The notes beneath the pieces are model-generated. The model had not been told where the DNA came from, did not search any database, and saw nothing but the letters and a program-made list of their open reading frames with translations. Below, piece by piece: positions 1 to 64,000 of a stretch of DNA of 64,000 bases. The DNA comes from Hwanghaeella grinnelliae (GTDB lineage Bacteria; Pseudomonadota; Alphaproteobacteria; UBA8366; Aestuariispiraceae): NCBI RefSeq assembly GCF_004005845.1, contig NZ_SADE01000001.1, positions 1,798,001 to 1,862,000 of the forward strand, read 5' to 3'. A program made the translations under genes and the position numbers. The first letter of the stretch is position 1, and each line of letters opens with the position of its first letter.

Positions 1-370
1 GGATTTCGACCAATCCCAGGCTGCCGGGCTTTTCATTGTTCACCGCCGCGTGGACCGCCTTTACCAGTGAGCTTTTTCCGCCCCCGCGCGCGCCCCAAAG
101 CAGGGCATTGTTCGCCGGCAGACCGCGCGCGAAACGAGATGTGTTCTCCAGCAATTGGCCGCGCTGCAGTTCTATCCCCTTCAACAGGTAGATATCGACG
201 CGGTTTACCTTCTTCACCGGCGACAGGCGGCTGCCATCTGCGTGCCAGACATAGGCGTCTGCACCGGCCAAGTCATCCTGCGTCGGCGCAGGCGGGCTCA
301 GCCGTTCCAAGGCGGTTGCAATGCGCTCTATGAGCGGGAGGAGATCGGTGTTTTGCATCATATTTGTCAT
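1..370 (-). CDS. DUF815-family ATPase (5' part only)
   Basis: This reading frame runs off the left edge of the window, so only about the first 123 residues are seen. The translation has a Walker A P-loop, GARGGGKSS, at residues 93-101, preceded by a short segment reading VDIYLLKGIELQRGQLLENT, which is typical of DUF815 (AAA-fold) ATP-binding proteins. In alphaproteobacteria this gene commonly lies divergently upstream of yajC, as here. The role of the family is not established; it presumably binds and hydrolyses ATP in the cytoplasm. ATG at 370 is the furthest upstream start in frame, but two more ATG codons follow at residues 4 and 5 and no strong ribosome site decides between them. Confidence 0.8.
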   Translation of the reverse strand, partial: MTNMMQNTDLLPLIERIATALERLSPPAPTQDDLAGADAYVWHADGSRLSPVKKVNRVDIYLLKGIELQRGQLLENTSRFARGLPANNALLWGARGGGKSSLVKAVHAAVNNEKPGSLGLVEI

Positions 371-908
371 GGCGCGGGACGGTATTGCCTGGTCGTTCTA
401 GCGTCAATGCAGATTGGAGGATGGCTCCTATGCGTTATGGGAAACGCTGGCTCCTTTACTCAGACCAATTTGTGGTACTGCCGAACACTCAGAGATTTAA
501 CGCAGCAATCGGTTTTGCATTGTGTGTTTTTCAAGCTTGCCGTTGAGATCGGTGCGGCCGGTTCGGGTCGATAAACCGGACCGGCGCCCGGGAAAGGGGG
601 GAAGGATTGTGGGGGTGCTAATGCAGCGATAGAACAGACCAAAGCGAACCAAAATGCCCCACCCCCTAAAATAACTGTTGAAAAGCCCCTATATTGCACC
701 GAAACGGGGGGTGAACCGGCGCAGGCTACGGGCGTTGCAAAAGCGGTCACCCTCGGTATAGTCCGGCGGTTCTCAATCGAGGCGGTGCAGCCGCGTCGGA
801 TTTCCATTTGATCGGGCGTCGCACCGGCCGTGGACCAGGGTATCCCCAGTAACACCCATGGGATTTCCAGGACCACGCATAGCATCGACGTCCTTGTAGG
901 GAGGTTTT
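371..908. other. Long divergent intergenic region before yajC
   Basis: About 540 bases lie between the divergent DUF815 and yajC genes. I see no credible gene: the open frames here lack ribosome sites and family resemblance. An inverted repeat CCGGTT/AACCGG (558-579) could form a hairpin. The promoters of both flanking operons should lie here, but I could not pick out convincing -35/-10 boxes. The yajC Shine-Dalgarno GGGAGG lies at its right end. Confidence 0.4.
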
Positions 909-1295
909 ATGTACTTCATATCGACGGCATTCGCCCAGGACGGCGGCGCCATGGGCGGAATGGGCGGACTGGTTCAGTTCGTGCCGCTGATCGCCATCGT
1001 CGCGATCTTCTATTTCCTGCTCATCCGGCCGCAGCAAAAGCGGCAGAAAGAACACCAGGCCAAGATCAATTCCGCGCGCCGCGGTGATCAGGTCATGACC
1101 GGTGGCGGGATTTTCGGCAAGGTCACAAAAGTCATGGATGACGGTAAGCTGCAGGTCGAAATCGCCGAAGGCGTTCGCATCCGCGTTGCAGCCAGCACGT
1201 TGATGGATGTCATCAGCAAGACGGAACCGGCCAAGACGGGTAAGTCCGACAAGGCTGAAAAGTCCGACGACTCCAAGGGCGAAAAGTCCGAGTAA
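909..1295 (+). CDS. yajC: Sec translocon accessory subunit YajC
   Basis: YajC is the small single-span inner-membrane partner of SecDF in the Sec holotranslocon. The 128-residue product has a short N-terminus, one hydrophobic span at about residues 22-42 (LVQFVPLIAIVAIFYFLLI) followed by the hallmark RPQQKRQKEH, then the conserved cytoplasmic TGGGIFGKV segment and a charged Lys/Ser/Asp-rich tail. The start is well supported by GGGAGG just upstream. It heads a same-strand cluster with secD (76 bases on), secF and an Mth938-like gene, so it is probably cotranscribed with them. Confidence 0.95.
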   Translation: MYFISTAFAQDGGAMGGMGGLVQFVPLIAIVAIFYFLLIRPQQKRQKEHQAKINSARRGDQVMTGGGIFGKVTKVMDDGKLQVEIAEGVRIRVAASTLMDVISKTEPAKTGKSDKAEKSDDSKGEKSE

Positions 1296-1371
1296 TCTTT
1301 AACGGCGGTGGTCCGGTCGGTCGAAACAGGCCGGCGGCGGCCGCCGACTAAAGCGAAAGAGCTGCCGCAGC

Positions 1372-2931
1372 ATGCTCCAGTTCCCACTATGGAAAAAGGC
1401 TCTCATCGGCATCATTTGTGCCATGGGTGTCCTGTACGCCGCCCCGAATTTCTTCCCCGAAGGCACGTTTGACGGCTTGCCGGCCTTTGCGCCCGGCAAA
1501 ACGTTGAGCCTCGGCCTCGACCTGCAGGGCGGGTCGCATCTTCTTATGGAAGTCGAGACGGATGCTGTCGTAAAGGAGCGTCTGGAATCGACCGTCGATG
1601 GCATTCGCCGGATGCTGCGGGCCGAGCGTATCGGATATACCGGTCTCGGCGTTGAGGGTAGCTCGGTGGTCTTTGCCCTTCGTGACCAGACCCAGGCAGA
1701 TCTCGCGGAAACGAAAACCCGCGATATCGACCGGACGCTCCGCGTTTCGCGCCTGGAAGACGGCCGTTTTTCCGTCACGTTTGACGAAGCGACGATGGCC
1801 GCGGCAAGGGTCCACGCGGTCGAACAATCGGTTGAGATCATTCGGCGGCGTATTGACGAGATGGGAACGAGGGAACCGATCATCCAGCGCCAGGGTGAAG
1901 ATCGGATTCTGGTGCAGGTTCCGGGGTTCGATGACCCGGGTGCATTGATCGACATCATCGGTCAGACGGCCCAGATGACCTTCCATCTGCTGGATGAGCG
2001 CGCTGCCCCCGGGCAAGTGCCGGCGAGCGCACCTCCCGGCACGATGATCCTGCCGTCCAACGAAGAAGACGGTCCGCAGTTCTTGGTCGAACGGCGCGTC
2101 CGCGTCAGCGGCGAACGCCTCGTTGATGCCCAGCCCAGCTTTCAGAACAACCAACCGGTCGTTTCCTTCCGCTTCGACACGCTTGGTGGGCGGCAGTTCG
2201 GCGATGTGACGCAGGAAAATGCGGGCCGGTATCTTGCCATCGTCCTCGACGGAAAAGTCATCAGCGCACCGGTGATCCGCGAACCGATCCTGGGCGGCAG
2301 CGGCATTATCAGCGGCAGTTTCACGGTTCAGCAGGTCAACGACCTGGCCCTGCTGTTGCGGGCCGGCGCTTTGCCGGCGCCGATTTCCGTTCTTGAGCAA
2401 CGGGCCATCGGGCCGGGCCTTGGGCAGGATTCCGTCGATGCCGGTAAGATTGCGAGCATCATCGGTCTGATCGCCGTCATGGCCTTCATGGTCATGAGTT
2501 ACGGCCTGTTCGGCTTGATGGTCGACGTCGCATTGATCTTCAATATCGGCTTGATCATAGCGATCCTCTCCGGTTTGCAGGCTACTCTAACCCTTCCGGG
2601 GATCGCCGGGATCGTCCTGACGATCGGGATGGCGGTCGACGCCAATGTGCTGATCTTCGAGCGGATACGTGAGGAATTGGCAGGCGGGCGTTCTCCCTTC
2701 TCCGCCGTCGATGCCGGCTATAGACGGGCTTTGACCACCATCATCGACTCCAATTTGACGACTTTGATTGCCGCCGTGCTGCTGTTCGCCTTCGGGTCCG
2801 GACCGATCAAGGGCTTTGCGGTAACACTGTCGATCGGGATCGTTACGTCGATGTTCACGGCGATCATGGTTACCCGTTTCTTCGTCGTTAGCTGGTTGCG
2901 GTCCAAGCGGCCCGCCACATTGACGATATAG
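1372..2931 (+). CDS. secD: Protein translocase subunit SecD
   Basis: SecD couples the proton-motive force to late steps of Sec-dependent export. The 519-residue product starts with a membrane span (about 9-25), followed by the D1 motif LGLDLQGGSHLLMEV (about 47-61), a large periplasmic P1 region, and a C-terminal bundle of five spans with the conserved GIVLTIGMAVDANVLIFERIREE segment of the RND superfamily. Length matches alphaproteobacterial SecD. secF follows after 23 bases, so the pair is almost certainly one operon. SecD and SecF are separate here, not fused. Confidence 0.97.
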   Translation: MLQFPLWKKALIGIICAMGVLYAAPNFFPEGTFDGLPAFAPGKTLSLGLDLQGGSHLLMEVETDAVVKERLESTVDGIRRMLRAERIGYTGLGVEGSSVVFALRDQTQADLAETKTRDIDRTLRVSRLEDGRFSVTFDEATMAAARVHAVEQSVEIIRRRIDEMGTREPIIQRQGEDRILVQVPGFDDPGALIDIIGQTAQMTFHLLDERAAPGQVPASAPPGTMILPSNEEDGPQFLVERRVRVSGERLVDAQPSFQNNQPVVSFRFDTLGGRQFGDVTQENAGRYLAIVLDGKVISAPVIREPILGGSGIISGSFTVQQVNDLALLLRAGALPAPISVLEQRAIGPGLGQDSVDAGKIASIIGLIAVMAFMVMSYGLFGLMVDVALIFNIGLIIAILSGLQATLTLPGIAGIVLTIGMAVDANVLIFERIREELAGGRSPFSAVDAGYRRALTTIIDSNLTTLIAAVLLFAFGSGPIKGFAVTLSIGIVTSMFTAIMVTRFFVVSWLRSKRPATLTI

Positions 2932-2954
2932 ACCTTGCCGGAAAGGGCAGTCCG

Positions 2955-3911
2955 ATGCGTTTGAAGATCGTTCCCGACAACACGAAGATCGATTTTATCG
3001 GTTACCACAAGCTGGCGATCGGGTTCTCCATTATTCTGGTCGTTGTCTCTCTGGGCCTTTTCGCTGTGCGCGGATTGAACCTGGGCATCGACTTTCTCGG
3101 CGGCATCATGCTGGAAGTGAAGACCGAGGGGCCGGCGGATATCGGGACTTTCCGGTCCGATCTGGGCAGTTTGGGGCTTGGTGACGTGGGCATTCAGGAG
3201 TTCGGTGAACCGGACGTTCTGCTCATCCGTGTCCAACGCCAGCCGGGCGGTGATGAAGCGCAGCAGGCAGCGATCAAGACGATCACCGAAACCCTGGGCG
3301 ACCGGGTCGTCGAATACCGGCGCAATGAAGTGGTCGGCCCGACGGTTGGCGCGGAACTTCAGGAAGCCGCATTGATCGCGGTTTTGGCCGCCATCGGCGC
3401 CATCCTGGTCTATATCTGGTTCCGGTTCGAATGGCAGTATGGGGTAGGGGCCGTCATCGCGCTGTCCCACGACGTTATCGCGACCATCGGGTTGTTCGCG
3501 TTGTTCCAATTGGAATTCAACCTGTCGACGGTCGCGGCGATCCTGACCATTGCGGGTTATTCGATCAACGATACCGTGGTCGTCTATGACCGGGTGCGTG
3601 ACAAGCTGCGCCGGTTCAAAAAGCTTCCGTTCGAGGAATTGTTCAACCTGGCGATCAACAAGACGCTGTCGCGGACGGTGATGACCAGTTTCACCACCCT
3701 GCTTGCCTTGCTCGCCCTGTTGTTTTTCGGTGGAGAAGTGATCCGCGATTTCGTTATCGCGATGATCTGGGGCATCGTTATTGGGACCTATTCTTCAATC
3801 GCCATTGCCGTGCCGCTGTTGCTGTATATGCGTCCGCGCCGGGGGGATGAGGATGAAGCCCCCACTGGGGAAGACGCCACATCGAAGGGGACAGCGCCCG
3901 AAGCGGGCTGA
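2955..3911 (+). CDS. secF: Protein translocase subunit SecF
   Basis: SecF is the partner of SecD in the SecDF proton-driven export motor. The 318-residue product shows the family pattern: a first span (about 21-38), the motif GIDFLGGIMLEV (44-55), a small periplasmic domain, then spans containing AILTIAGYSINDTVVVYDRVRD, the SecF counterpart of the SecD D4 motif. The acidic tail (DEDEAPTGEDATSKG) is cytoplasmic. The stop codon at 3909-3911 is in the same frame as the downstream gene, with only three codons between them and its TTG start. Confidence 0.97.
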   Translation: MRLKIVPDNTKIDFIGYHKLAIGFSIILVVVSLGLFAVRGLNLGIDFLGGIMLEVKTEGPADIGTFRSDLGSLGLGDVGIQEFGEPDVLLIRVQRQPGGDEAQQAAIKTITETLGDRVVEYRRNEVVGPTVGAELQEAALIAVLAAIGAILVYIWFRFEWQYGVGAVIALSHDVIATIGLFALFQLEFNLSTVAAILTIAGYSINDTVVVYDRVRDKLRRFKKLPFEELFNLAINKTLSRTVMTSFTTLLALLALLFFGGEVIRDFVIAMIWGIVIGTYSSIAIAVPLLLYMRPRRGDEDEAPTGEDATSKGTAPEAG

Positions 3912-3920
3912 CGCCAACTA

Positions 3921-4310
3921 TTGGATATCACGCCGCTCATTCCCGAAGACAGGCAGGTCATCGATTCGTATGGACCGGGTCGGTTCCAGATTGCCGGTAT
4001 AACCTATACCGGGCCGGTTTTGGTCTTTCCGAATGCGGTTCTAAGCTGGGATGTCGCGGAGAGTGACGACGTCTTTTCCGCTCTGGATCCCGCCACCCTT
4101 GGCGCTATTTCGGCGGCTAATCCAGCTATCGAGGTTCTGTTGCTGGGGACGGGGGCGAAGACCGAGTTCGTCAGGCCGTCGCTAAAGGCGTCGATCAAAC
4201 AATCGATCGGGCTGACACCTGACGCCATGGAGACCGGTGCGGCCTGCCGTACATACAACATTCTGTTGGCCGAGGGCAGGCGCGTCGCCGCCGCTATGAT
4301 GCCGGTTTAG
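3921..4310 (+). CDS. Mth938-like domain protein (NDUFAF3-related)
   Basis: This 129-residue protein belongs to the Mth938/DUF498 family, recognised from GITYTGPVLVFPNAVLSWDV and the closing pattern with a conserved cysteine-containing AACRTYNILLAEGRRVAAAM. Its mitochondrial homologue NDUFAF3 is a complex I assembly factor; the bacterial role is not established. Position directly behind secF is conserved in alphaproteobacteria. The start must be TTG at 3921: it is the first possible start after the in-frame SecF stop, and the protein aligns from its first residues. No strong Shine-Dalgarno is visible, so translation may depend on coupling to secF. Confidence 0.85.
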   Translation: MDITPLIPEDRQVIDSYGPGRFQIAGITYTGPVLVFPNAVLSWDVAESDDVFSALDPATLGAISAANPAIEVLLLGTGAKTEFVRPSLKASIKQSIGLTPDAMETGAACRTYNILLAEGRRVAAAMMPV

Positions 4311-4339
4311 CCATGCTTTGGTGCACGACGGCTATTTAC

Positions 4340-5221
4340 TTACGGATAGTCGATGCCGCTGACGAAGTTGGCCAGATTCACGCAAAGTTTTTGTAATTCC
4401 CGGGCGGATTTCGCGCCTAGATGTTCGTTTCGCTGAATGCGTTGCGCCGCCGTTTCGGAAATCGCCGTAACCAGGGGCTGAAGTCGTTTCTGCCCGGCCG
4501 TCTCAAGACTGCCGGCGAGTTTCTGCACCGTCGTCAGGATGTCACTCTCCGACCGGGTCAATTCGTCCTCTATGCCGGCCGCGCCGCCTTCCTCAAGCAA
4601 TTCGATCAGGTATGCCTGCCGCTCAACCAGATAGGTATTGAAGGTTAACAATGCGCGGTCCAGTGCTTCACGGTGCGCAACCGGATCGAAGTCCCCTGAT
4701 TTCTTGGCCTTAAGTGTATTCGGTACCATGACCCGCCGGGTGAAGGTTTCTTCCCGTACGGCCTTCCTGCGGTCCGGGCCAATATATTGCGTTGTCACGA
4801 CGAAGGGACGGTTGTTGTCGATCAGCCGGTCTAACCGCTTCTGCATTAAGTCGCTGCTGAAGGGGCGAACCAGGAAAGCATCGCAACCGGCACTGACGAT
4901 GCTTTCGACACCTGCTCCTGTCGGGGCGGGGCCGGTCATCAGGTAAAAGCCGAATGGATCGTGGTCCGAAAGGTTTTGCCGCGCCTTTCTGATGGTCGTG
5001 GCAATGGATTTCAAATCCTTGGACGTGTCGAACATCACCAGATCGTAGAGTGACGTCTCCATTGCCCTCAGAGCCTCGGTGCGGTCCGTAGTCGTATCCA
5101 CACGACTGAAACCGGACGAACGAAGTCCTGAGACCAGGGCCGCCCTAAGCGATGGATGATTTTCCAGCACGAAGGCGGCTAGTGAAACGGACATAGGGTC
5201 CGTATTAGGAGTTCTCTCCAT
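4340..5221 (-). CDS. Degenerate receiver-domain protein, YIGPDRR type
   Basis: Residues 1 to about 125 fold like a CheY receiver, with LYDLVMFDTSKD around the phosphoacceptor position and a final strand FLVRPFS. The acidic pair is reduced (LENHPSLR in place of a DD pair) and the usual Lys of the LVKPF motif is Arg, so classical phosphotransfer is doubtful. After it comes VVTTQYIGPDRR, a motif I associate with alphaproteobacterial receiver-like proteins, and a long, probably helical C-terminus. No DNA-binding domain is seen. Start is uncertain: TTG 5227, ATG 5221 (chosen) or ATG 5194. It is read away from sodB and convergent to the secDF cluster. Confidence 0.65.
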   Translation of the reverse strand: MERTPNTDPMSVSLAAFVLENHPSLRAALVSGLRSSGFSRVDTTTDRTEALRAMETSLYDLVMFDTSKDLKSIATTIRKARQNLSDHDPFGFYLMTGPAPTGAGVESIVSAGCDAFLVRPFSSDLMQKRLDRLIDNNRPFVVTTQYIGPDRRKAVREETFTRRVMVPNTLKAKKSGDFDPVAHREALDRALLTFNTYLVERQAYLIELLEEGGAAGIEDELTRSESDILTTVQKLAGSLETAGQKRLQPLVTAISETAAQRIQRNEHLGAKSARELQKLCVNLANFVSGIDYP

Positions 5222-5227
5222 ACCCAA

Positions 5228-5643
5228 TCAGACGCGTTCTGCGCCCTTCCCCCTCAACGTCTAGTTGCATCGTGCCTCTCTGCGAATCACTACTGCACTT
5301 AGACAGAAACCTGCCATAATGATTAGGTAGTAGAATCAAGAACTCAAACGAACGCAATAGATAATTAGTTTATTTATGCTTTTTTATTACTTCGAATACA
5401 TAAAGTAACGGGTGTTAACGTACGAGTATTCACCCGTTGGTAGGAATCATTAGTTGAATCCATGGCGGAAAACTGCGGGTTCGGGAATCGGTGGGAAGCT
5501 CAAAAAAGAATTGTATTGCGGGTTTGAGTCGCCTTGGTCCGATTCCAAGAAATCACCAAATATCGGCAAGGGAATGCACCTGCACATGCAGTTTTTTATG
5601 TTTCGTTTTGCCAATGAACCAAGACGTGGCCGAGTAATCACCC
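5228..5643. other. AT-rich intergenic region upstream of the receiver gene
   Basis: No gene is supported in these roughly 420 bases. The stretch 5310-5410 is much richer in A+T than its surroundings. An 8-base perfect inverted repeat, AACGGGTG (5407-5414) and CACCCGTT (5431-5438), flanks a 16-base loop. The right part lies downstream of the sodB terminator. It probably holds the promoter of the receiver gene, but no boxes are clear. Confidence 0.4.
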
Positions 5644-5650
5644 AAAGAAA

Positions 5651-5674
5651 AACGCCCCGCACAGGCGGGGCGTT
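5651..5674 (-). terminator. Rho-independent terminator of sodB
   Basis: A perfect 10-bp stem, AACGCCCCGC (5651-5660) with GCGGGGCGTT (5665-5674) around a 4-base loop. Read on the minus strand it is followed by a T-rich run (TTTTTCTTT). It sits 25 bases after the sodB stop codon. Confidence 0.92.
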
Positions 5675-5698
5675 TCTCGTAAACCGGTGGTACTTGGA

Positions 5699-6295
5699 TT
5701 AGCCGGCCAGATTCTGGTTCGCGAAGTCCCAGTTGACCAGGCTGTCCAGGAACGTCGCGATATAATCGGGGCGACGGTTCTGGTAGTCCAGGTAGTAGGC
5801 GTGTTCCCATACGTCGATCGTCAGCAGCGGCGTTTGGCCGTGCGCGATGGGGCTGTCGGCGTTGGCGGTCTTGGTGACCTTCAACTTGCCGCCGTCCAGG
5901 ACGAGCCAAGCCCAGCCACTGCCGAACTGCGTGGTGGCAGCCGCCTTGAATTCTTCGACGAACTTGTCGTAGCCGCCGAGATCTTCATCGATCTTCGCGG
6001 CAATGGCGCCGGTCGGCGCTCCGCCACCGTTCGGGGTCATGGAATGCCAATAGAAAGTATGGTTCCAGACCTGCGCGGCGTTGTTGAAGATGCCCGCCTT
6101 TGAGGCGTCACCGGCAACGGCCTTCACGATTTCTTCCAGGCTCTTCCCGGCCAGATCCGTGTCTTTCACCAGATTGTTCAGATTGGTTACGTAGGTGTTG
6201 TGGTGTTTGCCGTAATGGAAACTCAGCGTATTCGCGGAGATATGCGGCTCAAGAGCGTCCTGCGCGTAAGGCAGGGCGGGAAGTTCGAATGCCAT
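5699..6295 (-). CDS. sodB: Iron superoxide dismutase
   Basis: Converts superoxide to oxygen and hydrogen peroxide in the cytoplasm. The 198-residue length is typical. The four metal ligands are visible: His27 (in SFHYGKHH), His80 (in VWNHTFYW), Asp162 and His166 (both in DVWEHAYY). [10 protein letters not shown], with Gln76 beside the metal, and the SMTPNGGG stretch indicate the iron type rather than the manganese type. It is a single-gene unit with its own terminator downstream and is divergent from the synthase gene at 6573. Confidence 0.96.
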
Positions 6296-6572
6296 TGTGA
6301 CCCGTCCTCTTCTGCTTGGTATTTGTTGGTTTGCCGTGTTTGTTCGTTGTGGCCAATTTCGAATGTCGCGAATAAGCGATCATGGCCGGCGCCACAAAGT
6401 ATTGGTTCAGCCCGCCGGATTGCAAGGGGACAAAGCCGAATAACCTACCTATGGAGTCGTGTTTTTCCGTGACGTCAGGAATTTCGGTGTCAATTGTGCC
6501 GGTGACCGGAATATCGACGTTGCCCTGGCCGCTGTGATCGCGTTTTCTGCGGAACGGATGAAGGGGCGCTGG

Positions 6573-7538
6573 ATGGGTATGCCGACAAAATCGGATTTGG
6601 ATCATTGCCTCGACGTTACGCGGCGCGGGAAGTCGAATCTATGGTTCGTCGGGCGTGGCTTACCTGCGCGACGCCGATCGATGTTCGCATCCGCCTATGC
6701 TTCCATGCGGGTTGTGGACGACTATGTCGATGACGAGTTTCTCGTCCTGCCCGTTGAAGAGCGCGCGCAACGTCGAGCTGGCGCCCATGACCGGGTGTCG
6801 GGATGGCTGTCGTCGATGGAAGCCGCCGTGGCGGGTGAGGTTAGGGCGGGCGGAAGTGGCGGCTTGCCCGACCCGCGGATTGTTCGTGCGGTGAGTGATT
6901 GCTTCGCGGGGGCAGATATCGGCCCCGGTCCGTGGCGGCATCTTGCAAGGTCGATGCATCGCGATATCGATGAAGTGCCGTTTCGCAGCTGGGACGATTT
7001 CGTTGATTATTGCGAGGGCGCAACGGTCGCTCCCGCGAGTATTTTCCTCTATGTCGTCGCAGCGGATCTGGAAGACGCCCCTCAGGCAGGCCGCAAACTT
7101 CCGGCAGCTGCGCCCGATTGCGTCCGGGATATGGCGATTTTCTGTTACCTCGTGCATATCGCCCGGGACATTTTGAAGGATGCGGCAGCAGGTCCGGCGT
7201 TGTTGACGATACCGGAGGACATTCTGCAATCTCATGACCTGACCCGGACCGAGTTGTCCGTGGCGGCAAAGGAAGGGACGGATCGGCGACTATACGGCCT
7301 GGTTTCTGACTTGGTGGACCGGGCAGCGGACTATCGGCGCCGCGGGGAAGCATGGCGCGACAGACTGTTGCCCTTGCTCGGCCTTCGGGAGCGCGCGGCG
7401 TTTTCGGCCCTAATGTCTGTATATGGCGCCTTGCACGACAGGTTGTCGGACGATCCCGGATTTGCCTTGGAGCGTGACCCTAAACAGCGCGAAGAACTGC
7501 GCCGCGCCGCCCTGACGGCCGCGAATATCCAGGTCTGA
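6573..7538 (+). CDS. Squalene/phytoene synthase family protein (catalytic motifs present)
   Basis: A trans-isoprenyl diphosphate synthase of the head-to-head type. Counting from ATG 6573 (321 residues), the first Asp-rich motif DDYVDD is at 49-54 and the second, HIARDILKD, at 195-203; between them is DYCEGATVAPASIFLYV, the usual YC/GxVA segment. Both Mg-diphosphate sites therefore look intact, so condensation of two C15 or C20 diphosphates is plausible. No crtI, hpn or other carotenoid/hopanoid genes are nearby, so the product is unknown. ATG 6573 is chosen for its AAGGGG site; the frame stays open back to a GTG at 6459. The next gene starts 12 bases after the stop. Confidence 0.8.
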   Translation: MGMPTKSDLDHCLDVTRRGKSNLWFVGRGLPARRRSMFASAYASMRVVDDYVDDEFLVLPVEERAQRRAGAHDRVSGWLSSMEAAVAGEVRAGGSGGLPDPRIVRAVSDCFAGADIGPGPWRHLARSMHRDIDEVPFRSWDDFVDYCEGATVAPASIFLYVVAADLEDAPQAGRKLPAAAPDCVRDMAIFCYLVHIARDILKDAAAGPALLTIPEDILQSHDLTRTELSVAAKEGTDRRLYGLVSDLVDRAADYRRRGEAWRDRLLPLLGLRERAAFSALMSVYGALHDRLSDDPGFALERDPKQREELRRAALTAANIQV

Positions 7539-7550
7539 TGGGGGCGATCC

Positions 7551-8429
7551 GTGGGCGCCGAACAGGATATGGGCAAAAACCTCTCTTATTGCGGGGAAAT
7601 GGTGTACCGGGAAGATCGGGAGCGCTTCCTATCCGCCATGACCGCACCGCCGGATCGGCGCGAAGCCTTATTCGCTCTGTATGCCTTCAACCATGAGATT
7701 TCCAAAACGGCCGGCGTGGTTTCCGAACCGATGTTGGGCCAGATCCGGCTGCAATGGTGGCGAGAAGCGATTGAGGAATGCTACGCGGGAACACCGCGCC
7801 GCCATGCTGTCGTAACCGCGCTGGCGGACGTTATTCAGGATGTTGATCCGACACGCTCCTTATTTGAGGCACTGATTGAGGGGCGGGAACAGGATTTGGA
7901 CTTTCATCCGCCCGGCACTGTTGTCGATTTGGAACGTTATGCGGATCTGACTTCGGGTCGCTTGACCGAATTGGCCCTGGAACTCTGTCTGGCAGGGCAA
8001 GACGGGGCTTCCGGCGATTTGCGTCAGGCCGCCCGCAAGATCGGGACGGCTTGGGCGATGGTGGGGTTGATGCGTGCCTTGCCGTTTCATATGCGGGCCC
8101 GGCGGGGCATGTTGCCGCGCGAGCTTGCAGCAAGTCATGGTGTCGCCGCATCGGACCTGTCGGAAGGGCGGAATGTTCCGGGGATTGCCTTGGCCGTTGA
8201 AGAGGTCTGCGCCCAAGCATGCGCCTTGCTCGCCGACGCCCGTCGTGTTTCCACAAGGGGAATGCCGGTTGGGTCCATCTATGGTGCCTTGTCTATTGGG
8301 GTGATTGCCGACAGTCATCTCAAACAGCTTCGTAAGGTAAATTTTGATGTTTTTGATGTTCGGCTGGCCGCCCCGCCGGTCCTGCGCGGTTGGTCTTTGA
8401 TGATACGATCGTTGCGAGGGCGATATTGA
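7551..8429 (+). CDS. NDUFAF6-like squalene/phytoene synthase homologue, catalytic Asp motifs lost
   Basis: This 292-residue protein has the synthase fold (FALYAFNHEISKTAGVV, then LGQIRLQWWREAIEE, then YADLTSGRLTELALEL), but the place of the first DDxxD motif reads FNHEISKT and no second Asp cluster is seen. This is the pattern of the bacterial relatives of mitochondrial NDUFAF6, a complex I assembly factor, which in alphaproteobacteria commonly sit near secDF. Enzymatic activity is unlikely by inference. GTG 7551 with GGGGGCG upstream is the chosen start; ATG 7569 is the alternative. It is probably cotranscribed with the preceding synthase. Confidence 0.8.
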   Translation: MGAEQDMGKNLSYCGEMVYREDRERFLSAMTAPPDRREALFALYAFNHEISKTAGVVSEPMLGQIRLQWWREAIEECYAGTPRRHAVVTALADVIQDVDPTRSLFEALIEGREQDLDFHPPGTVVDLERYADLTSGRLTELALELCLAGQDGASGDLRQAARKIGTAWAMVGLMRALPFHMRARRGMLPRELAASHGVAASDLSEGRNVPGIALAVEEVCAQACALLADARRVSTRGMPVGSIYGALSIGVIADSHLKQLRKVNFDVFDVRLAAPPVLRGWSLMIRSLRGRY

Positions 8430-8561
8430 ATGGGTGAGGTAACTTCGTATGCAGTTGCGAATTGCCGTTGAATCACTTGTTAAAATTTACAACCAATAGT
8501 ATTTTAACTAAATTGATTCAGTGTACTTAAGCGATTCTTTGTGATAGTCAGACCGTGAGAG

Positions 8562-8577
8562 ATTGGGAGAACCCAAT
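8562..8577 (+). promoter_or_regulatory. Hairpin abutting the flagellin ribosome site
   Basis: ATTGGG (8562-8567) pairs with CCCAAT (8572-8577) around a 4-base loop. The flagellin Shine-Dalgarno AGGAGAG starts at the very next base (8578). The placement suggests a structure in the mRNA leader that could affect translation or stability. Confidence 0.45.
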
Positions 8578-8588
8578 AGGAGAGAAGA

Positions 8589-9470
8589 ATGTCTGACGTA
8601 TCTCTAACAGAGGCGCAACGCGCCTCTTTAACTGCATTGCAGCGCACGAATAGTGTCGCGGACCGTTCCTCGCAAAACCTGACAACCGGCCGTCGCGTGA
8701 ACAACGTGAACGACGACCCGGTCGCGTTCTTCATTGCCCAGCAACTGTCCCAGGAAGGGGCAGCCTTCGCCCAGCGGCGTGAAGAGATCGACCAGGGGAT
8801 CAGTTCCCTTCGGGTGACGAACGGCGCGATCGACACGATCGAACAGTTTTCACGCCAGCTTGAGGGCATTGCAGAGGCGGCCCGTTCCACGACGGACCCG
8901 AACCAATTGTCCCAATTGGAGCAGCAGTTTCAGCAAATTGGGCGGCAGATCGCCAATGTGGCGGGCGATGCCTCTTTCGGGGGGGTTAATCTGCTGACAT
9001 CGACGAACAATCAGCTCAATGTTCAATTCAGCGACAATGAAGGCTCGGAACTCAATGTCCAGGGCGTAGACGTTCTGAACGGCGGCGGGTTCGAAGCCGG
9101 ATCCTTCGTCGATGGCGAAATCCAGATTGACCAGTTGGGCGTCACCGGCGGTAGTTTCGCAAGCTTCCTGAGCAATCCGGAAGAAGTCGATGCCCTTATC
9201 GGCAATATCCGCAGCAGCATCGACAGCCTGCGCGGGCAGGCCCAGTCTTTCGGCTCCAATGTCGCGATCCTGCAGGAACGCGCCAGCTTCAACCAGAATG
9301 TCGCGAACGAGCTTCAGGCCGGCGCGGACAATCTGACTTTGGCCGATTTGAATGAGGAAGCGGCCAATCTGGTCGCGGCCCGCACGCGCACGCAGCTCGG
9401 CACCCAAACGCTGGGCATTTCCGGCGGCCAGCAATCCTCGATCCTGCAGATCCTGGAAGGTATCGGTTAA
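8589..9470 (+). CDS. Flagellin
   Basis: The filament subunit of the flagellum. The 293-residue product has the conserved N-terminal coiled-coil domain (LTTGRRVNNVNDDPVAFFIA, then IDQGISSLRVTNGAIDTIEQ) and the C-terminal domain (LQERASFNQNVANELQAGAD, then LVAARTRTQLGTQTLG), with a short, Asn/Gly-rich central region. No signal peptide is present, as expected for type III export. It starts with a strong AGGAGAG site and stands alone: no other flagellar structural gene is within the window, and a strong terminator follows. I could not identify a clear sigma28 or sigma54 promoter in the AT-rich 160 bases upstream. Confidence 0.95.
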   Translation: MSDVSLTEAQRASLTALQRTNSVADRSSQNLTTGRRVNNVNDDPVAFFIAQQLSQEGAAFAQRREEIDQGISSLRVTNGAIDTIEQFSRQLEGIAEAARSTTDPNQLSQLEQQFQQIGRQIANVAGDASFGGVNLLTSTNNQLNVQFSDNEGSELNVQGVDVLNGGGFEAGSFVDGEIQIDQLGVTGGSFASFLSNPEEVDALIGNIRSSIDSLRGQAQSFGSNVAILQERASFNQNVANELQAGADNLTLADLNEEAANLVAARTRTQLGTQTLGISGGQQSSILQILEGIG

Positions 9471-9494
9471 ACCGACAGCGGATAGTATTCGCGT

Positions 9495-9522
9495 AAAAGG
9501 CCGGCGTCTTCGCCGGCCTTTT
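9495..9522. terminator. Bidirectional terminator between flagellin and trmFO
   Basis: A perfect 12-bp stem, AAAAGGCCGGCG (9495-9506) and CGCCGGCCTTTT (9511-9522), with loop TCTT. The A and T ends give a U run in either direction, so it can serve both convergent genes. Confidence 0.93.
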
Positions 9523-9541
9523 GCATTTCATGGCTTAGCCG

Positions 9542-10900
9542 TTAAGCGGCCAAACGAGCTTGCGCCAGCCATAGGTCCAGCGCGGCCAGCGCCCGCTGTG
9601 ACATGGCAAGTTTGCGATCGCGGCCCTTGATTTTCTTCTTGCCGGCTGGTGGTTCCGGCGGTGGAAACAGGCCGAAATTGACGTTCATCGGCTGGAAGGT
9701 TTCCGCTTCCGCGCCACCGGTGATATGGTGGAGCAACGCACCCAAGGCGGTCGTCTCCGGTGGGGGCACGATTGTCTGACCAAGACGGTCCGCGGCGGCG
9801 AAACGGCCCGCCAGCAAGCCGATAGCGGCGCTTTCCACATAGCCTTCCACACCCGTTACCTGCCCGGCAAAGCGCAGGCGCGGCAGGGCCTTCAGCCGCA
9901 GGGCCGCATCCAGCAAGCGGGGTGAATTGATGAAGGTGTTCCGATGTATGCCGCCGAGGCGCGCGAATTCCGCCTTTTCCAATCCCGGTATCATGCGGAA
10001 CACATCGCCCTGGGCGCCATATTTCAGCTTGGTCTGGAAGCCGACCATGTTCCACAACGTGCCCAGCGCATTGTCCTGCCGCAGTTGGACGACCGCGTGG
10101 GGGCGGGACCCGTCATGGGCATTGGTCAGGCCGACGGGCTTCATCGGTCCGAAGCGCAGGGTTTCCCGGCCCCGTTCCGCCATGACTTCGATCGGCAGGC
10201 AGCCCTCGAAATAGGGCGTTTCCTTCTCCCATTCGTGGAACTCGGTCTTCTCGCCATCAATTAAGGCGTCCAGAAAGGCGTTGTACTGGTCTTCGGTCAT
10301 CGGACAGTTGATGTAGTCCTTGCCTTCGCCCTTGTCGTAGCGGGACTGGAACCACACCGTATCGAAATCGATACTGTCCTTGTGGATGATGGGAGCAATG
10401 GCATCGAAGAAGGACAGTTCCTCTTCGCCGCCCAGGCCCCGGATCACTTCGCTCAAGGCGGGGGATGTCAGCGGTCCAGTCGCGATGATTACGCTGTCCC
10501 AATCTTCAGGCGGCAGGGCATCGACCTCGCCACGTTCGATCGTGATCAACGGATGCTCGTTCAACGCGGCGGAGACTTTGTCGCTGAACTGGTGGCGGTC
10601 CACCGCCAATGCGCCGCCGGCGGGCAGCCGGGCATCGTCACCGCTTTTCAGGATCAGCGATCCGCAGCGGCGCATCTCTTCATGCAACAGGCCAACCGCG
10701 TTGTATTCGGCATCATCGGACCGGAAGGAGTTGGAACAGACGAGTTCCGCGAACCCGTCGGTTTCATGTGCATCGGTTTTTCGCACTGGGCGCATTTCAT
10801 GCAGCACGACGGGAATACCGGCCGAGGCCAATTGCCAGGCCGCTTCTGATCCTGCCAAACCACCGCCAATGACATGCACGGGTTTCATCTCATTCTCCAA
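9542..10900 (-). CDS. trmFO: Methylenetetrahydrofolate-tRNA-(uracil-5-)-methyltransferase TrmFO
   Basis: Makes ribothymidine at position 54 of tRNA using methylenetetrahydrofolate and FADH2, in place of the SAM-dependent TrmA. Recognised from the N-terminal FAD-binding segment [17 protein letters not shown] (about residues 9-25), [27 protein letters not shown] with its conserved Cys, and the later [12 protein letters not shown] and [14 protein letters not shown] segments. At 452 residues it is full length. The start could be residue 1 or Met5, which begins the conserved [10 protein letters not shown]. It is convergent with flagellin, with which it shares a terminator. Confidence 0.96.
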
Positions 10901-11046
10901 CCGCCGGGTTCTGCTGATCCGGGGAAGCGACGTAGTACAGGCTGCGGGACCGTCAAGGCAAGTCGTCTGCTGTCATTGGGGATGGTCTTACACGGTGAGG
11001 AACGCCATATTTGGTGCCTAGGACCGTAGCAACATCAATCGAAGTA

Positions 11047-12117
11047 ATGGTAAGCGCCATGCCGAACAGTGCAGCCGCCGAAGCGACCGGAAAAGCGGGA
11101 GGGAAAGAGGCGGCCTTGGTCAAGGATAGTCTGCATTTGCTGGGCATGGAAATCCTGCCGCTGCGGATGCCCGCTTTGAAACGGGCGCGGTTGGTGAAGA
11201 ACAATCAGCTGCAAACCATGGTCGAACTGTTCCACGACGATACGGCGGGCAGCGGACAGGTCCTGACCGAGGAATTGCCGGGGTTCTTTCCGCAAGGCGG
11301 TGATGACTTCAAGGCGGATCTCATTCTGCTCAAGAAATTCGACGATGTTCCTAGTTTCGATGTGTATTCAACCCGAATAACGCTGAGGGAACTGAATATT
11401 CCGATCGATGATCACGAAGCCCTGCGTCTATCGGAAGCGAAGCGCGAAGAACTGACCGAACGGATGAAGACCTTTACCCACCCCTTGATCGGCCATGTCT
11501 ATGGCGCCGAGGCGCAATCCGTGGACGATCTGCAGGGCATACTGGGGATGTTCAAGGACCCAGATCCAAAAACGGCTTTGGCGAATTTGCGTAAGATGGC
11601 GGACAGTTTGGGTATCGAGTTGATGGATATTCCGAAGTTCCTGGAAGACTACGGCGATATCTTCCTGTCGCTCGCCTTTTTCCGGGATATCCTGGACAAG
11701 ACGGTGCCGACGATTCACCAGTACCTCGAATGGATGGCTGAGTTACGCGAGAGTTTCGTGGTCAAGCAGGATCGTGCTCAGGATAACATGTTGGCCAAGA
11801 TTGAAGCGGATCTGACGGATATCACCGGATCGATTACCGGGCGTTTTGAAAGCTTCGACCGAAAGACGAACGACTTTTGGACGGATATCAACGCCGAGCG
11901 ATTTCATGAGGTGCGCGAGTTGATTACGGCGCATCACCGCACGGTCGGTGGCGTGCTTTGCGGCCTTACCCTGAAGATGGAACACTGGAAGAAGAAGTTC
12001 AGGAATTCCGGTGCGGGCGGCCCACAGCAACGTCTGGAATTTACCCGCAGCGAGGTCCTGCCCGGCCTGGACTGGATCAAGGACCTGGAACGGCGCGGAT
12101 CCCAGATCAACAAGTGA
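11047..12117 (+). CDS. Conserved protein of unknown function
   Basis: A soluble, mostly helical protein of about 356 residues from ATG 11047 (the frame opens at TTG 11011). I do not recognise the family. Visible features are an Ala/Gly/Lys-rich N-terminus, MEILPLRMPALKRARLVKNN, a charged middle, and a C-terminal half rich in predicted amphipathic helices with several Trp and His residues (FWTDINAERFHEVRELITAH, HRTVGGVLCGLTLKMEHWKK). No signal peptide, membrane span or nucleotide-binding motif is seen. Codon use resembles the neighbours, so it looks like a resident chromosomal gene. It stands alone between trmFO (divergent) and the aminotransferase. Confidence 0.7.
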   Translation: MVSAMPNSAAAEATGKAGGKEAALVKDSLHLLGMEILPLRMPALKRARLVKNNQLQTMVELFHDDTAGSGQVLTEELPGFFPQGGDDFKADLILLKKFDDVPSFDVYSTRITLRELNIPIDDHEALRLSEAKREELTERMKTFTHPLIGHVYGAEAQSVDDLQGILGMFKDPDPKTALANLRKMADSLGIELMDIPKFLEDYGDIFLSLAFFRDILDKTVPTIHQYLEWMAELRESFVVKQDRAQDNMLAKIEADLTDITGSITGRFESFDRKTNDFWTDINAERFHEVRELITAHHRTVGGVLCGLTLKMEHWKKKFRNSGAGGPQQRLEFTRSEVLPGLDWIKDLERRGSQINK

Positions 12118-12238
12118 CCCTGGATGCCTCACGGCCGTTTGTTTCGGATGTGGGGCAATGGCCGTGGACAGGTGGGAAACCCTGGTTTAACCCTGATCTC
12201 ATCTGTGGTGAGTATTTCCCAATCGCAAAGGCAAGACC

Positions 12239-13468
12239 ATGAGTGTTCAACGCGCCCCTGTCGCGACGGCCGCGAACGAAGTGACCCCTGTAAGACGGGG
12301 ACGGGAGTTCCTGAATGTTCCCGGTCCGACGAACATACCCGGCCGCATCCTGAACGCGATGCACCGGCCGGCAGTCGACTTTTCGGGCCCTGAATTCATT
12401 GACATTGCGATGTCGTGTTTCCGCGACCTGAAATGGTTGTTCCGGACGGAAGGCGACGTCTTCATCTATGCCGCCAACGGTCATGCCGCCTGGGAAGCCG
12501 CGATGGTCAACACCTTGTCGGCTGGTGATACGATCCTGGTGCCCGAAACGGGCCATTTCTCAACCGGTTGGGGCGAAACCGCCGAATCCTTGGGCCTGAA
12601 GGTAAAGACCGTCGCCAGCGATTGGCGCCGGGCTATCGACCCGGCGGCCGTCGAACAGGCACTTCGTGCAGACGCGGATCACGCGATCAAAGCGGTGCTG
12701 ATGGTCCATACGGACACCGCGACTGGCGTGACCAGCGATATCCGTGCCCTGCGCGCGGCGATCGATGCGGCCGGGCATCCGGCGCTGTTCATGGTCGATG
12801 CGATTGCGTCCTTGGCGACGACCGAACTGGAAATGGACGCGTGGAAAATCGATGTGGTCATCGGTGCGAGCCAAAAAGGACTGATGTGTCCGCCTGGCGT
12901 CGCCTTGGTCGCGGCCGGTGCCAGGGCGCTGGAAGCACATGCCACGTCTTCATTGCCCAAACGATATTGGGATTGGACCGCCCGGCGGGCAAAGGAACAT
13001 TACCGTAAGTTCTGCGGAACAGCGCCGGAACATACGATTTTCGCGATGCGTGAAGCCTTGAATATGCTTCAGGAAGAAACCCTGGAAGGGGCATTCCGCC
13101 GCCACGAACGGCTGTCCGAAGCGGTGCGCTTGTGCGTCGGGCGATGGTGCGAAGGCGGCGCGCTGCAGTTCAACGCGGTTAATCCAGACGAGCGGTCCAA
13201 CGCGGTTACGACAATTCTTCTGCCGCCCGGGGTCGATACGGATACCATGCGCGCGATGTGTAGGGACAATTTCAGCGTTGCGGTCGGCGGAGGCCTTGGC
13301 AAGCTGATCGGCAAGGCATTCCGGATCGGTCATATGGGCGACATGAACGAACCGATGATACTGGGCTGTCTCGCCGCGGTGGAAGCGGCCTTGAAGCGTT
13401 TGGACGTTCCAATCGGTTCAGGCGGGGTTCAAATCGCCATCGACTGGCTGGCTCAACCGCCGCGTTGA
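12239..13468 (+). CDS. Class V aminotransferase, serine/alanine-glyoxylate type
   Basis: A fold-type I PLP enzyme of 409 residues. GPTNIPGRILNAMHRP near residue 29 is the signature opening of the serine-glyoxylate/alanine-glyoxylate aminotransferase group; Asp187 (MVDAIAS) should contact the pyridine nitrogen and Lys213 (GASQKGLMCPPG) should form the Schiff base. RIGHMGDMNEP near the C-terminus fits the same group. The likely role is transfer of an amino group to glyoxylate or pyruvate; the exact donor cannot be read from sequence. No serine-cycle genes are nearby. It ends 40 bases before the polyketide synthase gene. Confidence 0.88.
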   Translation: MSVQRAPVATAANEVTPVRRGREFLNVPGPTNIPGRILNAMHRPAVDFSGPEFIDIAMSCFRDLKWLFRTEGDVFIYAANGHAAWEAAMVNTLSAGDTILVPETGHFSTGWGETAESLGLKVKTVASDWRRAIDPAAVEQALRADADHAIKAVLMVHTDTATGVTSDIRALRAAIDAAGHPALFMVDAIASLATTELEMDAWKIDVVIGASQKGLMCPPGVALVAAGARALEAHATSSLPKRYWDWTARRAKEHYRKFCGTAPEHTIFAMREALNMLQEETLEGAFRRHERLSEAVRLCVGRWCEGGALQFNAVNPDERSNAVTTILLPPGVDTDTMRAMCRDNFSVAVGGGLGKLIGKAFRIGHMGDMNEPMILGCLAAVEAALKRLDVPIGSGGVQIAIDWLAQPPR

Positions 13469-13508
13469 GCGGTCGTTTACCTCTTACACAACTTGAAAGG
13501 ACGGGCGG

Positions 13509-14564
13509 TTGACCGAACCTGTCTCTATTTTATCCGTTGCCGAAGCCTTCCCGCCGCATCGACTGCGTCAGGCGGAGGTTGTCGGGCTTTGCCGCGATGT
13601 CTTCGCTGGGCGGCCCGAGATGTTCGCGCGATTGGAAGAGGCCTATGGCAATGCGGGCGTTGAAACCCGCAGCTCCTGCGTCCCCATCGAATGGTACAAC
13701 GAACCGCATGGTTGGCCCGAACGCGCCGCATTGTTTCAGGAGAATGCCCTGGCCTTGCTGGAGGCGGCCGCGACCGAAGCACTGTCGCAAGCGGGACTGA
13801 CGGCGCAGGATGTGGATACGGTTGTGGCCGTCAGCACCACCGGCATTGCGACACCCAGCCTGGATGCGCATTTGCTGAACAGCCTGGGTTTCCGGTCCGA
13901 CATCAATCGACTGCCGATCTTCGGTCTGGGCTGTGTTGGCGGCGTCACCGGGTTAGCCCGAGCGGCCGACATGGCTAGGACGCGGCCCGGCCAAACGGTC
14001 CTGCTGTTGGTGGTGGAGCTTTGTGCGTTGACCTTCCGTCCACAGGAATTGACCAAGGCGAACATTATCGCCAGCGCTTTGTTCGGCGATGGGGCAGCGG
14101 CGATTGTGCTGCGCAGCGGCGAGGAAGCCGGCGCACCCGCGCGTTACTTGGGCAGTGCCGAGCATACTTGGCCCAACAGTTTGGACATTATGGGATGGCG
14201 GGTTGAGGACGACGGATTGGGGGTAATCTTCTCCCGCGATATTCCGTCCCTGGTGCGGCAGGACGTTCGGCCGGCGATGGAGCGGTTCCTGGAAAGTTTG
14301 GACACCGACTTGAGCGCGCTCGCGGGGATCGTCGCGCATCCGGGCGGGCGGAAGGTGCTGGAAGCGTATGAGGGCGCCCTCGATTTGGCGCCGGACGTGC
14401 TGCGCCATTCCCGCGCCGTTCTGAAGGATCAAGGAAACATGTCGGCGGTTACGGCGCTTTGCGTTTTGAACCGGGCGATCGGGGCGGGGGATACGGGGCT
14501 GCACGCGATGTTGGCGCTGGGGCCAGGGTTCACCGCCGGTTTCGGTTTAGTGGATTTGGGTTGA
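13509..14564 (+). CDS. Type III polyketide synthase (chalcone/stilbene synthase family)
   Basis: A 351-residue ketosynthase-like enzyme that extends an acyl-CoA starter with malonyl units and cyclises the product, usually to alkylpyrones or alkylresorcinols in bacteria. The catalytic triad is intact: Cys142 (FGLGCVGG), His277 (IVAHPGG) and Asn310 (DQGNMSA). The C-terminal GPGFTAGFGLV loop is also typical. The start is TTG at 13509, with GAAAGGA upstream. The stop is followed one base later by the ATG of an isoprenylcysteine-methyltransferase-like gene, so the two are translationally coupled. This parallels the bpsA-bpsB pair of Bacillus, in which the second enzyme O-methylates alkylpyrones. 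Confidence 0.92.
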   Translation: MTEPVSILSVAEAFPPHRLRQAEVVGLCRDVFAGRPEMFARLEEAYGNAGVETRSSCVPIEWYNEPHGWPERAALFQENALALLEAAATEALSQAGLTAQDVDTVVAVSTTGIATPSLDAHLLNSLGFRSDINRLPIFGLGCVGGVTGLARAADMARTRPGQTVLLLVVELCALTFRPQELTKANIIASALFGDGAAAIVLRSGEEAGAPARYLGSAEHTWPNSLDIMGWRVEDDGLGVIFSRDIPSLVRQDVRPAMERFLESLDTDLSALAGIVAHPGGRKVLEAYEGALDLAPDVLRHSRAVLKDQGNMSAVTALCVLNRAIGAGDTGLHAMLALGPGFTAGFGLVDLG

Positions 14565-14565
14565 T

Positions 14566-15066
14566 ATGGTTGCCGCTGTCGCAATCGTTGTTCTGGTTAT
14601 TCTTCAGCGGTTGATGGAACTTCGCATCGCCCGCCGTAACACCGCGGTCCTGATGGCGGAGGGGGCGGTCGAACATGGGGCAGGGCACTATCCCATAATC
14701 GTTCTGCTGCACACCGCATGGCTTGTTGCGATGCTTTGGGTCGCACTTCAAGGGCCGCCGATAAACTACTACTGGGTCGTGTTTTTCCTGGTGTTGCAGG
14801 CTGGCCGCGTCTGGGTTTTGAAGACGCTCGGCAAGTATTGGACGACACGGATCATCACCGTGCCGGATGCGCCGCTGATAACCGGCGGTCCGTTCCGCTT
14901 CGTGCGGCATCCGAATTATCTGGTGGTGACGCTGGAAATCATTGTGCTTCCGCTTGCTTTCAGTGAGTGGCGGCTGGCTGTCGTCTTCGGTCTGGCCAAC
15001 TTGGCCATATTGGCTTGGCGCATCCGCGCCGAGGAGCGCGCAAATTCAGGCAGGCAACAGGCGTAA
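14566..15066 (+). CDS. Isoprenylcysteine carboxyl methyltransferase-family membrane protein
   Basis: A 166-residue integral membrane protein with about four hydrophobic spans and the C-terminal SAM-binding signature GGPFRFVRHPNYLVVTLEI followed by RIRAEER, diagnostic of the ICMT/PEMT-like fold. In bacteria such proteins methylate small lipophilic products rather than proteins. The one-base gap behind the type III polyketide synthase makes O-methylation of its alkylpyrone or resorcinol product the best inference. The substrate is not proved by the sequence. Confidence 0.85.
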   Translation: MVAAVAIVVLVILQRLMELRIARRNTAVLMAEGAVEHGAGHYPIIVLLHTAWLVAMLWVALQGPPINYYWVVFFLVLQAGRVWVLKTLGKYWTTRIITVPDAPLITGGPFRFVRHPNYLVVTLEIIVLPLAFSEWRLAVVFGLANLAILAWRIRAEERANSGRQQA

Positions 15067-15078
15067 TCCGCTTAAAGG

Positions 15079-15369
15079 TCAGCTTCGAAGCAATTGACGG
15101 CCCGACTCTGTCAGTTTGCAGACCAGCCAATCAGGTTTCAGCGGATTGTTGAACCAGGGTTCGGCCCATCCTTGCTCGATACAGGTGCGCACCGTGCGCT
15201 CGCTGATACGTTGGCCCTGCAAATCGAAGAGGGGTAGTTTGCCACCCGGTTGTTCCAGACCGCGCTGAAGATAGGCGACTTGGGCCTTACTGGGCCGGCC
15301 GTTCGCGCGTGTCTCGGAGGGTTTGACCTCCTTGAGCCGAATGACCTTGGTTTTTTCCGCCATGCTCAT
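15079..15369 (-). CDS. Small winged-helix-like protein of unknown function
   Basis: A 96-residue basic protein from ATG 15369 (a second ATG follows two codons later). The segment from about 35 on (QVAYLQRGLEQPGG, ISERTVRTCIEQGWAEP, then KLTESGRQLLRS) reads like a compact winged helix of the sort that ends in a 'TE.GR..L' wing, often seen in small transcription-related proteins. The N-terminus is Lys/Arg-rich. No named family is assigned. The gene is just downstream of the HD hydrolase gene on the same strand, about 100 bases apart. Confidence 0.55.
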   Translation of the reverse strand: MSMAEKTKVIRLKEVKPSETRANGRPSKAQVAYLQRGLEQPGGKLPLFDLQGQRISERTVRTCIEQGWAEPWFNNPLKPDWLVCKLTESGRQLLRS

Positions 15370-15467
15370 ACCGCGCCCCGTCGCATAAATCCCCTGAAAT
15401 AGTCCCGAATGGGACCTAGGCCATGGTAGTGCATAGGGCGCGCCCACCACAAGCCGATGATGCGCGG

Positions 15468-16082
15468 TCACAGGGCCGCTTGCAGTTCCTCGAACCTTTG
15501 AAGGAATTTCTGCTTTGCTTCGTCGGTCGAAAGCGGTGTCGGATCGAAGCGCTCAAAACCGGCAGGTGGTGCGCCGAAAAACTTACGAGCTTCGGTCTTC
15601 GAAAATCCGGCGACCCCGGTCGCTTCGATATAGGCCGAGGCATGATCTGCCTTTTTGATAAGCTTCGATAGCTGATCGGTGGTTTCCGCCGGCAAACCAA
15701 AGCGTAGATGGATCGCTGTCATTAAACGCTTTTCAACAAGCTTGTAATCATCGCCGATGACGGCCTTGAACGGACTGATCATATCGCCAACGACATATTC
15801 CGGCGCGTCATGGAGCAGGGCGGCGAGCAGGTCGCGTTCAGACGTTTCCGGTTTGATGATCCGCACCAGCGCTTCGACAAGCAGGGAGTGCTGGGCGACC
15901 GAGAATGCCCAGTCCCCAGTCGTCTGCCCGTTCCAACGCGCGACACGGGCAAGCCCATGGGCGATGTCCTCGATCTCGACATCCAGCGGCGACGGGTCGA
16001 GCAGATCAAGCCGCCTTCCGCTCAACATACGTTGCCAGGCGCGCGGTGCTTTCTTGGTGTTTTGGTTCACTGATTTGGCCAT
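15468..16082 (-). CDS. HD-domain phosphohydrolase, YfbR-like
   Basis: A 204-residue cytoplasmic metal-dependent phosphohydrolase. The HD residues are visible: His65 (SVAQHSLLVE), His91-Asp92 (ALLHDAPEYVVGD) and a downstream Asp in KKADHASAYIEA. RVARWNG near residue 46 matches the Arg/Trp substrate-binding segment of the 5'-deoxynucleotidase YfbR group. A nucleotidase acting on deoxynucleoside monophosphates is plausible but not certain. Its gene overlaps nothing and lies 29 bases downstream of the NlpC/P60 gene on the same strand. Confidence 0.82.
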   Translation of the reverse strand: MAKSVNQNTKKAPRAWQRMLSGRRLDLLDPSPLDVEIEDIAHGLARVARWNGQTTGDWAFSVAQHSLLVEALVRIIKPETSERDLLAALLHDAPEYVVGDMISPFKAVIGDDYKLVEKRLMTAIHLRFGLPAETTDQLSKLIKKADHASAYIEATGVAGFSKTEARKFFGAPPAGFERFDPTPLSTDEAKQKFLQRFEELQAAL

Positions 16083-16111
16083 ATCCGGGAAAGTGTCAGG
16101 CTAGGAAGGTT

Positions 16112-16984
16112 TCAGGTATCGGTCTTGGTGGGCATCGGTGGGCGTCGGATGCCCGTTATCGGGCCTTCGCCCTTCGACGCGATGCGATCGGCAGTGAAAG
16201 CAAGCGGCGCCATTGCAACCATCATGTCGCTGGCATTGGAATGAAGAAAGCGGTCCTGGTCGATCCAGATCCCGATATGACCTTTCCAGAAGACAAGATC
16301 GCCTCGACGCAGGCTGTTCTCGTCGCCGTCATAGTTGATCAAGGTACCGAACCGGTCGAATTGCATATCGGTGTCGCGGGGGCATTCAATGCCGCAGGCC
16401 TGCCAGGACAACTGTACCAATGCGCTGCAATCCAGCCCCAGGCTGCTGCGCCCGCCCCAAAGGTACGGCGCATTCATGAACTTCAGCGCGACGGCGATGG
16501 GGTCGTCTTCAAGTGTATCGATGGGGCGCAGATAGTCGGAATAGACATAGCCGCCACCGGCGAGTTCCGAGTATCGGCCACTCTCACCGGTCACGGTAAG
16601 GCGCGATCCCAAATGGATCGTCATGACCGGTGGGGCTTTCAGATCCGGGCGCGGAAAGACGAACCCGCGCAGGGCGGCCATGCGATGGGTGGCTGGCGGT
16701 CCGACCGGGCCGACAGACCCTGTCGGGATGTAGCCCACATAGTCGTCGCGTTTGCTCTTGATCCATGCCCAGCCATCGGTCCGGTCCAGGACGGTCACGT
16801 CTTCCCCGAACAGCAATTCCGTGTCGAGCGGCGCGCCCGGTCGCGGTTGACGGCGCAGGGGAGCGACAGCGGTTACGATGCGGCCTTCTTCGCCCGTCGT
16901 GTATCGTCTTGCCGCTACCTGTCCTTCAAGCGCGCTTTCGGCAAGGTCGTCGCGATAGGCATGCAGCCGTTTGTCCAGGGACAT
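16112..16984 (-). CDS. SH3 plus NlpC/P60 peptidoglycan peptidase
   Basis: Two bacterial SH3-like segments (about residues 30-90 and 105-155) precede a C-terminal NlpC/P60 cysteine-peptidase domain (about 165-270). The catalytic residues are Cys186 (GLDCSALVQ), His236 (KGHIGIWI) and His248 (FLHSNAS). Such enzymes cut gamma-D-Glu to diamino-acid bonds in peptidoglycan stem peptides. No classical signal peptide is visible at the N-terminus, so either it acts on imported muropeptides in the cytoplasm, like the dipeptidyl-peptidase VI relatives, or it is exported by another route. It is divergent from the histidine phosphatase gene. Confidence 0.9.
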   Translation of the reverse strand: MSLDKRLHAYRDDLAESALEGQVAARRYTTGEEGRIVTAVAPLRRQPRPGAPLDTELLFGEDVTVLDRTDGWAWIKSKRDDYVGYIPTGSVGPVGPPATHRMAALRGFVFPRPDLKAPPVMTIHLGSRLTVTGESGRYSELAGGGYVYSDYLRPIDTLEDDPIAVALKFMNAPYLWGGRSSLGLDCSALVQLSWQACGIECPRDTDMQFDRFGTLINYDGDENSLRRGDLVFWKGHIGIWIDQDRFLHSNASDMMVAMAPLAFTADRIASKGEGPITGIRRPPMPTKTDT

Positions 16985-17015
16985 AATGATATATCGGACC
17001 TGTCGGCCCGCCTTC

Positions 17016-17036
17016 GGTTACCGTTTGACGGTATCC
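17016..17036. promoter_or_regulatory. Operator-like inverted repeat between divergent genes
   Basis: TACCGT (17019-17024) and ACGGTA (17028-17033) flank a 3-base spacer; with one mismatch the symmetry extends to outer GG and CC. It lies in the 149-base divergent promoter region of the NlpC/P60 and histidine phosphatase genes, where a shared regulator could bind. Confidence 0.35.
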
Positions 17037-17133
17037 TTGATAAGGGGGCTTTCCGCCTGCCGCAACAGGTTGCACTCTGCGGGCTCTTCGCGGCGTGAAA
17101 TATGAAGGACGATATCGAAATGGGGGAACAAGC

Positions 17134-17838
17134 ATGAGCTTACCGGGGACCAAGAACCGCCGCAGGATTTTTCTAATGCGGCACGGAGAGGTCGACTACC
17201 GTGGCCCCGACGGCAAGCTGGTAAACCCCAAGCTGGTAACTTTAACCGAATACGGTATCGGGCAAGCCAAGGCCGCGTCGGCGATGATGTCCGGTGTTCA
17301 AATCGACAGAGCTGTCTGTTCCGGCCTTCCGCGTACACGGATGACCGCCGAACTGGTCTTGGACGGGCAAGGTGCGGCATTGGAAGAGGACCAGGGGTTT
17401 CTCGAAATACGCGGCGGCCGGGTTTCCAGCGTGCCGGAAGCAGACCGCGCCAAGACTTTCATCAAGACATTGGATCAAGCGCATCTGCCGGGCGCGCGCT
17501 TTGCCGGCGGCGATGAATTCGCCCCGTTTTATGACCGTGTGACCTGCGCTTTCCGTAATCTTGCTGTGGATGGGGCTTGGCGCCGGATGCTGTTGGTCGC
17601 CCATGACGGGGTCAATCGCGCCATCCTGTCCTGGGTGTCGGGCGCGGGCCTAGCCGGCCTTAAGGCATTCGAGCAGGATATGGGCTGCGTCAACATTGTC
17701 GATTTTGACGTGGAGGGTGGCGTGGTGACCGGCGCCTATATCAAAGCGACAAATATCACTCCTTACAATTACGTGAAAACAGGCCTTTATCAGACGAGTT
17801 TCGAGCAAGTGTTTAAGCCGATTTTCGGTGATACATGA
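17134..17838 (+). CDS. Histidine phosphatase superfamily protein
   Basis: A 234-residue member of the phosphoglycerate-mutase-like superfamily. The phosphohistidine motif MRHGEV puts the nucleophile at His17, and the second catalytic His is in LLVAHDGVNRAIL. The CSGLPRTRMTAELV segment is the usual second arginine region. The substrate is not identifiable. ATG 17134 is chosen because GGGGGA lies six bases upstream, though the frame is open back to GTG 17095. It is divergent from the NlpC/P60 gene and convergent with the membrane protein gene, only three bases away. Confidence 0.85.
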   Translation: MSLPGTKNRRRIFLMRHGEVDYRGPDGKLVNPKLVTLTEYGIGQAKAASAMMSGVQIDRAVCSGLPRTRMTAELVLDGQGAALEEDQGFLEIRGGRVSSVPEADRAKTFIKTLDQAHLPGARFAGGDEFAPFYDRVTCAFRNLAVDGAWRRMLLVAHDGVNRAILSWVSGAGLAGLKAFEQDMGCVNIVDFDVEGGVVTGAYIKATNITPYNYVKTGLYQTSFEQVFKPIFGDT

Positions 17839-17841
17839 AGG

Positions 17842-18363
17842 TTAGGGCATCGCGAGGCTGGACGCCGTCGTAATGCAGTCTGCCCATCCAGCACAATCCA
17901 TGTTCTCAAACATGACATAGTCGCGCGCCGCGGCGGCCAGGCAGGCGACCAGCCAAAAAGGCGTTATCGCCAAGGCCAGCGGTCGCGGTAATCGCCGGCT
18001 GTAAACACCGTTGGTGAGGAGCGGGAACAGGCGCAGCATCAAAACGAAATCAAACGGCGTGAACAGTGCGATACCGGTTATCAAAAACAGGGCCGCATTG
18101 CCGATCTTTCCGAAAAAGGCGACCCGTTGCGCGATCATGAGGAGGGATACCTCGACGGCAAACACCGCCGTACCCCAATTGAGCACCACATCACACAGAT
18201 CTTCGGTGGTCCCGCCGAAACCGAATGAGCGAATGAGCAATGCCAACGCAACGAGCAGGATTACGGCGGTCACGACGGTTTTGAACAGGCGTGTATTCCG
18301 CAGCGCGCCGAAGGTCTGCCGAATGTCGTCGGTTCGGTACTTGGGATGGCTTTGACCGGTCAT
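17842..18363 (-). CDS. Small integral membrane protein, function unknown
   Basis: A 173-residue protein with about four hydrophobic spans: residues near 30-45 (VVTAVILLVALALLI), 62-80, 88-110 and 128-148. The N-terminus is polar and probably cytoplasmic. The last segment has two Cys residues (MDCAGWADCIT). I do not recognise the family. It is downstream of, and on the same strand as, cheZ, with a 71-base gap. Confidence 0.6.
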   Translation of the reverse strand: MTGQSHPKYRTDDIRQTFGALRNTRLFKTVVTAVILLVALALLIRSFGFGGTTEDLCDVVLNWGTAVFAVEVSLLMIAQRVAFFGKIGNAALFLITGIALFTPFDFVLMLRLFPLLTNGVYSRRLPRPLALAITPFWLVACLAAAARDYVMFENMDCAGWADCITTASSLAMP

Positions 18364-18434
18364 GGTCTGTTTCGCATCCGGTCCGGGGCCCTACTTTCAG
18401 GCTCAGTCACGTCGGGAATGGCTGCAATGGCAAG

Positions 18435-18995
18435 TTAGTCGAACAGGGCGTCGATATCGGCCTGGCTGATCGACTTTTCGCTCTCCAATGCAGGACCGTT
18501 GAGCAGGGCTTCGTCGCCTTCGCGTTTGTTGGAAAGTTCCGAGCTCTTTTTGGCAAGCTCCTGAACTTCGTCCCGACCCCAAATCTCCAGCATCGCATCG
18601 ACACGGGATTCGACGAATTGCATGGATCGTACGATTTTGGTGACGCGTTGGCCGGTGATGTCCTGAAAGGTGCAGGATTCCATGGTGTTCATGGATATCT
18701 GTTCCAACTCATCACAGAGCGGGCCTATTTCTTCCGGGTCCTTAACCTCACGCAGTTTGGCATTCACCGCGTCAATCTGCTCCATACCTTCTAGAATGGC
18801 ATGGGTGGCGGTTTCGGTGGCCGCGATGATGGCGTCCAATTGTTCGGAAATCGACTGGAAGCGGGTCTTTTCGTCCTCCGCATCCGGTTGGATCATATGG
18901 GCGATTTCTTCGCGAAACCGCTGAATGTACTGGAACAGGCCGAGGACTTCGGCCCGCAGCTTTTCTTCATCGAAATCCGAAACGGATTTTGGCAT
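18435..18995 (-). CDS. cheZ: Protein phosphatase CheZ
   Basis: CheZ dephosphorylates CheY-P and so sets the chemotactic switching rate. From ATG 18995 (186 residues; site GGAAAGG) the protein is a long helical hairpin with the catalytic stretch CTFQDITGQRVTKIV. Asp112 and Gln116 have the same spacing as the catalytic Asp143/Gln147 of the E. coli enzyme. The C-terminal ISQADIDALFD is the CheY-binding helix. Other che genes are not in the window. It goes with the flagellin and the chemoreceptor as evidence for motility. Confidence 0.92.
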   Translation of the reverse strand: MPKSVSDFDEEKLRAEVLGLFQYIQRFREEIAHMIQPDAEDEKTRFQSISEQLDAIIAATETATHAILEGMEQIDAVNAKLREVKDPEEIGPLCDELEQISMNTMESCTFQDITGQRVTKIVRSMQFVESRVDAMLEIWGRDEVQELAKKSSELSNKREGDEALLNGPALESEKSISQADIDALFD

Positions 18996-19073
18996 CGGTC
19001 GACCTTTCCGGCGCGTTTCTCGCCCCAAATACCGGTAATGAACCAATATTCGGGGAGAGAAGTTTATATTTCG

Positions 19074-19313
19074 TTACCCGAATGCTTTAAATGTAATAAG
19101 TGTGAAGGTATCCCGAACGCCCGGCAGGGTTTGGATGCTTTCATTGACGAAGTGGCCGATATCTTCTTCGTCCTGCAGGTAGCATTTCATCATCAGATCG
19201 TAGTTGCCCGAGGTCGAATAGACTTCCGACACGCCCTCTACGTCGATGGCTTCGTCCGCGACCACATAGGCTTTGCCGAGTTCGCACTTCACCTGAATGA
19301 AAATCGTCTGCAT
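19074..19313 (-). CDS. Stand-alone Lrp/AsnC-type ligand-binding (RAM) domain protein
   Basis: A 79-residue protein made of a single RAM domain: the pattern AIDVEGVSEVYSTSGNYDLM followed by the final strand TFTLITFKAFG matches the C-terminal effector-binding half of Lrp/AsnC regulators. The DNA-binding half is absent, and the upstream sequence offers no helix-turn-helix in frame, so this looks like a genuine short family member rather than a broken gene. Such proteins form dimers or octamers and bind amino acids; their partners are unknown. It precedes cheZ on the same strand by 78 bases. Confidence 0.85.
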   Translation of the reverse strand: MQTIFIQVKCELGKAYVVADEAIDVEGVSEVYSTSGNYDLMMKCYLQDEEDIGHFVNESIQTLPGVRDTFTLITFKAFG

Positions 19314-19396
19314 GATATTCAGCCTAACTGGGTGATTGATTTGATCAGCAGTGTCCCGAACCAGACTTGGCCGTCAAGGGCCTGAAAGCCGGTGGT

Positions 19397-19660
19397 TCAC
19401 AGATAACGACCGCGCTCCAGGATCTCCAAGGTATATTCCCGGTAGGTCATGCCCAGCGCCTTGGCCCGCCGCAACCGCCGCAACATGACTTCGCGGGGGG
19501 GCGTCTTCCAAGCCGCTTGATGGGCCTTTTTCCACAGCCAGGTCTTGTAACCTTGGAGAAGGACTGGGCCGCCATTATGCCCAATTCCGGCCGGCGCGAT
19601 ATCCGACCGTTCGGATTGGCCAGCTGGTGCGGCGGTGAAGGACGATATCCGGCTAGCCAT
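19397..19660 (-). CDS. Small conserved protein with GHNGGP motif
   Basis: An 87-residue basic protein. It carries IGHNGGPVL, a short motif seen in many small alphaproteobacterial proteins, followed by a Trp- and Arg-rich segment (WLWKKAHQAAWKTPPREVML, then RRAKALGMTYREYTLEILE) that looks helical. No function is known to me. The start is 19 bases past the stop of the RhlE-type helicase gene, so it is probably the second gene of that transcript. Confidence 0.7.
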   Translation of the reverse strand: MASRISSFTAAPAGQSERSDIAPAGIGHNGGPVLLQGYKTWLWKKAHQAAWKTPPREVMLRRLRRAKALGMTYREYTLEILERGRYL

Positions 19661-19678
19661 TCCGGTTCCGCGGTAAGT

Positions 19679-21148
19679 TTAACGGCGCAGGAAGGCCGGC
19701 AATTGATCGCTTTGGCCGAAGGGCACCGTCATTTCGTCGAGTTCCCCGATATCGTGATGTTCGCCGCGGCCCCGTCGCGGTTTGCGGGGTTCTTTCTTGC
19801 CGCGGGAGCGATCGGGCTTGTTGCTCGCTTCCTTGTTCGGCGTTTCGCTTTCCGAGACGTCCCGGTCGGGGGACTGCTGAACGGTCTCTTCCGTATCGGC
19901 TGCTTTCTTGCTTGGCGCGGATTTGCTGGATTTGTCGGCGCCTCTGGAAGATCTGCTTCTGGACGGACGGCGCGGGCTGCGTTCCTCCGTCTCGGCCGGG
20001 TCTTCCGAAGAAGGCGCTGAACCGTCCATCTTGATTTCAGGAATGTCCTTGCCGACCATCTTCTTCACGGCGGCCCACAGCTTGTCGTCTTCCTTGGTCA
20101 CCAAGGTGATCGATTTGCCGAGGCGTCCAGCGCGGCCGGTCCGGCCGATTCGATGAACATAGTCTTCCGAATTGTTTGGAACATCCACATTGAAAACATG
20201 GCTGACGGTCGAGATGTCCAAGCCACGGGCGGCGACATCCGAACAAATCAGGATGGTAACGTCACCGTTGCGGAATTTCTCCAGCCACTCCATGCGTTTG
20301 TATTGGTCCATATCGCCATGGAGCGCGCCCACCGGATAGCCGGCTTTCTGCAAACTTGTGAAAAGGTCGGCCACCTCGCGCTTTCTATTGCAGAAAATGA
20401 GCGCGTTCTTGAGTGCATCACCTTCGCGATCGATCAGATCCCGCAGCGTCTTGCGCTTGGAACGCGAGGAAACGGAAACGAAAGCCTGTTCGACGGTATC
20501 CGCGGTGGAAGAGGGCGGATCGACGGCCATTTCCTTCGGGTTCATCAGGAACTTGTCGGCAAGTTTTTTGATTTCCGGTGGCATCGTCGCGGAGAACATA
20601 AGCGTCTGCCGGATGACCGGCATCAGGCCGACAATGCGTTCAACATCAGGAATGAACCCCATGTCCAGCATCCGATCGGCTTCATCGATCACCAGAACCT
20701 TGGTGTCGGTCAGCATGACCTTGCCGCGTTCGCAATGGTCCAGCAGGCGTCCAGGCGTCGCAATCAGGACGTCGACGCCACGGTCGAGCAATTTTTCCTG
20801 CTCGTTGAACGAAACGCCGCCAATCAGCAGCGCCATCGTCAGCTTATTGTATTTGCCATAGGTGTCGAAATTCTCTGCCACCTGCGCGGCCAGTTCGCGC
20901 GTCGGTTCCAGGATGACCGTTCGCGGCATGCGCGCCCGGGCGCGACCCTGCGCCAGAATGTCGATCATCGGCAACGTAAAAGATGCGGTTTTTCCCGTCC
21001 CGGTCTGCGCGCAGCCCAAAATGTCGCGCCCCATCAGAACGTAGGGAATGGCTTTTTGTTGGATTGGTGTGGGCTTCGTGTAGCCCGCGTCAGCCACGGC
21101 GCGGAGGATGCCTTCGCCCAGGCCCAAATCGGCAAATGTCTCTGTCAT
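19679..21148 (-). CDS. rhlE: DEAD-box ATP-dependent RNA helicase, RhlE type
   Basis: Unwinds short RNA duplexes in ribosome assembly and mRNA turnover. All helicase motifs are visible in order: Q motif GYTKPTPIQQKAIP, motif I CAQTGTGKT, PTRELAAQ, TPGRLLD, DEAD in VLVIDEADRMLDMGF, SAT in MFSATMPPE, then ICSDVAARGLDI and HRIGRTGRAG. The first about 380 residues are the two RecA lobes; the rest is a low-complexity tail rich in Lys, Arg, Ser and Glu, ending in an Arg-rich stretch, typical for RNA binding. AAGGAC upstream supports the start. It leads a likely two-gene transcript with the GHNGGP protein. Confidence 0.93.
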   Translation of the reverse strand: MTETFADLGLGEGILRAVADAGYTKPTPIQQKAIPYVLMGRDILGCAQTGTGKTASFTLPMIDILAQGRARARMPRTVILEPTRELAAQVAENFDTYGKYNKLTMALLIGGVSFNEQEKLLDRGVDVLIATPGRLLDHCERGKVMLTDTKVLVIDEADRMLDMGFIPDVERIVGLMPVIRQTLMFSATMPPEIKKLADKFLMNPKEMAVDPPSSTADTVEQAFVSVSSRSKRKTLRDLIDREGDALKNALIFCNRKREVADLFTSLQKAGYPVGALHGDMDQYKRMEWLEKFRNGDVTILICSDVAARGLDISTVSHVFNVDVPNNSEDYVHRIGRTGRAGRLGKSITLVTKEDDKLWAAVKKMVGKDIPEIKMDGSAPSSEDPAETEERSPRRPSRSRSSRGADKSSKSAPSKKAADTEETVQQSPDRDVSESETPNKEASNKPDRSRGKKEPRKPRRGRGEHHDIGELDEMTVPFGQSDQLPAFLRR

Positions 21149-21362
21149 GCTGTCCTTAAAGAGGGGGCGGCGCCTGCAACGAACGCAAGTCCCTATAAAA
21201 ATCGGTCCCCAAGTATTGGCGGATCAAACCCGCTAGAAGTGTCGAGATCATAGTGTTGAAGTGCAGAATGTCAATGGTTCTGCGGGTTTGCGGGCTATGA
21301 ATTGCGGAATCCATGCGTCACCGGCTAATTTTGTCGAACCCTCGATTGTGGAGATCGCAAAC

Positions 21363-21905
21363 ATGTTGCTGAAAGCCGAAGAATCCCAGGTCCTGATTAT
21401 CGATATTCAGGGGCGGTTGATGCCGGCTATGGACGACCCGGATCACGTCATCGAACGGACTTCCGTTGTCGCCAGGGCGGCGCGTCGGCTCGGCATTCCG
21501 ATCTCTGCCTCTCGCCAATATCCAAAAGGGTTGGGACCCTTGGTGCCTGAGGTCGAAGATCTGCTGGAAGACGGTGAAACGCTGGACAAGACTGCGTTCA
21601 GTTGTGCCGCCGATTCCGGTTTGGCGTCCCATATTGCCGGTAAGAAAAGGAAACAGTTGGTGATCTGCGGCGTCGAAACGCATGTTTGCGTGCTTCAGAC
21701 CGCCTTCGGGTTTGCGGCCCAGGGATTGACGCCGTATGTGGTCGTCGATGCTTGTTCCAGCCGCAAGGTCGCGGACAAGTTCGTCGCGGTCGATCGGATG
21801 CGTGCGGCGGGTATCAGTATCGTCAATTCCGAGATGGTATGTTTCGAATGGATGGGGGACGCGGGATCGGAAGCCTTCAAGGACATCTCGAAACTGATCA
21901 AATAG
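21363..21905 (+). CDS. Isochorismatase-like cysteine hydrolase
   Basis: A 180-residue cysteine hydrolase of the isochorismatase fold. The triad is clear: Asp14 (LIIDIQGRL), Lys76 (LDKTAFSC) and Cys109 (GVETHVCVLQT), together with the usual cis-peptide region GVETH. The closest general pattern is the YcaC-like group of unknown substrate. ATG 21363 is preferred since GGAG lies nine bases upstream, although the frame opens at 21261. It is followed 55 bases later by an alpha/beta hydrolase on the same strand. Confidence 0.85.
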   Translation: MLLKAEESQVLIIDIQGRLMPAMDDPDHVIERTSVVARAARRLGIPISASRQYPKGLGPLVPEVEDLLEDGETLDKTAFSCAADSGLASHIAGKKRKQLVICGVETHVCVLQTAFGFAAQGLTPYVVVDACSSRKVADKFVAVDRMRAAGISIVNSEMVCFEWMGDAGSEAFKDISKLIK

Positions 21906-21960
21906 TCCAAACGAACTAAACAATCGGGCCGTAAGAGCCCGTGTCGCGGGAAGGAAATGA

Positions 21961-22665
21961 GTGTTGGAAATTGATTTGGTACTGGTGCCCGGGCATCTGT
22001 GCAACGACGTGCTTTGGGACCGTCAGGTCGCCGGTTTGCGCGATATCGCCCATCCCATGATCGCCGACGTGACTGAGGACGACAGTCTTTCCGGCATGGC
22101 CGCCCGGCTGTTGCGTCAAGCGCCGCCGCGCTTCTCTCTGGCGGGGCTTTCGATGGGAGGTATGGTCTGCATGGAAGTGATGCGACAGGCGCCGGAACGC
22201 GTGGAACGGTTGGCCCTGCTCGATACAAATCCCGGTGCGGACAATGCGGAGCGCGCCGCCCAAAGGCGGAAGATGGTGGATCGCTTCAACGCAGGCGAAG
22301 TCGATGCCCTGGTTCAGGAATTCCTGGAACTTGTGGTGCCGCCATCTCGGTTGGGGGAAGAGGTGTTGATCCGCCCCATGCGGGCGATGATGAAAGCGGT
22401 TGCCGAAAAAGCTTTCCCTGCCCAGGTGAAAGCCTTGATTGAACGGCAGGACAGCCGCGCCGATCTTCCGGGTTACGCGCTGCCGGTTCGCCTTATCTGC
22501 GGACGCGAAGACAGGTTGACGCCTTTGACGTTTCACGAAGAGATGGCCGGCCTGATCCCGGGTGCGGAACTGACCGTAATTGAAAATTGCGCCCATATGT
22601 CGACCATGGAACGTCCCGCGGAAGTGAATGCCGCTTTGCGGGATTGGCTTGGTAAATCGGCGTAG
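21961..22665 (+). CDS. Alpha/beta-fold hydrolase
   Basis: A 234-residue serine hydrolase. The nucleophile elbow GLSMGG is near residue 62, the acid probably lies in CGREDRLTP, and the His in ENCAHMSTMERP. The lid between them is helical. The substrate is not recognisable. It starts with GTG at 21961, with AAGGA six bases upstream; an ATG four bases earlier is out of frame and stops at once. It is probably cotranscribed with the isochorismatase-like gene. Confidence 0.85.
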   Translation: MLEIDLVLVPGHLCNDVLWDRQVAGLRDIAHPMIADVTEDDSLSGMAARLLRQAPPRFSLAGLSMGGMVCMEVMRQAPERVERLALLDTNPGADNAERAAQRRKMVDRFNAGEVDALVQEFLELVVPPSRLGEEVLIRPMRAMMKAVAEKAFPAQVKALIERQDSRADLPGYALPVRLICGREDRLTPLTFHEEMAGLIPGAELTVIENCAHMSTMERPAEVNAALRDWLGKSA

Positions 22666-22684
22666 CGCCGGTCAATACTCGCTG

Positions 22685-23281
22685 TCAGTAGCCAAGTATT
22701 TCGAATAGGCGGCGTGTCTCTTCGCGCTGGTTGTCGTCGTACAGTGGCAGGGGGCGCGGTAACAATTTTCGCGTTGTTTCAGCCAACATGCTTTGGAATG
22801 TAGGGTCGTCCGGCGTCTCCGGGCGCGCCATGCGGGCGCGGACCGAACTGACGAAGGCGTTCCGCTTGCAATAGACCATGACCATCATCATCCGGCCGTC
22901 ATCGGCTGATTTCGCGTCGCCGGGCGGATTACCGCCGCAATAACCATATCCGTCATCCGTCGGTTTCATATCGAAAGCGATAATGACCTTCGTCTGCTTC
23001 GGTGTCAGGGGGCCCGGTTCCGCGGTGAAAGCGATGCGCGCGCCGCGATTCTTCCCGCGCATGGACAGGGCAATCCGCTGAGCCGGATCCAACGAGGGTT
23101 CGAACGGTGCATTGAAGACCTCCACGGCCATTTCCTTGTCACCGTTGTAGTACTGAAGTTCACCGAAGTCATAACCCGGATGATATCGTTCGCCATAAAC
23201 CATGTAGGGCACCGGCGTGTTAACGCATCCGGTAAGCACCGCCAGCGCCAGGGCCATGGCCAGAAATTGCAGCCGGTTCAT
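22685..23281 (-). CDS. Putative lipoprotein, paralogue 3 of a tandem triplet
   Basis: A 198-residue exported lipoprotein: signal peptide with lipobox LTGC, lipidated Cys19. It shares with the two upstream genes the sequence of motifs YGERYHPGYDFGELQYYNGD, NAPFEPS, SMRGKNRGARIAFTA, KVIIAFDM, CGGNPPG, MVYCKRNAFVSSVR and DDPTFQSMLAETTRKLLPRP. Two conserved cysteines (CGG and YC) could form a periplasmic disulfide. The family is not one I can name. It is the last gene of three on the minus strand, 60 bases after the second. Confidence 0.75.
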   Translation of the reverse strand: MNRLQFLAMALALAVLTGCVNTPVPYMVYGERYHPGYDFGELQYYNGDKEMAVEVFNAPFEPSLDPAQRIALSMRGKNRGARIAFTAEPGPLTPKQTKVIIAFDMKPTDDGYGYCGGNPPGDAKSADDGRMMMVMVYCKRNAFVSSVRARMARPETPDDPTFQSMLAETTRKLLPRPLPLYDDNQREETRRLFEILGY

Positions 23282-23341
23282 TGCGCCGGTCCTTTGCGGT
23301 TATCTTTGCCTGGGTGTGGTTTCATCGCCCGATAACAGGGG

Positions 23342-23929
23342 TCAGGATCCAACCTTCTTTTTTCGGCCGCGGTTTTCATTGAATGGGTCTTGCAGCGGAA
23401 TCACCAGTTTGGTCGCCAGGGCCAGCATGCTCTTGAACGCCGGGTCGTCTACATTGCCGGTAGCCGGCATTTCGCCACGAACCGAACTCATGAACCTGTC
23501 ATGCTTGCAATAGATCATCAGCATCCGCAGGTGTTCGTCATCCGGCTTGGCGTTGGGGGCAATCGGCCCGCCACCGCAATATTGGGCGCCGGAGTCCGAT
23601 TCTCCGGTTCCGAAGGCGACAACGATTTTGGTTTCGTCGGGGGTATCCGGACCCGGCGTGGCGGTAAACGCGATCCGGGCGCCTTGATTTTTGCCGCGCA
23701 TGGCGGATGCGATCCGCCGGTCCGCGTCAGGTTGGACGAATGGTTCGTTTACGACATCGACGGCCATCTGCTTGTCATTGTTATAGTATTGCAGATCCCC
23801 AAACTGATATTTGGGGGAAAACCGTTCACCATAGACTTTGTAGGGGGCGATCTCCGCCGCGCCGCCAAGGGCACAGGCACTCAATCCGGCTATTGCCAGT
23901 GCCAGTACCACAGATTTCATGGTCGTCAT
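23342..23929 (-). CDS. Putative lipoprotein, paralogue 2 of a tandem triplet
   Basis: A 195-residue product from ATG 23929, chosen because AGGAGG lies seven bases upstream (the frame remains open further back, but that part is out of character). Lipobox LSAC gives lipidated Cys19. It is the closest relative of paralogue 3: YGERFSPKYQFGDLQYYNND, NEPFVQP, AMRGKNQGARIAFTA, KIVVAFGTG, CGGGPIAP, MIYCKHDRFMSSVR, DDPAFKSML. The tail is short and basic (RGRKKKVGS). It sits between the other two copies. Confidence 0.75.
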   Translation of the reverse strand: MTTMKSVVLALAIAGLSACALGGAAEIAPYKVYGERFSPKYQFGDLQYYNNDKQMAVDVVNEPFVQPDADRRIASAMRGKNQGARIAFTATPGPDTPDETKIVVAFGTGESDSGAQYCGGGPIAPNAKPDDEHLRMLMIYCKHDRFMSSVRGEMPATGNVDDPAFKSMLALATKLVIPLQDPFNENRGRKKKVGS

Positions 23930-24008
23930 CCTTCGGCCTCCTAGGATGCGGACGGCGATTCCCCCGAACCGCCATGCCGATATTACCCCCGTAACGTCGT
24001 TTCGGGCG

Positions 24009-24560
24009 TCAGCTACTGCCGCTGCCTTGCCGCTTGGAGAAGTTTTCCGGCAGCAAATCATATGTCGCGCGCGCCAGAAGGCGTTCCAACGCTGGGTCAT
24101 CCAAGCCGTTGACCGACCCTGCCGATGCCCGAAGGGAGGACTTGTCCTGCCCATTCACGCAGTAGGACATCAATACATATCCGTGATCACCTGCGTTGCC
24201 ATTGCCGGCCTGTCCGCCGTCCAGATTGCACGCCGCAAGCCCTGTCAGGCTGCTGGGTGGATTGAAGACGACAACGACTTTTGTGTCCCCGCCCGCATAG
24301 TTGCGGTTGGCGGTGAACAGGATCGGCTTGCCTAAATTCTTGCCCCGCATCAGGGCGGCGATGCGGTCATCCGCCTGGGCATTGTCGAACGGGTTGTTAT
24401 GAACTTCTACGTAGCTCGGTTTGCCCGCGTTGTAATATTGGACCACCGCGTAGTTGTAGTCGGCGGCCTGATACCGATTTTGAACGACAACACTGTCGCC
24501 AGTCGCACAACCGGCAAGCAGTGCGGAGGCGGCGGCCAGGCCGAGTAGCGATGATTTCAT
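24009..24560 (-). CDS. Putative lipoprotein, paralogue 1 of a tandem triplet
   Basis: A 183-residue product with signal peptide and lipobox LAGC (Cys18). It is the most diverged copy: RYQAADYNYAVVQYYNAG, HNNPFDN, ALMRGKNLGKPILFTAN, TKVVVVFNPP, a single Cys in AACNLDGG, MSYCVNGQDKSSLR and DDPALERLLARATYDLLPE. AAGGAGC upstream supports the start. As the first gene of the set it probably carries the promoter for all three, facing the exporter gene across a 224-base divergent region. Confidence 0.75.
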   Translation of the reverse strand: MKSSLLGLAAASALLAGCATGDSVVVQNRYQAADYNYAVVQYYNAGKPSYVEVHNNPFDNAQADDRIAALMRGKNLGKPILFTANRNYAGGDTKVVVVFNPPSSLTGLAACNLDGGQAGNGNAGDHGYVLMSYCVNGQDKSSLRASAGSVNGLDDPALERLLARATYDLLPENFSKRQGSGSS

Positions 24561-24670
24561 TTGGAAAGCTCCTTGCAGATCGGTCCGGCCTATCGGACTC
24601 GGGGTATTGACGGCGTAAACATGCCCGAGCGTGACGCCCGAACATACTCTGCCCCTCCTTGTCCCAATTT

Positions 24671-24690
24671 CCCTGCAACTATGTGCAGGG
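24671..24690 (+). promoter_or_regulatory. Hairpin in the leader of the LysE-family gene
   Basis: CCCTGCA (24671-24677) pairs perfectly with TGCAGGG (24684-24690) around a 6-base loop. It lies 16 bases before the Shine-Dalgarno of a micro-ORF and about 95 bases before the exporter start. Confidence 0.45.
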
Positions 24691-24717
24691 TTACGCTTTC
24701 TATGTAAGGAGAATTAG

Positions 24718-24744
24718 ATGGGATTTGAATATCTTCCGATGTAA
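24718..24744 (+). CDS. Micro-ORF upstream of the exporter (8 codons)
   Basis: ATG at 24718 opens an 8-codon frame, MGFEYLPM, ending in TAA. A near-perfect Shine-Dalgarno, TAAGGAG, lies seven bases before it, stronger than that of the exporter itself. It could be a leader peptide that links translation to exporter expression, or chance. No conservation can be checked here. Confidence 0.35.
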   Translation: MGFEYLPM

Positions 24745-24784
24745 CAATTTCTGACAAAATCGCGCGTTGTGTAGGTGAGGATTG

Positions 24785-25396
24785 ATGAGTATCGAATTTC
24801 TTTTGACGTCTTTGGTTGTCGTTCTGTTACCCGGAACCGGCGTTCTTTATACGTTGGCGGTCGGGCTGGGGCAGGGGTTCCGGCCCAGTATCGCGGCCGC
24901 TTTTGGCTGCACGCTCGGTATTCTCCCAGCTGCCATTGCCAGTATCGTCGGTCTGGCAGCCATCCTGCATGCCAGTGCATTGGCATTTCAGATCATCAAA
25001 TATCTGGGCGTTGCCTATCTTTTTTACATGGCCTGGAACATCGCGAGGGAAGGGGGCGCGCTTTCCGTGGATGCGGACCGCAAGCCGCAACTGGCGCTGA
25101 AGTTGATCCGCAACGGATTGCTCTTGAATGTGCTTAATCCAAAACTGTCGTTGTTCTTCCTGGCCTTCCTGCCGCAATTCGTGACCGCGGATGCGGCTAA
25201 TCCGACACCGCAACTTGTCCTGTTGGCTCTGATTTTCATGGTGATGACCTTTGTGGTCTTCGTCGGCTACGGCGCGTGTGCGTCCTTGGCGCGAGACTAT
25301 GTCATTTCCCGTCCCAAGGTCTTGATGTGGCTGCGTCGTTCCTTTGCCGGCGCTTTCGGTATTCTCGGCCTGCGGCTAGCTCTCGCCGATCGGTAG
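24785..25396 (+). CDS. LysE/RhtB-family exporter
   Basis: A 203-residue inner-membrane protein with about six hydrophobic spans, of the LysE/RhtB family that exports amino acids and related metabolites. The opening LLTSLVVVLLPGTGVLYTLA and VGLGQGFRPSIAAAFGCTLG give the conserved PGP-like and GRR-like family positions; LKLIRNGLLLNVLNPKLSLF is the other signature. The substrate is unknown. ATG 24785 follows GAGG closely. The leader holds a hairpin and a micro-ORF. Confidence 0.85.
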   Translation: MSIEFLLTSLVVVLLPGTGVLYTLAVGLGQGFRPSIAAAFGCTLGILPAAIASIVGLAAILHASALAFQIIKYLGVAYLFYMAWNIAREGGALSVDADRKPQLALKLIRNGLLLNVLNPKLSLFFLAFLPQFVTADAANPTPQLVLLALIFMVMTFVVFVGYGACASLARDYVISRPKVLMWLRRSFAGAFGILGLRLALADR

Positions 25397-25400
25397 ATTG

Positions 25401-25433
25401 TTGACATTTATGTGTGTTGGTACCAATGTACAT
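25401..25433 (+). promoter_or_regulatory. Promoter with overlapping palindromic operator
   Basis: A consensus -35 box TTGACA (25401-25406) is followed 17 bases later by CAATGT (25424-25429), a weak -10. The spacer and -10 are covered by a 24-base inverted repeat (25410-25433) with a perfect 10-base core TTGGTACCAA; 9 of 12 arm positions match. The gene's ATG at 25436 falls where transcription would start, so the message may be leaderless. The placement is that of a repressor operator. Confidence 0.6.
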
Positions 25434-25435
25434 AG

Positions 25436-25699
25436 ATGAGCAAGACGATTGAACGTGTGCAAACCGGTATCCGCATCGAAAAGCGGCTGCTGAAGGTTTT
25501 GAAGGGGCTGGCGGAACATCTTGATATGTCCGTCGGCGACCTTATCGAGGGAATTGCACTCCACAGTTTCGAAAACCAGCCACCGTTTTCTAAGGAAACA
25601 TTGGCGAAGATCGAACAGTTGAAGAGCGTTTACGACCTCGAGCTTTCCGCCCAGGACAGCCACACGTTCAAGGAACCGGACGGCGGCGGAGATCTGTGA
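25436..25699 (+). CDS. Small ribbon-helix-helix-like protein
   Basis: An 87-residue protein. Residues about 8-47 (VQTGIRIEKRLLKVLKGLAE, then HLDMSVGDLIEGIALHSFE) have the strand-helix-helix rhythm of Arc/MetJ-type DNA-binding proteins; the remainder is acidic and probably flexible. If it is a repressor it may bind the palindrome in its own promoter, but that is inference. No Shine-Dalgarno is visible, consistent with a leaderless message. Its stop TGA overlaps the ATG of the next gene by one base, so the two are coupled. Confidence 0.6.
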   Translation: MSKTIERVQTGIRIEKRLLKVLKGLAEHLDMSVGDLIEGIALHSFENQPPFSKETLAKIEQLKSVYDLELSAQDSHTFKEPDGGGDL

Positions 25700-26091
25700 T
25701 GACGATGACTTCGGAAAACCTGTTCGCTGCATTCGAAGCACAAACACTCGACCCTGCGTGTTTCAAACACCGAGATCACATTGCAGCTGCATTTGAAATG
25801 CTGCGACGGTACGATTTCGTGGAAGCAGCGTCGAAATACGCCGTGTCCCTGCGTGCAATGGCGGAGAAGGCGGGCGCACCCGAGAAGTTCAATGCGACAA
25901 TCACCTTGGCGTTCCTGAGTTTGATCGCAGAACGCATGGAGGAGGGGGCGGATACCGATGATTTCGCCGCTTTCGAAAAAGCGAACAGTGATTTGGAATC
26001 AATCGATGTTATTGGCAGGTGGTATTCCAAGGAACGGATGACATGCGACGCGGCTCGGAAGATATTCCTGCTCCCGGACCGCGCGGCCTGA
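25699..26091 (+). CDS. HRDH-motif protein of unknown function
   Basis: A 130-residue soluble protein with FKHRDHIAAAFEMLRRYDF followed by a helical region and KFNATITLAFLSLIAERM. I recognise this as the pattern of an uncharacterised family (FxHxDHxxxAxxxL ... KxxxTxTxAxxxLI) but know no function. The two His and the Asp of the first motif could bind a metal. ATG 25699 overlaps the stop of the ribbon-helix-helix-like gene; a GTG one codon earlier is also possible. It is convergent with parE, 15 bases away. Confidence 0.65.
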   Translation: MTMTSENLFAAFEAQTLDPACFKHRDHIAAAFEMLRRYDFVEAASKYAVSLRAMAEKAGAPEKFNATITLAFLSLIAERMEEGADTDDFAAFEKANSDLESIDVIGRWYSKERMTCDAARKIFLLPDRAA

Positions 26092-26106
26092 TCGCGAAGC
26101 GGTCCG

Positions 26107-28107
26107 TTAAATGTCGATTTCCTCGACGAAGCGGGCGTTCTCCTGAATAAAGGCGAAGCGTAGTTCGGGCTTCTTTCCCATCAACGTGTCGACGGTCTTT
26201 GCCGTCCGACGGGCTTCATCCAAGTTTTCTTCGAAGGCCCGGTTGGGCAGGCCAACCTGGATCAAGGTTCGCTTGCCTGGGTCCATGGTTGTGTCGCGAA
26301 GTTGGTGCGGGGGCATTTCGCCCAAGCCTTTGAAACGGCTGATTTCGACCTTGGCGTTTGCTTTGAACTCCGACTTCAGCTTCACGTCCTTGTCGGCGTC
26401 ATCGCGGGCATAAACCGTTTTCCCGCCCTGGGTCAGTCGATAGAGGGGCGGCACCGCGAGGTAGAGCCGGCCGGCTTCGATGATCGGGCCCATCTCGCGG
26501 TAGAAGAATGTCATCAACAGCGAGGCGATATGCGCCCCGTCCACATCGGCATCCGTCATGATGATGACGCGGTCATAGCGCAGTTTTTCAGGATTACAGT
26601 CGCTTTTGGTCCCGCAGCCGAGTGCCTGGGCCAGATCCTTGAGTTCCTGGTTGCCCTGCAGTTTGTCGGCGCTGGCGCTGGCGACGTTTAGGATCTTGCC
26701 TCGCAGCGGCAGGATCGCTTGTGTCTTTCGGTTCCGAGCCTGTTTGGCGGAGCCGCCGGCGGAATCGCCCTCTACCAGGAAAATTTCGGTTTCTTCAGGC
26801 CCTGAGGAGGAACAATCAGCCAGCTTGCCCGGCAGGCGGAGCTTCCGTGTCGGCGATTTGCGTTGCAGTTCCTTTTGCTGACGGCGCTTCAACCGGTCGT
26901 CGACACGTTCCAGGATGCGTTCCATCAAATCGTTGGCCGAGGCCGGATCTTCCGCCAGCCAATGGTCGAACCGATCCTTGATGGCGGTTTCGACCAGCTT
27001 GGCCGCTTCGGGAGAGGCAAGTTTCTCTTTCGTCTGTCCCTGAAACTGGGGTTCAGGGATGAAGACGGAAAGCAACACGCTTGCTTCCCCGACCACATCC
27101 TCGGCGGTGATCTGCGCCGCCTTCTTGTTTGCCACCAATTCGCCATACGCCCGCAGTGACTTGGCCATGGCGCCGCGCATGGCGGTTTCGTGGCTGCCGC
27201 CCTGGGATGTCGGAACCGTGTTGCAATAGGTACTGACGAAGCCGTCGCCATCCAGCGGCCAATGGACGGCCCATTCCGCGCGGCCGATTCCGTCATCAGC
27301 CTTCATCTCACCCGCGAAGGGGCGCGGGGTGACGGTCACGCGGCCGTTCAGTGTGGCGTTCAGGTAGTCTCTGAGGCCGCCGGGGAAATGAAGTTTGTCT
27401 TTTTCCGGGGTATCCGCTTCGGTTTTGCCTTTCAGCAGCGACGGATCGCACACCCAGCGTATTTCGACACCTTTAAACAGATAGGCTTTCGATCGGACCA
27501 TCCGATAGAGGCGATGGGGCTGGAATTCAGCGTCCTGACCAAAGATTTCCCGGTCCGGATGGAACGTGACAGTTGTGCCGCGACGGTTGCTGACGTCACC
27601 AATTTCTGTGAGTTTCGTGGTCGCAAGTCCGCGTGAAAAGGTCTGCCGGTACAGCTTCTTATCGCGGGCGACTTCCACGCTCATCTCGTCCGACAGCGCA
27701 TTGACCACGGAGATCCCGACCCCGTGTAGGCCGCCGGAGGTCGCATAGGCCTTGCCGGAGAATTTGCCGCCGGAATGGAGGGTGGTGAGAATCACCTCCA
27801 GTGCGGACTTGTCTTTGTATTTTGGATGCGGGTCGATCGGAATCCCACGACCGTTGTCGCGGATAGTGACGGTCCCGTCAGCGCCCATTTCGACTTCGAT
27901 CCGGCTTGCATGGCCGGCGACGGCTTCGTCCATCGAGTTGTCGAGCACTTCGGCGACAAGATGATGAAGGGCACGCTCGTCCGTGCCGCCGATATACATA
28001 CCGGGTCGGCGCCGCACAGGTTCAAGGCCTTCGAGAACCTCGATATCCTTTGCGGAATAGCCATTCGCGCTATTATCTGAATCGTCGCTTTGGAATAAAT
28101 CGTCCAT
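26107..28107 (-). CDS. parE: DNA topoisomerase IV subunit B
   Basis: The ATPase subunit of topoisomerase IV, which decatenates chromosomes. The 666-residue protein has the GHKL ATPase domain (EVLDNSMDEAVAG, TIRDNGRGIPIDPHPK, SGGLHGVGISVVNALS), the transducer, and the TOPRIM domain (EIFLVEGDSAGGSAKQARNR, then IIMTDADVDGAHIASLLMTF) and C-terminal tail (GLGEMPPHQLRDTTMDPGKR). DNPGKR-type wording and PLRGKILNVASAS are shared with ParE more than GyrB. parC is not in the window. It is divergent from the thioesterase gene. Confidence 0.94.
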   Translation of the reverse strand: MDDLFQSDDSDNSANGYSAKDIEVLEGLEPVRRRPGMYIGGTDERALHHLVAEVLDNSMDEAVAGHASRIEVEMGADGTVTIRDNGRGIPIDPHPKYKDKSALEVILTTLHSGGKFSGKAYATSGGLHGVGISVVNALSDEMSVEVARDKKLYRQTFSRGLATTKLTEIGDVSNRRGTTVTFHPDREIFGQDAEFQPHRLYRMVRSKAYLFKGVEIRWVCDPSLLKGKTEADTPEKDKLHFPGGLRDYLNATLNGRVTVTPRPFAGEMKADDGIGRAEWAVHWPLDGDGFVSTYCNTVPTSQGGSHETAMRGAMAKSLRAYGELVANKKAAQITAEDVVGEASVLLSVFIPEPQFQGQTKEKLASPEAAKLVETAIKDRFDHWLAEDPASANDLMERILERVDDRLKRRQQKELQRKSPTRKLRLPGKLADCSSSGPEETEIFLVEGDSAGGSAKQARNRKTQAILPLRGKILNVASASADKLQGNQELKDLAQALGCGTKSDCNPEKLRYDRVIIMTDADVDGAHIASLLMTFFYREMGPIIEAGRLYLAVPPLYRLTQGGKTVYARDDADKDVKLKSEFKANAKVEISRFKGLGEMPPHQLRDTTMDPGKRTLIQVGLPNRAFEENLDEARRTAKTVDTLMGKKPELRFAFIQENARFVEEIDI

Positions 28108-28216
28108 GGGGTCAGTATACCGGGCGCCCTTTGGCGCAACAAGCTTATCAAGTGGATTTGGCGGATCATATACACAAGATATTGTATTTCAACACCGAGA
28201 AGCGGGGAGGTCGCAA

Positions 28217-28606
28217 ATGACTGATTCTGAACAGGAAGATCCACGGGGCGAGCTGGTCATCCGCACTTTGGCGATGCCGGCGGACACCAATCCAGCAGGC
28301 GATATTTTCGGCGGATGGTTGCTGGCGAAAATGGATATCGCCGGCGGCGTCTTGGCCCGGAACAAGGGAAGTGGGCGTGTCGCGACGGTGGCGGTCGACA
28401 CAATGACTTTTTACAACCCGGTTTTTGTCGGTGATGTCGTGTGTTGCTATGCGGATATGGTGCGAATCGGGCGCACGTCCATGACGGTACATATCCAGGC
28501 CTGGGCGCAACGCGATGCGGAAGGCGCGCGCGTAAAAGTGACCGAAGGTGTGTTTACCTATGTCGCCATTGATGAGAACCGTAAGCCCAGGCCTGTAGAA
28601 GGGTAG
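28217..28606 (+). CDS. Acyl-CoA thioesterase, YciA type
   Basis: A 129-residue hotdog-fold thioesterase. NPAGDIFGGWLLAKMDIAGG carries the catalytic Asn/Asp turn and helix of the YciA/acyl-CoA hydrolase group, and VDTMTFYNPVFVGDVVCCYA is the following strand pair. It hydrolyses acyl-CoA to free acid and CoA in the cytoplasm. GGGGAGG six bases upstream fixes ATG 28217. It is divergent from parE, with a 109-base shared promoter region. Confidence 0.88.
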   Translation: MTDSEQEDPRGELVIRTLAMPADTNPAGDIFGGWLLAKMDIAGGVLARNKGSGRVATVAVDTMTFYNPVFVGDVVCCYADMVRIGRTSMTVHIQAWAQRDAEGARVKVTEGVFTYVAIDENRKPRPVEG

Positions 28607-28649
28607 GGGCGATACACAGACTGGCGAAACCAAACAGGATGATGACACG

Positions 28650-29015
28650 ATGCGCGGTTTGATACTTTGTTCGGTTTGGGTGCTGATGTCGTTTCCGGCC
28701 GTGGCTTTGGCCGGAAAAGCCGATGTCCTCAAAGTGCAGGTCACCCAGCAGGGAGACAGCTACCGGTTCGATGTCACTGTCGCCCATGAAGACACGGGCT
28801 GGGATCACTATGCCGATGCCTGGGAAGTGGTCGGGCCCGACGGAAAGGTCCTTGGCGTTCGAACCCTGTTCCATCCGCATGTCGACGAACAGCCGTTCAC
28901 GCGGTCGCTTTCGGGCGTGAAAATACCGGCCGGAGTGGATCAAGTAACCGTCCGCGCCCATGACAAGGTGGATGGCTGGGGCGGTGCCGAAGCCACCGTG
29001 AAAATTCCCCGCTAG
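28650..29015 (+). CDS. Exported protein of unknown function
   Basis: A 121-residue protein with a clear signal peptide (about residues 1-21, ending FPAVALAGK). The mature part is beta-rich with conserved-looking HEDTGWDHYADAWEVVGPDG, RTLFHPHVDEQPFTRSLSGV and VRAHDKVDGWGG; the several His and Asp residues might bind metal. I know this as a recurring hypothetical in proteobacteria, with no assigned role. It is 43 bases downstream of the thioesterase gene on the same strand. Confidence 0.7.
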   Translation: MRGLILCSVWVLMSFPAVALAGKADVLKVQVTQQGDSYRFDVTVAHEDTGWDHYADAWEVVGPDGKVLGVRTLFHPHVDEQPFTRSLSGVKIPAGVDQVTVRAHDKVDGWGGAEATVKIPR

Positions 29016-29167
29016 AACGATGATGCCGACGGGCCGAAGCTTTGGGCGAACCCCCGTGCGCGATGAACTGTCCTCAATACGTTGAGCAATGCCAATCGCT
29101 TTGAACTTCGAGGTTCGATCCGTCAGGATTGATGGTTACTGGACGACGTTTTGGCGATGGGGGCGAT

Positions 29168-30409
29168 ATGCGGTATTCGGAACATGTGAAACAGGATCGG
29201 CTGTGGGACCGGTTGATGGATTTGGCGCAGATCGGGGCAACCGCGAAAGGCGGCGTGAACCGGCAGGCACTCACGCAGGAAGACGGCACGGCCCGTCGCA
29301 TGTTGGCGGATTGGGCGTTGTCCCGGGGATTCTCGATTTTTCAGGATGAGATCGGGAATTTGTTTGTTCGCCGCTCGGGCCAAGACGACACCTTGCCACC
29401 CGTGACGACCGGCTCGCATCTGGATACCCAGCCGACCGGTGGCCGTTTCGACGGCGCTTATGGCGTGATGGCCGGGTTCGAGGCGCTGGAAGCGCTGGAA
29501 GATGCCGGCGCCTTAACAAAGCATCCGGTCGAAGTTGTCGCCTGGACGAACGAGGAAGGGGCACGGTTTCCACCGTCTTGCATGGGCTCCGGCGTCTATA
29601 CTGGCCGTTATTCGCTGGAATGGGCACAGGCGATCCGGGACCCGGAAGGGATGAGTGTCGGGGAAGCGTTGGTGTCGGTGATGGCCAGGACGGAAGATGC
29701 CAGGCCACGCGACTTCGGGGCGCCGCTGGCCGCCTATATCGAAGCGCATATCGAACAGGGTCCGGTCCTTGTCACGGAAGGGGAAACCATCGGCGTCGTA
29801 ACCTCTGTGCAAAGCCAGAACCTGTTTGAAATCGAAATTTTCGGGGAAGAAGCGCATGCGGGCACCACGCCACGGGCGAACCGGTCCGATGCGGTGCTCG
29901 CTGCCGTCGAGGTAATAGCGCGTCTTGAAAAAGAAGCCTTGGATGATGCCGATGCGATGCGTTTCACAGTTGGAAGGTTCATTGCGAAACCTGGCGCGCC
30001 GAACACGGTGCCGAGTCATGTGACATTCACGATAGACCTGCGACATCCGGAAAATGCGGAGATTGAGCGGATGTCGGACTTGATCGGGCGGCTGCCGGCG
30101 ACTGTCGCGGGTGCGCGGCGGTGCCGGGCCCAAGTCAAGCGCTTGTCGGACTCGCCTGTGACGCCTTTTACGCCTGAGATTGTTGACTTGATCGATGAAT
30201 GTCGGTTGGCGCTTGGTCTGCCCGGACGGCGGATGCCGTCCGGCGCGGGACATGACGCGATGTATATTCCCCCGCTTGCCCCCACTGGCATGATTTTCGT
30301 GCCCTGCGTGGATGGGATCAGCCATAACGAAGCGGAGGATGCTTTGCCGGAAGACTTGGCGGCGGGCGCGCGGGTTTTGGCGGATTGTCTTGCCGAACTG
30401 GCGGGCTGA
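29168..30409 (+). CDS. Zn-dependent amidohydrolase, carbamoyl-amino-acid hydrolase/allantoate type
   Basis: An M20-family binuclear metal hydrolase of 413 residues. The metal ligands are visible: His84 (GSHLDTQ), Asp95 (GRFDGAYG), Glu130 (NEEGARF, after catalytic Glu129), His194 (EAHIEQGP) and a final His in GISHNEAED. The set NEEGARF and EAHIEQGPVL is characteristic of N-carbamoyl-L-amino acid hydrolase, beta-ureidopropionase and allantoate amidohydrolase; which one cannot be told. Start at ATG 29168 after GGGGGC; the frame opens at 29129. No purine or hydantoin genes are adjacent. Confidence 0.87.
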   Translation: MRYSEHVKQDRLWDRLMDLAQIGATAKGGVNRQALTQEDGTARRMLADWALSRGFSIFQDEIGNLFVRRSGQDDTLPPVTTGSHLDTQPTGGRFDGAYGVMAGFEALEALEDAGALTKHPVEVVAWTNEEGARFPPSCMGSGVYTGRYSLEWAQAIRDPEGMSVGEALVSVMARTEDARPRDFGAPLAAYIEAHIEQGPVLVTEGETIGVVTSVQSQNLFEIEIFGEEAHAGTTPRANRSDAVLAAVEVIARLEKEALDDADAMRFTVGRFIAKPGAPNTVPSHVTFTIDLRHPENAEIERMSDLIGRLPATVAGARRCRAQVKRLSDSPVTPFTPEIVDLIDECRLALGLPGRRMPSGAGHDAMYIPPLAPTGMIFVPCVDGISHNEAEDALPEDLAAGARVLADCLAELAG

Positions 30410-30422
30410 ACCAGCAGAAACG

Positions 30423-30438
30423 TGCGGCTAGGGCCGCA
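30423..30438. terminator. Weak hairpin between convergent genes
   Basis: TGCGGC (30423-30428) pairs with GCCGCA (30433-30438) around a 4-base loop, in the 50-base gap between the convergent amidohydrolase and BLUF-like genes. There is no U run, so termination is uncertain. Confidence 0.3.
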
Positions 30439-30459
30439 TGAAACCGGGGTGGACCTGGA

Positions 30460-30939
30460 CTAGAAGGAAATCTCGAAATAGTCGTCCTGCAGCGCTTCTT
30501 GCAGAAGGTCTTCCGATGCCTGCATTTGCGGCCGGTTCTGCGCCAGTGCGGCGAACAGCGCGACAGCAGCGCGCTGGTTCAACAGCGAGGGGATGATGGT
30601 TTTGCGGCCGTAGAGGCGCATGCAGAGTTCTTCTGAAAACGCTTTGCCGCTGACAAAAGCCATTGGATCTTCGGGGACGAGCCGGTCCTCAATCTCTCCC
30701 ACGCCATAGAATGTCACGTCACGATGGCGGCGGTCCTGATTGATTTTCGAGAAGATAGTGGAGACGGCTTCCCGCGACCCCTCGAGGTAATGCATGAAAT
30801 GCGTCGAGGTCAGCCCGAGCAGCCCGGTGACCTGCAAACGTTCGTTGTTTCGGCGCGAAGCGGCCAGAATCGGTTCGAGGTCCGTGAAGCGGAAAGTGTC
30901 TGCTGGCTTGCTGTAGTAAGCTAACCGTATTTCTTTCAT
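30460..30939 (-). CDS. BLUF-fold protein, flavin-switch Gln replaced by His
   Basis: A 159-residue protein whose first about 95 residues match the BLUF blue-light domain: RLAYYSKPADTFRFTDLEPI, RRNNERLQVTGLLGL, HFMHYLEGSREAVSTIFSKI, RRHRDVTFYGVGEIEDR. Tyr8 and Asn32 are present, but the Gln of the FLQVLEG motif, needed for the normal photocycle, is His50, and the Trp/Met of strand 5 is absent. The C-terminal 60 residues are helical and end DDYFEISF, shared with the upstream paralogue. No output domain is attached. It follows that paralogue on the same strand after 81 bases. Confidence 0.82.
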   Translation of the reverse strand: MKEIRLAYYSKPADTFRFTDLEPILAASRRNNERLQVTGLLGLTSTHFMHYLEGSREAVSTIFSKINQDRRHRDVTFYGVGEIEDRLVPEDPMAFVSGKAFSEELCMRLYGRKTIIPSLLNQRAAVALFAALAQNRPQMQASEDLLQEALQDDYFEISF

Positions 30940-31020
30940 TCAATTACCTTCGCCCATTCCGCCCCGGAAACTCTTGGGGAAGCTGTTCCGAAGGCTCAGG
31001 TCGCGTTTTCCAGCGGGTGC

Positions 31021-31500
31021 CTAGACCGCAATTTCGAAATAGTCTTCGTTCGCGCAATCGTCGATCAGCTGCTGCGACTTTGCCAGAATATCACATTTCC
31101 GGCTGGCTTTCAGCAGCAGGCGCTTCGCATTCTCGAAGCTCAAAAGCGACGGCAGAATACGAGGCATCTTGATCGCCTCGCGGCAGAAATCGACGCTGAA
31201 AGCGTCGGCGGAGATAAAATCGACAGGGCCGGCGTCGAACATGCGCTCGTTGATTTCTTCCATGCCAAACAGCACGACGTTGCGGAAATTGGGGTCGCAC
31301 ATAATGTTCGAAAAAGACTGAGAGACCGCCTCGCGCGGCCCTTCCATGACATACATGAAATGGGTCTGAGTCATCGCCATAACAGCGGAAATTCCAAAAT
31401 TGCCGTTATATTCCCGGTTCTTATCGAGAATCCCTGCCAAGTTCGTCAGACGGAATGCGTCGGACGGCTGGCAATAAAGGGCAAGTCTCGTTTGCTTCAT
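31021..31500 (-). CDS. BLUF-fold protein, key Tyr and Gln both replaced
   Basis: A 159-residue paralogue of the neighbouring protein, aligning end to end without gaps. Asn32 is kept, but the switch Tyr position is Leu8 (RLALYCQ, with a Tyr one residue later), the switch Gln is Tyr50 (FMYVMEG), and the ITG turn reads ISA. Classical BLUF photochemistry is therefore unlikely; it may bind flavin differently, or only pair with its sibling. The C-terminus ends NEDYFEIAV. A palindrome overlaps the expected ribosome-site region. It is probably the first gene of the pair. Confidence 0.78.
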   Translation of the reverse strand: MKQTRLALYCQPSDAFRLTNLAGILDKNREYNGNFGISAVMAMTQTHFMYVMEGPREAVSQSFSNIMCDPNFRNVVLFGMEEINERMFDAGPVDFISADAFSVDFCREAIKMPRILPSLLSFENAKRLLLKASRKCDILAKSQQLIDDCANEDYFEIAV

Positions 31501-31515
31501 GGTCGAACCGGTAAC

Positions 31516-31529
31516 TTAGATTTATCTAA
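31516..31529. promoter_or_regulatory. Palindrome upstream of the BLUF-like pair
   Basis: TTAGAT (31516-31521) and ATCTAA (31524-31529) form a perfect inverted repeat with a 2-base centre, 16 bases before the start codon of the first BLUF-like gene, where a ribosome site would normally be. Candidate operator. Confidence 0.4.
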
Positions 31530-31696
31530 TTTGGACTTTGCCGAGAATACAGGCCAAAGATTTACAAAAGGTTACTCCGGTAGGCCTCCGTCATCCTAAA
31601 GGCTTGGGCACGGAATAACGCGTTTCTTCCCTGGTCATTTGCAGTGATGACAGGTTGCCGAAATCGTCTGAAGGCATGGGGATGCGACAAAGCAAA

Positions 31697-31723
31697 AGCC
31701 CCGCCGGTTTGGCCGGCGGGGCT
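31697..31723 (-). terminator. Rho-independent terminator of glnA
   Basis: An 11-bp stem, AGCCCCGCCGG (31697-31707) with CCGGCGGGGCT (31713-31723), 5-base loop. On the minus strand it is followed by TTTT. It lies 51 bases past the glnA stop. Confidence 0.9.
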
Positions 31724-31773
31724 CTCGGAAACGCATCCTTCACCCGGCTTCTGAACCGGGATCGGGAAGGGAA

Positions 31774-33183
31774 TTACGCGCTGTAGTACATTTCGTATTC
31801 GACCGGATGCGTCGTGTGCTCCAGGCGGTACACTTCTTCCCACTTCAGGTCGAGATAACCGTCGATCATTTCGTCGGTCATGACACCACCGGCCTTCAGG
31901 AAGTCGCGGTCGGCATCGAGTGATTCCAGCGCTTCGCGGAGCGAACCGCAAACCGTCGGCACTTCAGCCAGTTCTTCCGGCGGCAGGTCGTACAGATCCT
32001 TATCCATCGGATCGCCCGGATGGATCTTGTTCTGGATCCCGTCAAGGCCGGCCATCAGCATCGCGGAGTAAGCCAGATAGGGGTTGGCGGTCGCATCCGG
32101 GAAACGAACTTCGACGCGCTTGCCCTTCGGGCTGGAGACGTACGGGATACGGCAGGAGGCCGACCGGTTACGGGCGGAATAGGCCAGCAACACCGGTGCT
32201 TCGAAACCCGGGATCAGACGCTTGTAGCTGTTGGTCGACGGGTTGGTGAAGGCGTTCAGGGCCTTGGCGTGTTTGATGATGCCGCCGATATAGTACAGGC
32301 AGGTTTCGCTGAGGTCGGCATAACCCGAACCGGCGAACATGTTCTTGCCGTCCTTCCAGATCGACTGGTGGGTGTGCATGCCCGAACCATTATCGCCAAC
32401 AACCGGCTTCGGCATGAAGGTCGCGGTCTTGCCATAGGCGTGGGCTACCATGTGAACGCAGTATTTGTACTTCTGCATGGTGTCCGCGGTTTCGACCAAC
32501 GTGTCGAACTTGATACCCAGTTCATGCTGGGAAGGCGCCACTTCGTGATGGTGCTTTTCCATGTCCAGGCCCATTTCGACCATGACGCTGACCATTTCAG
32601 CGCGCATGTCCGTGCCGCTATCGACCGGCGCAACCGGGAAGTAACCGCCCTTGGTCGCCGGACGGTGGCCGGTGTTGCCGTCTTCGAAATCGGCGAAGCT
32701 GTTGTAGGGGTCTTCTTCGGAATCGATCTTGTAGGCCATGAATTCCTGATTCGTGGACCACTTAACGTCGTCGAACACGAAGAATTCAGCTTCCGGTCCG
32801 AAATAGGCGGTGTCGCCGATGCCCAGCGATTCCATGTAGGACAGCGCCTTCTTGCAGATCGAGCGCGGGTCACGTTCATACGGCTGGCCGGTGGACGGTT
32901 CCAGAATGTCGCAGAACAGAATCAACTGCGGCTGCGCGGTGAAGGGGTCCATGACGGCCGAGCTCAAGTCCGGCTTCAGAATCATGTCGGACTCGTTGAT
33001 GGCCTTCCAGCCGGCGATCGACGAACCGTCGAACATGATACCCTCGGTGAGGGTCTCTTCATCGATGGTCGTGATGTACTGTGCCGTGTGCTGCCACTTG
33101 CCGCGCGGGTCGGTGAACCGGAAATCGACGTATTTAACATCGTTTTCCTCGATCATTTTCATGACGGTCTGAACGTCTGACAT
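31774..33183 (-). CDS. glnA: Glutamine synthetase, type I
   Basis: Makes glutamine from glutamate, ammonia and ATP; the main route of ammonia assimilation. The 469-residue length equals the E. coli enzyme. Visible hallmarks: [18 protein letters not shown] near residue 50, the metal-binding VPVDSGTD-like region, [15 protein letters not shown], the ATP-binding [20 protein letters not shown], and the adenylylation site in [12 protein letters not shown], where the Tyr is the target of GlnE. AGAGGAAG upstream supports the start. It follows glnB after 97 bases, and the pair is the standard alphaproteobacterial glnBA unit. Confidence 0.97.
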
Positions 33184-33242
33184 GTTCTCGTCTTCCTCTT
33201 GTTAAGAACTTGCGTTGTTGGTGGGGCGGGAAACTGGCATCG

Positions 33243-33258
33243 GACCGGCTCACCGGTC
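33243..33258 (-). promoter_or_regulatory. Intercistronic hairpin between glnB and glnA
   Basis: GACCGG (33243-33248) and CCGGTC (33253-33258) pair around a 4-base loop in the 97-base gap. It has no U run. It could set the glnB to glnA mRNA ratio by processing or partial termination. Confidence 0.4.
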
Positions 33259-33280
33259 TCGGTAGTTTCCGCATCCCGGT

Positions 33281-33634
<354 letters not shown>

Positions 33635-33713
33635 TCAGATGACAGCGGTGAGAGACTTTCCGCTGGTGCTACATGATTGGCGACCGAACAGGGGCTCGGT
33701 CGTAATACCCGCC

Positions 33714-33732
33714 TTTGCATCGCCTATGCCAA
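33714..33732 (-). promoter_or_regulatory. Candidate sigma54 promoter of glnB-glnA
   Basis: Read on the minus strand the sequence is TTGGCATAGGCGATGCAAA. It has GG at -24 and GC at -12 with exactly the sigma54 spacing; TTGGCAT fits the -24 box well and ATGC differs from TTGC by one base at -12. RpoN/NtrC control of glnBA is established in related bacteria such as Azospirillum. Confidence 0.65.
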
Positions 33733-33806
33733 TCTCTCGGATCATGTTTTACCCGCGATTACAAAGGGTTGAGGTGAGGTGGCCTTTTTTCCAGGCACCC
33801 ACGTGT

Positions 33807-33840
33807 GATTAAAAAATATGCAATTGCGTATTTTTTGATC
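33807..33840. repeat. 34-base AT-rich palindrome
   Basis: A near-perfect inverted repeat centred on GCAATTGC, with A6 and T6 tracts on either side and outer GATT/GATC; 15 of 17 positions pair. It lies 75 bases upstream of the candidate sigma54 promoter of glnB and 72 bases past the aminotransferase stop. It could be a regulator binding site or, less likely given its AT-rich stem, a terminator. Confidence 0.6.
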
Positions 33841-33911
33841 CCGGCAGTCGGAGGATACGTGATGACAAGCAGAACGGCGACAAAATTGTGCTGACGACAA
33901 GGGGATATACA

Positions 33912-35087
33912 CTACCCCCGTGCCGCGAGAGCGTCGCCCATCCGTGACATGGCTTTACGGATATTCGCCGTTGAATTGGCATAAGAAACCCGAATGTAGC
34001 CTTCCCCGTGGATGCCGAAACTGGTGCCTGCGATGGTCGCGACGCCGGCTTCTTCCAGGAAGAGGTCTTGCGCCTCTGCGGCTGTCAGGCCGGTTTTCGT
34101 GATGTTCGGAAAGGCATAGAACGCGCCGGCCGGTTCAATGCAGGAAAAGCCGGGTAGGGCATTCAGCGCTTCCATCACCACTTTTCGGCGCTCGTCGAAC
34201 GCCTTCACCATGGCACGCGCGTCGTCCTGTGGCCCTTCCAACGCGGCTATGCCGGCAAACTGGGCGGATGCGTTCACACAGGAATGACAATTGATCGCCA
34301 GCCGTGTGGCGACCGGCGCAAGGTCTTTCGGCCAAACGGCGAAGCCAAGCCGCCAGCCCGTCATAGCATAGGTCTTGGACCAGCCGTCCAGCATGATGGC
34401 TCGATCCTTCAAGTGATCGTAGCTGAGGATGCTGCGATGCTGCCGTCCGTCATACAGCATCTGGCTATAGATCTCGTCCGACATGATGGCGACGTCGGGG
34501 AAGTCGGCCAAACCGGCCGCCAGTTTGTCCATTTCTTCGGCCGGCGTGACGCCGCCGGTCGGGTTTGCCGGGCTGTTGACGATGATCAGACGCGTCTTCG
34601 GCGTGATCCGGGACAGAACCTCCTCGGCGGAAAAGGCGAAATTGTTCTCCTCCAGCAAGGGAATCGGGACGGCCTTGGCGCCGGTATAGTCTATGACGGA
34701 GCGGTAGATCGGGAAGCCGGGATCGGGATACATGATCTCGGCCCCGGGTTCGCCGAACATCATGATGGCGAAGAACATCGTGACCTTGCCGCCGGGAACG
34801 GCGACGACCGTATCCGGGTCCACGGTAACGCCATGGCGTTTGTGCAGGTCCGCCGCGACCGCCTCACGCAGCGGCAGGATTCCGTTCGCGGGGGTGTATC
34901 CGTGATGGCCGTCCCGCAGTGCCTTCACCGCGGCCTCGACGATGTGGTCGGGGGTCGGGAAATCCGGCTGTCCGATGCCGAGATTGATGATATCGGCGCC
35001 GGCGGCTTGCAGGCGTCCCGCTTTGGCCAGAACGTCGAACGCGGTTTCGGTGCCGAGGCGTTGCAGATTCGCGGCGAGATGAAGCAT
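33912..35087 (-). CDS. Class I/II PLP-dependent aminotransferase
   Basis: A 391-residue fold-type I aminotransferase of the aspartate/aromatic subgroup I-gamma style. Signs: INLGIGQPDFPTPDHIVEAA at the start, NSPANPTGGV holding the pyridoxal-binding Asn, SDEIYSQMLYDG, the Schiff-base Lys in DGWSKTYAMTGWRLGF, and the carboxylate-binding Arg in GYIRVSYANS. The amino donor cannot be assigned from sequence; aspartate or broad-specificity use is plausible. GGGAAGG lies just upstream of the start. It is a single gene upstream of the glnBA unit and on the same strand. Confidence 0.88.
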   Translation of the reverse strand: MLHLAANLQRLGTETAFDVLAKAGRLQAAGADIINLGIGQPDFPTPDHIVEAAVKALRDGHHGYTPANGILPLREAVAADLHKRHGVTVDPDTVVAVPGGKVTMFFAIMMFGEPGAEIMYPDPGFPIYRSVIDYTGAKAVPIPLLEENNFAFSAEEVLSRITPKTRLIIVNSPANPTGGVTPAEEMDKLAAGLADFPDVAIMSDEIYSQMLYDGRQHRSILSYDHLKDRAIMLDGWSKTYAMTGWRLGFAVWPKDLAPVATRLAINCHSCVNASAQFAGIAALEGPQDDARAMVKAFDERRKVVMEALNALPGFSCIEPAGAFYAFPNITKTGLTAAEAQDLFLEEAGVATIAGTSFGIHGEGYIRVSYANSTANIRKAMSRMGDALAARG

Positions 35088-35234
35088 GACCTTCCCTGTC
35101 TTTCGTTATTTCTTCGTTGCGTCGGTATGTGGCGCGTTCGTTTCCGGAGAGGAACCCGGTCTAGATGAGGCCAGCGGCGACCGGTCCAAGCTCCGGGTTT
35201 CCTGTGAGCCACCGTTGAAAACAGAACAAATTTG

Positions 35235-36473
35235 CTAGTCGGTTGCGCCGACTTCTTCAAGTTCGAAGGTGTTCACACGGTTCCGTCCGGTCTGTTTTGC
35301 GCGGTACAAGGCCTGATCGGCCCGTGACAGTGCCTGGGACGCATTCTGATCGCCAGGCATGACGAAGCCGATCCCGACGCTGACCGTAACCGTGATATTT
35401 TGTCCGCCGAATTCCGTGATCGAATGTTCAACGGCCGAACGCAGTTTCTCGGCAACGATAGAGGCGCCGACCGTGCCGGTGTCGGGTAAGACGATAGCGA
35501 ACTCCTCGCCACCGGTCCGTCCGAAGATATCGACGGTTCGTATGGACTCCGTCGCTGTCGTTACAATGTTCTTGATAACTTCGTCGCCGGCGGCGTGACC
35601 GTAGGTATCGTTGACCTTCTTGAAACGGTCGATGTCAAACATGGCGATGGTTAGTGGTGATTTGTAACGCCGCGCGCGGGCAAATTCGTTTTCCGCCGAT
35701 TCCATCAGGGCACGCCGGTTGAAACAACCGGTCAGTGGATCCGTCCTTGCCATATTGTAGAGTTCTTCCCGGTGACGCACGAGAGTCCGGAAAAGTGGCC
35801 GGAAGACCAGAACGCCCTCTAACGCGACCACGGCTAGGAACGAGGCCAAAAGCCAGGAGATACGCTCCCGAAGCTTGCGGACGCGATCGCGACTCGCGTC
35901 TTCGTAGGCGGTCGCCACTTCGGTCAGCGAGTCCATGAGCTCGTCCTGCGCCGCCGCCAACAGGCGGATCAGGCCCTGGTTCTTTTCGTCGAGGAAGTTT
36001 TGCGGCAGTTCCAGAAAGTCTTCCGCCAGTGTCATGAAACGGCGGACGCGGTAGTCCAATTGCTCTGCTTCACCGAAGAACATTTCGTCGATGTCGTCGG
36101 AAAAGCCGCCTCCCGGCAGTCCCAATTGCGCGTCACCCATCAGAAGGGCCTCATGAGAGCTGCGCATCAGACCGATGGAAGACTGAATCAAGGGTTCCAG
36201 ATATCGCCGTTGCTGCGGATTTGCCATGGCGTATTGAAAAGCAAGCCCGCTGATTCGCTGGGACAGGGTCGTTTGCCGAGTCGCGATCCGTACCAGGGTC
36301 GCGCTGCGGGCTTCCTCGGTGATGATCCGGTCAGAAAGAAAAAAAGTTCCGACACCAAAGGCGGCAATAAGGGCCAGTGCCGCAGAATAGATGGCGACAT
36401 AATAGCCCAGGCCGTGGCCACGGCCGCCCCCGTCTATTTCCTTGCCGCCTATTTTCTTATCCCCCACCGTCAA
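35235..36473 (-). CDS. Membrane diguanylate cyclase with PilJ-like sensor
   Basis: Makes cyclic di-GMP. Two membrane spans (about 24-46 and 206-225) enclose a periplasmic region of the PilJ/type IV pili sensor type (RIATRQTTLSQRISGLAFQY, QQRRYLEPLIQSSIGLMRSS). A short linker leads to a complete GGDEF domain from about 243: TDPLTGCFNRRAL, FDIDRFKKVNDTYGH, catalytic GGEEF at 321-325, and the inhibitory I-site RTVD at 312-315 with the standard five-residue spacing. It is therefore active and product-inhibited by inference. The start is a TTG (36473) or the GTG two codons on; no ATG fits. Confidence 0.9.
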   Translation of the reverse strand: MTVGDKKIGGKEIDGGGRGHGLGYYVAIYSAALALIAAFGVGTFFLSDRIITEEARSATLVRIATRQTTLSQRISGLAFQYAMANPQQRRYLEPLIQSSIGLMRSSHEALLMGDAQLGLPGGGFSDDIDEMFFGEAEQLDYRVRRFMTLAEDFLELPQNFLDEKNQGLIRLLAAAQDELMDSLTEVATAYEDASRDRVRKLRERISWLLASFLAVVALEGVLVFRPLFRTLVRHREELYNMARTDPLTGCFNRRALMESAENEFARARRYKSPLTIAMFDIDRFKKVNDTYGHAAGDEVIKNIVTTATESIRTVDIFGRTGGEEFAIVLPDTGTVGASIVAEKLRSAVEHSITEFGGQNITVTVSVGIGFVMPGDQNASQALSRADQALYRAKQTGRNRVNTFELEEVGATD

Positions 36474-36617
36474 CGGTTTGCCTGACCTAAGACCGAAACG
36501 CGAGTTTCACATGTCAGAATAGGGTTCAGAACATCGCTTCAGGCACCGTTCCCCTTTATGTACTATAGCAAAGGTGACGCGACTCCCGTCCAGCGGCAAT
36601 TCCTTTGTCCGAACCGC

Positions 36618-36646
36618 TTGACGGCGCAGGGGCTGCAGCGTAAAAG
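36618..36646 (+). promoter_or_regulatory. Promoter of tRNA-His
   Basis: TTGACG (36618-36623), a 17-base spacer and TAAAAG (36641-36646) lie just before the tRNA gene, matching the sigma70-type pattern. Confidence 0.6.
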
Positions 36647-36660
36647 CCCGCCTCATCTGC

Positions 36661-36738
36661 GGTGGGTGTAGCTCAGTTGGTTAGAGCGCCAGATTGTGAT
36701 TCTGGAGGTCGTGGGTTCAATTCCCATCACTCACCCCA
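36661..36738 (+). tRNA. tRNA-His (GTG)
   Basis: The sequence folds as a complete cloverleaf with acceptor stem GTGGGTG/CACTCAC, D arm GCTCAGTTGGTTAGAGC, anticodon stem CCAGA/TCTGG and T arm GTGGGTTCAATTCCCAT. Anticodon GTG is at 36696-36698. The extra G at -1 (36661) opposite discriminator C73 is the identity mark of tRNA-His. CCA is encoded. Confidence 0.97.
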
Positions 36739-37165
36739 TTTTCCCTTTTGAACAAATAGATTTAGACAGGCGCACCTGCGGTCCTGAGAGGCTGGATGCG
36801 GCTGTTATTTGCCTGTCGCCAATTCCGAATTGCACGGCAGGATTCAGGTAAGTGCGAATAAATCGTTTAAGTCGTGAGTTGTCCTTTTCAGGCGATATTT
36901 CACCCTTTCCGAAATCCCAATTTCCCGACGAACAAGATACACGGAAAAATTATTTCGCAGCGTCGCTGTGCCAATTTTTTATTTTCGTAGGAGAAGTATG
37001 AAATTTAAAGTAGTTTGATCTAATGTAATAGGCGGCATTTACTTTTTGGGCACGCTTCACGTTCGTAAAATCTGTGTAGGAGAGATGCTTCGATGGTGAT
37101 CAACAAAACCAACGCATATTGATTCGCCATCCGTGTCCCACTACCGCCGGAACCAGGGAGACCCC
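36739..37165 (+). other. AT-rich leader region of the hybrid kinase with two micro-ORFs
   Basis: No full-size gene is supported. The region is AT-rich from about 36890 and carries two short frames with good ribosome sites: MKFKVV (36998-37018, behind TAGGAGAAG) and MVINKTNAY (37093-37122, behind AGGAGAG). Both end before the kinase start at 37166. They may be leader peptides or chance. Confidence 0.4.
37093..37122 (+). CDS. Micro-ORF upstream of the hybrid kinase (9 codons)
   Basis: ATG 37093 opens MVINKTNAY, stopped by TGA at 37120. AGGAGAG lies nine bases upstream, better than the site of many genes here. The kinase ATG is 43 bases further on. Coupling by a leader peptide is possible; no conservation evidence is available. 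Confidence 0.3.
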   Translation: MVINKTNAY

Positions 37166-39388
37166 ATGCGCCTGGACCTTTCATTCAGCAAGGACTCTGC
37201 CAGATACTCAATTGTGGCGCTTTCCGCCCTGACTTTCGCGTTGACGGTAGCCGTTGGCGGTTACTTCAGTTATCTGGACCGTGGCATCCGAGACTCAAAC
37301 CAAGCGACTCACATCTATGTGGATGATGTGACATCGATTACGGATGCTCTATCCAACCTTCGTGATGCAATCGGGTACGGCGGTTTCATTCACCATTTTA
37401 AAAACTACGTCATCCGACGCGACGACCGTTACGCGGAACTCGCAGATGCGGAAATGAAGCATGCCCTGACGCTGGTTGAAAAGTTGTCCAATGCCTTCCT
37501 GGATGGAGGGGCCGCGGTTCATTTGTTCACGGTTCAAGCGATGATCCAGGAATATCAAAGAAACCTCGCCTTTGCGGTCGGGGAGGGAAAGGATCTTCCG
37601 ATTGCGGAACTCGATACTCTGGTCAAGGTCGACGACGGTCCGGCGGTCAAAGCCCTATCGGAACTTGATAAGATCAGGGCCCGACGGCTGGCGCGCGATG
37701 TCGAAATCGGTGATGCATCCGCCAATCACCTTGCGGTGGCGAGTGAATTCGGGATTTTCTTCGTCGCTTTGATTGTCCTGTTTGGCGGCGTCACGTTGTG
37801 GGTGGTCCTGCGATCAAACAAAAAATTGCGTTTGGCGCTTAATGAAATCGATGTGCTGATCGAAGGGGCCCCTAACGCTATTTTATGCATTGATGAGGAA
37901 GGCATAATCCAACGCTGCAACGAAGATGCCTGCGCCTTGTTCGGTTATCCGCAGGAAGATCTGACCGGTCTGCATGTCGACAAGTTGGTGCCCCAGGAAG
38001 TGAACGCCGAACATCGGGCATTCAGGGAAAACTTCCTGCAAAACCCGCATTCGGGCCCGATGACGAACCGGGAAGGATTGAAAGCGGTCAGCCGGGATGG
38101 GCGGGAAATACCGGTTGAAATAGATTTGAGTGTCGTCAAGCAGAACGAGGGACAACAAGTTGTCGCATTCGTGCGCGATGTCTCGCTTTTGCAGCAGAAG
38201 AAGATGGAACTTCAGGAAGCAAACAAGAAAGCCCTGGAAGCAATCGATGCGAAGTCGCAATTCATGGCCACGATGAGCCACGAGTTACGAACGCCGTTGA
38301 ACGCCGTGATCGGATTCTCCGAATTGCTGCAGATGAAGGCGGAAAAGGGCGCAACCCAGGAAGAACTTGCGAATTACGGCAGAAGTATTGGGCGGTCCGG
38401 CAAAGACCTTTTAACCCTGATCAACGACATCCTTGATTTTGCGAAGATTGACAGCGGGAACTTCGAGATTTCCGAGGCACCGTTTTATTTGTCTGAAGTG
38501 ATTGGCAACATTCATTCTGGCTTTGAAGCGCGTGCGGTTGAATTGGGTGTTGATCTGCAAAGTAAAATCGAATCAATGAACAACGTCGTGCTGGGCGATC
38601 AAATGCGGATCAAGCAGGTCCTCTATAATCTGCTGGATAACGCCATCAAGTTCGGTAGGGGCGGCGTGGTGAATTTTGCGGCGCGGGCCATTCCCCAAAA
38701 AAATTCGAAACTGGTGTTAGAAGTTGCGATCACGGATCACGGCATCGGTATCGATCCGGTCCGATTGGAAACGATTTTCGATCCCTTTCACCAGGCGGAC
38801 GCCAGCATCGCGCGCGAATTCGGTGGTACTGGGCTTGGACTTTCAATTTCGCGATCCCTTGCACGACTTCTGGGCGGCGATATCACGGTTCGAAGTGAAC
38901 TTGGAAAGGGCAGCACTTTTAAAGCATCTTTCATGTTGCAGGATCTCAAGGCCCTGAATCCGCAAACATTAAGTCAAGCGCTCCGGAAGGCCGACGAACA
39001 GGACAATGATTTCGGCCTGACCATCCTGGCTGTCGACGATGTCGAACCGAATCTGGATGTTGTGGAAAACGTTCTGACAGATATGGGATGCATCGTCATT
39101 AAGGCGCGTAATGGGGAGGAGGCTGTAAAGTGGTGCCAGTCCTATCGGCCGGATGCGATCCTGATGGATATCCACATGCCGATCATGAATGGGTTGGATG
39201 CTGCAGCGAACATTATCAAAACTGTTGGCATCGATAACGCCCCCCCGGTTTTTGCCTGGACAGCAGATGTTACCTGTGGCGAGTTGCTCAAACAGTCCAA
39301 AACGCCTTGGCAGGGAATCATCACGAAGCCGACGGTTCGCAATGACCTGATTTTGGCAATGCGGCAAGTTGCGGCGAATGGACAATGA
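37166..39388 (+). CDS. Hybrid sensor histidine kinase with PAS and receiver domains
   Basis: A 740-residue membrane kinase. Two spans (about 14-36 and 194-215) frame a periplasmic sensor of about 155 residues. Then come a PAS domain (about 225-342), the HisKA domain with phospho-His372 (FMATMSHELRTPLN), the HATPase with LLDNAIKFG, DHGIGID and GGTGLGLSIS, and a C-terminal receiver with phospho-Asp668 (ILMDIHMPIMNG), acidic pair VDD and conserved Lys in ITKPT. All catalytic residues look intact. No response regulator is adjacent, so the partner is elsewhere. ATG 37166 follows GGGAGA; GTG 37133 lacks a site. Confidence 0.92.
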   Translation: MRLDLSFSKDSARYSIVALSALTFALTVAVGGYFSYLDRGIRDSNQATHIYVDDVTSITDALSNLRDAIGYGGFIHHFKNYVIRRDDRYAELADAEMKHALTLVEKLSNAFLDGGAAVHLFTVQAMIQEYQRNLAFAVGEGKDLPIAELDTLVKVDDGPAVKALSELDKIRARRLARDVEIGDASANHLAVASEFGIFFVALIVLFGGVTLWVVLRSNKKLRLALNEIDVLIEGAPNAILCIDEEGIIQRCNEDACALFGYPQEDLTGLHVDKLVPQEVNAEHRAFRENFLQNPHSGPMTNREGLKAVSRDGREIPVEIDLSVVKQNEGQQVVAFVRDVSLLQQKKMELQEANKKALEAIDAKSQFMATMSHELRTPLNAVIGFSELLQMKAEKGATQEELANYGRSIGRSGKDLLTLINDILDFAKIDSGNFEISEAPFYLSEVIGNIHSGFEARAVELGVDLQSKIESMNNVVLGDQMRIKQVLYNLLDNAIKFGRGGVVNFAARAIPQKNSKLVLEVAITDHGIGIDPVRLETIFDPFHQADASIAREFGGTGLGLSISRSLARLLGGDITVRSELGKGSTFKASFMLQDLKALNPQTLSQALRKADEQDNDFGLTILAVDDVEPNLDVVENVLTDMGCIVIKARNGEEAVKWCQSYRPDAILMDIHMPIMNGLDAAANIIKTVGIDNAPPVFAWTADVTCGELLKQSKTPWQGIITKPTVRNDLILAMRQVAANGQ

Positions 39389-39762
39389 TTGCTGCCATTG
39401 GCCCAGCGTTCGTTCCCGCGTGATGCCACGCTAGGTCCTGCTGGATTTGCGCTGACCCAATCAACTTAAATACACATTTAACGTAAATGAACACGACTGC
39501 AAAAGGCGGGAAACATCAATTTTTTTACGGTATTTTTGTAAAGTATCGGTTGGCCGCGTTTCATAGAACTTCGCGCGTCATTATTTCTACAAAGCCGGCC
39601 AAAAAAAACAGCGAACGAGGGGCCTACACTTAATCTCATCAGCCCATCGTTCGCCGTAAGTGCCCGAAAGGTCGGGCGGTTGGTCGATGACCAAGTGATA
39701 GGCGCTCAATGTGTCGTTGTCGTTACATTCAGGTAAACGGCGTGTGAAATTCGGCGGGCCGC
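39389..39762. other. Intergenic region between convergent genes
   Basis: About 370 bases with no credible gene. It holds AT-rich stretches around 39460-39540 and the long hairpin at 39611-39654. Convergent flanks mean promoters are not expected, so a small RNA ending at the hairpin is conceivable. Confidence 0.35.
39601..39654 (-). terminator. Long-loop hairpin with U run
   Basis: GCGAACGA (39611-39618) pairs with TCGTTCGC (39647-39654), and inner GGGC/GCCC (39620-39623 with 39642-39645) extend it. On the minus strand it is followed by TGTTTTTTTT. It could end the lipoprotein transcript, 108 bases past its stop, or an unannotated small RNA. Confidence 0.5.
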
Positions 39763-40299
39763 TCAGCCCGGCATGGGAAGCGCGAATAACTTGCGGACGG
39801 CTGCTTCGATGATGGCGCTGTCTTTGATGTCGGTACCGCCGCCGGTGGAAGGCGCCAGCACGGCTCGAACCTCACCCAAACGGCGGCGGTTATCGCACAC
39901 CGCGGCTAGGACGGTGCGGCTGCGCTGAGGTGCATCCAAGCGGCCGATCGGCTTTCCCTGACATAGTGATAGTGCGCTTAGCCCTTCCTTTGGTTGAAGG
40001 GCGATCCGCAAGGCGAATTCCCGGCCGTCCGGAACCGACCCGAAAGCGAACCGGACAGATCCGCCGCGCGATAGTTCGGTGGCGATGCCGTCCAGAATTG
40101 TTCTGACTTCGCCGGCGGTCGAATTCGGGATTGCGTCGAAATGAACAGGAAGAACAGGCGGCAGCCCTTGCAAATATTTGGCCTCGCCCAAGGTGTTTGG
40201 GAATTCCCGGGTGACGTCCATACCCTCGTCGCAGGCGGCCAGAGTGCCGGCCAGGAGGATGGCCGCTGCGAATGGCTTGAGATGTCGACACGTGATCAC
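39763..40299 (-). CDS. Putative lipoprotein of unknown function
   Basis: A 178-residue product if started at GTG 40299, where AAGGGA lies eight bases upstream; the frame is open further back to 40470 but the extra part is Arg/Cys-rich and unlike protein. The N-terminus is a lipoprotein signal (PFAAAILLAGTLAACDEG, lipobox LAAC). The mature part (FPNTLGEAKYLQGLPPVLPV, FGSVPDGREFALRIALQP) matches no family I know. It is divergent from the NAD(P)HX repair gene. Confidence 0.65.
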   Translation of the reverse strand: MITCRHLKPFAAAILLAGTLAACDEGMDVTREFPNTLGEAKYLQGLPPVLPVHFDAIPNSTAGEVRTILDGIATELSRGGSVRFAFGSVPDGREFALRIALQPKEGLSALSLCQGKPIGRLDAPQRSRTVLAAVCDNRRRLGEVRAVLAPSTGGGTDIKDSAIIEAAVRKLFALPMPG

Positions 40300-40511
40300 G
40301 GATCTGTTCCCTTTTCCCACGCATGGTCCCGGTGACCGTGTGCATCCGGTGACCCTATGGTGTCGACGGCATCCTGGAAACGATGCAGGCATCCGTCTCA
40401 CGCAGGTTTGACGCAGCGCATTGACGGTCCTATGCGACCGTCGGAGAGTTATGGCGTTGCGCAGGAACACAAAACCGCACGGAACGGTAACGAGGATCGG
40501 AGACGCAAGGA

Positions 40512-41987
40512 ATGGCTGCAGGTTTCGGACATGCCGGGAACGCCTTGCTGACGGTACAGGAAATGTACGCGGCGGATGCGGCCGCGATCGAACAGGGAAT
40601 CGCGGGCACCACGCTGATGGAAAATGCCGGGCGGACGGTGGCCGAGGCCATTATGGAACGATGGTCCCCCCGTCCGACCGTCGTGCTGTGCGGGCCTGGA
40701 AACAATGGCGGTGACGGTTTCGTCGTTGCCCGTCTGTTGAAGGAGCGGGGGTGGCCTGTCCGTTTGGTTTCCCTGGTTCCAATCGGGCAATTCAAAGGAG
40801 ATGCCCGACACCATGCCGATCTTTGGACCGGGGAGGTGGAGATGCCCGAAGCGGGGATCGGCGATGCTGCCCTGATCGTGGACGCCCTGTTCGGCGCCGG
40901 ATTGACGCGGGATGTGGATGGCGCGGCGCGGTCCTTGCTGGAAGACAGCGAGGGGCGGGACATCGTCGCCATAGACGTGCCGAGCGGCGTGCATGGGGAT
41001 ACGGGTCAGGTCCTTGGCTACGCGGCGCAAGCGGCCCTGACGGTCACTTTCTTTCGTCGAAAGCCCGGGCATTTGCTGCTTCCGGGACGCGTCCGGTGTG
41101 CGGAGGTCGTCGTGACAGATATCGGCATCCCGAAGTCTGTCCTTGAGGGTATTGATCCCCAGCAAATCGAGAACGGCCCGGAACTTTGGGCTGAATCCTT
41201 GCATTGGCCGAATCCGACGGACCACAAATATGCGCGCGGCCATTCCCTCGTGGTGGGCGGGGCGATCATGACCGGGGCGGCGCGGATGTCTGCAAAGGCG
41301 GCGCAGAGGGCCGGTGCCGGCGCGGTGACGGTTGCCGCCCCCGCGGACGCGCAGACGGTATACAAGGTCACCCTGGAAAGCATCATGGTGGCATCCTACC
41401 GTGACACGTCCAGTCTTCAGGACATCATCGAGATGCCAAAGGTCTCCGCCGTGTTGATCGGCCCTGGGACCGGTATGGTCACGGCGACCCGGGAGCGGGC
41501 CTGCATGGTCTTGCGCACCGGCAAGCCGGCCGTTGTCGATGCAGACGCGATCAGTATTTTTGAAGGATCTTCGGAGTTATTGTTTGAAAGCGTGAACGGG
41601 CCGGTCGTGATGACCCCGCATGAAGGGGAGTTCGCTCGCGTCTTTCCGGATTTGCAGGGGGGGCGGTTGTTCCGCGCCCGGGCGGCGGCGGCGCGCTCCG
41701 GCTGCATCGTCCTTCTGAAGGGGTATGACACGGTGATCGCTGCGCCGGACGGGCGCGTTGCCATCAATGCCAATGCGCCGGCCGATTTGGCGACGGCGGG
41801 GGCGGGCGATGTTCTCTCAGGCATCATAGTTGCCCTTTTATCGCAGGGATTGCCACCTTTCGAGGCTGCCTGCGCGGGAGCGTGGATCCATGCGGAAAGT
41901 GCCATGGCCTTCGGCCCTGGCTTGATCCCCGAGGATGTAATTGCCGGTATACCCGCCGTGTTGAGCACCCTGAAATCGAGGCGCTAG
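40512..41987 (+). CDS. nnr: Bifunctional NAD(P)H-hydrate epimerase/dehydratase
   Basis: Repairs hydrated NADH and NADPH: the N-terminal YjeF_N domain (about 10-225) epimerises R and S forms, and the C-terminal ribokinase-like domain (about 235-490) dehydrates the S form with ADP or ATP. Signs are LMENAGRTVAEAI and CGPGNNGGDGFVVARLL (60-76) in the first, and HSLVVGGAIMTGAARMSAKA, MTPHEGEFARVFP and LATAGAGDVLSGIIVALL in the second. The 491-residue length is standard. GGAG nine bases upstream fits the ATG start. It is a single-gene unit. Confidence 0.94.
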   Translation: MAAGFGHAGNALLTVQEMYAADAAAIEQGIAGTTLMENAGRTVAEAIMERWSPRPTVVLCGPGNNGGDGFVVARLLKERGWPVRLVSLVPIGQFKGDARHHADLWTGEVEMPEAGIGDAALIVDALFGAGLTRDVDGAARSLLEDSEGRDIVAIDVPSGVHGDTGQVLGYAAQAALTVTFFRRKPGHLLLPGRVRCAEVVVTDIGIPKSVLEGIDPQQIENGPELWAESLHWPNPTDHKYARGHSLVVGGAIMTGAARMSAKAAQRAGAGAVTVAAPADAQTVYKVTLESIMVASYRDTSSLQDIIEMPKVSAVLIGPGTGMVTATRERACMVLRTGKPAVVDADAISIFEGSSELLFESVNGPVVMTPHEGEFARVFPDLQGGRLFRARAAAARSGCIVLLKGYDTVIAAPDGRVAINANAPADLATAGAGDVLSGIIVALLSQGLPPFEAACAGAWIHAESAMAFGPGLIPEDVIAGIPAVLSTLKSRR

Positions 41988-42284
41988 TTTTGGCGGACCC
42001 TATTGGGGTATGTCCCGAATACTTGGCTGTATCCCAGTAAGGGCTTCTGCGAAGGTCACGAAAAATCAACACCCTAACGGCATTAATAAACCGTTTACTT
42101 ATAGCGTTTAAAGTGGCGACACTTGATTCGTTGAGTTAGTCAAATATTGGGTGTAGCGTTTTTCTTGTCGTCTTTGCGAGGTCTTCGAATCGCACCGTTG
42201 CGGGGTGATCGTTGCCAGGCAGAAAGCCAGCAGACGCAATCCAAAGACGCGATTTGAAGATATGTTCTTAAGGGGAGCGTAGGT

Positions 42285-42611
42285 ATGTCGGCAATGGAAC
42301 TTTATGGACACCTCACCGGCCGTTCGAAAGCAGAAGCGATCGGAATGCGCAACGGCACGCGGTCCAGCTTCTTCGCGAGAAACCGCGATGCCGATCAAAT
42401 GGTCAAAGCCGGAAGCCGTTTCTTCCGCCACCGTCCGGACCGGATGGTCGAGACCGCGACGGTTCTTTCCGTCGCTTCCGACGGGCTGGGAATTCCGCAT
42501 GTGCGCTATAATCTGGATATCCAGAAGCTGCGCGGGACCACAAAGTTTTCTGATGGCCCGCGGTCGCTGGCGCTGGAAACTTTCATGTCGACGTATCGGG
42601 CAGAAAGCTGA
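42285..42611 (+). CDS. Small conserved protein of unknown function
   Basis: A 108-residue basic soluble protein, starting after AGGGGAGCG. Its visible features are SFFARNRDADQMVKAGSRFF followed by a strand-rich section (ETATVLSVASDGLGIPHVRY) that resembles a small barrel, and LALETFMSTYRA. I recognise it only as a recurring alphaproteobacterial hypothetical. The 297 bases upstream are AT-rich near 42060-42130. It precedes tRNA-Leu. Confidence 0.7.
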   Translation: MSAMELYGHLTGRSKAEAIGMRNGTRSSFFARNRDADQMVKAGSRFFRHRPDRMVETATVLSVASDGLGIPHVRYNLDIQKLRGTTKFSDGPRSLALETFMSTYRAES

Positions 42612-42729
42612 CCCAAAAGGGGGGAGTGCCCAGCTTATCAGGGGCTGACCTTTCCCATCCTTTCCAAATCGCGCGAAACCCGCGCATTCCTTAGCTTTTA
42701 AAAAAGCGCCCCCCGTCAGGCCTGAGGCT

Positions 42730-42758
42730 TTGACGACTGGGGGCCGCATTGCTATAGA
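42730..42758 (+). promoter_or_regulatory. Promoter of tRNA-Leu
   Basis: TTGACG (42730-42735), 17-base spacer, TATAGA (42753-42758): a strong sigma70-type promoter 44 bases before the tRNA. It could also drive tig, which begins 100 bases after the tRNA. Confidence 0.8.
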
Positions 42759-42802
42759 ACCGCGGCTTCGGCGGGGGCTATGCCCGGTCTTGGCGCGATA
42801 TT

Positions 42803-42887
42803 GCGGGCGTGGCGAAACTGGTAGACGCGCCAGATTTAGGTTCTGGTGGAGAGATCCGTGGGGGTTCGAGTCCCTCCGCCCGCACCA
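42803..42887 (+). tRNA. tRNA-Leu (TAG)
   Basis: A class II tRNA with a long variable arm. Acceptor stem GCGGGCG/CGCCCGC, D arm with AACTGGTAGACGC, anticodon TAG at 42837-42839, T arm GGGGGTTCGAGTCCCTC, discriminator A and encoded CCA. Confidence 0.97.
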
Positions 42888-42987
42888 GTAAGAGAGTTCC
42901 TTGTTGCGGTTTGCCGTCCAGGCCGGCCGGGATAAGGGCGCCGAGAAAAGGTCGATAAAGAAACACCATAGTCCAACGGGATTTCCA

Positions 42988-44430
42988 ATGCAGGTTGATG
43001 AAACAAAGAACGAAGGGCTTAGCCGCGTATATTCGGTGACCCTGACGGCGAATGAAATCGGTGAGCGGATAGACGCACGGCTTGGCGAAGTCGGCAGCAC
43101 GGTACGTGTTCCGGGCTTCCGTCCCGGCAAAGTGCCGTTGTCGGTGCTGCGGCAGCGCTACGGCAAGGCCGTCATGGGCGAAGTGCTCGAGAAAGCTGTC
43201 ACCGAAACCAGCCAGGAAGTCCTCGACGAGCGGGAATTGCGGCCTGCGGTGCAGCCGAAGATCGAAATCTCGAGCTTCGATGAAGGTCAGGATCTGGTCT
43301 ACACGATCAATGTCGACCTGATGCCCGAAATTACCCCGATGGACTTTTCCAAGTTGGAATTGACGCGCTTGAAGGCGTCGGCGTCAGATGCCGAGGTGGA
43401 TGACGCGCTCGACCGCTTGGCAAAAGACTTCCGGAACAGCGAGCCTTTGAAGAAGGCCCGTGCGGCGAAGGAAGGCGATCTGGTCGTAATCGACTTCGTC
43501 GGCAAGATCGACGGTGAGGCATTCGATGGCGGTTCCGCCGAAGGCCACCGCCTTGAATTGGGTTCCAACACCTTCATTCCGGGCTTTGAAGAGCAGCTCG
43601 TCGGCGCCAAGAAAGGCGACGAAGTCGAGGTCAAGGTCGCTTTCCCGGAAAACTACGGGGCGGAGAACCTTGCGGGCAAGGACGCTGTCTTCGACGTGAA
43701 GGTCAATGAAATTGAAGAGTATGTCGACACCGTGATCGACGATGCCTTCGCGACGAATATGGGGCTGGAAAGCCTCGACCAACTCAAAGGCCATCTGCGT
43801 GAGCGGATTGAAGCCGATTATGGCAATGTGGCCCGCGGCCGGTTGAAACGGGACCTGCTCGACAAGCTCCACGAAGGCCACGAATTCGAGGTGCCTGAAG
43901 GCATGGTCGAGTCGGAATTCGAACAGATTTGGACGCAGTACGAACGCGCCAAAGCGGCTGGGGAGACCGACCCGGAGGACGAAGGCAAATCCGAGGACGA
44001 TATCAAGGAAGAATACCGCACCATCGCGAAGCGCCGTGTGATGCTGGGCATGCTTCTGTCGGAAGTCGGCCGGGTGAACGAAATCTCGGTCGGTCAGGAT
44101 GAAGTTAACCGTGCGATCGTTCAGGAAGCTCAGAAATATCCGGGGCAGGAGCAGCAGGTTCTGGAGTTCTATCAGAACAACCCGCAGGCCAATGCCAGCC
44201 TTCGCGCGCCGTTGATGGAAGACAAGGTCATCGATTTCATCATCGAGATGGCTCAGGTGACCGACAAGGAAGTCTCGGCCGAGGAGCTTATGAAGGATCC
44301 GGACGAAGACGGCGCGCCCGCCAAGAAAGCGGCGTCGAAGAAATCCGGTGCCAAGAAGGCTTCCGCCAAGAAATCCGCGGCGAAAAAGGCGGGCGCCAAG
44401 AAGGCGGCTGCAAAAAAAGACGCGGATTGA
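42988..44430 (+). CDS. tig: Trigger factor
   Basis: Ribosome-associated chaperone and peptidyl-prolyl isomerase. The N-terminal ribosome-binding domain carries the signature VPGFRPGKVPLSVLRQRYG (near residues 43-62; GFRPGK core), followed by the FKBP-like PPIase domain (VVIDFVGKIDGEAFDGGSAE) and the helical C-terminal arms. At 480 residues it is longer than usual because of a repeat tail of about 35 residues made almost only of Ala, Lys and Ser, like histone H1. ATG 42988 begins the conserved MQVDET start. It leads the protein quality-control block tig-clpP-clpX-lon. Confidence 0.96.
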   Translation: MQVDETKNEGLSRVYSVTLTANEIGERIDARLGEVGSTVRVPGFRPGKVPLSVLRQRYGKAVMGEVLEKAVTETSQEVLDERELRPAVQPKIEISSFDEGQDLVYTINVDLMPEITPMDFSKLELTRLKASASDAEVDDALDRLAKDFRNSEPLKKARAAKEGDLVVIDFVGKIDGEAFDGGSAEGHRLELGSNTFIPGFEEQLVGAKKGDEVEVKVAFPENYGAENLAGKDAVFDVKVNEIEEYVDTVIDDAFATNMGLESLDQLKGHLRERIEADYGNVARGRLKRDLLDKLHEGHEFEVPEGMVESEFEQIWTQYERAKAAGETDPEDEGKSEDDIKEEYRTIAKRRVMLGMLLSEVGRVNEISVGQDEVNRAIVQEAQKYPGQEQQVLEFYQNNPQANASLRAPLMEDKVIDFIIEMAQVTDKEVSAEELMKDPDEDGAPAKKAASKKSGAKKASAKKSAAKKAGAKKAAAKKDAD

Positions 44431-44504
44431 CGATACGGATTTAAGGGCGGGGGATGCAATTCCGGTCCTCTGCCCCTAAATTCCTCCACAACGTATCTTC
44501 GCCG

Positions 44505-44542
44505 CCCGGATCCTCCGGGATGTCCTGGGCCTTCTCCGGCCC
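44505..44542 (+). promoter_or_regulatory. Two adjacent hairpins before clpP
   Basis: CCCGGA/TCCGGG (44505-44519) and GGGCC/GGCCC (44527-44542) stand side by side in the 154-base gap between tig and clpP. Neither has a U run. They may act as a weak terminator or as an mRNA processing or stability element. Confidence 0.4.
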
Positions 44543-44584
44543 TTAGTATCAAGCGAAATTGTGACAAGGAGCTTCGTCTGAACC

Positions 44585-45226
44585 ATGCGCGACCCTATCG
44601 ACCTTTACATGAACACCCTGGTGCCGATGGTCGTGGAGCAGACGAACCGCGGCGAGCGTTCGTATGACATATACTCCCGTCTGCTGAAGGAACGTATCAT
44701 CTTCCTGACCGGCGGCGTCGAGGACCACGTGGCCAGCGTGATCTGCGCCCAGCTTCTGTTCCTTGAATCAGAGAACCCGTCGAAAGACATCGCCTTCTAC
44801 ATCAACTCGCCGGGTGGCGTTGTCACCTCGGGCCTCAGCATCTACGACACGATGCAGTATATTCGCCCGGAAGTGTCGACGGTTTGCCTTGGACAGGCGG
44901 CGTCCATGGGGTCGCTGCTGCTGACGGCGGGTGCGAAAGACAAGCGTTTCGCCCTTCCGAATGCACGAATCATGATTCACCAGCCTTCGGGCGGGGCTCA
45001 GGGGCAGGCATCGGATATCGAAATCCATGCCCGGGAAATCCTGCGCACGCGTGAAAGACTGAATCAGATCTATGTCACGCATACCGGTCAGAAGCTGAAA
45101 ACGATTGAAACCGCCATGGAGCGGGACAAGTTCATGAGTCCCGAAGAAGCCAAGGAATTCGGGCTGATAGACGAAGTTGTCAACAAACGGCCTGAAGGTG
45201 CGGATGGGGACGACGACGCGTCCTGA
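44585..45226 (+). CDS. clpP: ATP-dependent Clp protease proteolytic subunit
   Basis: The tetradecameric serine peptidase that degrades proteins delivered by ClpX or ClpA. The nucleophile Ser107 lies in [14 protein letters not shown] and the His132 in MIHQPSGG; the Asp follows in the C-terminal third. [12 protein letters not shown] is the oxyanion strand. The 213-residue length is typical for alphaproteobacteria. AAGGAG lies upstream. clpX follows 350 bases later on the same strand. Confidence 0.97.
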
Positions 45227-45576
45227 TAGCAGGTTGTCGGTCAAGGGCGTCTTTGTGTGCGATCAAGGGCGCATCCAGGCCGATGGGGCGAGAAAGAACG
45301 CCCCGCGCAGGTTGCGAGACAGGCACGTTAAAGCTTCCTTAGTGATCCGGGTCATATGATGTAGCTGTCTGAATGGGCATAGTTCATCATGAAGATGCGT
45401 TATTAATCGCAGGAAAACCAAGGGGTTGATGATTCTAAGGCAAAACAGGCAAATTTTGCGTTGAGGGTCCACCTCGGCAATGGATATCATACGGATATGC
45501 TGGTTGCGGGCAGACTCCCCAGACGGCCCACCGGGTCACCACAGCACCGCAAGTACGCTGGAACGAGAGGCATTCG
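45227..45576 (+). other. Intergenic region between clpP and clpX
   Basis: About 350 bases without a supported gene. The middle (45360-45450) is AT-rich and may hold a clpX promoter, but I found no convincing sigma70 or heat-shock boxes. The clpX start is preceded by GAACGAGAGG. Confidence 0.4.
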
Positions 45577-46845
45577 ATGACAAAAGCCACAGGCGGCGAC
45601 GGCAAAAACACCCTGTACTGTTCTTTCTGCGGGAAGAGCCAGCACGAAGTGCGCAAGTTGATCGCCGGGCCTACCGTGTTCATCTGCGACGAGTGTGTCG
45701 AGTTGTGCATGGACATCATCAAGGAAGACCACAAGACAGCGGTCTCCAAAAACGCCGATGGTGTGCCGACCCCCCAGGAAATTCGTGAAGTTTTGGACGA
45801 CTATGTGATCGGGCAGGATCATGCGAAACGCGTGCTGTCGGTAGCGGTGCATAACCACTACAAGCGGCTCGCCCATGCGTCCAAGAACAGTGATGTTGAA
45901 CTGGCCAAGTCGAACATCCTGCTCATCGGGCCGACCGGTTGCGGCAAGACGCTTTTGGCCCAGACCCTTGCCCGCATTCTGGACGTGCCGTTCACGATGG
46001 CCGATGCGACCACGCTGACCGAGGCCGGGTATGTCGGGGAAGATGTGGAAAACATCATCCTGAAGCTGCTGCAATCGGCGGACTATAATGTGGAACGCGC
46101 GCAGCGCGGCATCGTCTATATCGACGAAGTGGATAAGATCAGCCGCAAGTCCGACAATCCGTCCATCACCCGCGATGTATCGGGCGAAGGCGTGCAGCAG
46201 GCCTTGTTGAAGATAATGGAAGGCACGGTTGCCAGTGTGCCGCCGCAGGGCGGGCGCAAGCATCCGCAGCAGGAATTCCTGCAGGTGGATACCACGAACA
46301 TCCTGTTCATTTGTGGCGGTGCGTTCGCGGGGCTCGAGAAGATCATCTCACAACGCGGCAAGGGGTCGGCGATCGGCTTCGGCGCCGATGTACGTGATGA
46401 CGAGCAACGTGCTGTCGGCGAGTTGCTGCGGGAAATCGAACCGGAAGATTTGCTCAAGTTCGGTCTCATTCCCGAATTCGTCGGTCGTGTTCCGGTCCTG
46501 GCGACGCTGATGGATCTGGATGAGGCGGCGTTGGTAGACATTCTCACCTCGCCGCGTAATGCCCTGGTGAAACAATACCAGCGCCTGTTCGACATGGAGA
46601 ATGTTCGGGTCGAGTTTACCGAGGACGCCCTGCGCGCCGTGGCCAAGAAGGCCATCATGCGCAAGACCGGCGCCCGCGGTTTGCGGTCGATCATGGAATC
46701 GATCCTGCTCGATCCCATGTACGAACTTCCCGGCCTGGAAGGTGTCGAAGAAGTCGTCATCAACAAGGAAGTGGTCGAAGGCCGCGCAGAGCCTTTGTAC
46801 ATTTATGCCGAGCGTCGTGATGACGTCGGTTCGACCGCGTCCTGA
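45577..46845 (+). CDS. clpX: Clp protease ATP-binding subunit ClpX
   Basis: AAA+ unfoldase that recognises tagged substrates and feeds them to ClpP. The N-terminal zinc-binding domain has Cys15, Cys18, Cys37 and Cys40. Walker A is GPTGCGKT, Walker B VYIDEVDK, the pore loop [10 protein letters not shown], the IGF-type ClpP-binding loop [10 protein letters not shown], and the arginine and sensor residues [13 protein letters not shown]. At 422 residues it is full length. Confidence 0.97.
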
Positions 46846-46950
46846 CGAATCGTGCCCAAATTGTCTGCGCCTTTTGGGCGCTTTCGGTTCGTTTTTGGTT
46901 TTCCTTCACGGTTAGACTGTTCCCGACCGCAGGGCGGCGTGGTGTCAAGT

Positions 46951-46978
46951 CTTGAACTATCCCGCGGCGGGCCCAACT
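46951..46978 (+). promoter_or_regulatory. Candidate heat-shock (RpoH) promoter of lon
   Basis: CTTGAA (46951-46956), 16 bases, then CCAACT (46973-46978). This resembles the alphaproteobacterial RpoH pattern (CTTGAA and CCATNT-like boxes), and lon is a known heat-shock gene. The -10 match is partial. Confidence 0.45.
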
Positions 46979-47097
46979 AAGCAGGGGCGCAACCAGGTTG
47001 TGTCGTTTGTCCGCTCCGGTGCCGAAGACGGGCCGGGGTATCAGGAAACAAACGGTGGCTTTTATGCGCCGTTGTCTTGAGAAGAGATATTAAGATC

Positions 47098-49518
47098 ATG
47101 TTAGAAATGCCTCGTGGAGTTATGTATCCCGTGCTTCCGCTGCGGGATATCGTCGTCTTCCCCCATATGATCGTTCCGCTGTTCGTCGGCCGCGAAAAAT
47201 CGGTTCGCGCGCTGGAAGACGTGATGAAGGACGATAAACAGATCTTGCTGGTCACTCAGAAGAATGCCGGTGAAGATGACCCCAAACCTGAAGATGTCTA
47301 CGAGGTCGGTACCATCGCGACTGTTCTGCAGTTGCTGAAGCTGCCGGACGGCACCGTGAAAGTGTTGGTCGAAGGCGTTCACCGCGCCAATCTGGTCGAA
47401 TTTTCCGACAATACGGATTTCTTCCAGGCTTATGCGGAGATGGTCGACGAAGCCCGTGCACCCGATGAAGAGTTGGAGGCGCTGGCCCGAGCGGTCGTCA
47501 CGCAGTTCGAACAGTATATCAAGCTGAATAAGAAGGTTCCGGCGGAGGTCCTGATCTCGATCAACCAGATCGAGGATCCGGGCAAGCTCGCCGATACCGT
47601 CGCGCAGCATTTGGCGCTCAAGATTGCCGACAAACAGGAACTGCTGGAAATTTCTTCCGTGTCCGAGCGGCTAGAGAAGATCTATTCGCTGATGGAAGGC
47701 GAAATCAGCGTCCTGCAGGTTGAAAAGCGTATCCGCAGCCGCGTCAAACGCCAGATGGAGAAGACCCAGCGCGAGTACTATCTGAATGAGCAGATGAAGG
47801 CCATTCAGAAGGAACTTGGCGAAGGCGAGGACGGCAAGGACGAGTTGGCCGAGCTGGAAGAGAAGATCAAAGGCACGAAGCTGACCAAGGAAGCGGAGGA
47901 AAAGGCCTTCGCGGAGTTGAAGAAGCTACGCAACATGAGCCCGATGTCCGCCGAAGCGACGGTGGTCCGCAATTACCTCGACTGGATCCTGAGTATTCCG
48001 TGGAAGAAGCGCTCCCGCGTGAAGAAGGATTTGAAGGAAGCCCAGAGCATTCTGGATGTCGATCATTACGGGCTGGAAAAGGTCAAGGAACGGATTATCG
48101 AGTATCTCGCGGTTCAAGTCCGCATGAAGAAGGTCAAAGGTCCGATCCTGTGCCTCGTCGGTCCGCCGGGTGTGGGTAAGACCTCGTTGGGTAAGTCGAT
48201 TGCCCGGGCGACGGGACGTGAATTCGTCCGTATGTCGCTTGGCGGCGTTCGGGACGAATCTGAAATTCGCGGCCATCGTCGGACCTATATCGGGTCCATG
48301 CCGGGCCGTGTCATCCAGGGCATGAAAAAGGCGAAGAAGTCGAATCCGCTCTTCCTGCTCGATGAAATCGACAAACTTGGCGCCGATTGGCGCGGTGATC
48401 CGTCATCTGCCTTGCTTGAGGTGTTGGATCCCGAACAGAACAGCACGTTCAACGACCATTATCTGGAAGTTGATTACGACCTGTCGGATGTCATGTTCGT
48501 GACGACGGCCAATACTCTGCGCATGCCCCAGCCATTGCTGGATCGCATGGAAATCATCCGCATCCCTGGTTACACCGAGGATGAAAAGGTCGAAATCTCC
48601 AAACGCCACCTGTTGCGCAAGCAGATGGCTGAGAACGGCTTGAAGAAGGATGAGTTTACGATTTCCGATAATGCGCTGCGCGACCTCATCCGTCACTACA
48701 CCCGGGAAGCCGGCGTGCGTAGTTTGGAACGGGAACTGGCGAATCTTGCCCGCAAGGCGATCAAGGAAATCGTCGGTGAGGGCAAGGATAAGGTCGCCAT
48801 TACCAGCAGCAACGTCGAGAAATATGCCGGTGTCCGCAAATACCGGTTTGGCGAGATCGAAGCCGATGATCTTGTCGGTGTCGTGACGGGCTTGGCCTGG
48901 ACCGAAGTTGGCGGCGAATTGCTGAACATCGAATCCGTATTGGTCCCGGGCAAGGGACGGGTGACCAAGACCGGGAAACTCGGCGACGTCATGCAGGAAT
49001 CGATTCAGGCGGCGGAGTATTTCATCCGTAGCCGCGCGGTTTCTCTTGGAATCAAACCGACCGCCTTCACCAAAAGCGATATTCACGTGCATGTCCCGGA
49101 AGGGGCAACGCCGAAAGACGGTCCGTCGGCTGGTGTTGCTATGGTGACGTCGATGGTTTCGGTGTTGACCGGAATTCCGGTGCGCAAGGATGTCGCCATG
49201 ACCGGCGAAATTACCTTGCGCGGACGCGTTCTGCCGATCGGCGGCTTGAAAGAAAAGCTGTTGGCCGCGCTCCGGGGCGGCATCAAAACGGTGATTATCC
49301 CGAAGGATAATGAAAAAGACCTGGCGGATATCCCGGATAATGTGAAGAAGGGATTGGAAATTGTTCCGGTAGCAACCGCGGACGAAGTTCTTTCCACTGC
49401 CCTGACTGAAGAGCTGACGCCGATCGAGTGGTCGCCGGAAGACGAAAAGGCGAGTGTCGAGGCTGCTGCGGCAACCGGCGATGACGCCGATGATCTCACC
49501 GGAATGACGACTCACTGA
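47098..49518 (+). CDS. lon: ATP-dependent protease Lon
   Basis: A homohexameric AAA+ serine protease that removes misfolded and regulatory proteins. From ATG 47098 it has 806 residues: the N-terminal substrate domain ([20 protein letters not shown]), the coiled-coil linker, the AAA+ module with Walker [16 protein letters not shown] and Walker [10 protein letters not shown], and the C-terminal peptidase with the Ser-Lys dyad in [12 protein letters not shown] and [17 protein letters not shown]. The TTG seven codons earlier is the only longer start. A possible heat-shock promoter lies about 120 bases upstream. Confidence 0.97.
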
Positions 49519-49524
49519 TTTTAT

Positions 49525-49554
49525 GCCGGATCGGATCCTGTTACCCGATCCGGC
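49525..49554 (+). terminator. Hairpin downstream of lon
   Basis: GCCGGATCGG (49525-49534) pairs perfectly with CCGATCCGGC (49545-49554) around a 10-base loop, seven bases after the lon stop. The following U run is short (CATTTTC). Confidence 0.6.
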
Positions 49555-49593
49555 GTACATTTTCGGCGCTTATTTTGCCATATATGACAAAAA

Positions 49594-49615
49594 GGTCGGG
49601 GCTTTGCCCCCGACC
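49594..49615. terminator. Second terminator between lon and hup
   Basis: GGTCGGGG (49594-49601) pairs with CCCCGACC (49608-49615). On the left are five A, giving UUUUU for minus-strand reading; on the plus strand CTTTAT follows. It can act as a backup terminator for lon. Confidence 0.7.
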
Positions 49616-49666
49616 CTTTATGCTGAGAAAAAGCAAGCCTCGAATCTGTAGAATACTGTGTAAAAA

Positions 49667-49682
49667 CCGCAGAATTCTGCGG
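49667..49682. promoter_or_regulatory. Perfect 16-base palindrome upstream of the hup promoter
   Basis: CCGCAGAATTCTGCGG is perfectly self-complementary with no spacer. It ends 18 bases before the -35 box of the HU gene, a usual place for an activator or repressor. Confidence 0.5.
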
Positions 49683-49700
49683 CATTTCAGCGGTTAGAGA

Positions 49701-49730
49701 TTGACGCTGTTTTCTGAATCCCCGTACTAT
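49701..49730 (+). promoter_or_regulatory. Promoter of the HU gene
   Basis: TTGACG (49701-49706), 18 bases, TACTAT (49725-49730). It leaves a leader of about 95 bases before the GTG start. Confidence 0.6.
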
Positions 49731-49832
49731 CCGTGCCGTATCAGGGAAGAATTAGAAAACGCCCTGTGCGACTCACAGCGCGTATATCGCGCAGCATCTC
49801 ACAACCCGCACTTTGCTAAAGGGGGCTCAACA

Positions 49833-50105
49833 GTGAATAAGAACGATCTGGTGGCGTCGGTCGCCGACTCGGCTGGTCTTTCCAAGGCGGATTCCGCTAA
49901 GGCTGTGGACGCTGTTTTCGACAGCATAACCTCATCCTTGAAAGGTGGTGACGAGGTTCGCCTCGTTGGTTTTGGAACGTTCAGTGTCGCAAATCGCGCG
50001 GCCTCTGAAGGCCGCAACCCCCGCACCGGCGAAACCATCAAGATTCCCGCGTCGAAGCAGCCGAAATTTAAGGCTGGCAAGGGTTTGAAGGACGCCGTCA
50101 ACTAA
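49833..50105 (+). CDS. hup: DNA-binding protein HU
   Basis: A 90-residue histone-like protein that bends and compacts DNA as a dimer. It begins with GTG at 49833 behind AAGGGGG, giving NKNDLVASVADSAGLSKADS, and has the canonical arm with GRNPRTGETIKIPASKQPKF followed by KAGKGLKDAVN. The length is exactly that of HU. The position after lon, with its own promoter and terminator, is as in many proteobacteria. Confidence 0.96.
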   Translation: MNKNDLVASVADSAGLSKADSAKAVDAVFDSITSSLKGGDEVRLVGFGTFSVANRAASEGRNPRTGETIKIPASKQPKFKAGKGLKDAVN

Positions 50106-50127
50106 GACGGACCTTCCATTGAACTGC

Positions 50128-50163
50128 CAACCGGCCGCCTTTTGGGCGGCCGGTTGTGTTTTT
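50128..50163 (+). terminator. Rho-independent terminator of the HU gene
   Basis: A 12-bp stem, CAACCGGCCGCC (50128-50139) and GGCGGCCGGTTG (50145-50156), 5-base loop, followed by TGTTTTT. Confidence 0.93.
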
Positions 50164-50335
50164 GGCCTATGCTTTGGCCTCTTCGCCGCATAGTTTTGGT
50201 CCCGTGACCAATATAGGCATGGCATAAAAACGCGAAAACAATATGGGAAATTCGTTCGGCGGGTGATTGATCCCCGGACCGCCATGGAGTACACCGCGTC
50301 CACTTGACGTCCCTGCGGACACGCGCGGACAGGTA

Positions 50336-50411
50336 GGGCGGTTAGCTCAGCTGGCAGAGCATCTCGTTTACACCGAGAGGGTCGGCGGTTCGATCCCGTC
50401 ACCGCCCACCA
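50336..50411 (+). tRNA. tRNA-Val (TAC)
   Basis: Complete cloverleaf: acceptor stem GGGCGGT/ACCGCCC, D arm GCTCAGCTGGCAGAGC, anticodon stem TCTCG/CGAGA with anticodon TAC at 50369-50371, T arm GGCGGTTCGATCCCGTC, discriminator A, encoded CCA. Convergent with the chemoreceptor gene. Confidence 0.97.
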
Positions 50412-50425
50412 CATTCCCGGTCAAG

Positions 50426-51775
50426 TCATACTCCTTTTTTCAGCGATCCCAGCAGCGTGTCGATTCGTGCGTCCATTTCGCCAAGCGACTGTGTCGTTGC
50501 GGCCATGGCGGCGCTCAACGTGTCTGCGACGGCTTCCACGGATGCCGCTGCCGCGGCGACGTCAGCGATGACATTTGTGACCTCAGTGGTGCCATCGGCG
50601 GCTTGCGCTATATTTTGCGATATTTCGTCGGTGGCGGAGCTCTGCTGCTGAACTGCCGCGGCAATCGATTCGTAGCTGAGTTCCATTTCCTGGATAGAGC
50701 CGGACACGCCGGCGATCGCGTTTACGGCCGACGAGGTGCGGGATTGGATATCATCGACCTTGCTGCCGATTTCCTCGGTAGCATTTTGCGTCTGTTTGGC
50801 CAGGTTTTTGACTTCATTCGCGACAACAGCGAAGCCTTTACCCGCCGCACCGGCGCGTGCGGCTTCGATCGTCGCGTTCAGGGCCAACAGATTCGTTTGC
50901 GAAGCGATATCCGTGATAAGGCCCAGGATTTTCGCGATTTCGCTGGTTGAGTTCGACAATTCATCGACAATTTTTTGCGCACCTTGCGATTGTTCGACCG
51001 TATCCTTGACCGATTGCCGGGCATGGTCGATCTGACGGTAGATTTCGCTGATGGAGTTGGAGAGTTCCTCGCTGGCGGCGGCGACAACGGCTGCGTTTTG
51101 CTGCGATCGTGACGCAGAATCAGCCACGCGGTCGGATTGATTGGAAACCTTGGCCGCTTCCAAGGCGAGGGTGTCGACCTCGCTGCTGACACGGCCGGCT
51201 TGCGACTTAATGGCGTCCACACCCGACGAGACTTCGGTCTCAATGCGCGATGCGATCTCGCCGATGTCTTGGCGGCGTTTTTGTTCTCCGGCTTCCAGAT
51301 AAACGGATATGGCCAAATCCATGTCCAGGAAAAGCGCCTTCAGAATCAGATTTAGATCATGGGCCATACGGTCGGAATGGCGACGATGACGTATGGCAAG
51401 GTGGTCGACCAGCCCGGTCAGAATAAAAGCATAGGCACCCATATAAATACTGGGACTGACGCCCAGTTTCATGTGGGCGGTCCCGATCTTTTTCGTGCGG
51501 TCCGTATAGGCCTTGTCGAACCGTCCCTTGAACAATTCATGCCAATGTTCTGTCTGGGCGACTTTCAGGACTTCAGGATCGTGCCCGTCCAGAATTTTCG
51601 CCGAACCGGGTTGTTCGCCCATATGTCGGTACAGCCCGTCCAGAATGGCCGGCAGGGCTTCTTTCAAAGTGGGGAGGACGTTGATCAGGTCCGCTCGATC
51701 AGTATTTGATATCCGCAAATTGCCGAGCGTATTTGCAAGCTTTTCACCTTCGGCTGGGCTGCCTTGATCGAACAT
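50426..51775 (-). CDS. Globin-coupled methyl-accepting chemoreceptor
   Basis: A soluble aerotaxis-type receptor of the HemAT kind, 449 residues from ATG 51775 (GGGAGT upstream). Residues about 10-165 form the protoglobin sensor, with proximal haem His101 in [20 protein letters not shown]. There is no membrane span. The C-terminal half is the MCP signalling coiled coil with the hairpin tip [20 protein letters not shown], then [15 protein letters not shown]. It should bind oxygen or NO at haem and signal to CheA. No che genes adjoin it; cheZ is 32 kb away. The gene is convergent with tRNA-Val. Confidence 0.92.
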
Positions 51776-51997
51776 TCGGTACTCCCACAAAAAAAAGGCC
51801 GGCGCGCCTTATCCCGAAAAATCATTGGGGAACAGAGCACTTCGGTCGGATTTAAACAGTATCAATAACGGAAATTGGAAACGCCGATTGACGCCTTCAG
51901 GTGAGGAGAAAATATCGCAATAAAAGTAGGGTTTCCAGCGAAACCTATTGGCGCGGTGACAAATGAAATATTTTTAACATTGTCGGGTGTGCATTGC

Positions 51998-52026
51998 TTG
52001 ACACTGCCGGGGGGCAGCATTAGTAA
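51998..52026 (+). promoter_or_regulatory. Promoter of tRNA-Asp
   Basis: Consensus TTGACA (51998-52003), 17 bases, TAGTAA (52021-52026), 53 bases before the tRNA gene. The spacer itself contains CTGCC/GGCAG, a short inverted repeat. Confidence 0.7.
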
Positions 52027-52079
52027 CGCGCATCGCTGCGGCGGGGACGGTCTCTGGACCGAAAATCGCCGATCAGAAT

Positions 52080-52156
<77 letters not shown>

Positions 52157-52420
52157 TTCCCTGTCAAGCGCCAGACCGGAAGGCATCTCAGTGACCTTGA
52201 TGTGCGCTGCTTTACGCCGAAATCTTTGCAGTGCAGCATTGGCGCGGTATACCTGTCCGACACAACTGATCCAACGCATGCATTTTCTGGCTTAAAGCCG
52301 AAATTTGTGTGACATTGCGATAGGTTATAGTTTGCTACCTGCCTTTCCGTTTCAGCCGTTGACGCGGCGGGCGGATTAGGGTTGGTTCCATCCATTGAGC
52401 TCGTTACCGGGGAGGGGCGA

Positions 52421-52786
52421 ATGGAAGACCTGTTAAGCGAATACTTCGCAATCCTCGTTTTCTTGGGGATTGCCGTAGGTCTATCCGTTGTGATGATCGT
52501 CGCCAGTATGATCGTTGCGCGGCAGCATCCCGACTCCGAGAAACTGTCTGCCTACGAATGCGGGTTTGAAGCGTTCGACGATGCGCGCAGCCGTTTCGAT
52601 GTCCGGTTCTATCTCGTGACACTGCTCTTCATCATTTTTGACCTCGAAGTAGCCTTCCTGTTTCCCTGGGCCGTGTCGCTCGGGAAAATAGGATTGTTCG
52701 GTTTCTGGTCGATGGTGGTGTTCCTCGGGATTCTAACCATCGGGTTCGTTTATGAGTGGCGCAAAGGTGCGCTTGAGTGGGAGTAG
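52421..52786 (+). CDS. nuoA: NADH-quinone oxidoreductase subunit A
   Basis: Membrane subunit of complex I, 121 residues, with three spans and the conserved loop [20 protein letters not shown] that carries the Cys shielding the quinone channel, then [21 protein letters not shown] 52421 is chosen over an earlier in-frame start because GGGGAGGGG directly precedes it. First gene of the nuo operon; the 264 bases between tRNA-Asp and this gene must hold the operon promoter (a TATAGT at 52327-52332 is a possible -10). Confidence 0.95.
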
Positions 52787-52851
52787 TTCGGGTCGGCGTG
52801 TGTTGCTTTGCCGGTTCTGACCTTCCGTAACGATTTGTGGAGATGGTTGCC

Positions 52852-53394
52852 ATGTCCGTGACGTCCAATGTGGGGGCACCTGTTCCCCCTGGTGCGGACC
52901 AGGACGCGATCCTGAAGACGGTCAATGACGAACTCCAGGACAAAGGGTTTGTCATCGCCAATGTCGACAAACTGGTGAACTGGGCGCGGACGGGTTCAAT
53001 GTGGCCGATGACATTCGGTCTGGCCTGTTGTGCGGTTGAGATGATTCACGCCTATATGCCGCGGTACGATCTGGACCGCTTCGGCGTCGTTGTGCGCGCC
53101 AGTCCGCGCCAGTCGGACGTGATGATCGTCGCCGGTACGCTGACCAACAAGATGGCTCCCGCGCTGCGCAAGGTTTACGACCAGATGGCCGAACCGCGCT
53201 GGGTCATTTCGATGGGATCCTGCGCCAATGGGGGCGGGTACTACCACTATTCTTATTCCGTGGTGCGCGGGTGTGACCGGATCGTTCCGGTCGACATCTA
53301 TGTTCCGGGCTGTCCGCCGACGGCGGAAGCGCTGGTCTATGGCATCATGCAGTTGCAGAAGAAAATTCGCAGAACGGGCACGATAGCCCGCTGA
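52852..53394 (+). CDS. nuoB: NADH-quinone oxidoreductase subunit B
   Basis: Carries Fe-S cluster N2, the last electron donor to quinone. The cluster ligands are visible in [32 protein letters not shown] and [15 protein letters not shown]. The 180-residue length is standard. ATG 52852 has GGAG nine bases upstream; ATG 52843 is an alternative. It is 65 bases after nuoA. Confidence 0.96.
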
Positions 53395-53448
53395 TGGCGG
53401 CGCTTGCCGGTAGCTGTGGATTTCAAGGCCTCGGATGGATTGGTCGTG

Positions 53449-54078
53449 ATGGACGAAAAAACGGAAGCGGTGATTGAACTGGGCGAGTATCTCGCCGCGA
53501 AATTCCCCACCGAGATCGTCGAAAAGACGGTGGCGCTGGGCGAATTGGACGTGATTGTGGATGCGCAATCCATTACGCGTGTCGCCAAATTCGTGCGTGA
53601 CGACGCCAATTGCCTGTTCAAGCTTTGTGTCGATGTGTGCGGTGCGGACTATCCGGATCGCGAAAAGCGTTTCGATGTGGTCTACAACCTGTTGAGTCTG
53701 AAGCATAACCTGCGACTTCGCCTGAAGGTTCAGACCGACGAGGAAACACCGGTCCCAAGTGTCTCGGGGATTTGGCCGTCGGCGAACTGGTTCGAACGCG
53801 AAGTCTGGGACATGTATGGCGTGTTCTTCACCGAACATCCTGATCTTCGTCGCATCCTTACCGATTATGGATTCGAGGGGCATCCGCTGCGCAAGGATTT
53901 CCCGCTGACCGGCTATGTGGAAATGCGCTACGACGACGAACAGCGCCGCGTTGTTTATGAGCCGGTCAAACTGACACAGGATTTTCGCAAGTTCGATTTT
54001 CTGTCGCCCTGGGAAGGTATGACGCCTGTTTTGCCGGGTGACGAGAAAGCGACGAAGGAAGAGGGAGAAGGGGCATGA
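53449..54078 (+). CDS. nuoC: NADH-quinone oxidoreductase subunit C
   Basis: Peripheral-arm subunit (30-kDa type), 209 residues from ATG 53449, whose sequence [20 protein letters not shown] fits the usual start; TTG 53404 would add 15 residues. Signatures: [26 protein letters not shown]-like [15 protein letters not shown] and [20 protein letters not shown]. It is separate from nuoD, unlike the fused NuoCD of enterics. The stop overlaps the nuoD start by four bases (ATGA). Confidence 0.95.
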
Positions 54079-55292
54079 GCGCCGAATCGATTGCCGAATC
54101 CCTCGGCGGGAAGCCAGAAGACCCGACGATCAAGACCCTGACGATGAATTTCGGGCCGCAGCATCCTGCGGCGCACGGGGTTCTGCGGATGGTGATGGAG
54201 ATGGACGGGGAAGTTGTTGAACGGCTCGACCCGCATATCGGTCTGCTTCACCGTGGGACCGAGAAGCTGATCGAATACAAGACCTACCTTCAGTCGATTC
54301 CCTATTTCGACCGCCTCGATTACGTCGCGCCGATGTGCCAGGAACACGCCTTCGTGCTGGCGGCGGAAAAACTGCTGGGCTTGGAAGTGCCGGAACGCGG
54401 CCAATACATGCGTGTTCTGTTCGCCGAAATCTCCCGCCTTCTGAACCATCTTCTGAACGTGCCCGCCTATGGGCTGGACGTCGGCGCCATGACGCCGATG
54501 CTCTGGGCCTTCGAGGAACGCGAAAAGCTGATGGAGTTCTATGAAGGCGTCTGCGGGGCGCGTCTCCATGCGGCTTATTACCGGGTCGGTGGCGTTCATC
54601 AGGACATGCCGGCCGGGATGGCCGACCAGATTCTGGCCTGGGCCGACGCTTTCCCGAAGTTCATCGACGAAATGGAAAGCCTGCTGACGGAGAATCGCAT
54701 CTTCAAGCAGCGCTCGGTCGATATCGGCATCATTACGCCGGAAGACGCTATGGCCTGGGGCTGCACCGGGCCGGTGCTGCGTGGGTCCGGCATTCCGTGG
54801 GATCTGCGCAAGGCGCAGCCCTATGATGTCTATGACCGGATGGATTTCGATATTCCCGTCGGCAAGAACGGGGACTGTTACAGCCGTTACTTGGTCCGCG
54901 TCGAAGAAATGCGCCAGTCCCTTCGCATTGTGAAGCAGTGCCTGGCGGAAATGCCGGAAGGACCGGTGATGACGACCGACGGGAAGGTCGGGCCGCCGGA
55001 TCGGGGTGAGATGAAGCGGTCGATGGAATCGCTTATCCATCACTTCAAACTCTATACCGAGGGATTCCACGTTCCCGCCGGTGAAACTTATACGGCCGTG
55101 GAAGCGCCGAAAGGCGAGTTCGGGGTCTATCTGGTATCCGACGGTACGAACAAGCCGTACCGCTGCAAGATTCGCGCGCCGGGTTTCGCCCATCTGCAAG
55201 CGATGGACTACGTCTGCAAGGGCCACATGTTGGCGGATTCGGTGGCGGTGCTTGGCGCCATGGATGTTGTGTTTGGTGAGATCGATCGATGA
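54075..55292 (+). CDS. nuoD: NADH-quinone oxidoreductase subunit D
   Basis: The 49-kDa-type subunit that builds the quinone site with NuoB; 405 residues. Signatures: [40 protein letters not shown] with the conserved Tyr and His region, [13 protein letters not shown] and the C-terminal DVVFGEIDR end. It overlaps nuoC and nuoE by four bases each, so translation is coupled. Confidence 0.97.
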
Positions 55293-55927
55293 GTGGCGAA
55301 ACGTTTGAATTCACGGGCAAGTTCCTCTCGGAAGTGGAGAGGAACATTGCCAAGTACCCGCCGGAGCGGAAGCAGTCGGCGGTGCTCGCCTGTCTGTTCC
55401 TGGCCCAGGAACAGAATCACGAAGACGGACACTATGTGACCGAAGCGGCCATGCGAGCGATCTCCGAGAAGCTCGAGATGCCGTATATCCGGGTCATGGA
55501 AGTCGCCACCTTCTTCACGCAGATCAATCTGAAACCGGTCGGCAAGTTCCATATCCAACTTTGCGGCACCACGCCTTGCATGTTGCGCGGTGCGGAAGCC
55601 TTGATGGAAGCGGTGAAGGAAAAATTCGGCATCGGTCATGGCCAGACCTCCGAAGATGGGACCTTCACCCTGACCGAGGTCGAATGCCTGGGCGCCTGTT
55701 GCAACGCGCCGATGGTACAAATCAACGACGATTTCTATGAAGATCTGACGCCTGAACTGCTGATCAACGTGCTCGACACTCTCAAAGGAGGCGGGCAGCC
55801 GGCATTGGGATCGCAGATTGGCCGTGTAACGTCGGAGCCGGAAGGCGGCCCGACCGTATTGTTGACCGGCCCGGCACCGCAGACGGCGGATGCGCCGAAT
55901 GCGCCGAATTCCGGTGCGGGAGACTGA
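55289..55927 (+). CDS. nuoE: NADH-quinone oxidoreductase subunit E
   Basis: The 24-kDa-type subunit with cluster N1a. The four ligands lie in [12 protein letters not shown] and [14 protein letters not shown]. The 212-residue length includes an Ala/Pro/Gly-rich tail of about 40 residues, as in other alphaproteobacteria. It overlaps nuoD by four bases, and nuoF starts two bases after its stop. Confidence 0.96.
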
Positions 55928-55929
55928 CG

Positions 55930-57234
55930 ATGACGACATTGTTGGAAGACAAGGACCGCATCTTCACCAATCTCTACGGGTATCATCCGTGGAATTTGGA
56001 AGCGGCGAAAAAACGTGGCGATTGGGACAACACCAAGGCGCTGATCGAACTCGGGCGGGACAAGATCATCGAAGAGATGAAGGCGTCCGGTCTGCGCGGT
56101 CGTGGCGGCGCGGGATTCCCGACCGGCATGAAATGGTCTTTCATGCCGAAGGAATCGGACGGACGCCCGGCCTACCTAGTGGTCAACGCGGATGAATCCG
56201 AACCCGGAACCTGTAAGGACCGGGAAATCATGCGGAACGATCCGCACAAGCTGATCGAGGGTTGCCTCGTTGCGTCTTTTGCGATGAATGCCAATGCCGC
56301 ATACATCTATATCCGTGGCGAATACCGTCATGAATACAAGGTGTTGGAGGCCGCTGTTGCTGAGGCATATGAAGCCGGCATGATCGGCAAAAACGCCTGT
56401 GGCTCCGGCTTTGATTTCGATCTTTACATTCATCACGGCGCCGGCGCCTATATTTGCGGCGAGGAAACCGCGCTGCTGGAAAGCCTGGAAGGCAAGAAGG
56501 GGCAACCGCGCCTGAAGCCGCCATTCCCGGCGATGTCCGGCCTCTGGGGCTGCCCGACCACTGTGAATAACGTGGAAAGCATCGCCGTTGCACCGACGAT
56601 TTTGCGTCGGGGAGCCGCTTGGTTCTCCAGTTTCGGCCGGGAAAACAATGCGGGGACCAAACTGTTTTGCGTCTCAGGTCATGTGAACAAGCCCTGTAAT
56701 GTTGAAGAAGCGCTTTCCATTCCGATGAAAGAGCTGCTCGAAAAGCATTGCGGCGGCGTTCGGGGCGGTTGGGACAATTTGCTCGCGGTGATTCCGGGCG
56801 GATCTTCCGTGCCCTGCCTGCCGAAGGATATCTGCGACGATGTGCTGATGGACTTCGACGCGTTGAAAGAGCAGAAATCGGGCCTTGGAACGGCGGCGGT
56901 CATCGTCATGGACAAGTCGACCGATATCATCAAGGCAATCGCGCGGTTGAGCTATTTCTACAAGCATGAGAGCTGCGGCCAATGCACGCCGTGCCGGGAA
57001 GGCACAGGCTGGATGTGGCGCGTTATGGAACGCCTGGTGAAGGGCGAGGCCGAGATTGAGGAAATCGACATGCTGTTCGACGTCAGCAAGCAGATCGAAG
57101 GACATACGATTTGCGCGCTGGGCGACGCGGCGGCATGGCCGGTTCAGGGATTGATCCGTCACTTCCGTGACGAGATCGAAGACCGGATCAAGAACCGCAC
57201 GCGCGTCGCCATGCCGGCGGCGGCTGCGGAATAG
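55930..57234 (+). CDS. nuoF: NADH-quinone oxidoreductase subunit F
   Basis: The 51-kDa-type subunit with FMN, the NADH site and cluster N3; 434 residues. Glycine-rich NADH/FMN segments are [20 protein letters not shown] and [20 protein letters not shown]; the N3 ligands are in [14 protein letters not shown] and a later Cys in [14 protein letters not shown]. Position and spacing are as expected in the operon. Confidence 0.97.
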
Positions 57235-57274
57235 AATTCTGGTGCGTACGGTTTTAAGCGAGGGGTAGGGCGGA

Positions 57275-59344
57275 ATGCCGACACTCAAACTGAACGGCGA
57301 GGAAGTGGAATTCGAGAAGGGCATGACCGTCCTTCAGGTCTGCGAGCAGGCAGGCGTCGAAGTTCCGCGTTTCTGCTATCACGAACGGCTGTCGATCGCC
57401 GGCAACTGCCGTATGTGCCTTGTGGAAGTGAAGCCAGGGCCGCCGAAACCCGCGGCCTCCTGCGCGCTGCCCGCCGGTGACAATATGGAAGTCTTCACCG
57501 ACAGTCCGATGGTGAAGAAGGCGCGCAACGGCGTCATGGAATTCCTGCTGATCAATCATCCGCTCGATTGCCCAATCTGCGACCAGGGCGGCGAATGCGA
57601 CCTGCAGGATCAGGCCATGGCCTATGGCGTCGGCGGCAGCCGATTCCATGAGAACAAACGGGCCGTCAAAGACAAATACATGGGCCCGCTGATCAGCACG
57701 ATCATGACGCGTTGCATCCATTGCACACGCTGCGTCCGTTTTTCGACGGAAGTCGGCGGCGTGGAAGATATGGGGCTGCTGAACCGCGGTGAGGGGGCGG
57801 AGATTTCGACCCTCGAAAAGGCGGTTTCCAGCGAGTTGTCGGCCAATGTCATCGATCTTTGCCCGGTCGGCGCGCTTACCTCGCGTCCTTACAAGTTCAA
57901 CGCCCGTCCCTGGGAATTGAAGAAAACCGAATCCATCGATGTTATGGACGGTGTCGGCTCCAATATTCGCGTCGATGCCCGTGGGAATGAAGTCCTACGC
58001 GTTCTGCCTCGCCTGAACGAAGACGTGAATGAAGAATGGATCTCCGACAAGACGCGCTATGCCTGTGACGGCTTGGGCAAGCGCCGGTTGGACCGTGTTT
58101 TCGTCCGAGGCGAAAACGGCAAGCTGGCCGCGTCGGACTGGCAATCGGCCTTCTCTCTGATCACGGAAAAACTGAACGGTGCCGAACCGGGCCAAATCGG
58201 CGCGATTGCTGGCGATCAGTGTGATGTTGAAAGCATGTATGCGCTGAAGGACCTTCTGGGCCGGCTAGGCGTGACGAACATGGACTGCCGTCAGGACGGC
58301 GCCAAGGTCGACCCGAATGTCCGGTCCTCCTATCTGTTCAATAGCTCAATCGCCGGGATTGAGGAGGCCGACGCGCTGCTGATCGTCGGGTCCAACCCGC
58401 GCTGGGAAGCCCCGATCATCAATGCGCGGATCCGCAAACGCTGGCTCGCCGGCGGGTTGAAGGTTGCGCTGATCGGTGAGCAGAAAGATCTGACCTATGA
58501 TTACGACTATGTCGGGGCCGGTCCGGACAGCCTGAAGGACCTTGCCGACGGCAAACATTCCTTCCTGGACATCCTGAAGAATGCCGAAAAGCCGATGATC
58601 ATTTTGGGCCCGGGGGCTGTTGCGCGGGATGACGGGGACGCGATCATGGCCGCTGCTCATACCCTGGCCGACGCAACCGGCATGGTGAAAGACGGCTGGA
58701 ATGGTTTCAACGTGTTGACGACGGCCGCCAGCCGGGTCGGCGGGTTGGATATCGGTTTCGCGCCGGGCAAGGACGGTTTGGATACCCAGGGCATTTTGGA
58801 CGGTGCCGCCGATGGGTCGGTGAAGGTGGTTTATCTGCTGGGGGCCGACGAAATCGACATGGCCAAGTTGAAAGATGCGTTCGTCATCTATCAGGGCCAT
58901 CACGGTGATGCGGGCGCCCATGCGGCCGACGTCATTCTGCCGGGCGCCGCCTATACCGAAAAACCTGGCATCTATGTGAATACGGAAGGCCGGGTCCAAC
59001 TGGCACGGCGCGCAGTTTTCCCGCCGGGCGACGGTCGCGAGGATTGGACAATCCTCCGCGCGCTTTCCGCGGTCGTCGGCCAGACCTTGCCGTATGACAA
59101 TCTTGGCGACTTGCGTCAGGCGATCCATGGTCAATGCGCGCATATGATCGAAATCGATAGCGCGCCCACGGCCGAATGGGGGGATTTCGGGACGCCGGGG
59201 GATATGTCCTCTGCCGCGTTCGTTTCGCCGATTGATAATTTCTATGTAACCGATCCGATCAGCCGGGCATCCGAAACGATGGCGGAATGCACCCGGGTGA
59301 TCTTGAACGGAGAAGCGGAGCAGGGGACCGGCACCGATGGTTAA
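57275..59344 (+). CDS. nuoG: NADH-quinone oxidoreductase subunit G
   Basis: The 75-kDa-type subunit, 689 residues, with the electron wire. The N-terminal [2Fe-2S] cluster is in [20 protein letters not shown], the His/Cys N5 region in [20 protein letters not shown], and N4 in [18 protein letters not shown] with [11 protein letters not shown]. The rest is a molybdopterin-oxidoreductase-like domain without cofactor. Its last eight bases overlap the start of nuoH. Confidence 0.97.
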
Positions 59345-60371
59345 TCCCGAAACCTGGTTCGAAGGCGTTTGGTGGTCGGACTATGTCCTGCCGACTGGGA
59401 CCATTGTCTTCTTCATTTTGTGCATCGTCTTGCCGCTGCTGATTTCCGTGGCCTATCTGACGCTGGCCGAACGTAAGGTCATCGGCTGGATGCAGTTGCG
59501 AAAAGGCCCGAACGTCGTCGGACCGTTCGGCCTGCTGCAACCCTTCGCGGACGGGGCCAAGCTGTTCCTGAAAGAAACCATCATCCCGGCGGGATCGAGC
59601 CGTTTCCTTTTCATCTTCGCACCGATGCTGACCTTCATTCTCAGCCTTGTCGCCTGGGCGGTGATTCCCTTTGATGCGGGCTGGGTGCTGGCCGATATCA
59701 ATGTGGGGATCCTGTATCTCTTCGCGATCTCGTCCCTTGGGGTCTACGGCATCATCATCGCGGGTTGGGCCTCGAACTCGAAATACGCCTTCCTGGGTGC
59801 GCTACGGTCGGCCGCGCAGATGGTTTCCTACGAAGTTTCGATGGGTTTCGTGATTGTCTCCGTCCTGCTGATCGTGGGGTCGTTGAATCTGTCCGATATC
59901 GTCGAGAAGCAGAAGACCGTCTGGTTCTTCATCCCGATGTTCCCGATGTTCGTGATTTTCTTCATCTCGGCGCTCGCCGAAACAAACCGCGCGCCGTTCG
60001 ACTTGCCGGAAGCGGAAGCCGAGTTGGTGTCGGGTTATAACGTTGAATATTCAGCAATGACCTTCGCGCTGTTCTTCCTGGGCGAATACGCGAATATGAT
60101 CCTGATGAGCGGCATGACGGCTGTCCTGTTCCTGGGTGGATGGCTGCCGCCCGTGGATATTGCGCCGTTCAACTTGATCCCGGGTGTGATCTGGTTCGCG
60201 CTGAAGATTGCCTTCGTATTGTTCTGTTTCCTGTGGGTACGCGCGACGTTCCCGCGCTATCGCTACGATCAGTTGATGCGGCTGGGCTGGAAAGTCTTCC
60301 TTCCCTTCACGCTGTTCTGGGTTGTCGCGACGGCCGGTGTGCTGGTTGCGTTCGACTGGTTGCCGAAATGA
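59337..60371 (+). CDS. nuoH: NADH-quinone oxidoreductase subunit H
   Basis: The membrane subunit at the junction with the peripheral arm, 344 residues and about eight spans. Signatures: [54 protein letters not shown] and [20 protein letters not shown] with the acidic quinone-channel loop. ATG 59337 overlaps the nuoG end by eight bases. Confidence 0.97.
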
Positions 60372-60424
60372 TTTCGGTAAACCGGATCGGCAATGGTTTG
60401 AGTTAGGTGAGGTAGAGACCGCAA

Positions 60425-60913
60425 ATGGCGACACTGGATAGAGTGGCCCGTTCCTTCCTTTTGGGAGAGTTGGTGAGCGGCATGGCCTTGACGTTGAAGA
60501 CCATGTTCAAGCCGAAACACACCATCAACTACCCCTATGAAAAGGGGCCGTTGAGCCCGCGGTTCCGTGGTGAACATGCGCTGCGCCGGTATCCAAACGG
60601 CGAGGAGCGCTGTATCGCCTGCAAACTGTGCGAGGCGGTGTGCCCGGCCCAGGCGATCACGATCGAAGCCGAACCGCGCGCGGACGGCAGTCGCCGAACC
60701 ACGCGTTATGATATCGACATGACCAAGTGCATCTATTGCGGTTTCTGTCAGGAAGCCTGTCCGGTGGATGCAATCGTCGAGGGACCGAATTTCGAATTCG
60801 CGACCGAGACACGGGAAGAGTTGTTCTACAACAAGCAGAAACTGTTGGAGAACGGCGAAAGATGGGAAGCGGAAATCGCGTCGAATATTGCTCTCGACGC
60901 GCCGTATCGATAA
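60425..60913 (+). CDS. nuoI: NADH-quinone oxidoreductase subunit I
   Basis: The 23-kDa-type ferredoxin subunit with clusters N6a and N6b, 162 residues. Two classic CxxCxxCxxxCP motifs: [16 protein letters not shown] and [31 protein letters not shown] is the family signature before the first. It lies 53 bases after nuoH. Confidence 0.97.
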
Positions 60914-61033
60914 ACACGCAACCATCTGATGGAATTAGGGTTTCGGCCCTGTTTCCAGGATGGTTTGACCGGATAGCGGGCCTGCGGGCCGAGTAAAAGG
61001 ATCAAAGGCCCTAACAAGGTCTTGGGGGATAGG

Positions 61034-61648
61034 ATGGTCGTACAGGCATTGGCATTCTACTTGTTCGCCGCCGTCACCGTGGCATGCGGGGTAATGGTTA
61101 TTACCGCGCGCAACCCGGTGCACGCCGTCCTGTTTCTGATCCTGGCCTTCTTCAACGCCGCGGGGCTGTTCGTCCTGCAAGGTGCCGAGTTCCTCGCGAT
61201 GATCTTGGTCATCGTTTATGTTGGCGCGGTTGCGGTGCTGTTCCTGTTCGTCGTCATGATGCTGGATGTGAACTTTGCCGAACTGCGCGCCGGTTTTGCG
61301 AAATACCTGCCGATCGGCGCGGTGATCAGTCTGATCCTGCTGGTGGAACTGGTTCTTCTCGGCGCGGGCTGGGCCTTCAATTCGGAAACGGCCGTGATCG
61401 CGTCATCACCGACACCACCGGCGGCTGATGTCCACAATACCGAAGCGCTCGGCATGCTGCTCTATACGAAATACGTTTATCTGTTCCAGGGCGCGGGCAT
61501 GATCCTGCTGGTCGCCATGGTCGGCGCGATTGTGTTGACCCATCGGGTGCGCGCGGGCGTCAAGCGCCAGCGCATCGGCGATCAGGTCGCGCGCAGTTCC
61601 AAAGATGAAGTCAAAGTGGTCAAGGTACAGACGGGGAGCGGAATCTAA
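61034..61648 (+). CDS. nuoJ: NADH-quinone oxidoreductase subunit J
   Basis: Membrane subunit with five spans, 204 residues from ATG 61034 behind GGGGGATAGG. The signature [20 protein letters not shown] contains the pi-bulge helix of the family, preceded by [20 protein letters not shown]. The C-terminal part is longer and basic. The stop overlaps the nuoK start by one base. Confidence 0.95.
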
Positions 61649-61959
61649 TGTGGGAAATCGGCCTCGCTCATTACCTGACGGTCGCGGCGATCCTGTTCAC
61701 GTTGGGATTGATGGGCATCTTCCTGAACCGGAAGAACGTCATCGTCATTCTAATGTCGATCGAGTTGATGCTGCTGGCTGTGAACATCAATCTGGTCAGT
61801 TTCTCAACTTTCTTGAACGACTTGGTCGGGCAGATCTTCGCGATTTTCGTTCTGACCGTCGCGGCGGCGGAAGCCGCCATCGGGTTGGCGATCCTGGTGG
61901 TTTACTACCGCAATCGCGCCTCCATCGCGGTGGACGACATCAACGCGATGAAGGGCTAG
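61648..61959 (+). CDS. nuoK: NADH-quinone oxidoreductase subunit K
   Basis: A 103-residue, three-span subunit in the proton-pumping arm. Signatures: [20 protein letters not shown] with [14 protein letters not shown], where the Glu is essential in homologues, and [20 protein letters not shown] with the second Glu. Start overlaps the nuoJ stop (TAATG). Confidence 0.96.
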
Positions 61960-62055
61960 GACCGGGGCGGCACTGGCCGCAATCGGTTTGATTTTAACGT
62001 TTCGGTCCGGTTGGACCGCTGATGAGTAGAAGATAGGGTAGGGGATATCCCGGTC

Positions 62056-63999
62056 ATGGAAGCAGCCATTGTATTCCTTCCGCTGTTGGGCGCGATCATC
62101 GCCGGATTTTTCGGCAAGGTGCTCCGCGACCTCGGCGCGCAGGTAATCACCTGCCTCTTCATCGTCATTGCGGCGATTTTGAGCTGGATCGTCTTCTTCC
62201 GCGTGACCGGTTCCGGATCGAGCGAAACCATCACGCTGTTCACCTGGGTGGCTTCCGGCGATTTCGTTTTCGACTGGGCTCTACGGATCGACTCGCTGAC
62301 GGCGGTCATGCTGATTGTGGTGACGACGGTCAGCGCGGTCGTGCATATTTATTCCATCGGCTATATGCACCACGACCCGGCGGTGCCGCGCTTCTTCGCG
62401 TATCTCAGCTTCTTCACCTTCGCGATGCTGACCCTGGTGACCGCGGACAACCTGGTCCAAATGTTCTTCGGTTGGGAAGGCGTCGGCGTCGCTTCCTATC
62501 TGCTGATCGGCTTCTGGTTCCACAAACCCAGCGCCTGTGCCGCGGCGATCAAGGCCTTCCTAGTCAACCGCGTCGGCGATTTCGGCTTTGCGCTGGGCAT
62601 CTTCGCGATGTTCGTCCTGACCGGCAGCGTGCAATTGGATGTGATTTTCGACGCGATGCCGTCCCTGACGGAAACGACGTTGGTCTTCCTGGGCATGGAG
62701 TTCGACGCCATCACGGTCGTCGCGCTGCTGTTGTTCATGGGCGCGATGGGTAAGTCGGCGCAGCTTGGCCTGCACACCTGGCTGCCGGACGCGATGGAAG
62801 GCCCGACACCGGTCTCGGCCCTGATTCATGCCGCGACCATGGTGACCGCCGGCGTCTTCATGGTTTGCCGTCTGTCGCCTGTCTTCGAATATTCCGAAAC
62901 TGCCTTGATGGTCGTCACCATCGTCGGCGCATCGACCGCGTTCTTTGCGGCCACGATCGGCCTGACACAGACGGACATCAAACGGGTCATTGCCTATTCG
63001 ACCTGTTCCCAGTTGGGCTACATGTTCTTTGCGGCGGGCGTCAGCGCCTATCCGGCGGCCATGTTCCACCTGACCACGCATGCCTTCTTCAAGGCGCTGC
63101 TGTTCCTTGGCGCCGGCTCGGTGATCCATGCCATGTCCGACGAGCAGGACATGCGCCGCATGGGCGGTTTGGCAAAGATGATCCCGCTGACCTACGCTTT
63201 CATGTGGATCGGATCATTGGCGCTGATGGGATTCGGTATTCCGGGCACGCATATCGGCTTCGCCGGGTTCCATTCCAAGGATATCGTTCTCGAAGCGGCA
63301 TATGGGGCCCATACTTGGTTCGGCCAATACGCCTTCTGGCTTGGCATTATCGCGGCCTTCATGACAGCCTTCTATTCTGGCCGCCTATTGTTCATGACCT
63401 TCCATGGCGATCCGCGTTGCGATGAAAAGACCTTCGCGCATGTGCATGAATCGCCGGCGGTGATGTGGGCGCCCCTGGTCATTCTGGTCCTGGGGTCGCT
63501 GTTCGCGGGCGCTTTCTTCTATGGCGGCTTCGTGGGCCATGACATGAGCACCTTCTGGGGCAATTCGATCCTGATCCTGGATGAGCACAAAGCGCTGGAG
63601 AATGCCCATCACAGTCCGTTCTGGGTGAAATCCGCGCCGTTGGTTGTTGGGCTGATCGGGTTGGGGCTTTCTTATCTGATCTACTGCAAGTCGCCGGCCA
63701 CTGCGCCGCGCATCGCGGAACGGTTGGGCGGTATCTATCGGTTCAGCTTGAACAAGTGGTACTTCGACGAACTGTATGACGCCATTTTCGTGAAGCCCGC
63801 CTTCGCGCTGGGCCGTATGTTCTGGAAAAAGGGCGACCAGGGTACCATCGATCATTTCGGTCCGGATGGAATTTCAGGCGCCACGGTCAAGGTCTCGAAG
63901 GGCGCTAGCTTGCTGCAGACCGGTTATGTCTATCATTACGCCTTTGCGATGCTGATCGGCGTCGTGGCGTTCGTTTCTTGGTACGTGTTCGCTGGCTGA
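62056..63999 (+). CDS. nuoL: NADH-quinone oxidoreductase subunit L
   Basis: The distal antiporter-like proton-pumping subunit, 647 residues, complete; its TGA ends one base before the window edge. Signatures: FFGWEGVGVASYLLIGFWF with the conserved Glu, MGKSAQLGLHTWLPDAMEGPT with the key Lys, ALIHAATMVTAGVFMVCRLS, TQTDIKRVIAYSTCSQLGYM, and the long lateral helix before the last span (about residues 515-575 onward). nuoM and nuoN should follow outside. Confidence 0.97.
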   Translation: MEAAIVFLPLLGAIIAGFFGKVLRDLGAQVITCLFIVIAAILSWIVFFRVTGSGSSETITLFTWVASGDFVFDWALRIDSLTAVMLIVVTTVSAVVHIYSIGYMHHDPAVPRFFAYLSFFTFAMLTLVTADNLVQMFFGWEGVGVASYLLIGFWFHKPSACAAAIKAFLVNRVGDFGFALGIFAMFVLTGSVQLDVIFDAMPSLTETTLVFLGMEFDAITVVALLLFMGAMGKSAQLGLHTWLPDAMEGPTPVSALIHAATMVTAGVFMVCRLSPVFEYSETALMVVTIVGASTAFFAATIGLTQTDIKRVIAYSTCSQLGYMFFAAGVSAYPAAMFHLTTHAFFKALLFLGAGSVIHAMSDEQDMRRMGGLAKMIPLTYAFMWIGSLALMGFGIPGTHIGFAGFHSKDIVLEAAYGAHTWFGQYAFWLGIIAAFMTAFYSGRLLFMTFHGDPRCDEKTFAHVHESPAVMWAPLVILVLGSLFAGAFFYGGFVGHDMSTFWGNSILILDEHKALENAHHSPFWVKSAPLVVGLIGLGLSYLIYCKSPATAPRIAERLGGIYRFSLNKWYFDELYDAIFVKPAFALGRMFWKKGDQGTIDHFGPDGISGATVKVSKGASLLQTGYVYHYAFAMLIGVVAFVSWYVFAG

Positions 64000-64000
64000 A

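Follow-up and report, generated by a model that had tools for sequence, protein, structure and literature searches.

Short BLUF proteins of the PixD type form light-controlled oligomers with a partner such as PixE. A functional BLUF photoreceptor is recognized by a switch Tyr on strand 1, a switch Gln on strand 3, the D-x-R-H motif together with the flavin Asn, bound FAD and a light shift of about 10 nm. The His of this Asp-X-Arg-His motif lies near the flavin, according to the accessible part of PMC9020721.

Several engineered switch mutants of BLUF proteins have been described. In the sections of PMC6695109 that were available, Slr1694 Q50A and AppA Q63E are cited as locked in a pseudo-lit state and BlsA Q51A gives lit-like motility in the dark, while the BlsA mutants Y7A, Q51A, Y7A/Q51A and W92A were insoluble on overexpression and the double mutant Y7A/Q51A behaved unlike Q51A. 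The PDB title of entry 3mzi describes PixD Y8F as a pseudo-signalling state. Excerpts of PMC4780082 call AppA Gln63Leu photoinactive, and those of PMC4682037 cite a Tyr-less BLUF that undergoes photoreduction and controls a cyclase, the polarity being inverted. The latter source also reports that natural Cys-less LOV proteins respond to chemical reduction or photoreduction. According to passages of PMC9098866, a response, though often a weakened one, persisted in several LOV receptors lacking the active-site Gln, and natural Gln-less LOVs exist; a Gln-to-His variant had no photocycle in YF1 and was constitutively lit-like in NmPAL. In the part of the literature covered, no natural BLUF lacking the Gln or the whole switch was found. 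The bacterial BLUF census in PMC4844311 used, in the text available, a search pattern demanding the Tyr-Gln pair, and proteins such as those described here could therefore not appear in it.

The tandem BLUF pair and its switch residues

The window, which is the whole stretch of 64,000 nucleotides from Hwanghaeella grinnelliae that was analysed, carries two neighbouring BLUF genes, A and B (Table 1). A sequence-only reading of the window had proposed tandem BLUF-fold paralogues of 159 residues, and this proposal was borne out by the open reading frames, by matches to the Pfam BLUF family PF04940 above its curated cut-off of 25 (A, 6e-22, 78 bits; B, 4.5e-14, 52.8 bits) and by confident AlphaFold models. 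Both proteins matched the sequences of solved BLUF structures in the PDB, and the best matches of both models were BLUF crystal structures. PixD-type structures were matched across the core and the C-terminal helical cap, as in Tll0078 (A, Z 21.4, rmsd 1.6; B, Z 20.9, rmsd 1.8; 138 residues aligned in each). Neither protein holds a second Pfam family above its cut-off or an effector domain, and both have the stand-alone core followed by C-terminal helices that characterizes PixD-type short BLUFs. A search of the source genome gave no BLUF match besides A and B. A weak match of A to TEX47 (E 0.002) fell below the cut-off of the Pfam search; TEX47 is called a potential homologue of the BLUF-domain protein MOT7 in the available part of PMC10266980.

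Table 1. Features of the BLUF locus, in window positions
Feature	Position	Strand	Remarks
BLUF paralogue A	30460..30939	(-)	159 aa; Pfam match; model pLDDT 93.6
BLUF paralogue B, gene upstream of A	31021..31500	(-)	159 aa; Pfam match; model pLDDT 92.8
A codon 50	30790..30792	(-)	CAT (His); CAG (Gln) in both orthologues
B codon 50	31351..31353	(-)	TAT (Tyr); one base different from CAT of A
B codon 8	31477..31479	(-)	CTT (Leu) at the switch Tyr position
A tail motif DDYFEI, residues 152-157	30469..30486	(-)	in the low-confidence C-terminal stretch of the model
B tail motif EDYFEI, residues 152-157	31030..31047	(-)	
B-A gap, 81 nt	30940..31020	(-)	GAAGG ahead of the ATG of A
Strong hairpin and T-rich sequence after glnA	31693..31727	(-)	-30.9 kcal/mol, z -5.46

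A and B share the residue numbering of Slr1694, save that a tag shifts the numbers in one entry. A keeps Tyr8, Asn32, Asp69-x-Arg71-His72 and Met93 and carries the substitutions Q50H, F88V and W91D. B carries Y8L, S10C, Q50Y, R71N, H72F, W91G and M93V, and keeps N32, E53-G54, D69, the fold and the tail. The replacement of the switch Gln by His50 in A and Tyr50 in B, as claimed from the letters alone, is evident from both alignment and codons; Leu8 at the switch Tyr of B and ISA for ITG (residues 37-39) were likewise read there, and the residue alignment confirmed that Asn32 is retained in both. A strand bearing Trp and Met had been described as missing from both proteins. Trp91 is indeed gone in both, but Met93 is still present in A; in this region neither model has a strand beyond a short one at 94-96. 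Concealment of a Gln by misalignment was ruled out, since the alignment of A, B and their two orthologues (see below) has zero gaps over 159 columns and both models align with PixD-type structures.

The two copies are not equal. Among 17 positions that are conserved in 85% or more of 114 further BLUFs, 14 are kept in A and 7 in B, the fewest of 118 complete rows, so that far more has been lost from B than from A. With regard to the features of a functional photoreceptor, A has the switch Tyr and the complete D-x-R-H motif and flavin Asn, whereas B has neither switch residue and only the Asn and Asp of the pocket set. We therefore place A and B in the BLUF family by sequence and fold, but not among the functional BLUF photoreceptors, since the check for the switch Gln found it in neither protein. 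Relative to the PixD-type proteins Slr1694 and Tll0078, the predicted fold of core and cap, N32 in both copies and Tyr8 in A are the same; the differences are the lack of Gln50 and Trp91 in both copies, the lack of Tyr8 in B, the FEI tail and the tandem arrangement.

The last nine residues are of low confidence in the models (block means 63 and 64). Asp153, Phe155, Glu156 and Ile157 are nevertheless invariant in A, B and the two orthologues, and the pattern [DE][DE]xFE[ILV] was found in 5 of 126 BLUF frames, namely these four and L017. The unusual C-terminus noted in the sequence-only reading is accordingly shared by A and B, but it also occurs in both orthologues, and with a similar motif in L017; a tail unique to the pair was ruled out on these grounds. 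The BLUF at L017:1429-1911 (G038), from the same order, has canonical switch residues and the motif DDFFEV near its end. A conserved, probably flexible FEI tail points to a putative binding partner, although no partner protein of A or B was found in this analysis.

Origin of the pair and occurrence of switch-less BLUFs

A search of neighbouring genomes for the same pair had been suggested. A single switch-bearing BLUF, with Tyr8 and Gln50, occupies the locus in a genome of the same genus (G001; Hwanghaeella sp. MAG, contig JANQIT010000039.1) and in one of the same family (G005; alphaproteobacterial MAG, contig JASJDC010000001.1). These orthologues were matched when the contigs were searched with alignment A2, while a search with A alone gave no relative. 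Both follow glnB-glnA on the same side as in the window and face a convergent peptidase (74% identical in G001 and 66% in G005 to the M20-family peptidase of the window, as assigned by Pfam), and both have the length and tail of A and B. In G005 Trp91 and Met93 are also retained and an ORF of 166 aa lies on the same strand between glnA and the BLUF gene; the G001 protein has Cys91 and Leu93. The comparison covers one genome of the species and three genomes with the locus.

In a tree of 55 rows, A, B and the two orthologues form a clade (100/99), within which G001 groups with A and B (99/94) and A with B (95/76). This tree and both model alignments comprised the four locus proteins and 51 of the 80 complete other rows, L133 and L145 being absent. 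A quick tree of 85 rows, comprising all 80 complete other rows, L178 and the four locus proteins, gave SH-aLRT values of 99 for the four-protein clade and 96 for G001 with A and B. Since both relatives hold a BLUF with Tyr8 and Gln50 at this very locus, the comparison shows, as judged from sequence, place and tree, that the ancestor had the switch, which was lost afterwards, and that A and B descend from a BLUF type that relatives still have there. The codon path, from CAG in the orthologues through CAT in A to TAT in B, suggests that Gln first became His, that duplication followed and that His was then changed to Tyr in B.

The locus evolves fast even where the Gln is kept, with 42% identity between the Gln-bearing orthologues vs 88-91% for glnA. 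A is 50% identical to the G001 orthologue and 42% to that of G005. As A and the Gln-bearing G001 protein share the same number of residues with the G005 protein (67 of 159; B, 58), loss of the Gln has not visibly accelerated A. The branch of B is the longest of the clade (1.06; A, 0.39). Differences at third codon positions exceed those at first and second positions in all six pairs (A-B: 81, 58, 100), the weakest contrast being that of B vs G005 (73, 74, 98). With dS saturated throughout A, B and their orthologues (1.4 or more), these contrasts are to be taken as rough signs of constraint. The long branch of B and its weak contrast against G005 make relaxed selection in B possible.

How rare such substitutions are was assessed in 124 unique BLUF stretches, 123 of them with a letter at position 50. 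These came from family, order and class searches, lower-scoring class matches included, and from 29 phylum loci (L148-L176), which were the best-scoring new ones in a phylum-wide search that found BLUF in 119 of 398 genomes and whose listed matches are the higher-scoring ones. The count omits three hits of the class search that fell under the Pfam cut-off (G125, G182, G315), and a few of its stretches are contig ends or fragments of a single interrupted frame (L031 twice, L054). Gln occupies position 50 in 120 of the 123, in a survey that outside the class is weighted to higher-scoring BLUFs; the exceptions are A (His), B (Tyr) and L133 (Glu). Tyr occupies position 8 in 117 of 120, with the exceptions B (Leu), L133 (Phe) and L145 (Phe). 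In L145:551-1036 (G323) the Phe at the switch Tyr is accompanied by Asp at the Asn32 position, and Gln50 is kept. Among the matches listed in the phylum search, nine fell in genome G501 and eight in G695.

L133:130-993 (G093) is, by Pfam, a fusion of a response-regulator receiver to a BLUF domain in which Phe stands in for the switch Tyr and Glu for the switch Gln. Like the pair it is a natural BLUF without switch residues, although A itself keeps Tyr8; it differs in the fused receiver and in lying outside the clade of the pair and its orthologues. It keeps 12 of the 17 conserved positions, W91 and M93 included. Its orthologue L178 (G823) is 77% identical and has both the Phe and the Glu, and for the BLUF part of the two, dN is 0.158 and dS 0.768 (dN/dS about 0.2). 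This level of divergence shows purifying selection on the receiver-BLUF in two species, as estimated from their codons, and that BLUFs without the switch can persist. Within that order, 2 of 82 genomes gave a match over the full length; two more matches covered only the first half of the query, on the receiver side. The four-protein clade of the 85-row tree (99) excludes the receiver-BLUFs, and since G001 and G005 keep the Gln within that clade, the Gln losses of the pair and of the receiver-BLUFs look separate. A larger clade uniting the four locus proteins with the two receiver-BLUFs was not rejected (p-AU 0.962), so that the receiver-BLUFs may be near kin; the tree constrained to this six-protein clade had a better score than the one from the short free search.

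Possible functions of A and B

The pair resembles the laboratory mutants Slr1694 Q50A and Y8F, AppA Q63E and BlsA Q51A in that a switch Gln or Tyr is lost from an otherwise intact BLUF; those proteins were engineered, and in the accessible parts of the sources no His at position 50 was encountered among them. Natural Cys-less and Gln-less LOV proteins (PMC4682037, PMC9098866, as far as available) offer another parallel, being flavin photoreceptor folds that naturally lack a key photochemical residue; their fold and chemistry are unrelated to BLUF, and some respond to light or reduction.

We favour, at about even confidence, the explanation that A is an FAD-binding BLUF that is either locked or uncoupled from the normal photocycle and that B is a flavin-poor partner acting through its fold and tail. 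A most likely still binds FAD, given that Tyr8 and the conserved D-x-R-H motif are kept, and would have no normal Tyr-Gln-flavin hydrogen-bond switch; it could hold one fixed signalling state or respond to the redox state of its flavin. B, in which fold and tail are retained but most of the conserved pocket residues are gone, most likely binds little or no flavin and would be a subunit with a structural or partnering role, possibly alongside A, via the helical cap and the FEI tail. Loss of the switch Gln and Trp may cost A flavin binding or stability as well, by analogy with the BlsA mutants, which were insoluble and of which the double mutant behaved unlike Q51A (PMC6695109, available sections).

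The sequence-only reading had stated that loss of Tyr and Gln abolishes normal photochemistry and that the pair may have been reused as light-independent modules. Switch residues are indeed lost, but A retains Tyr8, and removal of the Tyr can allow photoreduction and inverted signalling in the case cited in PMC4682037. Reuse in protein binding is plausible. Light independence of A and B is no more than plausible, considering the Tyr8 of A and the pseudo-lit Slr1694 Q50A and AppA Q63E; as the cited mutants are pseudo-lit, inverted or lit-like, a protein that has lost the switch may still signal.

One alternative is that A still senses light by altered chemistry, whereby Tyr8 would donate an electron to excited FAD, with His50 or water relaying protons, or a flavin semiquinone formed by photoreduction would signal, with B tuning or pairing with A. 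The retention of Tyr8, N32 and D-x-R-H in A agrees with this, as do the often weakened responses of Gln-less LOV receptors, the existence of natural ones (PMC9098866) and the Tyr-less BLUF of PMC4682037. The Gln-to-His change in LOV, however, left YF1 without a photocycle and NmPAL constitutively lit-like, and AppA Gln63Leu is called photoinactive (PMC4780082), and we consider such a sensor unlikely. That A would instead be a sensor of flavin redox state or oxygen, reading the redox state of the cell through FAD with B as output partner, is very doubtful: the conserved motif of A and the responses of Cys-less LOV proteins to reduction (PMC4682037) are in line with it, while the absence of any effector domain by Pfam in both proteins argues against it.

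The duplicates could also be decaying, one or both drifting toward pseudogenes after loss of the switch. B, which sits on the longest branch in the clade and keeps fewest of the conserved positions, fits this account, as does the fast evolution of the locus, and a single genome of the species was examined. Yet both frames are intact, of equal length and aligned without gaps, third-position differences are the largest in every pair, A has evolved no faster than its orthologue, and B has kept its fold, E53-G54, D69 and tail. Decay of this kind is improbable in our judgement.

Returning to a flavin-holding A in a fixed state beside a flavin-less B, one may tentatively speculate, at a chance clearly below even, that light-sensing BLUFs have repeatedly given rise to selected regulators without a switch, here as such a pair and elsewhere as a receiver-driven BLUF with lit-locking kinds of change. 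The locus provides a natural before-and-after series, from the complete switch (G005) through loss of the Trp/Met pair (G001) and of the Gln (A) to an eroded pocket (B). What a BLUF does without its switch is therefore directly testable, and it can be asked outside the laboratory whether loss of the Gln locks, inverts or removes signalling.

Transcriptional context of the locus

Hairpins with T-rich sequence follow glnA in all three genomes with the BLUF locus, the least stable by this measure being that of G005 (z -2.55, with 4 of 200 shuffles folding as well). The hairpin of the window (Table 1), which is absent from the list of the terminator scan, probably separates the BLUF pair from glnBA, given its counterparts in the other two genomes. 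Membership of the pair in a gln operon was thought unlikely, on account of these hairpins and of the few loci in which BLUF adjoins glnA: of the 14 glnA loci of the family, one of which is truncated within glnA, 3 have a BLUF frame next to the gene. Shuffled versions of the gap between B and A fold as well as the gap itself, which makes co-transcription of the two genes plausible; the promoter scan found no sigma-70-like promoter. A few kb from the pair and on the same strand, a protein encoded at 35235-36473 of the window meets the Pfam cut-off for GGDEF and has a PilJ-like N-terminal match just under the cut-off.
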